In this document: in pieces, positions 1 through 23,466 of the stretch
Numbering within the stretch: position 1 is the first letter of the stretch
How the letters are laid out: each line of letters starts with the position of its first letter
DNA from: a virus
DNA: 23,466 bases
Direction: 5' to 3' (one strand)
IMG/VR virus record: IMGVR_UViG_3300009420_000094
Coordinates: 1-23,466 of that record
Translations under genes and position numbers: made by a program
Notes under the pieces: model-generated
The model's input: the letters and a program-made list of their open reading frames with translations, nothing else
What the model was told of the DNA's origin: nothing
The model's database searches: none

Positions 1-2
1 AT

Positions 3-254
3 GATAGAGAAAAAAAAATAGCAGAATTAGAAGCAGCAGGAGTTGACGTAGAATATAAGGATAACACATTTCATTTTACGAGAGAAATGGCTACCCAATT
101 ATTGGGGGCAACACAGTTATGTGAAAAGTTAGGTGCTAAAAATGTGGAGTGGAAAAATAGCGAAGGCAAGTTTATTAAAATACCTTTATCAAAATCTTAT
201 ACTATTTGCGGGTCTGCTTTACAAAAGTTTATAGCAATACATAAAGAAAATTAA
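3..254 (+). CDS. C-terminal fragment of a phage tail-associated protein, DUF4376-like
   Basis: The reading frame is open from the left edge and ends in TAA at 252-254, so the 5' part lies outside the window. The 83 visible residues run from a charged helix (EKKIAELEAAG) through FHFTREMATQL and NVEWKNSEGK to IPLSKSYTICGSALQKF. The order 'R..a..ql..a......a..veWk..dg....ipl......i..al..f' resembles the small DUF4376 domain found at the C-terminus of phage tail and fibre proteins. Placement just before a tape-measure-like gene fits a tail role. The next gene starts directly after the stop codon. The DUF4376 match is by eye and moderate; the molecular function is unknown. Confidence 0.5.
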   Translation, partial: DREKKIAELEAAGVDVEYKDNTFHFTREMATQLLGATQLCEKLGAKNVEWKNSEGKFIKIPLSKSYTICGSALQKFIAIHKEN

Positions 255-407
255 ATGCTAGGAAATACAATATCAATATTGCAAAGTAACAAGTTTTATG
301 GTGCTGGTGAGTTCACAGAATTAGCAAAAGGAAAGAATGAACTTGTAAGCGATTGGAGAGGGTTTAAAGACAAAACAACTAGAGTATGGCGTAACGTAAA
401 GAAATAA
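255..407 (+). CDS. Small hypothetical phage protein (50 aa)
   Basis: An ATG immediately follows the upstream stop codon (TAAATG) and opens a 50-codon frame ending in TAA three bases before the tape-measure start. The protein is basic at its C-terminus (RVWRNVKK) and has no membrane segment or motif I recognise. The tight packing between two tail-module genes and the plausible codon use support it as a real gene. It may be a small tail assembly factor, but that is only positional inference. Confidence 0.5.
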   Translation: MLGNTISILQSNKFYGAGEFTELAKGKNELVSDWRGFKDKTTRVWRNVKK

Positions 408-410
408 CAA

Positions 411-2120
411 ATGAGTATAACGAAAGAGATTATAATAAAAGCAGATGCTGATGATGCAATTAGCGAAACTGAAAAACTAACAAACGCAATAGACAAACTA
501 TCTGGCGAGGTTAGCAAGATGGGTAAAGAAACTGAAAAGTCTTTTGATAAAGCAGAGAAAGGTTCTAGTAAACTATCTAAAGGTTTTAAAGGTATAGCTA
601 CAGCGTTTAAAGCAATAGGTATAGGTTTAGTTGTATCGTTATTTGCTAAACTTGCAGAGATTTTAAGTAGGAATCAAAAAGTTATGGATTTATTATCCAA
701 CGTTATGAAAACTTTAGAAATTGCTTTTAAAGATTTGTACGGGTTTGTTACTCAAAACTTTATGCCAGCCTTTAAGCAGTTAAAAACTTTTTTTGATAAC
801 CTTACCTTTGAAAAAATAAAACAAGCTATACAGGAGGGTATGATAGAGAGCTTCAACTCTCTTTTAGAAGTAGTTGGATTTGTGGGAACAGCCTTTAAAG
901 AATTATTCGCTGGTAATTTTAACGCAGCATTAGATGCCGTTGGAGAAGCTGGGAAAGAGTTAGTTGATGTGTTCACAGGTGTCGATGGTACGGTAGATAA
1001 AGTTAGCGAAACACTTACAAAGGGAGCGAGTTCATTAGCAGATTACGCGAAAGAATCATACAATGCAGCGTCGGGTATTACAGAAGTAGCCAAACAGGCT
1101 TTAATAGCGGAGGCGATTAATCAAGGGTTGATTGAGAAGTACGATAGACAAGCAGAACAACAAAGACAAATACGAGACGATGAAAGTAGGTCTATAGAAG
1201 ACAGGATTGCAGCCAATATAAAACTTGGTGAAATTTTAGAAGAGCAGGAAAAAACAATGCTTGAAAATGCTGAGTTATCAATTACAGCAGCTGCTAATGA
1301 ATTGGCTTTAAATGATAACATAGAGAATCAAATTGCTTTAATTGAAGCCAAGAACGAAAGGATGGCGATACAAGCGCAAGTCGAAGGTTTTAGAAGTGAG
1401 CAATTAATAAATACAAACTCGTTATTAAAAGAGCAAATAGAACTAGAGAAAAAAGGAGCAGATGATTCAATTGTAAACGAAGAAAAAAAGAAAGTAATAG
1501 CAGATAAAGCAATTGAAGATAAAAAGAAAAATGCTGCGGATGAAATAGCACTACAAGAACAAATAACAAACTCTAAAATAAAAGCTTTAGATTTATTCCA
1601 AAGTTTAGTGGGTGAAGAGTCCGCTTTAGGAGTAGCTGCTTTATTAGGTAAACAAGCATTAGCCACTCAAGAGTTATTAATAGATATTGCAGCAGTAAAA
1701 AGTAAAGCAACAAAAACATTAGCCGAAACATCTTTGGATGGTGCTAAAGCGAGTTCATCAGTAGCAACTGGATTTGCAAATACACTTGCTTTGGGATTTC
1801 CAGCAGCAATTCCTGCTTTAGTTGGTTATGCAGGTGCAGCCGTTGGAATAGTTAGCAGTGTGCTTGGAGCGGTTAAAGGGAGTAAAAACGTAGCAGCTAA
1901 ATACGGAGCAAGCGGCGGTAGTTCTAGCGGTGGTGGTGGTAATTTAGCACCTCCTGTAGCAGCAGCACCATCTTTCAATCTAGTTCAAGGAACAGGAACT
2001 AATCAAATATCAGACAGTTTATCAAGACAAGATAATCCTATCAAAGCCTTTGTAGTTAGTTCAGATGTTTCTAACGCTCAAAGCCTTGACAGGAATATTG
2101 TAGAGAATAGCAGTCTTTAA
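411..2120 (+). CDS. Tape-measure-like tail protein (short)
   Basis: A 569-residue protein. The N-terminus (about 10-60) is a charged helix rich in K, E and S. Residues about 61-85 form a hydrophobic helix (IGIGLVVSLFAKLAEIL). The middle (about 220-440) is a long, highly charged coiled coil with many K/E/Q residues. A second Ala/Gly-rich hydrophobic stretch lies at about 455-500, followed by a Gly/Ser-rich linker and a short C-terminal tail. This pattern is typical of phage tape-measure proteins, which set tail length and are thought to help DNA enter the cell. At roughly 1.5 angstrom per helical residue the tail would be under about 85 nm (inference). It is short for the family and no peptidase domain is visible. 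It is read from an ATG three bases after the upstream stop. An alternative is an internal virion protein. Confidence 0.7.
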   Translation: MSITKEIIIKADADDAISETEKLTNAIDKLSGEVSKMGKETEKSFDKAEKGSSKLSKGFKGIATAFKAIGIGLVVSLFAKLAEILSRNQKVMDLLSNVMKTLEIAFKDLYGFVTQNFMPAFKQLKTFFDNLTFEKIKQAIQEGMIESFNSLLEVVGFVGTAFKELFAGNFNAALDAVGEAGKELVDVFTGVDGTVDKVSETLTKGASSLADYAKESYNAASGITEVAKQALIAEAINQGLIEKYDRQAEQQRQIRDDESRSIEDRIAANIKLGEILEEQEKTMLENAELSITAAANELALNDNIENQIALIEAKNERMAIQAQVEGFRSEQLINTNSLLKEQIELEKKGADDSIVNEEKKKVIADKAIEDKKKNAADEIALQEQITNSKIKALDLFQSLVGEESALGVAALLGKQALATQELLIDIAAVKSKATKTLAETSLDGAKASSSVATGFANTLALGFPAAIPALVGYAGAAVGIVSSVLGAVKGSKNVAAKYGASGGSSSGGGGNLAPPVAAAPSFNLVQGTGTNQISDSLSRQDNPIKAFVVSSDVSNAQSLDRNIVENSSL

Positions 2121-2146
2121 TTGTAATTAACTTATAGAAGTAAACC

Positions 2147-2554
2147 TTACATCAGTCTTTTTAACTTCATTAAGTCATCCATTGTTTGCACTTTTACAAG
2201 GTCGCAAGCATCCATCAAAATAGGTTGAAGTCCATTTAGAGCATTATGTTCGCAGTTTAAAATATCTAACGTGTTGATTTGTTCACCTATTAAAAACTGT
2301 CCGTAAAAATCAATATTTGGCTGCTTAATATTGAAAGTTACTATTACACAATTTCCATTTTTCTGGTACTGTACACCGATGTCATCGTATGATTTTGCAG
2401 GTGTTTTTTTAATACCAAAACTTTCAATATTAGTATTTACCTTTTCATCATTCATGGTTAAATAAAAACCTTCAGATATAGTTTCGTCTATATTAAAAAG
2501 TTTAGTAATAATTGTGTCATTTTTTTCTACGTCAATTTTTATAATATGGTTCAT
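2147..2554 (-). CDS. Hypothetical protein (135 aa), minus-strand late-region insert
   Basis: A 135-residue frame on the minus strand with an A/T-rich leader (AATATAATTATG) typical of this phage. The protein is soluble, acidic to neutral and probably alpha/beta, with alternating hydrophobic residues such as GNCVIVTFNI and a C-terminal helix MDDLMKLKRLM. I recognise no family. It converges on the tape-measure gene, leaving a 26-base gap without a clear terminator. It is the third of three minus-strand genes interrupting the plus-strand structural region, which suggests a moron-like accessory cassette or a structural accessory expressed separately. Confidence 0.65.
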   Translation of the reverse strand: MNHIIKIDVEKNDTIITKLFNIDETISEGFYLTMNDEKVNTNIESFGIKKTPAKSYDDIGVQYQKNGNCVIVTFNIKQPNIDFYGQFLIGEQINTLDILNCEHNALNGLQPILMDACDLVKVQTMDDLMKLKRLM

Positions 2555-2589
2555 AATTATATTTATTTTTATTTTAGTTATTTAATTAG

Positions 2590-2811
2590 TTACAAAACAG
2601 CAAACCGTTGCTTCTTTTCAGCATCAGTATAAGCCCTAGCCTTAACTCTCTTCTCTCCTTTTAGTAATTGGTGGTAAGTATACCCGTTAAAAAACGCCAT
2701 CCATTTAGGCACGAATAAGCCGTCTCTCTCAATTACATATCCTGATAATTCTCTTTGGAAAATGTAATAATCTCTTCCTGTTTGTGTTCCTTCTTTTTTT
2801 ACTGTATTCAT
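2590..2811 (-). CDS. Hypothetical protein (73 aa), minus strand
   Basis: A 73-residue frame on the minus strand. It contains many aromatic residues (DYYIFQRELSGYVIERDG, WMAFFNGYTYHQLL) followed by a basic stretch (KGEKRVKARAY) and a C-terminal helix. There is no membrane segment or known motif. The mixed hydrophobic and basic pattern would suit a small nucleic-acid- or protein-binding factor, but this is speculation. It lies between two other minus-strand genes with A/T-rich spacers on both sides. Confidence 0.6.
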   Translation of the reverse strand: MNTVKKEGTQTGRDYYIFQRELSGYVIERDGLFVPKWMAFFNGYTYHQLLKGEKRVKARAYTDAEKKQRFAVL

Positions 2812-2862
2812 GTTTATATATTTAATTGTTAATTTTTTATATAATCTTCTTTTAATTATATT

Positions 2863-2879
2863 AGTTCTTCTGAAGAACT
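2863..2879. repeat. 17-bp perfect palindrome between minus-strand genes
   Basis: AGTTCTTC-T-GAAGAACT, with 8-base arms around one central base. It sits 5 bases beyond the stop codon of the 2885-3127 gene and 51 bases before the start of the next minus-strand gene. As RNA it could form a 6-bp stem with a 5-base loop, but no T-run follows on either strand. An operator or a weak processing hairpin is therefore as likely as a terminator. Confidence 0.45.
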
Positions 2880-2884
2880 TTGTG

Positions 2885-3127
2885 CTAATCTATCCATAAT
2901 TTAAATTTATCTGTGTTGTTTATGTATTCAAATACTTGGTCTTTTGTAGATTTTGTTATAGTTCCTTTTCTTTTTTCTATATCAATAAAGGCTTCTTTAA
3001 ACTCTGTGTTAATACTTTTTGTACTTCTTATATCTTCCAATATATCTACAAGTTTTTTTAATTCTAAACTTACTATTCCACCATTGAAAAGTATTTTTTC
3101 GATTCTGTTTTTAATGTGAGTTGTCAT
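2885..3127 (-). CDS. Hypothetical protein (80 aa), minus strand, first gene of the cassette
   Basis: An 80-residue frame on the minus strand ending in TAG. It is mostly helical and charged (VSLELKKLVDILEDI, FKEAFIDIEKRKG, STKDQVFEYINNTDKFKLW). No family is recognised. It is the first gene of the minus-strand trio. A Bacteroidota -7 box lies upstream at 3155-3162, giving a short leader of about 20 bases. A 17-base palindrome lies directly after its stop codon. The promoter context suggests expression independent of the flanking structural genes. Confidence 0.6.
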   Translation of the reverse strand: MTTHIKNRIEKILFNGGIVSLELKKLVDILEDIRSTKSINTEFKEAFIDIEKRKGTITKSTKDQVFEYINNTDKFKLWID

Positions 3128-3154
3128 AATTTCTATTTAATTGTTAATAATATA

Positions 3155-3190
3155 CAAACCTACATGTAAAATTCCTTTTTTTGTAACAAA
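3155..3190 (-). promoter_or_regulatory. Putative Bacteroidota-type promoter for the minus-strand trio
   Basis: Read on the minus strand, a perfect -7 box TAGGTTTG (plus-strand 3155-3162) is preceded by TTTG (3187-3190) with a 24-base spacer. The consensus for Flavobacterium and Bacteroides is TTG or TTTG, about 17-23 bases, then TAnnTTTG, so the spacer is slightly long. The predicted start of transcription would be about 20 bases before the ATG at 3127. It overlaps the conserved GTAACAAA element of the plus-strand head-gene leader, so the two directions could compete. Confidence 0.4.
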
Positions 3191-3236
3191 ACCTATACTT
3201 TTTAGTTATAGTAGTGTACTAAACAATAGTTATAAT
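3183..3236 (+). promoter_or_regulatory. Repeated upstream element of the head operon (copy A)
   Basis: GTAACAAA (3183-3190), 8 bases, then TTTTTAGTTATA (3199-3210), and a second AGTTATAAT at 3228-3236 just before the ATG at 3239. The same two blocks with the same 8-base spacing occur at 6316-6343, upstream of another MKV-starting gene. The two sites remain alike across ATGAAGGT. The element is probably a phage late promoter or a shared regulatory site, because both copies open a structural sub-operon. It does not fit the TAnnTTTG consensus; the TATAGT and TATAAT strings resemble a sigma-70 -10 box. Confidence 0.4.
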
Positions 3237-3238
3237 CT

Positions 3239-4345
3239 ATGAAGGTTTACGAGGCTGTATTTAATGAGGCGAAGAATAAAGGTGTTTGGGGTATCTCTTT
3301 AGTTGAAGACCCTGCAATGGAAGAGACATTTTTAGCGCTCTCTAAAGCAGATTCTAAGATAGAGTTAAAGACTTTAGATGAAGAGCAAAGAATCATAGTA
3401 GGTCTAGTATTAGAGCCAGATAAAAAAGTTTACAGAAATCAAGGCGGAGAAGAATTTGAAATGTTTTTTTCTAAAGAAACTGTTAAAGATTTGATGTATA
3501 ACTTCGCTAAACAAGGCTACCAAACAAACTCAAGCATAGAGCATAGCGGTCAAAGAATAGAAGGCGTTTCTTTCACAGAAATGTGGCTAGTAAGAGACGA
3601 GAAAATGGACACTGCTATTTCTTTAGGTCTAAACCCAAAAGAAGGGTCGTGGATGGCTGTATCTAAAATAGACAGTGATGATGTTTGGAATGATTACGTT
3701 AAGACAGGAAAAGTAAAAGGCTATTCAATCGACGCTTTTGTCGAATTACAGGAAGTTAAATTAAATAAAGATAAACAAATGGAGAAAACAATTTTAGAAG
3801 AAATTAAAGACATTTCTAAGGCTATCATGTTGACTTTGAATCCTGCAAAGGAGGAGGTTAAACTAGGTAGTGTAAATTCAGTCGATGGAACGGCTCTTAT
3901 GTACGATGGCGAAACGCCAGAAGTAGGTGGGGCGGTCTATCTTATGGATGCAGATGGCGAGACAAAGATACCTCTGCCAGTTGGGGAATATGCTTTAGAA
4001 GGCGGTGGCAATCTATCAGTAGTTGAAGAAGGTATTATTGCTTCAATTGGAGTAGCAGAAGAAGAGGAAGCACCAGCAGAATTAGCAGAACCAGTAGCAG
4101 CACCAGCAGCAGCGACAGCAGCAGACGTAGCAGCGGAAATCAAAAGTGTACTAATTAAATACACAGAAGATGCTAAAACTGAAAGACTAGAATTTGAAAA
4201 AGCAATCAAGTTAGAGCTTGAAACTTTCAAAGGTCAGTTAGTAGAATTTTCTAACAAGCCAGCAGCTAGTAAAACAGTAAGCGCACCGACTTTAAGACAA
4301 GGTACAAAACAGAATTACATTGAATTTTTAAACAACAAATTATAA
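3239..4345 (+). CDS. Phage prohead serine protease (S78/XkdF-like) fused to scaffold-like region
   Basis: 368 residues. The N-terminal about 175 residues match the XkdF / Peptidase_S78_2 family of prohead maturation proteases. Visible features are WGISLVEDPAM at about 17-27, SSIEHSGQRIEG with candidate catalytic His102, WLVRDEKMDTA, and GYSIDAFVEL with candidate Ser163. The C-terminal half is unlike a protease. It has an acidic and Ala/Pro-rich linker (EEEEAPAEL, repeated PVAAPAAATAAD) and a charged helix at about 300-345, as in scaffolds. The enzyme would cleave the scaffold and mature the head during assembly. An internal ATG at 3779 (Met181) has a leader almost identical to that of the 5743 gene, so a separate scaffold product may be made. 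The gene directly abuts the next one. Confidence 0.8.
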   Translation: MKVYEAVFNEAKNKGVWGISLVEDPAMEETFLALSKADSKIELKTLDEEQRIIVGLVLEPDKKVYRNQGGEEFEMFFSKETVKDLMYNFAKQGYQTNSSIEHSGQRIEGVSFTEMWLVRDEKMDTAISLGLNPKEGSWMAVSKIDSDDVWNDYVKTGKVKGYSIDAFVELQEVKLNKDKQMEKTILEEIKDISKAIMLTLNPAKEEVKLGSVNSVDGTALMYDGETPEVGGAVYLMDADGETKIPLPVGEYALEGGGNLSVVEEGIIASIGVAEEEEAPAELAEPVAAPAAATAADVAAEIKSVLIKYTEDAKTERLEFEKAIKLELETFKGQLVEFSNKPAASKTVSAPTLRQGTKQNYIEFLNNKL

Positions 4346-4768
4346 ATGGCAACAACAACAGTAAATTCGATTTTTGGAACTCCAAGAACGAGAGTGGCTC
4401 AAAATTTATCAGCCGTAAGTTTAACACTTACAGACTCTGATAGTGGAATAGAGCAAAACATGGCAACAGATGCAAAGGTATATACTTTACCTTTAATTAC
4501 ATCCTCTACATTAGGATTAACTCTTATATTTAGAAATACAGGAGCAGACGGAAACAACTTAATTACAATCTCTCCTAATGCCTTAGACGGTATTAACGGA
4601 ACTATTGCTAACGCAGCAGCAGATTCAGTAGCAAGTGGAGTAGTAAATAAGAATTTAGTAAATACTAAATCAACTTCAAACAAAGGGGATTTTGTTATCC
4701 TTACGGCAGTATCATTAACAGAATGGTACATTACAGGAGGAGTAGGAATTTGGGCATCAGAAGCATAA
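4346..4768 (+). CDS. Probable head decoration or stabilisation protein
   Basis: 140 residues, starting directly after the protease stop codon and ending 19 bases before the major capsid gene. The protein is small, mostly beta-strand (YTLPLITSSTLGLTLIFRN, GDFVILTAVSLTEWYITGG), rich in T, S, N and A, and has no Cys. The slot between protease and major capsid protein is the classic position for a decoration protein (compare lambda gpD). The C-terminal 'F.il.av....Wyi.gg.g.w' resembles motifs in phage head-fibre or trimeric surface proteins. Its first residues (MATTT) are the same as in the capsid gene, perhaps reflecting a shared efficient start. The role is inferred from position and composition. 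Confidence 0.55.
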   Translation: MATTTVNSIFGTPRTRVAQNLSAVSLTLTDSDSGIEQNMATDAKVYTLPLITSSTLGLTLIFRNTGADGNNLITISPNALDGINGTIANAAADSVASGVVNKNLVNTKSTSNKGDFVILTAVSLTEWYITGGVGIWASEA

Positions 4769-4787
4769 TTAAAAAAAACAAAATAAA

Positions 4788-5690
4788 ATGGCAACAACAA
4801 CAAATATAACAACAAACTTCGTGGGTGAAGTGGCTGGTGAGTATATCGCTAAAATGATACAAGAGGCGAACACTATCAGTGAAAATTTAATTACGGTGCG
4901 ACCTAACGTGGTATCACCAGAATTTGTAAGAAAAATACAAACAGCAGACGGGTTTGTAGATTACGCTTGTGGATGGAATCCATCAGGCTCAACAACTTTA
5001 ACAGAAAGAGAATTAGCCCCTAAGAAAATCAAATGGGATTCTGAATTTTGTAAGGAAGATTTTAGAAATTTATGGACTGCTCAAGAAATGGGCTTTTCTG
5101 CACACAATGACAACTTACCAGCGACAGAACTTGCTGCAATTTTAGCCGATTACGGGCAAAGAGTAGCACGTAAGATAGACGTTGATATTTGGGAAGGTGA
5201 CAACTCGGACGGAACTCTTGCAGGTATAATTCCAGCATTAGTAGCAGATGCGGACGTGATTGATGTAGCAGCACCTCAAGCAATTACATCAACTAATGTA
5301 GAGGCGCAAGTAGGAAATTTCTTTGATGCAATTCCAGATGCAGTTTTAGAATCTGACGGTATTGTTTACGGTGTATCTACAAATGTAATAAGAGCATTAC
5401 GTAGAGCATACGGAAGCCAAGCAAGGTCAAACGGTACTTTCTTAAACCCATCAGAATTCGAATTTGAAGGATATATTTTAACGGAAGTTAAAGGATTGAA
5501 CGCGAATACAATGGTAGCTTATAACAAGAACCAAGTATTTTTTGGAACTGGTCTTTTATCAGACATCAACGAAGTGAAGATTAAAGATATGGATGAAGTA
5601 GATTTATCTGGACAAGTTAGAATGAAATTAGTTATGACAGGTGGCGTTCAATACGCTTACGGTGCTGAGATAGTTTTATACAGAGGATAG
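4788..5690 (+). CDS. Major capsid protein, probable HK97 fold
   Basis: 300 residues, close to the typical size for an HK97-fold capsid protein without a large delta domain. It follows protease and decoration genes and is itself followed by a strong terminator. The N-terminus (GEVAGEYIAKMIQEANTI) is followed by an extended beta segment, then a long helix region with LAAILADYGQRVARKIDVD (spine helix-like). The C-terminal part contains a P-domain-like pattern ending in KLVMTGGVQYAYGAEIVLY. Similar proteins are annotated as major capsid proteins in Bacteroidota phages. No signal peptide or membrane helix is present. The stop codon is TAG. Expected to be the most abundant virion protein. Confidence 0.8.
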   Translation: MATTTNITTNFVGEVAGEYIAKMIQEANTISENLITVRPNVVSPEFVRKIQTADGFVDYACGWNPSGSTTLTERELAPKKIKWDSEFCKEDFRNLWTAQEMGFSAHNDNLPATELAAILADYGQRVARKIDVDIWEGDNSDGTLAGIIPALVADADVIDVAAPQAITSTNVEAQVGNFFDAIPDAVLESDGIVYGVSTNVIRALRRAYGSQARSNGTFLNPSEFEFEGYILTEVKGLNANTMVAYNKNQVFFGTGLLSDINEVKIKDMDEVDLSGQVRMKLVMTGGVQYAYGAEIVLYRG

Positions 5691-5704
5691 AAAATAATAT
5701 CACT

Positions 5705-5728
5705 AAGGGGTGAAACTCCCCTTTTTTT
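5705..5728 (+). terminator. Intrinsic terminator after the major capsid gene
   Basis: AAGGGG (5705-5710), a 7-base loop, CCCCTT (5718-5723), and a continuous T-run to 5728. It lies 14 bases after the capsid stop codon and 15 bases before the next ATG. It would end or reduce transcription so that head genes are made in excess of the downstream genes. Confidence 0.8.
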
Positions 5729-5742
5729 AAACAAGATAAACA

Positions 5743-6255
5743 ATGGCGTGTGATATAACGAGTGGGCGAGTAAAACAATGTTCAGACACTTTAGGAGGTG
5801 TTTCTAAACTATATTTATTCAATTACGTTGCAAATCCCTTTACAGTTTCGGCTGGGGAAGCAACAGCAATGAATGTATTAGTAACAGCGGCTTACGAATA
5901 TGACTTAGAAGGTGATGGGCATATTTTAGACGAGCAACAAGTACCGAACAGAGATGCAGGTACAAGAGTGAATACGCAAACGATTACAGCAATACTACAA
6001 AAGATAGATGCTGCAACGAGTGCGGAAATGAATTTAACAGCAGCGAACACACCGCAAGCAGTTGTAAAAGATAGAAACGGAAACTATTTTGCAGTAGGAA
6101 TTACTGACGGGGTTAAGTTTTCGATAGCGGTAAATACAGGAAGTGCGCATGAAGATAACAACGGGTACACTTTAACAGGTACTTCTAAAGAGGCTTTATT
6201 AGCACCTATATTAGATAGTTCAACAGTAACTGAATTTTTAGCAGTAGTAGCATAA
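5743..6255 (+). CDS. Tail-tube-like structural protein, copy 1
   Basis: 170 residues starting after the leader AAGATAAACA. The N-terminus reads C-D-I-T-S-G-R-x-K-Q-C-S-D, with two Cys residues 10 apart. The core is beta-rich with VVKDRNGNYFAVGITDG and ends EDNNGYTLTGTSKEALLAPIL. A clear paralogue lies at 8864-9427 (same N-terminal motif, DRNG, and E-D-x-N-G-Y near the end). Beta-barrel proteins of this size, encoded near connectors and read as single copies, are usually tail-tube or tail-completion proteins. The closing 'NGY..t..g.e' pattern fits the tube fold. It sits between two intrinsic terminators, so it may be transcribed as a single-gene unit by read-through. The tube assignment is inference. 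Confidence 0.5.
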   Translation: MACDITSGRVKQCSDTLGGVSKLYLFNYVANPFTVSAGEATAMNVLVTAAYEYDLEGDGHILDEQQVPNRDAGTRVNTQTITAILQKIDAATSAEMNLTAANTPQAVVKDRNGNYFAVGITDGVKFSIAVNTGSAHEDNNGYTLTGTSKEALLAPILDSSTVTEFLAVVA

Positions 6256-6276
6256 TCTAAGCATTAATATTTAAAC

Positions 6277-6308
6277 TCCCTTTTCATTAATTTGTTAAGG
6301 GATTTTTT
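6277..6308 (+). terminator. Intrinsic terminator after tube-like copy 1
   Basis: TCCCTT (6277-6282) pairs with AAGGGA (6297-6302) around a 14-base loop and is followed by a 6-base T-run (6303-6308). It lies 21 bases after the stop codon of the 5743-6255 gene. With the terminator at 5705-5728 it isolates that gene as its own transcriptional segment. Confidence 0.7.
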
Positions 6309-6315
6309 ATTTAAA

Positions 6316-6345
6316 GTAACAAATCTAGCAATTTTTAGTTATAAT
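6316..6345 (+). promoter_or_regulatory. Repeated upstream element (copy B) before the portal sub-operon
   Basis: GTAACAAA (6316-6323), 8 bases, then TTTTTAGTTATAAT (6332-6345), directly before the ATG at 6349. It matches copy A at 3183-3236 in both blocks and in spacing. The difference is that copy A has 24 extra bases between two AGTTATA strings. It follows a terminator, so it may restart transcription for the portal and connector genes. It lies so close to the ATG that a leaderless message or another function is possible. Confidence 0.4.
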
Positions 6346-6348
6346 AGT

Positions 6349-6681
6349 ATGAAGGTAATATCACCAACAGATACAACGCATATAATTAAGATGATTCCTA
6401 GATTTTACACAATAGGAACTGACTTAACTTTGAATATAAAAGACGAGGCTGGAAGGATAGACGAAAGCGCAACTATAACAAACTTTACTATTGTAAACAA
6501 ATACTTAAATCTAACGTTTACAGATGCTAATTTTTCTACATTAGACTTTTACGAAAATGGAAAGTATCAACTTAAAATTACTGATGTGGATTCTGGTGAT
6601 ATTCTTTATAGAGGCAAAATGATTGCTACAACACAAGCAACGCAAGCATATAAATTAACAAACGGATTGTACACGATATGA
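6349..6681 (+). CDS. Small structural-module protein of unknown function (110 aa)
   Basis: The frame is open further upstream, but the upstream start at 6292 would place the terminator stem inside the gene. The ATG at 6349 (MKVISPTDTTHIIKMIPRFY) follows the repeated regulatory element and is preferred. The 110-residue protein is beta-rich (TDLTLNIKDEAGRI, NKYLNLTFTDANF, YQLKITDVDSGDILYRGKMIAT). It resembles small Ig-like or beta-sandwich proteins often found before portal genes in Bacteroidota phages. It overlaps the portal start by 4 bases (ATGA). The function is unknown; it may be a connector or tail accessory. Confidence 0.6.
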   Translation: MKVISPTDTTHIIKMIPRFYTIGTDLTLNIKDEAGRIDESATITNFTIVNKYLNLTFTDANFSTLDFYENGKYQLKITDVDSGDILYRGKMIATTQATQAYKLTNGLYTI

Positions 6682-8309
6682 ACGATATAGCATTATTAAA
6701 ATTTCAGAATTACGTTCGCCCTTTACTTCAAGAAAATAAAGCGAAAGATTGGGTATTAAACGGTAAAGATAATTCATTCTATCAGACCATTATAGACAGG
6801 GTGAATGGTTCACCAACTAATTACGCAATTATCAGTTCTTATATAGATTTAATCTATGGTAAAGGATTAAGAGCTAAAAATGCTAAGTCTAATTTAGAAG
6901 GATGGATAAAATTCAAATCTATCATAACTAAGCAAGATATACGCAGAATTATAGCAGACCGCGAGTATTTTGGTGAGGCTTCGATGGAAGTTATACAAAC
7001 TAAAGGTAAAGAATTAAGTTCTATCAATCATATACCTAAAAATTTACTAGTGCCTCAAATTGAAAATGAAGAAGGAGAAATTGAGAACTATTGGTTTAGT
7101 AGAGATTGGGGAGATACAACTAGAAACAAACCTACTCCGATACCAGTATTTGAAGGTAAAGCAGAGAAAGAAATATTTGTAATAGCACCATACAAAGCGG
7201 GGAAAAGTTATTTTTCCGACCCAGATTGGCTTTCAGTAATGACTTATTGCGAAATGGAAGAGGAAATTGCAAACCTAAATATTAACTCTATTAAAAAAGG
7301 GTTGAGTGCAGGTTATATTATAAATATTCCTGACGGAAATTCGTACACACCAGAAGAAAAAGAAGAGTTTAAAAGACAAGTTAAATTAAAGTTAGCAGGG
7401 TCAACTAATGCAAGTGACTTTATGATTTCGTTTAACGGAGTAGAGCAAGAGATAACAATCACACCCTTTCCTGTTAATGAGAATATACATAAGCAATGGG
7501 AATTTTTGACTAATGAAAGCCGTCAACAAATTATTACAGGTCATAAAGTAACAAGTCCTATGTTGTTCGGTATAAAAGACAGTACTGGATTCGGAAATAA
7601 TGCAGACGAATTAGATACAGCCGAGGCTCAACTAATGAAAAGGGTCGTAGCACCTAAGCAGCAATATATCATTGATGCTTTAGAGTCTATTTTAGTTCAA
7701 TATGATATTAATTTAGATTTAGAGTTTATTCCTTTAACAGAAATTAAAGAAGAGCCTAAAGCGGTAGAGTTAAGTAGTGATTGCGAGCATACTCATGGTG
7801 TAAACGATTTAATAAACTTAGGAGAAGATATAGATTTAAACGAATACGATTTAATAGACGAAGTAGAGGTTGATTATGAAAATGAATTAGAATTAAAGGC
7901 TACAATATCTGGAAACCCAAAAAAAGGGAGTATTCAAGATAGCAAAAATATATTAATACGTTATAAATACGCTGGAAACCCATCACCAGAAAGACAATTT
8001 TGTAAAGATATACTATCAGCTAATAAGGTTTATAGAAAAGAAGATATAGTTGCACAAGAAAGTAATCCTATTAATAGAGGTTGGGGTGCAAACGGTTCTA
8101 ATACATACTCAATATGGCTCTACAAAGGCGGTGGGGCGTGCAAACATAAATGGAACAGAGTAATATATCTAAGAAAAGGAACTAAAATGACTTTAACCGA
8201 TATAATAAGCACTGGCGAAGCAAGAAGAAGAGGTTATAAAGTACCTACAAACGACAGCAAGGTAAGCATAACACCTAATAGAATGCCGAAAAAAGGATTT
8301 TTAAAATAG
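6678..8309 (+). CDS. Portal protein with C-terminal Mu-F-like (minor head) domain
   Basis: 543 residues. Residues 1-400 carry portal features: an N-terminal helical segment with INYA-like text, the central beta/alpha core, and a crown/stem-like stretch SRQQIITGHKVTSPMLFGI followed by NNADELDTAEAQLMKRVV. That last pattern is common in phage portals. Residues about 413-543 look different. RYKYAGNP..RQFCKDIL (Cys442), KVYRKEDI, NRGWG, and LYKGGGACKHKW (Cys488, His490) resemble the C-terminal domain of Mu gpF-type minor head proteins, often a zinc-like C..C.H site. The portal is the dodecameric DNA gate at one head vertex. A fused F-like domain would replace a separate minor head gene, and none is seen nearby. 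It is unusual that the portal lies downstream of the capsid gene. Confidence 0.8.
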   Translation: MNDIALLKFQNYVRPLLQENKAKDWVLNGKDNSFYQTIIDRVNGSPTNYAIISSYIDLIYGKGLRAKNAKSNLEGWIKFKSIITKQDIRRIIADREYFGEASMEVIQTKGKELSSINHIPKNLLVPQIENEEGEIENYWFSRDWGDTTRNKPTPIPVFEGKAEKEIFVIAPYKAGKSYFSDPDWLSVMTYCEMEEEIANLNINSIKKGLSAGYIINIPDGNSYTPEEKEEFKRQVKLKLAGSTNASDFMISFNGVEQEITITPFPVNENIHKQWEFLTNESRQQIITGHKVTSPMLFGIKDSTGFGNNADELDTAEAQLMKRVVAPKQQYIIDALESILVQYDINLDLEFIPLTEIKEEPKAVELSSDCEHTHGVNDLINLGEDIDLNEYDLIDEVEVDYENELELKATISGNPKKGSIQDSKNILIRYKYAGNPSPERQFCKDILSANKVYRKEDIVAQESNPINRGWGANGSNTYSIWLYKGGGACKHKWNRVIYLRKGTKMTLTDIISTGEARRRGYKVPTNDSKVSITPNRMPKKGFLK

Positions 8310-8312
8310 ATT

Positions 8313-8864
8313 ATGGCAATTAAATTATTTATAACACCTCAAGAAATAGCAAACACCACCATTTTAGGCGGTAATATAGACCTAGACAAGTACACATTTG
8401 TAATAAATAGTGTAATGATTACGGTATTAGAGCCGCTTTTAGGTAGTTTGTTATACGATAAGATACTAACAGACTGGACTGCCGACACTTTAGCAGGTGA
8501 TTACTTAACAATATTTACTGAATTTATCAAACCTATCACTAAAAATGAATCCGCTGCGGAATACATAGAGATGTCAAGTTATACATTAGCAAATGGAGGA
8601 CTTTTTAAGCACTCTCCAGACAATGCAGAAGTAGTAGACAAGGACGAGGCGCAATTTTTAAGCGGAAAGTATCACAATATATCACAAATGTATATCCAAA
8701 GATTCAATAAATGGATATGTAAGAACGTTATATCAGAATATAAAATATCACAAGACGAGGTAAACGCATCAAAAAGTTTAACAGTACGCTCTGGGTGGTT
8801 CTTTGGAAGAACAAAAACCGATTATGATAATCAGTATTTTTGCGATAACGACCTTTCCTGTTAA
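8313..8864 (+). CDS. Head-tail connector, DUF6712-like
   Basis: 183 residues starting three bases after the portal stop. The N-terminus (IKLFITPQEIANTTILGGNIDLDKYTFVI) and LEPLLGSLLYDKI match the DUF6712 / gp6-like adaptor pattern in Bacteroidota phages, where a helical bundle caps the portal. The rest is helical, with SSYTLANGGLFKHSPDNAEVVDKDEAQFL and a Trp-containing helix FNKWICKNVI. The gene lies directly after the portal, as expected for an adaptor. Its stop codon overlaps the next ATG by one base (TAATG), giving coupled translation. Confidence 0.7.
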   Translation: MAIKLFITPQEIANTTILGGNIDLDKYTFVINSVMITVLEPLLGSLLYDKILTDWTADTLAGDYLTIFTEFIKPITKNESAAEYIEMSSYTLANGGLFKHSPDNAEVVDKDEAQFLSGKYHNISQMYIQRFNKWICKNVISEYKISQDEVNASKSLTVRSGWFFGRTKTDYDNQYFCDNDLSC

Positions 8865-9427
8865 TGATTTGCGGTATTACATCGGGCAGGTCTAAACAAT
8901 GTAGTGATAGTGTTGCAGGGTTCAATATTGTTTACTTGTTTCCTTTCGTTAGTTACGATAGGAGTCAAATTATTTTAAATACTAACATTGTAACTACATT
9001 CCCAGATACTGAAATTTTTAAATTTGAAGTATTGAACGCTAATTTGTCAGAAGAAATGAGCGAAGATGATGGAGGTATATTTTACAGTCAGAATTTGAGT
9101 TTTGATTTGGCGAGAACTAGCGTAGAAGATAATTTAGAATTGACTAAGTTGATGGATAAAGACTACATGGCTATCGTTTCAGATAGGAACGGTATCTTTA
9201 GATTATTAGGAACTTACAACGGATTGAGCGCAGAGGTTACAAAGGTCACAGGAGGCGGTATGGAGGACTTTAACGGGTATAAGGTAACGATGGAAGGAAA
9301 GGAATCTTTAAGCTCTTTATTCGTGTCTAATTTAGAAGATGCTGGATTTGTAGAGGATGGTTTTCTTTTGCTGGAAAACGGAGAGTTTATTTTAACAGAA
9401 AGTAACGAGAAAATAATATTGGAATGA
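8864..9427 (+). CDS. Tail-tube-like structural protein, copy 2
   Basis: 187 residues. It is paralogous to the 5743-6255 product over its length. It has the same N-terminal C-x-I-T-S-G-R-x-K-Q-C-S-D motif and the string YLF-x-x-V. Both share IVSDRNG / VVKDRNG and the closing EDFNGYKVTMEGKES / EDNNGYTLTGTSKEA. This copy has an extra acidic C-terminal extension (LLLENGEFILTESNEKIILE). It is coupled to the DUF6712-like connector. One paralogue may form the tube and the other a tail-terminator, completion or distal-tail protein. Assignment between these roles is not possible from sequence alone. Confidence 0.5.
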   Translation: MICGITSGRSKQCSDSVAGFNIVYLFPFVSYDRSQIILNTNIVTTFPDTEIFKFEVLNANLSEEMSEDDGGIFYSQNLSFDLARTSVEDNLELTKLMDKDYMAIVSDRNGIFRLLGTYNGLSAEVTKVTGGGMEDFNGYKVTMEGKESLSSLFVSNLEDAGFVEDGFLLLENGEFILTESNEKIILE

Positions 9428-10851
9428 GTAAAAGATTAAGCGCATTAACGAAAATAACATCTATATTAGACGGGGCTTTAATATACATAGTTGATTTAAC
9501 ACGAACGGCAGGAGACCAATCAGTAGGTATTACTAAGCAAAACCTAGCGAACGACTTAGGACAAGCAACAGGTGAACCAGTTTCTTATAGTGCTATATGG
9601 TCTACTGGTTTAACCTTCCTAGTCTCTGCGGAAACTTACTACATAAATAATAATATACACACAGCAACGGCTGCAAATGTTACTTTAGATGCTGCTCATG
9701 CAAGTTTAGATAGATTAGATTATTTAGGCGCATTCGCAGACGGTACAGTAGGTAAGGTTACAGGAACACCCGCAACGACATCTTTAGTTACCGAGCCAGA
9801 ATATGACCCTTCTGATTTTTTCCCTATAAAATTAGTCTTAATTAATACAGGAGATACCACCCCAACAGACCCAGATACAGGAGAAACAGCAGACACTACG
9901 TTAATATTTGACGAAGATACGGGAAGCCCTACTGAATGGGATTTGACTTTAAACAGTGGTGATTTAGCAGTAACAACAGTTGACCCTTATAGCGGCACTA
10001 AATCAATAGAAGCTACTAATTCAAATCTTAATGATTTAATGACCTTTACTTGGACTTCATTAAAAAGTACAGATGATATAACTGCATTAAGCTGGTGGAC
10101 TAAATTAAAAGCAGATATGTCTGCAAATAGCATTAGATTAAGTTTTCATAATGGCAATGAATTGGTAGGAAAGGTTACTTATTTTAATGACGGCAGAAAT
10201 GGCTTTGATAGTTCTAATTTATCGTATCAAAAAATAACGATAAATAGAGATGATTTTATAGGGTTGCCTAGTGCGCAATACGATAGTATTAAAATAAGTT
10301 ATTTTACACAAACTTTTGCAGGTTATTTCTTTGATAAATTTGAACTACACGAAGGCTCTACTGCTTTACCACCAACTAGCGGAGGAAACTTTGGAGATGT
10401 GTTTGGAGCAAATGTTTCAATAGATGACAGTATAGCAGTATTTAGTGGAACTACTGGAAAGATTATAAAAGATAGCGGAATAAAGATAACAGACTTAACC
10501 GAAACTTTAGCTTTTAGCGATGAAACAACAAGTCTAACAACAGGAACAAGTAAACTAACTTTTGCTATGCCTAATTACGCAACTACTTTAACGGGTGTAA
10601 GCGTAAATGTAAAGACTGCACCAACTGGAAGCACACTAATATTTGATTTAAACGAGGGTGGTACTTCTGTATTAAGCACAAAGGTGTCTATTGACATCGG
10701 AGAAGTAAACAGCGAAACATCAGCCACTCCTCCTGTTATATCAGACAGCGCAATAGCAGCGAATGCTGTAATGTCGATTGATATAGACCAAGTAGGCAGT
10801 ACCATTGCGGGAGTAGGCGGTAAATTTAGATTATATTATAAAAAAGCATGA
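9424..10851 (+). CDS. Tail fibre or appendage protein with carbohydrate-binding-like domain
   Basis: 475 residues, start overlapping the previous stop (ATGA). The N-terminus (SALTKITSILDGALIYIVD) resembles the attachment segment of phage fibres in Bacteroidota. Residues about 155-310 look like a jelly-roll carbohydrate-binding module. They contain WDLTLNSGDLAVTTVDPYSG near the start and a closing IKISYFTQTFAGYFFDKFELHEG motif. Then follows the fibre signature VFSGTTGKIIKDSGIKI. The C-terminal about 110 residues are a beta-sandwich ending VGGKFRLYYKKA. No chaperone or catalytic motif is seen. The likely role is host glycan recognition. It overlaps the LRR gene start by 4 bases. Confidence 0.65.
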   Translation: MSKRLSALTKITSILDGALIYIVDLTRTAGDQSVGITKQNLANDLGQATGEPVSYSAIWSTGLTFLVSAETYYINNNIHTATAANVTLDAAHASLDRLDYLGAFADGTVGKVTGTPATTSLVTEPEYDPSDFFPIKLVLINTGDTTPTDPDTGETADTTLIFDEDTGSPTEWDLTLNSGDLAVTTVDPYSGTKSIEATNSNLNDLMTFTWTSLKSTDDITALSWWTKLKADMSANSIRLSFHNGNELVGKVTYFNDGRNGFDSSNLSYQKITINRDDFIGLPSAQYDSIKISYFTQTFAGYFFDKFELHEGSTALPPTSGGNFGDVFGANVSIDDSIAVFSGTTGKIIKDSGIKITDLTETLAFSDETTSLTTGTSKLTFAMPNYATTLTGVSVNVKTAPTGSTLIFDLNEGGTSVLSTKVSIDIGEVNSETSATPPVISDSAIAANAVMSIDIDQVGSTIAGVGGKFRLYYKKA

Positions 10852-11507
10852 TAAACCCGTACAGATTTTTAAGCGAAGGAAATTTTACATTTTCAACAAC
10901 TTCTGTTATTTCAAATTGGTCTCCTACTACAGTTGTAAATGGAGGCAGCACTTTAACTTGGGATATTACAGGAGACATAACACCAACCTCTCAAAATGTA
11001 AACGACCCCACTTTTGATTTAACTGCAAATACAGGAACTGTAAACATGAATGTTTATGATATTAGTTTAGTTACTTTTTTAGACTTTAGAAATTTAGATT
11101 TTACATTATTAAATTCTTCTAATTTGGTTTCTTTGCAATCATTAAATGTTATTAACAGCTTTTTAACAGATTTAGATTTAACTAATAATACTTTGTTACA
11201 GCAATTATTTCTTACTAACAACTCTTTAACTACTTTAAGTTTAACCACTCAAACCTTTTTAATTATTTTAGATTGCGAGGATAACAATTTAGCAACTTTA
11301 GATATTAGTTCAACAAATATTAAAATTTTAAGATGTGAAGGAAATAGTTTTTCTTCTACCGTAACAAACAAAATATTAACAGATTTAGTTGCTATTGGTC
11401 AAAATAACGGTACTTTAAGCTACAGAAACAATGAAACAGGACAAGGAGTCACAGACAGAGCAACTTTAATAAGTAGAGGTTGGACGATAACAAATTACGC
11501 AACATAA
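10848..11507 (+). CDS. Leucine-rich-repeat phage appendage protein
   Basis: 219 residues. An N-terminal beta domain (SNWSPTTVVNGGSTLTWDITGD, DPTFDLTANTGT) leads into about four leucine-rich repeats at 78-168. Their spacing is near 20-21 residues with L-x-x-L-x-L-x-x-N units such as LTDLDLTNNTLLQQLFLTNNSLTTL and LDCEDNNLATLDIS. The C-terminus (GVTDRATLISRGWTITN) is a recurring end in Bacteroidota LRR proteins. It has no signal peptide, as expected for a virion protein. The place directly after the fibre gene suggests that it is a tail tip receptor-binding or accessory protein. LRR protein-protein or glycoprotein binding to the host surface is likely, by inference. Confidence 0.7.
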   Translation: MINPYRFLSEGNFTFSTTSVISNWSPTTVVNGGSTLTWDITGDITPTSQNVNDPTFDLTANTGTVNMNVYDISLVTFLDFRNLDFTLLNSSNLVSLQSLNVINSFLTDLDLTNNTLLQQLFLTNNSLTTLSLTTQTFLIILDCEDNNLATLDISSTNIKILRCEGNSFSSTVTNKILTDLVAIGQNNGTLSYRNNETGQGVTDRATLISRGWTITNYAT

Positions 11508-11518
11508 TCTGAAAAATA

Positions 11519-11815
11519 ATGACAGCAAAAGAAAACGAAGAGTTTATCATACTCAAGCAAGATGTAAAGTATATAAAATCTGAGGTTACAGAAATTAAAA
11601 AAAACAGCAAGCAACTAAACGAAAGCATGCTGCTTTTAACTTCTAAAATGTTTACAGACGATTTAACAGGCGAAAAAGGGTTTTTTGAGATAACCAAAAG
11701 ACATGGGATTCGCTTGACTAAATTAGAGAATTTTAAAGCGGTTGGTTACGGTGTTATTATGGCAGTAGGAATATTAGCAGGATGGTGGTTAAAATTTAAA
11801 AAACAAGGCTCATGA
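11519..11815 (+). CDS. XhlA-like membrane protein of the lysis cassette
   Basis: 98 residues. It opens with a charged coiled coil at 5-40 (ENEEFIILKQDVKYIKSEV) and ends with one hydrophobic helix at about 73-91 (AVGYGVIMAVGILAGWW) followed by a basic tail (LKFKKQGS). This architecture, with an N-out or N-in coiled coil and a single C-terminal transmembrane helix, is that of XhlA / hemolysin-type lysis accessory proteins. The start of the peptidase gene overlaps its stop by 4 bases. The role as lysis accessory or holin is inferred from topology and neighbours. Confidence 0.55.
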   Translation: MTAKENEEFIILKQDVKYIKSEVTEIKKNSKQLNESMLLLTSKMFTDDLTGEKGFFEITKRHGIRLTKLENFKAVGYGVIMAVGILAGWWLKFKKQGS

Positions 11816-12150
11816 AATATTTTGAAGAAGAGGAGTTTTTAATGGATGGCGTTATAGTTTTCGATAAAATGGATACTAACTTATTAAAGGATTTAGACGT
11901 ACTTAGAGGACTTGTAAACGAGCCTTTACGCTTAACTAGTAGTTATAGAGATGAGGAGAAAAATAATGCAGTAGGAGGGTCACAAAGAAGCCAACACTTA
12001 AAAGGTAAAGCGGTAGATATTTCTTGCAACAACGGAACGTTAAGAGCAAATATTGTAAAGCACGCTTTATCTATAGGTTTAACTTGCGGAGTTGCAAAGA
12101 CTTTCGTACACGTAGACAATAGAAGTAATCAAGTTGTATTTTCATATTAA
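11812..12150 (+). CDS. Peptidase M15-type endolysin
   Basis: 112 residues. Zinc-peptidase motifs of the M15 family are visible: SQHLKGKAVDIS with His62 and Asp69, and a second ligand site HVDNR with His100 and Asp102. The N-terminal helix LKDLDVLRGLVNEPLRLTSSYRD is also family-like. M15 enzymes cleave peptide bridges of peptidoglycan. At 112 residues it is near the minimal catalytic domain and has no cell-wall-binding domain and no signal peptide. Thus it needs a holin, and it sits between two membrane-protein genes that could supply that. Its stop overlaps the next ATG by one base. Confidence 0.8.
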   Translation: MKYFEEEEFLMDGVIVFDKMDTNLLKDLDVLRGLVNEPLRLTSSYRDEEKNNAVGGSQRSQHLKGKAVDISCNNGTLRANIVKHALSIGLTCGVAKTFVHVDNRSNQVVFSY

Positions 12151-12563
12151 TGGGATTTTTAAGTAAACTATTTAGCGTAGGAGCAGGAAAAACAATCATA
12201 TCAATTGGAGACGTTGCAGACAAATTATTCACTTCCAAAGATGAGAAGCTGACCCATGAGGAGGTTAGAATGAGAATACTAAACACGCCTTCACTTGCTC
12301 AAATTGAAGTAAACAAAGGAGAAGCTGCTCACAGGTCACCTTTTGTTGCTGGATGGAGACCTTTTATAGGATGGGTTTGCGGTCTCGCTTTATTATACAA
12401 CTTCATTATAAGAGACATTCTTGCTTGGTCTATCAGATTGGTAGATAAAACAATAGAAGCACCACCAGAGTTGGCTATGGAGCATTTGATGACAGTCTTG
12501 CTTGGTATGTTAGGTCTTGGAGGTATGCGTACTTACGAAAAGTTGAAAAATAAATCATTTTAA
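12150..12563 (+). CDS. 3TM holin, GTA_holin_3TM family
   Basis: 137 residues. The motif EVNKGEAAHRSPFVAGWRP (residues 53-71), then the helix FIGWVCGLALLYNFII (about 72-87), and the helix LMTVLLGMLGLGGMRTYEK (about 113-131) match holins of the gene-transfer-agent 3TM family. An amphipathic N-terminal helix precedes them. Holins make the inner-membrane lesion that releases the endolysin. It closes the lysis cassette, and an intrinsic terminator follows 22 bases later. No spanin-like lipoprotein is visible nearby, although the host should be Gram-negative. Confidence 0.8.
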   Translation: MGFLSKLFSVGAGKTIISIGDVADKLFTSKDEKLTHEEVRMRILNTPSLAQIEVNKGEAAHRSPFVAGWRPFIGWVCGLALLYNFIIRDILAWSIRLVDKTIEAPPELAMEHLMTVLLGMLGLGGMRTYEKLKNKSF

Positions 12564-12585
12564 AAAAATACATTCAATTAATTAC

Positions 12586-12617
12586 AAGCACTTTCCTTTA
12601 CAGTTAGTGCTTTTTTT
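12586..12617 (+). terminator. Intrinsic terminator closing the late operon
   Basis: AAGCACT (12586-12592) pairs with AGTGCTT (12606-12612) around a 13-base loop, and a T-run continues to 12617. It follows the holin stop by about 22 bases and marks the boundary between the late structural/lysis genes and the promoter of the early region. Confidence 0.8.
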
Positions 12618-12661
12618 ACCTTTACAATATAATATTTAAAAATAAACGTTAATATATTAAG

Positions 12662-12688
12662 TTGTTTAAATAATATTGTATATCTTTG
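12662..12688 (+). promoter_or_regulatory. Bacteroidota promoter of the early/replication region
   Basis: A perfect -7 box TATCTTTG (12681-12688, TAnnTTTG) has TTG at 12662-12664, a 16-base spacer. The usual spacer is about 17-23 bases, so this is slightly short. Transcription would start about 15-20 bases before the ATG at 12711. The interval from the terminator to the ATG is very AT-rich and has no open frame. Confidence 0.65.
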
Positions 12689-12710
12689 GTGTATAATTAA
12701 AACTAATATT

Positions 12711-12995
12711 ATGAATACGGAATTAACAAGAGTTTGGAACAGTTTAGATAGAGATGATAAATTAGAAATCATTGAAAACGGAATAGATATGTGTAGCGTA
12801 TCGGAGGGTTTTTTAATGTTAAGATTATTTAAAAAAGGTAATGAAATTTCTTCTTTTATTTCTAACACATTAGAAAATCATCTTTGTGTTGAGGTTGTAT
12901 CTAAATCTACATTAAGCGAGTTGTTTAGCGATGAACACGATTTTGAAGAAGAGGACGCAGAAGTTATTTTAAAATGGATGGAATCACAAAAATAA
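12711..12995 (+). CDS. Hypothetical early protein (94 aa)
   Basis: 94 residues, acidic, predicted mostly helical (LTRVWNSLDRDDKLEIIENG, SEGFLMLRLFKKGNEISSFISN). The C-terminus is strongly acidic (DEHDFEEEDAEVILKWMES). It is the first gene after the early promoter. Small acidic early phage proteins are often host take-over or anti-defence factors, but nothing in the sequence proves this. The 15 bases around its start (AAAACTAATATTATG) recur exactly at the next gene. Confidence 0.6.
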   Translation: MNTELTRVWNSLDRDDKLEIIENGIDMCSVSEGFLMLRLFKKGNEISSFISNTLENHLCVEVVSKSTLSELFSDEHDFEEEDAEVILKWMESQK

Positions 12996-13006
12996 AAACT
13001 AATATT

Positions 13007-13138
13007 ATGGTAAAAAAAACAATTGACTTCCCAGATGATTTATTATTAAAAATCACAAAAATTGCAAAACTTGAAGATAGAAGTTTTAGCGGACAAGTAA
13101 GGGTATTATTAGCAGAATCAACAAAGAAAGTAAAATGA
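13007..13138 (+). CDS. Small ribbon-helix-helix DNA-binding protein (43 aa)
   Basis: A short gene with the same 15-base leader and start as the preceding gene. The 43 residues fit the Arc/MetJ-type ribbon-helix-helix fold: a strand KKTIDFP, helix DDLLLKITKIAKLEDR, and helix SFSGQVRVLLAESTKK. Proteins of this kind bind DNA as dimers through the N-terminal strand and often act as phage repressors or autoregulators. The gene overlaps the next ATG by 4 bases (ATGA). Its target could be its own operon; the site is not identified. No partner toxin is evident. Confidence 0.65.
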   Translation: MVKKTIDFPDDLLLKITKIAKLEDRSFSGQVRVLLAESTKKVK

Positions 13139-13410
13139 AAAAAGTAACGCAAAAATTACTAGACAAGGTATTGAAAGAGGCTGACGAGCATATAACTGAT
13201 TTAGATGTTTATATTGAATATAACACGGAAACATTTTATTTTTTCTTTGAAATAAATGCTACATTTGAGGAAACTGCTTATATTGCTTTAGATTTAGACG
13301 ATAACAAGGTTGAGTTATCAGAGGAGCAAATCAACTTTGTATTTAAACACGTAAAAGACTTACAAGACACCGAAATAGAGAAACAAAGAGAATTAGAAAA
13401 TCAATTTTAA
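13135..13410 (+). CDS. Hypothetical early protein (91 aa)
   Basis: 91 residues, acidic, alpha/beta. A helix KKVTQKLLDKVLKEADEHI, strands LDVYIEYNTETFYFFFEINATF and AYIALDLDDNKVEL, and a C-terminal helix EEQINFVFKHVKDLQDTEIE are visible. No family is recognised. Its translation is coupled to the RHH gene by a 4-base overlap, so they may act together. Confidence 0.6.
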   Translation: MKKVTQKLLDKVLKEADEHITDLDVYIEYNTETFYFFFEINATFEETAYIALDLDDNKVELSEEQINFVFKHVKDLQDTEIEKQRELENQF

Positions 13411-13422
13411 AAACATAAAAAA

Positions 13423-13590
13423 ATGACTAAAACAATTTTACCCACAGGAGTAGTAGTAAAGCATAGACAAGAAGGTAGTATAAAGGTGTATAGCCAAATA
13501 CTAAAAGATGAACCTATCTACAACGAAGTAACATTAGAAACTGCTCTTAGAAATGAGTTAAAAGACAACCTTATAAAGTTACACCAATGA
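13423..13590 (+). CDS. Small hypothetical protein (55 aa)
   Basis: ATG at 13423 after an A-rich leader opens a 55-codon frame ending TGA at 13588-13590. The sequence begins MTKTILPTGVVVKHRQEGS, with beta-like strands, and ends in a helix (ETALRNELKDNLIKLHQ). The gap between the neighbouring genes would otherwise be 310 bases. Codon use and the ATGA overlap with the next small gene support it. The function is unknown. Confidence 0.5.
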   Translation: MTKTILPTGVVVKHRQEGSIKVYSQILKDEPIYNEVTLETALRNELKDNLIKLHQ

Positions 13591-13718
13591 AAAATATAAA
13601 ATTCAATAACAATGAATTAACTATGATACAGAGAGCATTAATAAACTTTATCTTAATGGACGATATAACATTAGAAGAAGCGAAAGAATTAAAAGAATTG
13701 TACCTTAAAATTAAATAA
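13587..13718 (+). CDS. Small hypothetical protein (43 aa)
   Basis: The ATG overlaps the preceding stop codon by 4 bases (ATGA). The frame has 43 codons and ends TAA two bases before the annealing-protein start. The sequence is mainly helical (ELTMIQRALINFILMDDITLEEAKELKELYLKI). Translational coupling on both sides supports it. No family is recognised. Confidence 0.45.
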   Translation: MKNIKFNNNELTMIQRALINFILMDDITLEEAKELKELYLKIK

Positions 13719-13720
13719 AA

Positions 13721-14302
13721 ATGAATTTACAAGATTTAAAAAAAGAGATGCCTTTCAAATGGCGAGTTCAAAGTACTAGCCAATACGGTTCTAATTGCGT
13801 TGCTTACATAGATGCAAGAGATGTACAAGATATATTAGATGATGTTGTAGGTGGTGCTAATTGGCAAGTAAAATATGAAGAGCATAAAGGAAATCTATTT
13901 GCAAGTATAGGTATATTACTTGAGTCTGGATGGGTTTGGAAATCTGACTGCGGAACTGAAAGCCAAGTTGAGAAGCAGAAAGGAGAAGCCTCAGATGCTT
14001 TTAAACGTGCCGCTGTAATGTGGGGAGTTGGCAGATTTTTATATTCCTTAGAAATCATTAAAATAAAAGAAGTTATAAAGGCAGGTAACAAATATCATCC
14101 TGCGCATAACGGTCAAAGAATTTGGAATATAAACGAACACTGTAATAAGATTCACAACTCAAAGAAAGTTAAACGCAAAGAAGCATTAACTATTGATAAG
14201 TTTGAGAAAGCGAAACTATTTACCTCTGAACAAATACAACAAGTGTTAGACACGTTTAGAATGTCAAGCGAACAAAGAAAAGATTTAACTACATTAATAT
14301 GA
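13721..14302 (+). CDS. Rad52-family single-strand annealing protein
   Basis: 193 residues. Motifs of the Rad52/Rad22 family are present: residues 11-50 (PFKWRVQST, YIDARDVQDILDDVVGGANW) and SDAFKRAAVMWGVGRFLY at 91-108. These belong to the annealing core, which coats single-stranded DNA and promotes pairing. The C-terminus (about 135-193) is basic (SKKVKRKEAL) and ends in a helical segment, which may contact single-strand-binding protein or a nuclease. It is the first gene of a recombination block. The matching exonuclease is probably the PD-(D/E)XK protein at 18708-19370. The gene overlaps the next start by 4 bases. Confidence 0.85.
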   Translation: MNLQDLKKEMPFKWRVQSTSQYGSNCVAYIDARDVQDILDDVVGGANWQVKYEEHKGNLFASIGILLESGWVWKSDCGTESQVEKQKGEASDAFKRAAVMWGVGRFLYSLEIIKIKEVIKAGNKYHPAHNGQRIWNINEHCNKIHNSKKVKRKEALTIDKFEKAKLFTSEQIQQVLDTFRMSSEQRKDLTTLI

Positions 14303-14520
14303 GCCAGAAAGTAAGCATAGTATTAGAATTAGAAGATAGACGGCAGAGCCATTTTTACGAACAATGGATAAGGGGAGAATTTAATGTTATAAGTTATGCA
14401 AACCTACCAGACACATCTAAATTATACGAAGAGAATAGCACCTTTAAGAAGTTAGTTGCTAATGTTAAAAAAGCGCAATGGGAAAGAGATACATTTATAA
14501 ATAAAAATAATGAAGTTTGA
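14299..14520 (+). CDS. Small hypothetical protein of the recombination block (73 aa)
   Basis: 73 residues, coupled to the annealing gene by ATGA. A beta-strand KVSIVLELED is followed by a basic and helical stretch (HFYEQWIRGEFNVISYANL, FKKLVANVKKAQWERDTF). No known family is recognised. It overlaps the start of the next gene by 11 bases. It may assist recombination, but this is positional only. Confidence 0.5.
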   Translation: MSQKVSIVLELEDRRQSHFYEQWIRGEFNVISYANLPDTSKLYEENSTFKKLVANVKKAQWERDTFINKNNEV

Positions 14521-14923
14521 CCTATCTAACAGTTTAGAACTTAGGAAGTACGAAACAAGGTCTGATGAATTAAAAAAAGCTGGTAGCAAAGTAGATTTTA
14601 CAAAAATAGGAGAAAATAGAACTGTAAAAATTAACAAATACTTACACGTTTGTATCAATCTTTACGCTATTGAATTTGGTTATACAAGCAGCGAAGCTAA
14701 AACAGATTTAAAAAGATACTGCCCTTTTATGATTTATGAAAAGAACGGGAAAAAGTATCTAGTTGAGACTTCTAAGCAAACCAATGAAGAATGTAGTAAG
14801 TTTGTGGAGTGGATAAGAAACTATGCAAGTAATCAAGGTTTGTACATACCAGATGCAGACGAATACAAGAGCAACAGGTTTGAAATAGATAAAGAAATAG
14901 ATAAATATAAAACACACTTATGA
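14510..14923 (+). CDS. NinB-like recombination protein (putative)
   Basis: 137 residues. The pattern GENRTVKINKYLHVCINLYA, then TSKQTNEECSKFVEWI, then ASNQGLYIPDADEY, resembles NinB (Orf)-type proteins. In those, N-R-x-x-x-x-N-x-x-L is followed by a beta region, a T-S motif, an E-F-containing helix and a terminal G-I/L-x-x-P stretch. NinB/Orf binds single-stranded DNA and acts in recombination with Rad52/Beta-like proteins. Its neighbours are a Rad52-like annealing protein and a NinG-like HNH protein, as in the lambda nin region. The match is by eye and partial. Confidence 0.5.
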   Translation: MKFDLSNSLELRKYETRSDELKKAGSKVDFTKIGENRTVKINKYLHVCINLYAIEFGYTSSEAKTDLKRYCPFMIYEKNGKKYLVETSKQTNEECSKFVEWIRNYASNQGLYIPDADEYKSNRFEIDKEIDKYKTHL

Positions 14924-15165
14924 AAACAAAAAAAACAAAAACCATGAAAACAAGAATAGAGAAAATTACATTGTATAGTTATAAGGCTTGGTGGAAAAAC
15001 CCTCAAAACCAAAAAAAGAAATTAACATCTTACTCTTGTAAATTTGAAACCGTAGAAGCTGCTAAAAAATGGTATCTTAATTTCGGAAAAGCTTTAGAAA
15101 AAAAATTTAAAAGGGAACTTATTTTTTCAGAAACTATAATAACAAAAGAAATAGAATTAACTTAA
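14920..15165 (+). CDS. Hypothetical basic protein (81 aa)
   Basis: 81 residues, start overlapping the previous stop (ATGA). An alternative start exists at 14944 (MKTRIEK), which would remove a lysine-rich N-terminal stretch (MKTKKTKTMK). The protein is basic and has Trp residues (YKAWWKNPQNQKKKL, AAKKWYLNFGKAL). It may bind nucleic acid. No family is recognised. Confidence 0.5.
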   Translation: MKTKKTKTMKTRIEKITLYSYKAWWKNPQNQKKKLTSYSCKFETVEAAKKWYLNFGKALEKKFKRELIFSETIITKEIELT

Positions 15166-15173
15166 AAAAAATA

Positions 15174-15557
15174 ATGAAGAAATTAAAAGGAGTCGACGGA
15201 AAATTAGATACGGCTTGGAGCAAACTCGTAAAGTTAAGAGCAGGGATGAAATGCGAAATAGAGAATTGTAAACACAAACCAACATTAAACAGTCATCATA
15301 TATTTATCAGAAAAAACCGAAGCACTAGGTGGGATGTTGAAAACGGATTATGTCTATGTATAGGGCATCATACAATGAGCAGTAAATTTTCCGCGCATGG
15401 AAACCCTATAGCATTTACATATTGGCTTGAAGAATACAAAGGTAGTGATTTTATAGATAGCCTTTCTTTTAAAGCACACAGTACTATGAAGTGGAGCAAG
15501 CAAGAAAAAGAAGATTTGCTAAGGGATTTAGAAGATGAAATAAAAACGTATAAGTAA
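15174..15557 (+). CDS. NinG-like HNH protein
   Basis: 127 residues. A zinc/HNH pattern is visible: Cys27 and Cys32 (KCEIENCKHK), His41-His42 (NSHHIFIRK), RWDVENGLC with Asn57 and Cys60, and CIGHH with Cys62 and His65-66. The sequence 'W..lVklR.g..C......l..HHif.R...stRwd..Ngl.LC..cH' is that of NinG/Rap-like and related phage HNH recombination nucleases. It would cut branched DNA intermediates. It lies next to NinB-like and Rad52-like genes. Its final residues (EDLLRDLEDEIKTYK) resemble the end of the next gene, a homing endonuclease. Confidence 0.65.
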   Translation: MKKLKGVDGKLDTAWSKLVKLRAGMKCEIENCKHKPTLNSHHIFIRKNRSTRWDVENGLCLCIGHHTMSSKFSAHGNPIAFTYWLEEYKGSDFIDSLSFKAHSTMKWSKQEKEDLLRDLEDEIKTYK

Positions 15558-15578
15558 CACATAGTTTAAAAAATATCG

Positions 15579-15586
15579 TATATTTA
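15579..15586 (+). promoter_or_regulatory. Weak -7-like box before the homing endonuclease
   Basis: TATATTTA lies 5 bases before the ATG at 15591, in a 33-base gap. It matches TAnnTTTG except for the last base, and no good -33 box is visible. A homing endonuclease with its own promoter is plausible, but this evidence is weak. Confidence 0.25.
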
Positions 15587-15590
15587 TAGT

Positions 15591-16109
15591 ATGGAAAAAT
15601 ATAAAGATATAAAAGGTTACGAAGGCGTTTATCAAGTAAGCGACTCAGGAAACGTTAAGAGTTTAAAATTCGGTAAAGAAAAAATACTTAAAAGTTGTAT
15701 TGATACTGGAGGCTATTATTATGTAGGACTGTCTGAAAATAATACAAGAAAGTTTTTTAGAGTTCATAGATTAGTAGGGAGCGCGTTTATTATTAATGAT
15801 AATAATTATCCTGAAATAAATCACATAGACAAAAATAAAAGCAATAATACATGCTCTAATTTAGAATGGTGTACAAGGCAACAAAATGCAGATCACGGAT
15901 ACTCTAAAAAAGTTTTTCAATTCGATATGGATGGTAATTTTATAAAAGAATGGAAGTCTACTTCTGAGGTTGGAAGGAGCGGTTTTGTTCAACAACATAT
16001 TTCTGCTTGTTGTTTAGGTAAACTAAAACACCATAAAAAATATAAATGGAGTTTTGAAAAGGATATATTACTAACAGAATTAAACAAAGAAATAAAATCT
16101 TATGACTAA
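15591..16109 (+). CDS. HNH homing endonuclease (NUMOD4-HNH-NUMOD1)
   Basis: 172 residues with a recognisable domain order. NUMOD4 at 3-45 (KDIKGYEGVYQVSDSGNVKSL). HNH at 59-102 (VHRLVGSAFIIN, INHIDKNKSNN, NLEWCTRQQNADH). NUMOD1 at about 106-155, a DNA-recognition segment (VFQFDMDGNFIKEW...HISACCLGK). This is a selfish free-standing homing endonuclease that cuts DNA lacking it and is copied by recombination. It sits inside the recombination block. Residues 158-172 (DILLTELNKEIKSYD) go beyond the NUMOD1 and resemble the end of the upstream NinG-like protein, which hints at the insertion point. Its stop overlaps the next gene start by 8 bases. Confidence 0.85.
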   Translation: MEKYKDIKGYEGVYQVSDSGNVKSLKFGKEKILKSCIDTGGYYYVGLSENNTRKFFRVHRLVGSAFIINDNNYPEINHIDKNKSNNTCSNLEWCTRQQNADHGYSKKVFQFDMDGNFIKEWKSTSEVGRSGFVQQHISACCLGKLKHHKKYKWSFEKDILLTELNKEIKSYD

Positions 16110-16482
16110 ATATGAATTAATAATAAACACAGTACAAAATATATCTGAAATTCAAGATATAACATTACCAAATAGAATGAGATTTGTAGCAGACTGTAGA
16201 CACGTTTGTTACGGATTATCAAAAAAGTATTACCGTAAAAAATACAACGGATACGTAATGTCTAAAATGATGAAAAGAACACACGCATCAGGAATCAACT
16301 CTATAAATTCTTTTGAAAATAACATTAATAAATCTTGGTTTGAAGGGAACGACGTGTACAATAAATCTGTTCTAATCTTAGATGAAATTTTAGGCGTTAA
16401 GAACGAAGAAATTAAAAGAGAGATTCAAAGACTAGACGATAAGCGAGAGTTTCTTATCTCTCAAATTGAAGTAAATAATTAA
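16102..16482 (+). CDS. DnaA-domain-IV-like DNA-binding protein, copy 1 (putative)
   Basis: 126 residues. Residues about 28-72 (FVADCRHVCYGLSKKYYRK..., KMMKRTHASGINSINSFE) fit the helix-turn-helix pattern of the DnaA C-terminal domain, where 'R..H.tv..a.k.f' follows a recognition helix. The second protein in this window with this pattern lies at 21485-21826, sharing R-x-H-x-x-x-I-x-x-x-x-S-F. The C-terminal part (NEEIKREIQRLDDKREFLI) is a coiled-coil helix. It would bind DNA, perhaps an origin or promoter, but lacks the AAA+ ATPase. The start overlaps the homing endonuclease stop. Confidence 0.45.
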   Translation: MTKYELIINTVQNISEIQDITLPNRMRFVADCRHVCYGLSKKYYRKKYNGYVMSKMMKRTHASGINSINSFENNINKSWFEGNDVYNKSVLILDEILGVKNEEIKREIQRLDDKREFLISQIEVNN

Positions 16483-16503
16483 ATTATAATTAAATATATA
16501 AAT

Positions 16504-16896
16504 ATGGATAAAATTTATCATCATTACACGCTATGGGAAGATTGGAAGGCTGGATTCTATAACAATATGTCTGGAGATGCAAAAAAAGAAAAAATACAGT
16601 CTGTTTTAAATATGTTTCAAAGCAAAGAGCTTACAAACGAATACATGAATAAGGTTATAGAAACATGGAAGTATTCGTGCGAGCAGAATTTCACAAACGA
16701 ATCTATAAATAAAGTAGCCTACTTAGGGCAAGCAGCTTGCTGTATTTACGGAAGTGTACCTTCTACGATAACAATGGAGGCTTGGAGTTTGTTAGACAAC
16801 AAAACTAAAGAACGCTCAAACAATATTGCCTTAAATATTATAAAAAAATGGAAACTAGCAAATAAAAATATACAATTATGCCTAAAAATTATTTAA
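16504..16896 (+). CDS. Conserved phage protein next to IbrA-like gene
   Basis: 130 residues with no known function. Sequence blocks look strongly conserved in character: YHHYTLWEDWKAGFYN at 5-20, MNKVIETWKYSCEQNFTN at 48-65, and YLGQAACCIYGSVPSTITMEAW at 73-94, with Cys59, Cys79 and Cys80. I have the impression this protein family recurs next to PAPS-reductase-like phage genes, but cannot verify this here. Its stop overlaps the IbrA-like start by 19 bases, so translation is probably linked and a shared pathway is likely. No membrane segment is visible. Confidence 0.6.
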   Translation: MDKIYHHYTLWEDWKAGFYNNMSGDAKKEKIQSVLNMFQSKELTNEYMNKVIETWKYSCEQNFTNESINKVAYLGQAACCIYGSVPSTITMEAWSLLDNKTKERSNNIALNIIKKWKLANKNIQLCLKII

Positions 16897-18098
16897 ATCA
16901 AAACGTTTTAGAAGCTACATACGAAAGAACAAATTATGTGTTTGATAATTTTAAAAGAATATATCTTTCTTTTAGCGCAGGAAAAGACTCAACTATAATG
17001 CTTCATACCACTATGAAAATAGCTAAGCAAAGAGGAGTTAAAATAGGGGTTATGATAGTTGATTTAGAAGGTCAGTATAAGTTAACTATTGACCATATTA
17101 TTAAAATAACAGAAGAGTATAAAGATTATATTGATTTATATTGGATATGCTTACCTATTCATTTAAGAAATGCTGTTTCTGTTTACGAACCTTTTTGGAA
17201 ATGTTGGGATAAAGACAAGAAAGAGGATTGGATTAGAGAACTCCCTAGTAATTGTATTAGTGATATTAATCATTTTCCTTTTTTTAAGGACGGTATGGAG
17301 TTTGAAGAGTTTGTTCCAGAGTTTGGAGAGTGGTACTCTCAAGGAGAGTTAACAGCTTGTTTGGTAGGAATTAGAACAGATGAAAGTTTAAATAGATACA
17401 GAACAATAGCTTCTGATTCTAAGGTTAAGTTTAACGATAAATGTTACACTACAAAAGTGACGGATAATGTTTTTAATGTTTACCCTATTTACGATTGGAG
17501 AACAGAAGACGTTTGGGTTTATCACGCTAGATATCCAGAGCATAGATACAACTACCTTTACGAAATGATGCATAAAGCAGGGTTAAGCATATCACAACAA
17601 AGGATATGTCAACCTTACGGAGATGACCAAAGAAGGGGTTTGTGGTTATTTCACTTAATAGAGCCAGAAACGTGGGCAAAAGTTGTTGCAAGAGTAAACG
17701 GGGCTAATTCTGGAGCGTTGTATGTAAACGAGAGCGGTTCAATAACTGGATATAATAAAATAACTAAACCAAAAAACCATACATGGAAAAGTTTTAGTGA
17801 ATTATTTTTAAGTAGTGTTCCTGATGTAACAAAACAACACTATCTAAATAAAATATTCACTTTTGAAAAATGGTGGGAAGAAAGAGGTTATCCACATGGA
17901 ATCCCAGACGAAGCCCCGTACGTTTTAGAGGGTAAAAAAATCGTACCTTCATGGAGAAGGATTGCTAAATCATTATTAAGGAATGATTTCTGGTGTAAAG
18001 GACTAGGGTTTACTCAGCACAAAACAGCTGCTTATAAAAAATATTTAGACTTAAAAAAGAAACAAAGAAATAACGATAAAATATATAAAAACGTATAA
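16878..18098 (+). CDS. ibrA: IbrA-like PP-loop protein (PAPS-reductase / DUF3440 family)
   Basis: 406 residues. The PP-loop SFSAGKDST (Ser33-Gly35-Lys36-Asp37-Ser38) binds the pyrophosphate of ATP in the adenine-nucleotide alpha-hydrolase superfamily. Further family features are GIRTDESLNRYR (164-175), VYPIYDWRTEDVWVY (201-215) and the DUF3440-type region RICQPYGDDQRRGLW (242-256). IbrA is known as a prophage regulator needed, with IbrB, for eib gene expression in E. coli. Related PP-loop proteins (CysH, DndC) activate or transfer sulfur. The gene pairs with an IbrB-like gene 2 bases downstream. No Fe-S-type C-x-x-C cluster is obvious. Sulfur chemistry on nucleic acid is a hypothesis; the family assignment is firm. 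Confidence 0.85.
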   Translation: MPKNYLNQNVLEATYERTNYVFDNFKRIYLSFSAGKDSTIMLHTTMKIAKQRGVKIGVMIVDLEGQYKLTIDHIIKITEEYKDYIDLYWICLPIHLRNAVSVYEPFWKCWDKDKKEDWIRELPSNCISDINHFPFFKDGMEFEEFVPEFGEWYSQGELTACLVGIRTDESLNRYRTIASDSKVKFNDKCYTTKVTDNVFNVYPIYDWRTEDVWVYHARYPEHRYNYLYEMMHKAGLSISQQRICQPYGDDQRRGLWLFHLIEPETWAKVVARVNGANSGALYVNESGSITGYNKITKPKNHTWKSFSELFLSSVPDVTKQHYLNKIFTFEKWWEERGYPHGIPDEAPYVLEGKKIVPSWRRIAKSLLRNDFWCKGLGFTQHKTAAYKKYLDLKKKQRNNDKIYKNV

Positions 18099-18100
18099 TT

Positions 18101-18721
18101 ATGAAAAAAATAATAGAAGGATTGTTAGAATTAAATTTACACGAAAGGGTGGAGGCTATAAATAAAATAAAAATACAACTCCATGAAATAAGTCCATTTA
18201 ACACAGAGCCTACAGATTGTGTTTTATGGGTAAAAAATGATATTGTTAAAGCTAATGACTACAATCCTAATTCAGTTGCGCCTCCAGAAATGGAGTTATT
18301 AAGACTCTCTATTTCAAACGATGGATACACTCAGCCAATTGTGAGTATGAAAAACGAGGATGGAACAATTGAGGTTATAGATGGTTTTCATAGGCACAGA
18401 GTCGGTAAGGAGTGTGAAGAAATACAATCTAGAGTACATGGTTACCTTCCTGTTGTTCAAATAAAAGAATCTCAAAAAGGATTAAACGACAGGGTAGCTT
18501 CCACGATTAGACACAATAGAGCAAGGGGTAAGCATAGGGTGGACTCTATGAGTGAAATTGTAGCAGACCTTAAAAAAAGAAATTGGTCTCCTAAAAAGAT
18601 AGGTAAAGAATTAGGAATGGACCAAGACGAAGTGTTGAGATTAGCGCAAATAACAGGATTAACTGAACTTTTTGCAGATAAAGAGTTTTCTAAATCATGG
18701 GATGTAAATGAAAAAGAGTAA
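18101..18721 (+). CDS. ibrB: IbrB-like ParB-domain protein
   Basis: 206 residues. A ParB/sulfiredoxin-like domain spans about 40-145: QPIVSMKNEDGTIEVIDGFHRHR (GFHRHR at 95-100, the family's G-x-H-R type motif) and STIRHNRARG at 134-143 (like the E-N-x-x-R motif). A helix-turn-helix follows (NWSPKKIGKELGMDQDEVLRL, 161-181). ParB-type domains of this kind can bind CTP or ATP. There is no sulfiredoxin catalytic Cys in the GFHRHR motif. IbrB is the known partner of IbrA and the gene order ibrA-ibrB is preserved, separated by two bases. Its stop overlaps the next start. The DNA-binding helix suggests regulatory or targeting action. Confidence 0.85.
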   Translation: MKKIIEGLLELNLHERVEAINKIKIQLHEISPFNTEPTDCVLWVKNDIVKANDYNPNSVAPPEMELLRLSISNDGYTQPIVSMKNEDGTIEVIDGFHRHRVGKECEEIQSRVHGYLPVVQIKESQKGLNDRVASTIRHNRARGKHRVDSMSEIVADLKKRNWSPKKIGKELGMDQDEVLRLAQITGLTELFADKEFSKSWDVNEKE

Positions 18722-19370
18722 AGATAATAAAGTGGAATTTCACGAAGATACGCATTCTTATATTTTAGAAGGTAAAAAATTAACTAGTGTAACTCAATAC
18801 ATATCTGAATTTAAAGCGCCTTTTGATACAGAAAGGATTGCTGGTGATTATGCAAGAAAGCGTGCTCTTACAAAAGAGTATGTTATTAAAATGTGGAAAG
18901 ACAAAGCAGAAAAATCTTGTAAAATAGGAACGTATATTCACTCTGTATTTGAGGATTATATTTTAAATGTATATCACAAAAGTAAAGATTATCCTAAAAA
19001 AGAATCAGCATACTCTGTAATAGATGATTTGTTTAAGTCTGGAAGGCTTACTCCTGTAGAGGCAGAATATATTGTTTACAATGAAAAATACGCTGGTCAA
19101 ATAGACTGTATCGCTAAAAACAAGAAAGGAGAGCATTTTATTTTAGATTGGAAAACAAATAATAAAATAGACTTTTTTAATAATTGGCAAAAAATGCTAG
19201 GTAAGTACTCGTGTTTTGATGATTGTAGTTTTAATAACTATTCAATACAATTAAACGCATACAGGGAATTATGTAAAGACTACGATATTAAAGCGTGCTA
19301 TATTGTACATATTACAGATAATGGATATAAGTTTATAAAGGTAAAGGATTTAAATATAAATTTAAATTAA
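18708..19370 (+). CDS. RecB-like PD-(D/E)XK exonuclease
   Basis: 220 residues. Nuclease motifs in order: GTYIHSVFEDYI with His78 and Glu82, VEAEYIVYNEKYAGQIDCI with Asp133, FILDWKTNN with Asp147 and Lys149, and YSIQLNAYREL with Gln181 and Tyr185. These are the classic G-x-x-x-H, G-x-I-D, D-x-K and Q-x-x-x-Y signatures of RecB/Cas4-type nucleases. In a phage with a Rad52-like annealing protein it would make the 3' single strands for recombination or replication. It overlaps the IbrB-like stop by 14 bases. An alternative is a nuclease acting with the IbrA/IbrB cassette. Confidence 0.8.
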   Translation: MKKSKDNKVEFHEDTHSYILEGKKLTSVTQYISEFKAPFDTERIAGDYARKRALTKEYVIKMWKDKAEKSCKIGTYIHSVFEDYILNVYHKSKDYPKKESAYSVIDDLFKSGRLTPVEAEYIVYNEKYAGQIDCIAKNKKGEHFILDWKTNNKIDFFNNWQKMLGKYSCFDDCSFNNYSIQLNAYRELCKDYDIKACYIVHITDNGYKFIKVKDLNINLN

Positions 19371-19444
19371 CAACAGCTATATTGTTAAAATTTAACTGTT
19401 AATAAAGTTTTTTTGATAAATTAACTAGAGTTAAATATTAATAT

Positions 19445-19452
19445 TACTTTTG
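19445..19452 (+). promoter_or_regulatory. Bacteroidota -7 box before the structured intergenic element
   Basis: TACTTTTG is a perfect TAnnTTTG. A clear -33 TTTG at the usual spacing is missing; TTTG at 19412-19415 is 29 bases upstream, too far. Transcription would start at about 19457-19460, just where the structured segment begins. Confidence 0.45.
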
Positions 19453-19456
19453 GTAA

Positions 19457-19516
19457 GTGTTCAGACTTAGCGGTTTGATTCAATGAGGCGCAACCACCTG
19501 CACATTTCTTTTTTTT
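19457..19516 (+). ncRNA. Candidate structured leader or small RNA
   Basis: In the 156-base gap 19371-19526, one segment is about 51% GC over 19457-19503 in an otherwise AT-rich gap. GTG (19457-19459) and CAG (19462-19464) pair with CAC (19501-19503) and CTG (19498-19500) across a two-base bulge. GGTT (19472-19475) pairs with AACC (19492-19495) inside. A T-run with one C (19505-19516) follows, as in an intrinsic terminator or small-RNA tail. GGTTG at 19517-19521 and again at 19529-19533 could compete for CAACC. It may be a riboswitch-like leader, an attenuator or a small RNA. I know no matching RNA family. Confidence 0.35.
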
Positions 19517-19538
19517 GGTTGTATAAATGGTTGAAATT

Positions 19539-20162
19539 ATGAAAAAAACAAAAAGAAAAGCATTTAATTTTTTACGTAGTTATTTTGACGTATTAAACGA
19601 GTTGGAAAAAGATTCTGATAAGTTGAGTTTTTTAACGTCTATTATAAATAAACAGTTTTTAAATGAAGACCCTAACGAGTTAAAATTTATAGCAAAGTTA
19701 TGTTATGAGAGTCAAAGGCACTCTATAGAATCAAGCGTAAAGGGTTGGATTAGAGCGAATAAGACAGATTTACAAGGTTATGTTTTAGACACCCCTAGGA
19801 CTGACCCCCCCACCAACCCCCCCACTAACCCCAAGGAAGAGGAAGGGGAAGAGGAAGTACAAGAGAAAGAGAAAGTACAAGAGAAAGTAGAATTAATAAT
19901 AAATAGAGAAGCGGAATTTAAAAATTCCTTGCAACCGTTTTTAGAAGAGTTTGGTTCTAATACTTTAAATGATTTTTATCTTTACTGGACTGAAAAAAAA
20001 CCAAAAGGAAAAAAGATGTTATTTGAAATGCAAAAAACTTTCGATGTTAAAAGAAGATTAGACAGGTGGTCTAAAAACAATTTTGGAAATAAAGAAAAAA
20101 GTTCCGCAAAAAAAGAAGATGCTGCTTTAATCTTACAAAGAAAATACGGCTTAATAAATTAA
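19539..20162 (+). CDS. Replication-type protein with DUF6291-like N-terminus
   Basis: 207 residues from the preferred ATG at 19539, whose leader (GAAATTATG) matches other starts; an earlier ATG at 19527 adds four residues (MVEI). The N-terminal about 75 residues (FNFLRSYFDVLNELEKDSDK, ESSVKGWIRAN) resemble DUF6291, seen in Bacteroidota phage replication modules. A linker is Pro/Asn-rich (PPTNPPTNP) and then acidic with a duplicated VQEKEKVQEKVE. The C-terminal part (FLEEFGSNTLNDFYLYWTEK, RRLDRWSKNNFG) looks like helicase-loader or initiator C-termini, with a DnaT-like 'W' helix. The role in replication initiation is inference. Confidence 0.55.
   Translation: MKKTKRKAFNFLRSYFDVLNELEKDSDKLSFLTSIINKQFLNEDPNELKFIAKLCYESQRHSIESSVKGWIRANKTDLQGYVLDTPRTDPPTNPPTNPKEEEGEEEVQEKEKVQEKVELIINREAEFKNSLQPFLEEFGSNTLNDFYLYWTEKKPKGKKMLFEMQKTFDVKRRLDRWSKNNFGNKEKSSAKKEDAALILQRKYGLIN
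19800..19890 (+). repeat. Low-complexity linker repeats
   Basis: CCCCCCCACCAA is followed by CCCCCCCACTAA (PPTN twice), then purine-rich repeats in which AGTACAAGAGAAAG occurs twice. These encode the Pro/Asn and acidic linker of the 19539-20162 product. The C-runs are strongly unlike the surrounding AT-rich DNA and may be prone to slippage. Confidence 0.7.
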
Positions 20163-20165
20163 AAT

Positions 20166-20834
20166 ATGGACTTAGTTAAATTAGATAAACAATTACCTTT
20201 AAGGGCATACCCAGAGAAAGAACTAAATAAGGTACTTTTAATGAACTTTCTGCCCTTCTTGACTAGACTATTATCACTTACAGATGAAGTGAGCGCAAAT
20301 CGCCTTGAAATGGCTTTACCAGCGATAAAGGAGCAATGTATAGGAATGGGTTTCAAAGAAATTAAGAAAATGTTTGAAATGTATGTAGATTCTAAATTAA
20401 GTCTAAAGCCTATACCAAACTATTTTGATAGGATATTACTGGGCAAGATAGTAAGTAATTATAAATCGTTAAACAAACCAAAAAAAATGGAGGAAAAAGA
20501 AATTTCAGAAGAGGAAAAAGAGTTTATCATGGCAGAAGCAATTGATAGACTAAAAAAAGAGGTTGCTATTAATAAAAAGATAACAAGTATATGCGTTCAT
20601 GTTTACGACCACCTAGACGAAAAGCAACTACTACCTAAAGAGAAAGAATACAAGCTAGAGATTTACGAACGAGCAAAGAAAGTAGCGAAAGGAGAAGCAG
20701 CAAGCAAAGCAACTAATTCACTAGAAGAGCACAGGAATTTAAAAGCAGCGATTGAAAAAATAGATTTACCTAAGAACTCAAATGTAATTAACATTGCAAA
20801 GAGATTGGTGTTAGAAGATTACTTTAAAAAATAA
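20166..20834 (+). CDS. Hypothetical replication-module protein (222 aa)
   Basis: 222 residues, mainly helical. It contains MNFLPFLTRLLSLTDEVSANRLEMALPAIKEQ, then the pattern IPNYFDRILLGKIVSNYKSL, and a basic-acidic C-terminal half (LPKEKEYKLEIYERAKKVAKGEAA). 'IPNYFD+IL.G..v..Y' resembles phage replication or helicase-loader-like proteins in Bacteroidota, but I cannot name a family. Its start is 4 bases after the DUF6291-like gene, so they are probably co-expressed and act together. Confidence 0.6.
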   Translation: MDLVKLDKQLPLRAYPEKELNKVLLMNFLPFLTRLLSLTDEVSANRLEMALPAIKEQCIGMGFKEIKKMFEMYVDSKLSLKPIPNYFDRILLGKIVSNYKSLNKPKKMEEKEISEEEKEFIMAEAIDRLKKEVAINKKITSICVHVYDHLDEKQLLPKEKEYKLEIYERAKKVAKGEAASKATNSLEEHRNLKAAIEKIDLPKNSNVINIAKRLVLEDYFKK

Positions 20835-20837
20835 ATT

Positions 20838-21482
20838 ATGAAAATATTAGTAGCTTGTGAAGAAAGCCAAGCGGTAACAAAAGCTTTTAGAAGTTTAGGA
20901 CATGAAGCATATAGTTGTGATATACAAGAGTGTAGTGGTGGCAAACCACAATGGCACATACAGGGTGATGCTATAAAAGAAGCGTATAGTGGTAAATATG
21001 ATATGATGATAGCTCACCCACCCTGTACCTTTATGAGTAAAGCGGGTGCTAGATTTATGTACCCTACAGCTGGAAATGTATGCCCCGATAGATTAAAATT
21101 AGGTTTAGAAGCTCAAGAGTTCTTTATTAAATTATTAAACGCACCGATTAAACATATTGTTGTAGAAAATCCAACACCGTTAAAAGTGGTAAGATTACCT
21201 AAAGAAACTCAAGTAATACAGCCTTATCAGTTTGGACATCCGTATAGTAAAAGAACTTTGTTGTGGATTAAGAATTTACCACCTTTAGAACACACTGACG
21301 TTCTTGATAAATGGACTCCTTTCTTACCAAGTAATACTGGAGGTAAGAAGAGAGGTCAAAAGACTAATAGAGGTACTTCTAGGAACGCTAAAGAGAGTAG
21401 TAAAACTTTTCAAGGAATTGCTAATGCTATGGCTGAACAATGGAGCGAATATTACCACAAAAACCAATTAACAATTTTTTAA
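20838..21482 (+). CDS. Orphan C5 cytosine DNA methyltransferase
   Basis: 214 residues. Motifs: a degenerate SAM-binding motif I at 3-8 (ILVACEES), the catalytic PPC at 61-63 (IAHPPCTF, Cys63 the nucleophile), the ENP version of motif VI at 110-112 (VVENPTPLK) and a motif VIII-like region QPYQFGHPYSKRTLLWIK. It is shorter than typical C5 methyltransferases and the target-recognition region is compact. No restriction endonuclease is visible nearby, so it is probably an orphan enzyme that marks phage DNA against host restriction or regulates DNA. The start is 3 bases after the preceding stop. Confidence 0.8.
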   Translation: MKILVACEESQAVTKAFRSLGHEAYSCDIQECSGGKPQWHIQGDAIKEAYSGKYDMMIAHPPCTFMSKAGARFMYPTAGNVCPDRLKLGLEAQEFFIKLLNAPIKHIVVENPTPLKVVRLPKETQVIQPYQFGHPYSKRTLLWIKNLPPLEHTDVLDKWTPFLPSNTGGKKRGQKTNRGTSRNAKESSKTFQGIANAMAEQWSEYYHKNQLTIF

Positions 21483-21484
21483 TT

Positions 21485-21826
21485 ATGATTTCAAGCAACT
21501 ATAAAATAATAAAGAACTTAGTAGAGAAACACGCTAAGATAAAAGACTTATCTATTAAAGGGAATAAAAAACACTTAGCACTATCAAGATGCGTTTACTA
21601 TAGAATATGCAAAGTATATCAAGGAAAAGACTACAGCCATACAGAAGCAGCAAAAGCGATAGGAAGATGTCACAATAATTCTATTTACGGGTTAAAAAGT
21701 TTTTCTAAATTTAGATGTCAAATTTTCTTTGAAGAATATATTAATATTGGTTTCTATTGCACAATAGATTTATCAGAAATAGAAAATAAAATAAATAATT
21801 TAATAACAGAAGAAACTAAAAAATAA
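21485..21826 (+). CDS. DnaA-domain-IV-like DNA-binding protein, copy 2 (putative)
   Basis: 113 residues from the ATG at 21485, which directly follows the methyltransferase gene. An earlier in-frame ATG at 21440 would overlap that gene by 43 bases and is not preferred. Residues about 31-75 (LALSRCVYYRICKVYQGKDYSHTEAAKAIGRCHNNSIYGLKSF) fit the DnaA domain IV helix-turn-helix with the GRxHxx.I motif (Gly60-His63). It is the likely paralogue of the 16102-16482 product. The C-terminus is a helix (LSEIENKINNLITEETKK). It lacks any ATPase domain. Role inferred: DNA-binding regulator or origin binder. Confidence 0.5.
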   Translation: MISSNYKIIKNLVEKHAKIKDLSIKGNKKHLALSRCVYYRICKVYQGKDYSHTEAAKAIGRCHNNSIYGLKSFSKFRCQIFFEEYINIGFYCTIDLSEIENKINNLITEETKK

Positions 21827-21831
21827 ATAAA

Positions 21832-23103
21832 ATGAAAAAACAAAGGAAAAGATTAAGCAATTCAGAGGCAACTTTATTAGGAATCCAACCTAAACCTCAA
21901 GATAAAAAAGGAGAGAATACTAGATACATGATTACTAGTGAACAATTTAAAAAGATTAAAGAACACAGGCGTAACTTATCAACTTTAAAGAATGAAGTTA
22001 AGTCAGAAACAAAGGCAAACGATTACGAATCCAAACCTTTTGTATTGTCTGCTTTTAGCGATGACGGTAAGATGATGGGCATAGATGATTACTGTAGAGC
22101 TTACAATTTAATACGTAAAGATATTTCAAGTTGGAAGTTAATCACTCATACAGGTACACCTTATTACAATATTGTATTTAAGGAAAATAAAGAGGATTTA
22201 TCTAGTATTATAGATATTGATTTTATAGAAGAGATTGCTAAAAAGCATATCAAACCAGTAGAATTAAAGCAACAGTTTACATTTATAGACAGCAGTCAAA
22301 TAGATAGAATCGTTTACACAGATGTACATATCGGAATGTGTACGGATAAAGTAGGAACAGCCTTATATGCTAGTCCTTGGAATAAAGAGCGGTTAATGCT
22401 TAGAATGGAAGAGATGTGCGATTACACACTATCAAGGCAGAAGAGCCAAACATTACATATAGACGAATTGGGGGACTTACTAGATGGTTGGGATGGGTAC
22501 ACAACTAGAGGAGGGCATAAGTTGCCACAGAATATGACAAACAAAGAGGCGTTCGATGCTGCAATTGATTTTAAAGTAAAGATGATTGATTACTTGATAC
22601 CGTATTACTCCAAGATTGTATGCAATAATATTTGTAATGACAACCATGCGGGAGACTTTGGATATATTGCAAACCAAACATTTAAATTCATCATTGAACA
22701 AAAGTATTTAGGTAGTGTAGAAGTTACAAACCATGTTAAATTTATCAATCATTACAACATAGGTAGACATGGAATTGTTATAACGCACGGGAAAGACGAT
22801 AAGTCTTTAAAGTTTGGATTCAAACCACACTTAGACCCGAAACAAATAGAAAAGATAGACCAGTATTTAAAACAATACGGAGTTTATAAGTTTGATTTTA
22901 TAGAGTTCGGTAAAGGGGATAGTCATCAATTACTGTTGGATTATTCCACAAGTGATGATTTCGACTACTTTAACTTCCATGCCTTTAGTCCTAGTTCTGA
23001 ATGGGTGCAGACTAATTTCAAGAAAGGTGTTAGCGGGTTCACCCATGTAAGTATGAGCAAAGAATCAAACATTAAAATAGTGACCCCTTACTTTTTTAAC
23101 TAA
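21832..23103 (+). CDS. Calcineurin-like phosphoesterase
   Basis: 423 residues. Metallophosphoesterase motifs appear in order: TDVHIG (Asp164, His166), LGDLLDG (Gly214, Asp215, Asp218), CNDNHAGD (Asn271, His272), VITHG (His319) and GDSHQ (Asp363, His365). These bind two metals and hydrolyse phosphoesters, in this case probably nucleic acid or a nucleotide. The first about 130 residues are basic and helical, with a pattern LSNSEATLLGIQPK, and may bind DNA. Similar proteins sit near terminase or replication genes in Bacteroidota phages. It lies 5 bases after the DnaA-like gene. The substrate is unknown. Confidence 0.75.
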   Translation: MKKQRKRLSNSEATLLGIQPKPQDKKGENTRYMITSEQFKKIKEHRRNLSTLKNEVKSETKANDYESKPFVLSAFSDDGKMMGIDDYCRAYNLIRKDISSWKLITHTGTPYYNIVFKENKEDLSSIIDIDFIEEIAKKHIKPVELKQQFTFIDSSQIDRIVYTDVHIGMCTDKVGTALYASPWNKERLMLRMEEMCDYTLSRQKSQTLHIDELGDLLDGWDGYTTRGGHKLPQNMTNKEAFDAAIDFKVKMIDYLIPYYSKIVCNNICNDNHAGDFGYIANQTFKFIIEQKYLGSVEVTNHVKFINHYNIGRHGIVITHGKDDKSLKFGFKPHLDPKQIEKIDQYLKQYGVYKFDFIEFGKGDSHQLLLDYSTSDDFDYFNFHAFSPSSEWVQTNFKKGVSGFTHVSMSKESNIKIVTPYFFN

Positions 23104-23106
23104 AAA

Positions 23107-23361
23107 ATGATTATGAGAACCAATTTATTAGAACGGCTTAAACCTGAGTTTAAAGCGGGGCTAGAAGCTAACAGACAAAAGTATCCGAGTTCAGTTGAGG
23201 ATGTAGAAAAAGTATTAAAAAGTTTTGTCATTTATGACGATTTAACTATCAACCAAATAGTAAAAATTTTTGAATTTTGTAACCACCAAAGTATTGGCAG
23301 AACCTCCTTCGACTGGAAGTTTGGACAAGATGCTTTTGAAACGTACAACGGACTATGTTAA
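23107..23361 (+). CDS. Small hypothetical protein (84 aa)
   Basis: 84 residues (82 if the ATG at 23113 is used). It is predicted helical, with LLERLKPEFKAGLEANRQKYPSSVEDVEKVLKSF and a C-terminal IGRTSFDWKFGQDAFETYNG. No family is recognised. It starts 3 bases after the phosphoesterase stop. It overlaps the next frame by 8 bases. It may be an early accessory protein of the replication module. Confidence 0.55.
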   Translation: MIMRTNLLERLKPEFKAGLEANRQKYPSSVEDVEKVLKSFVIYDDLTINQIVKIFEFCNHQSIGRTSFDWKFGQDAFETYNGLC

Positions 23362-23466
23362 CCGCAGAGGCTATACACGAGCTAGCTTTGAACAAAACAA
23401 GAGCTAAACGAGTAATACTGGAAATAAGAGCAAATAGGCTCAAGTATGAAATAGAGCACAAACTAA
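23354..23466 (+). CDS. Truncated N-terminus of a further phage gene
   Basis: The ATG at 23354 opens a frame that runs off the right edge (37 codons visible). The first residues are a basic helical stretch (LTAEAIHELALNKTRAKRVILEIRANRLKYEIEHKL). Its ATG lies in the end of the previous gene. A terminase small subunit or a DNA-binding protein would suit this position and charge, but the fragment is too short to identify. Confidence 0.4.

Follow-up and report, generated by a model that had tools for sequence, protein, structure and literature searches.

A small helical viral protein that seems to tie IbrA-like and IbrB-like proteins together

What does a tailed phage do with a PP-loop protein resembling IbrA and a ParB-like protein resembling IbrB, and does the small gene that precedes the two belong to the same device? 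The window analysed here, i.e. the whole stretch of DNA, is a complete IMG/VR record of 23,466 bases that represents a fragment of a tailed phage. The three proteins, denoted here X (a label coined in this analysis for the 130-aa protein), A and B, are all 100% identical in a longer record of 34,978 bases (loci L008 and L026). The relevant features of the window are as follows.

16504..16896, + strand: X, 130 aa, predicted to be all-alpha; its family is restricted to viruses and has no named domain; obligate neighbour of IbrA/IbrB
16878..16896, + strand: X/A overlap, 19 bases comprising the end of X and the start of A; identical length in 53 loci
16878..18098, + strand: A, 406 aa, IbrA-like PP-loop ATP-pyrophosphatase/DUF3440 protein
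16968..16994, + strand: PP-loop SFSAGKDST of A, residues 31-39
17367..17396, + strand: GIRTDESLNR motif of A, common to PAPS-reductase-like enzymes
17832..18077, + strand: C-terminal domain of A, residues 319-400; a copy is a separate gene in X-bearing phages with a divergent IbrA
18101..18721, + strand: B, 206 aa, IbrB-like; predicted ParB/Noc/KorB-like NTP-binding fold and helix-turn-helix
18380..18394, + strand: DGFHR motif of B; D94, G95, H97 and R98 invariant
18708..19370, + strand: phage exonuclease (PHROG 298, 6.6e-31), its first 14 bases shared with the end of B

The gene coordinates, the 19-base X/A overlap and the 2-base gap between A and B (18099-18100), all reported in an earlier note made from the sequence alone, are exact, and the overlap suggests translational coupling of X and A.

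Protein X and its linkage to IbrA and IbrB

Among the best 80 matches listed, a search with X only, which was blind to A, yielded 66 new viral loci; A adjoins X in all 66 and B is present in 65, with the remaining locus ending at the contig edge, and these counts include many near copies on contigs that are fragments, so that the percentages do not represent independent observations. In two further X-anchored scans with remote members, the loci that are not cut by the end of a contig again contain both A and B. Among 50,697 records of isolate phages, X was found in 6, each time beside IbrA/B, namely, Microcystis phage Mwe-JY13, Pseudomonas phage Amjad_SA, Pseudoalteromonas phage XCL1123, and Mycobacterium phages Gaia (two records) and Nebkiss. 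A pattern scan of bacterial genomes for X recovered two contigs, both with the order B-X-A, and 395 genomes of one phylum yielded one X, which lies within one of these two contigs. None of 72,556 plasmids encodes X and 600 of them encode IbrA. Thus, X is almost wholly confined to viruses. The gene order across the loci is X-A-B or B-X-A.

The association of X, A and B is far beyond chance, and, judged by this linkage, X is a real third component of the IbrA/IbrB unit. The proposal of the earlier note that the three genes form one functional unit is upheld by the 66 of 66 loci with A, the 65 with B and the retention of the overlap in 53 loci. Occurrence of X without IbrA-like genes, the observation named there as counting against this proposal, did not turn up: the 66 X-anchored loci, the six phage records and the two bacterial contigs all possess IbrA. 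Many phages and plasmids have IbrAB but no X, so X would be dispensable for the core activity.

So what kind of protein is X? Comparison with Pfam, PHROGs, NCBIfam and PADLOC produced no match above noise. When all 77 members of the family were scanned against Pfam and PHROG, just scattered weak matches appeared, each confined to one or a few members, so that assignment of X to any named family of these collections was dropped. The predicted structure is all-helical (pLDDT 95, pTM 0.88); no fold relative was detected in the PDB (best E 2.0), and the only match among the viral structures of BFVD is a 116-aa protein without a name that, from its length, is probably the XCL1123 homologue. The invariant residues are E12, N69, A72, G75 and A109. 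All three genes are under purifying selection, with median dN/dS of 0.17 for X, 0.05 for A and 0.07 for B, medians that include near copies and hence are not independent; by this measure, X evolves about 2-3 times faster than B or A. Taken together, X seems to be a small, all-helical, previously undescribed protein that apparently ties IbrA and IbrB together.

IbrAB lineages, B-X fusions and the C-terminal domain of IbrA

These loci share the IbrA-IbrB pair as their core, and the partners differ by lineage, where the lineage sets were collected by similarity to a few queries, so that the proportions describe the lineages rather than nature at large. In the window-type lineage, the partner is X. 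The Gaia-type lineage combines X (76 of 80 loci) with an ectoine-synthase-like cupin (78 of 80) that is mostly fused to the N-terminus of B. In the Fusobacterium/Firmicutes type, all 37 loci examined contain a gene for an SNF2-like helicase and not one contains X; nor was X found anywhere in 13 records of this type that were searched in full, and X and the SNF2-like helicase never occur together in the loci surveyed. In the E. coli type, the pair mostly stands alone (X in 2 of 25 loci).

Several individual loci illustrate this variety. The cupin is fused N-terminally to IbrB in Gaia gp104 (L004:3742-4641) and is either fused or separate beside IbrB elsewhere (L003:3069-3461 and L179-L258). The SNF2-like helicase adjoins IbrA/IbrB in L074-L077 and L259-L295, which include loci of the Firmicutes/Fusobacterium type and also of the Flavobacterium FCV type. 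A haloarchaeal plasmid (L309:4974-8170) encodes, consecutively, a DUF3440 protein, a ParB protein, a GNAT acetyltransferase and a second, shorter PAPS-reductase-like protein, and represents a further variant of IbrAB. Gene 6 of a Chlorobiaceae phage, located upstream of IbrA, was considered as a divergent X and rejected, as it had no profile match.

Two observations bear on the position of X within the assembly. First, in ten loci, B and X form one open reading frame, in which B is N-terminal and X C-terminal. Second, X also accompanies IbrA proteins that are just about 36-42% identical to A of the window, and the phages with these divergent IbrA possess an extra small gene that starts inside the 3' end of X and encodes a free-standing copy of approximately the last 75 residues of the window-type IbrA. 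This free domain, exemplified by gp107 of Mycobacterium phage Gaia, is 34-46% identical to residues 319-400 of A and, by alignment score, is closer to the C-terminus of the window A than to that of the IbrA of its own phage. It was detected in 89 of 92 loci that combine a divergent IbrA with X, in none of 54 divergent-IbrA loci lacking X, and in none of 157 loci of the window type, whose IbrA already contains the domain. Two of the three exceptions end at a contig edge, and in the third (L239) the domain is fused to a sliding clamp. The possibility that this small ORF between X and the divergent IbrA is a dead scar of gene replacement was rejected: the frame is open, overlaps X, is retained in the 89 of 92 loci and is under purifying selection (dN/dS 0.10).

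The fusion in L239 (4071-5333), known from this one metagenomic contig, places the X-linked C-terminal domain of IbrA in frame with a phage DNA polymerase processivity factor (PHROG 947, 1.1e-34). Annotations of queuine tRNA-ribosyltransferase overlap some of the clamp relatives in isolate phages.

X is 45-57% identical to the window protein even where A of the same phage reaches just 36-40% (around 38%), and this higher identity of X combined with the low identity of A implies that the unit made up of X and the C-terminal domain moves between IbrAB lineages. In the IbrA tree (82 dereplicated rows), the label "X only" requires at least 4 changes, and all partner labels together require 7 changes vs 40 with shuffled labels; together with the greater similarity of X than of A, these changes indicate repeated gain or loss of the unit. 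The simplest reading appears to be that X acts with the C-terminal domain and brings a matching copy of it along into distant IbrAB lineages. Given the B-X fusions and the co-occurrence of X with the free domain, the most likely role of X is to connect IbrB with the IbrA C-terminal domain, through a physical contact that we infer, and we consider this arrangement quite probable.

The predicted enzyme and its ParB-like partner

The characterization of A in the earlier note, as a protein with an intact SFSAGKDST PP-loop and DUF3440 features, is confirmed, with both Pfam domains well above their cut-offs (DUF3440, 2.4e-33 and 115.9 bits vs 25; PAPS_reduct, 1.2e-13 and 51.9 bits vs 22.5). ATP-pyrophosphatase (adenylation) chemistry is established for the PP-loop superfamily. 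Residues S33, G35, K36, D37 and S38 of the PP-loop as well as the GxRxxESxxR motif are kept in at least 97% of 118 IbrA sequences. The loop is intact across the family, contrary to the inactivation in relatives that the earlier note named as counting against its reading, and this conservation argues for retained ATP-pyrophosphatase activity in A. The closest solved sequences in profile comparison, chiefly over the PP-loop region, are the ATP sulfurylase CysD and a PAPS reductase.

The assignment of B is less direct. Its match to ParB_N (21.6 bits) falls under the Pfam cut-off of 26.3, and that to the canonical ParB model TIGR00180 (20.3 bits) lies far under the cut-off of 58.45; however, B matches the "ParB-like" PHROG 2159 at 2.3e-68 and contains DGFHRHR, in which the signature DGxHR is invariant across the IbrB relatives. 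A fused B-X relative was modelled with a mean pLDDT of 85 and a pTM of 0.52, the orientation of the domains not being confident, and the PDB matches of this model are Noc, KorB and ParB, followed by sulfiredoxin. Thus, the description of B in the earlier note as a ParB-type protein with GFHRHR and a helix-turn-helix stands. Sulfiredoxin has a catalytic Cys in its GCHR motif; B has GFHR or GYHR, and no Cys is conserved in 112 IbrB sequences. No match for B was obtained with the DndB models of NCBIfam and PADLOC. PHROG 2159, with 365 positions, was also considered as a B-X fusion family and discarded given that the X part of the fused protein is left uncovered. Binding of an NTP and of DNA by B is plausible from the modelled fold and the invariant signature. 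Among phage proteins with the ParB fold, CTP and ATP are both possible ligands, a DndB-like example binds ATP and GTP, and nucleotide specificity is not reliably predictable (PMC12704722). With respect to the CTPase-HTH proteins ParB, Noc and KorB, B is alike in its fold, as predicted for the fused relative, but its DGFHR replaces the canonical ParB motif and its partner is a PP-loop enzyme; no ParA partner was noticed among the scanned ORFs of the window.

Possible functions of the cassette

The surroundings of the cassette provide the next set of clues. About 60 dereplicated loci supplied 125 proteins that flank the cassette, and the named families that recur most often among them are DNA primase/helicase, DnaB-like helicase, primosomal protein, DnaD-like loader, O-like initiator and exonuclease. 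The flanks in the window include a Rad52/Erf-like annealing protein, a NinG-like HNH protein and the exonuclease, the last of which (PHROG 298) is found beside the cassette in some relatives only. The earlier note placed the cassette in a recombination block, which is correct, and the module can be described more broadly as one of replication and recombination.

The reading that we favour, with a probability of roughly 0.42, is that the cassette encodes a three-part, ATP-driven, DNA-directed complex for phage replication that most likely modifies phage DNA covalently. Under this scenario, IbrB would be the NTP-binding subunit that engages DNA, X would act as a helical bridge between IbrB and the IbrA C-terminal domain, and the PP-loop enzyme IbrA would convert ATP to AMP and pyrophosphate, thereby activating (adenylating) a target group that most likely belongs to DNA, at the replication fork or close to it. 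The outcome would be a covalent modification of a base or of the backbone of phage DNA that shields the genome from host defences; this last step is itself somewhat less than an even bet. That X is obligately linked to IbrA/IbrB, is fused to B in some loci and travels with the C-terminal domain can be read from the sequences themselves; physical binding, ATP chemistry and DNA as the target are what we infer. DNA is suggested as the target by the replication-gene neighbours, the KorB/Noc/ParB-like nature of B, the SNF2-like helicase that takes the place of X in other lineages, a matter of gene neighbourhood, and the clamp fusion on the single contig L239.

A bolder extension, possible and more tentative, is that IbrAB forms the core of undescribed, modular, virus-borne DNA-modifying machines with exchangeable targeting parts. 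These parts would be the unit of X and the IbrA C-terminal domain, the SNF2-like translocase, or the cupin fused to IbrB, and X would be a new fold that couples the machine to replication.

Could the cassette instead regulate transcription? The E. coli IbrAB pair is, by genetics, a transcriptional co-activator and is annotated as a co-activator of prophage gene expression; to our knowledge, E. coli IbrAB genetics does not extend beyond this activity. In that case, IbrB would bind phage or host promoters in the manner of a ParB/KorB-like repressor or activator, IbrA would sense or modify a small molecule or a protein, X would be a co-regulator, and the cassette would reprogram phage or host gene expression, an option with which the repressor KorB and Noc as the nearest solved folds of B (in its fused relative) are compatible. 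The PhiR5_2 copies of E. coli IbrA and IbrB are 43% and 55% identical to A and B, respectively, with the same A-then-B order and domains, but 23 of 25 loci of the E. coli type lack X, and the window cassette, in contrast, sits in a replication module. This location, together with the absence of an obvious need for a strictly kept PP-loop enzyme or for alternation with an SNF2-like helicase, makes the regulatory scenario unlikely.

A different role for X would be that of a negative regulator or immunity-like partner that binds the C-terminal domain of IbrA and holds the enzyme off until needed. Translation of X just ahead of A with an overlap, its dN/dS about 2-3 times above that of B or A, and the free IbrA C-terminal domain that accompanies it in divergent systems could all be accommodated in this manner. 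The Listeria IbrAB pair has also been listed, by guilt-by-association, as a putative toxin-antitoxin pair (PMC7020466); this pair, lmo1310/lmo1309, and YbdN/YbdM of E. coli likewise combine a DUF3440 protein with a ParB-like protein but are chromosomal, with no X described. Nevertheless, IbrA and IbrB often occur in plasmids and phages that lack X, so there is no general requirement for an inhibitor, and in ten loci X is a stable part of IbrB by fusion, so that we regard inhibition as improbable.

Counter-defence could also be achieved by modification of a host protein, a tRNA or a nucleotide signal rather than of phage DNA. The PP-loop enzymes include tRNA-modifying ones, A has weak matches to TilS and TtcA, and the near-confinement of X to viruses would fit; still, the site in the replication module, the DNA-clamp-like IbrB and the helicase alternative all indicate DNA, rendering such a target quite improbable.

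The remaining alternative is sulfur chemistry, toward which the earlier note leaned by way of DndC. The Dnd/Ssp systems (DndC/SspD with DndB/SspE) and BREX type 4 (BrxP) likewise join a PP-loop, PAPS-reductase-like enzyme to a ParB-superfamily protein, and the DNA motor of these systems is paralleled in some IbrAB lineages (for BREX type 4, PMC12839542), but IbrAB has no conserved Fe-S or dyad cysteines, no DndA found in 17 records and no match above cut-off. Specifically, A scores 23.7 bits with the curated DndC model (cut-off 290.4), 24.9 bits over only about 60 residues with the DndC of PADLOC, and 19-23 bits with CysH/PAPS reductase models (cut-offs 154-254). DndC is defined by a three-cysteine Fe-S site and a cysteine dyad (PMC10853773). 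Neither these cysteines nor the conserved catalytic cysteine of CysH have an invariant counterpart among the 118 IbrA, in which the best column is Cys in 88% of the sequences and none reaches 97%, and A, B and X all lack an invariant cysteine. A cysteine desulfurase (Aminotran_5) was found in 0 of 17 records vs 14 of 14 control genomes, although these records may be incomplete and an enzyme of the host could take this role. With these cysteines lacking and the DndC and CysH scores so far below the cut-offs, sulfur transfer by A is unlikely, a cofactor or host partner being conceivable. Hence, IbrA is very unlikely to be a genuine PAPS reductase or a sulfurtransferase like DndC, whether as an auxiliary metabolic gene or in DNA phosphorothioation, notwithstanding the PAPS_reduct domain, the weak DndC matches and the common annotation of phage relatives as PAPS reductase, and the sulfur enzyme was abandoned as the leading reading.

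Although IbrA is common (209 of the 50,697 isolate phage records, 600 plasmids and also E. coli K-12), IbrA/IbrB genes are annotated merely as "PAPS reductase", "ParB" or "co-activator", and in the open-access literature that names both proteins we found annotation or phylogeny mentions, with neither a mechanism nor a third gene. With X as a linked third subunit that can be fused to IbrB and that accompanies the C-terminal domain, a concrete, testable assembly model is available, and the replication and helicase context directs biochemistry at DNA and away from sulfur metabolism. If phage DNA is the target, the cassette would represent a new modification system; if it is not, the sulfate-metabolism annotation of hundreds of genes still needs correcting.

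A few other features of the window deserve a mention. Just upstream of the cassette (15591-16109) lies a gene resembling NUMOD4/HNH homing endonucleases (Pfam NUMOD4, 2.6e-15; HNH_3, 5.2e-07). The 156-base gap that follows the exonuclease (19371-19526) contains T-rich stretches, with no Rfam match and with related sequence only in the identical phage. The protein encoded at 20838-21482 matches PHROG 757 (DNA methyltransferase) at 4.7e-50 and has no Pfam match; the same PHROG is matched by 5 of the 125 cassette-neighbour proteins in relatives. Finally, the structural region contains a paralogous pair of genes, at 5743-6255 and 8864-9427 (29% identity, E 4e-18).
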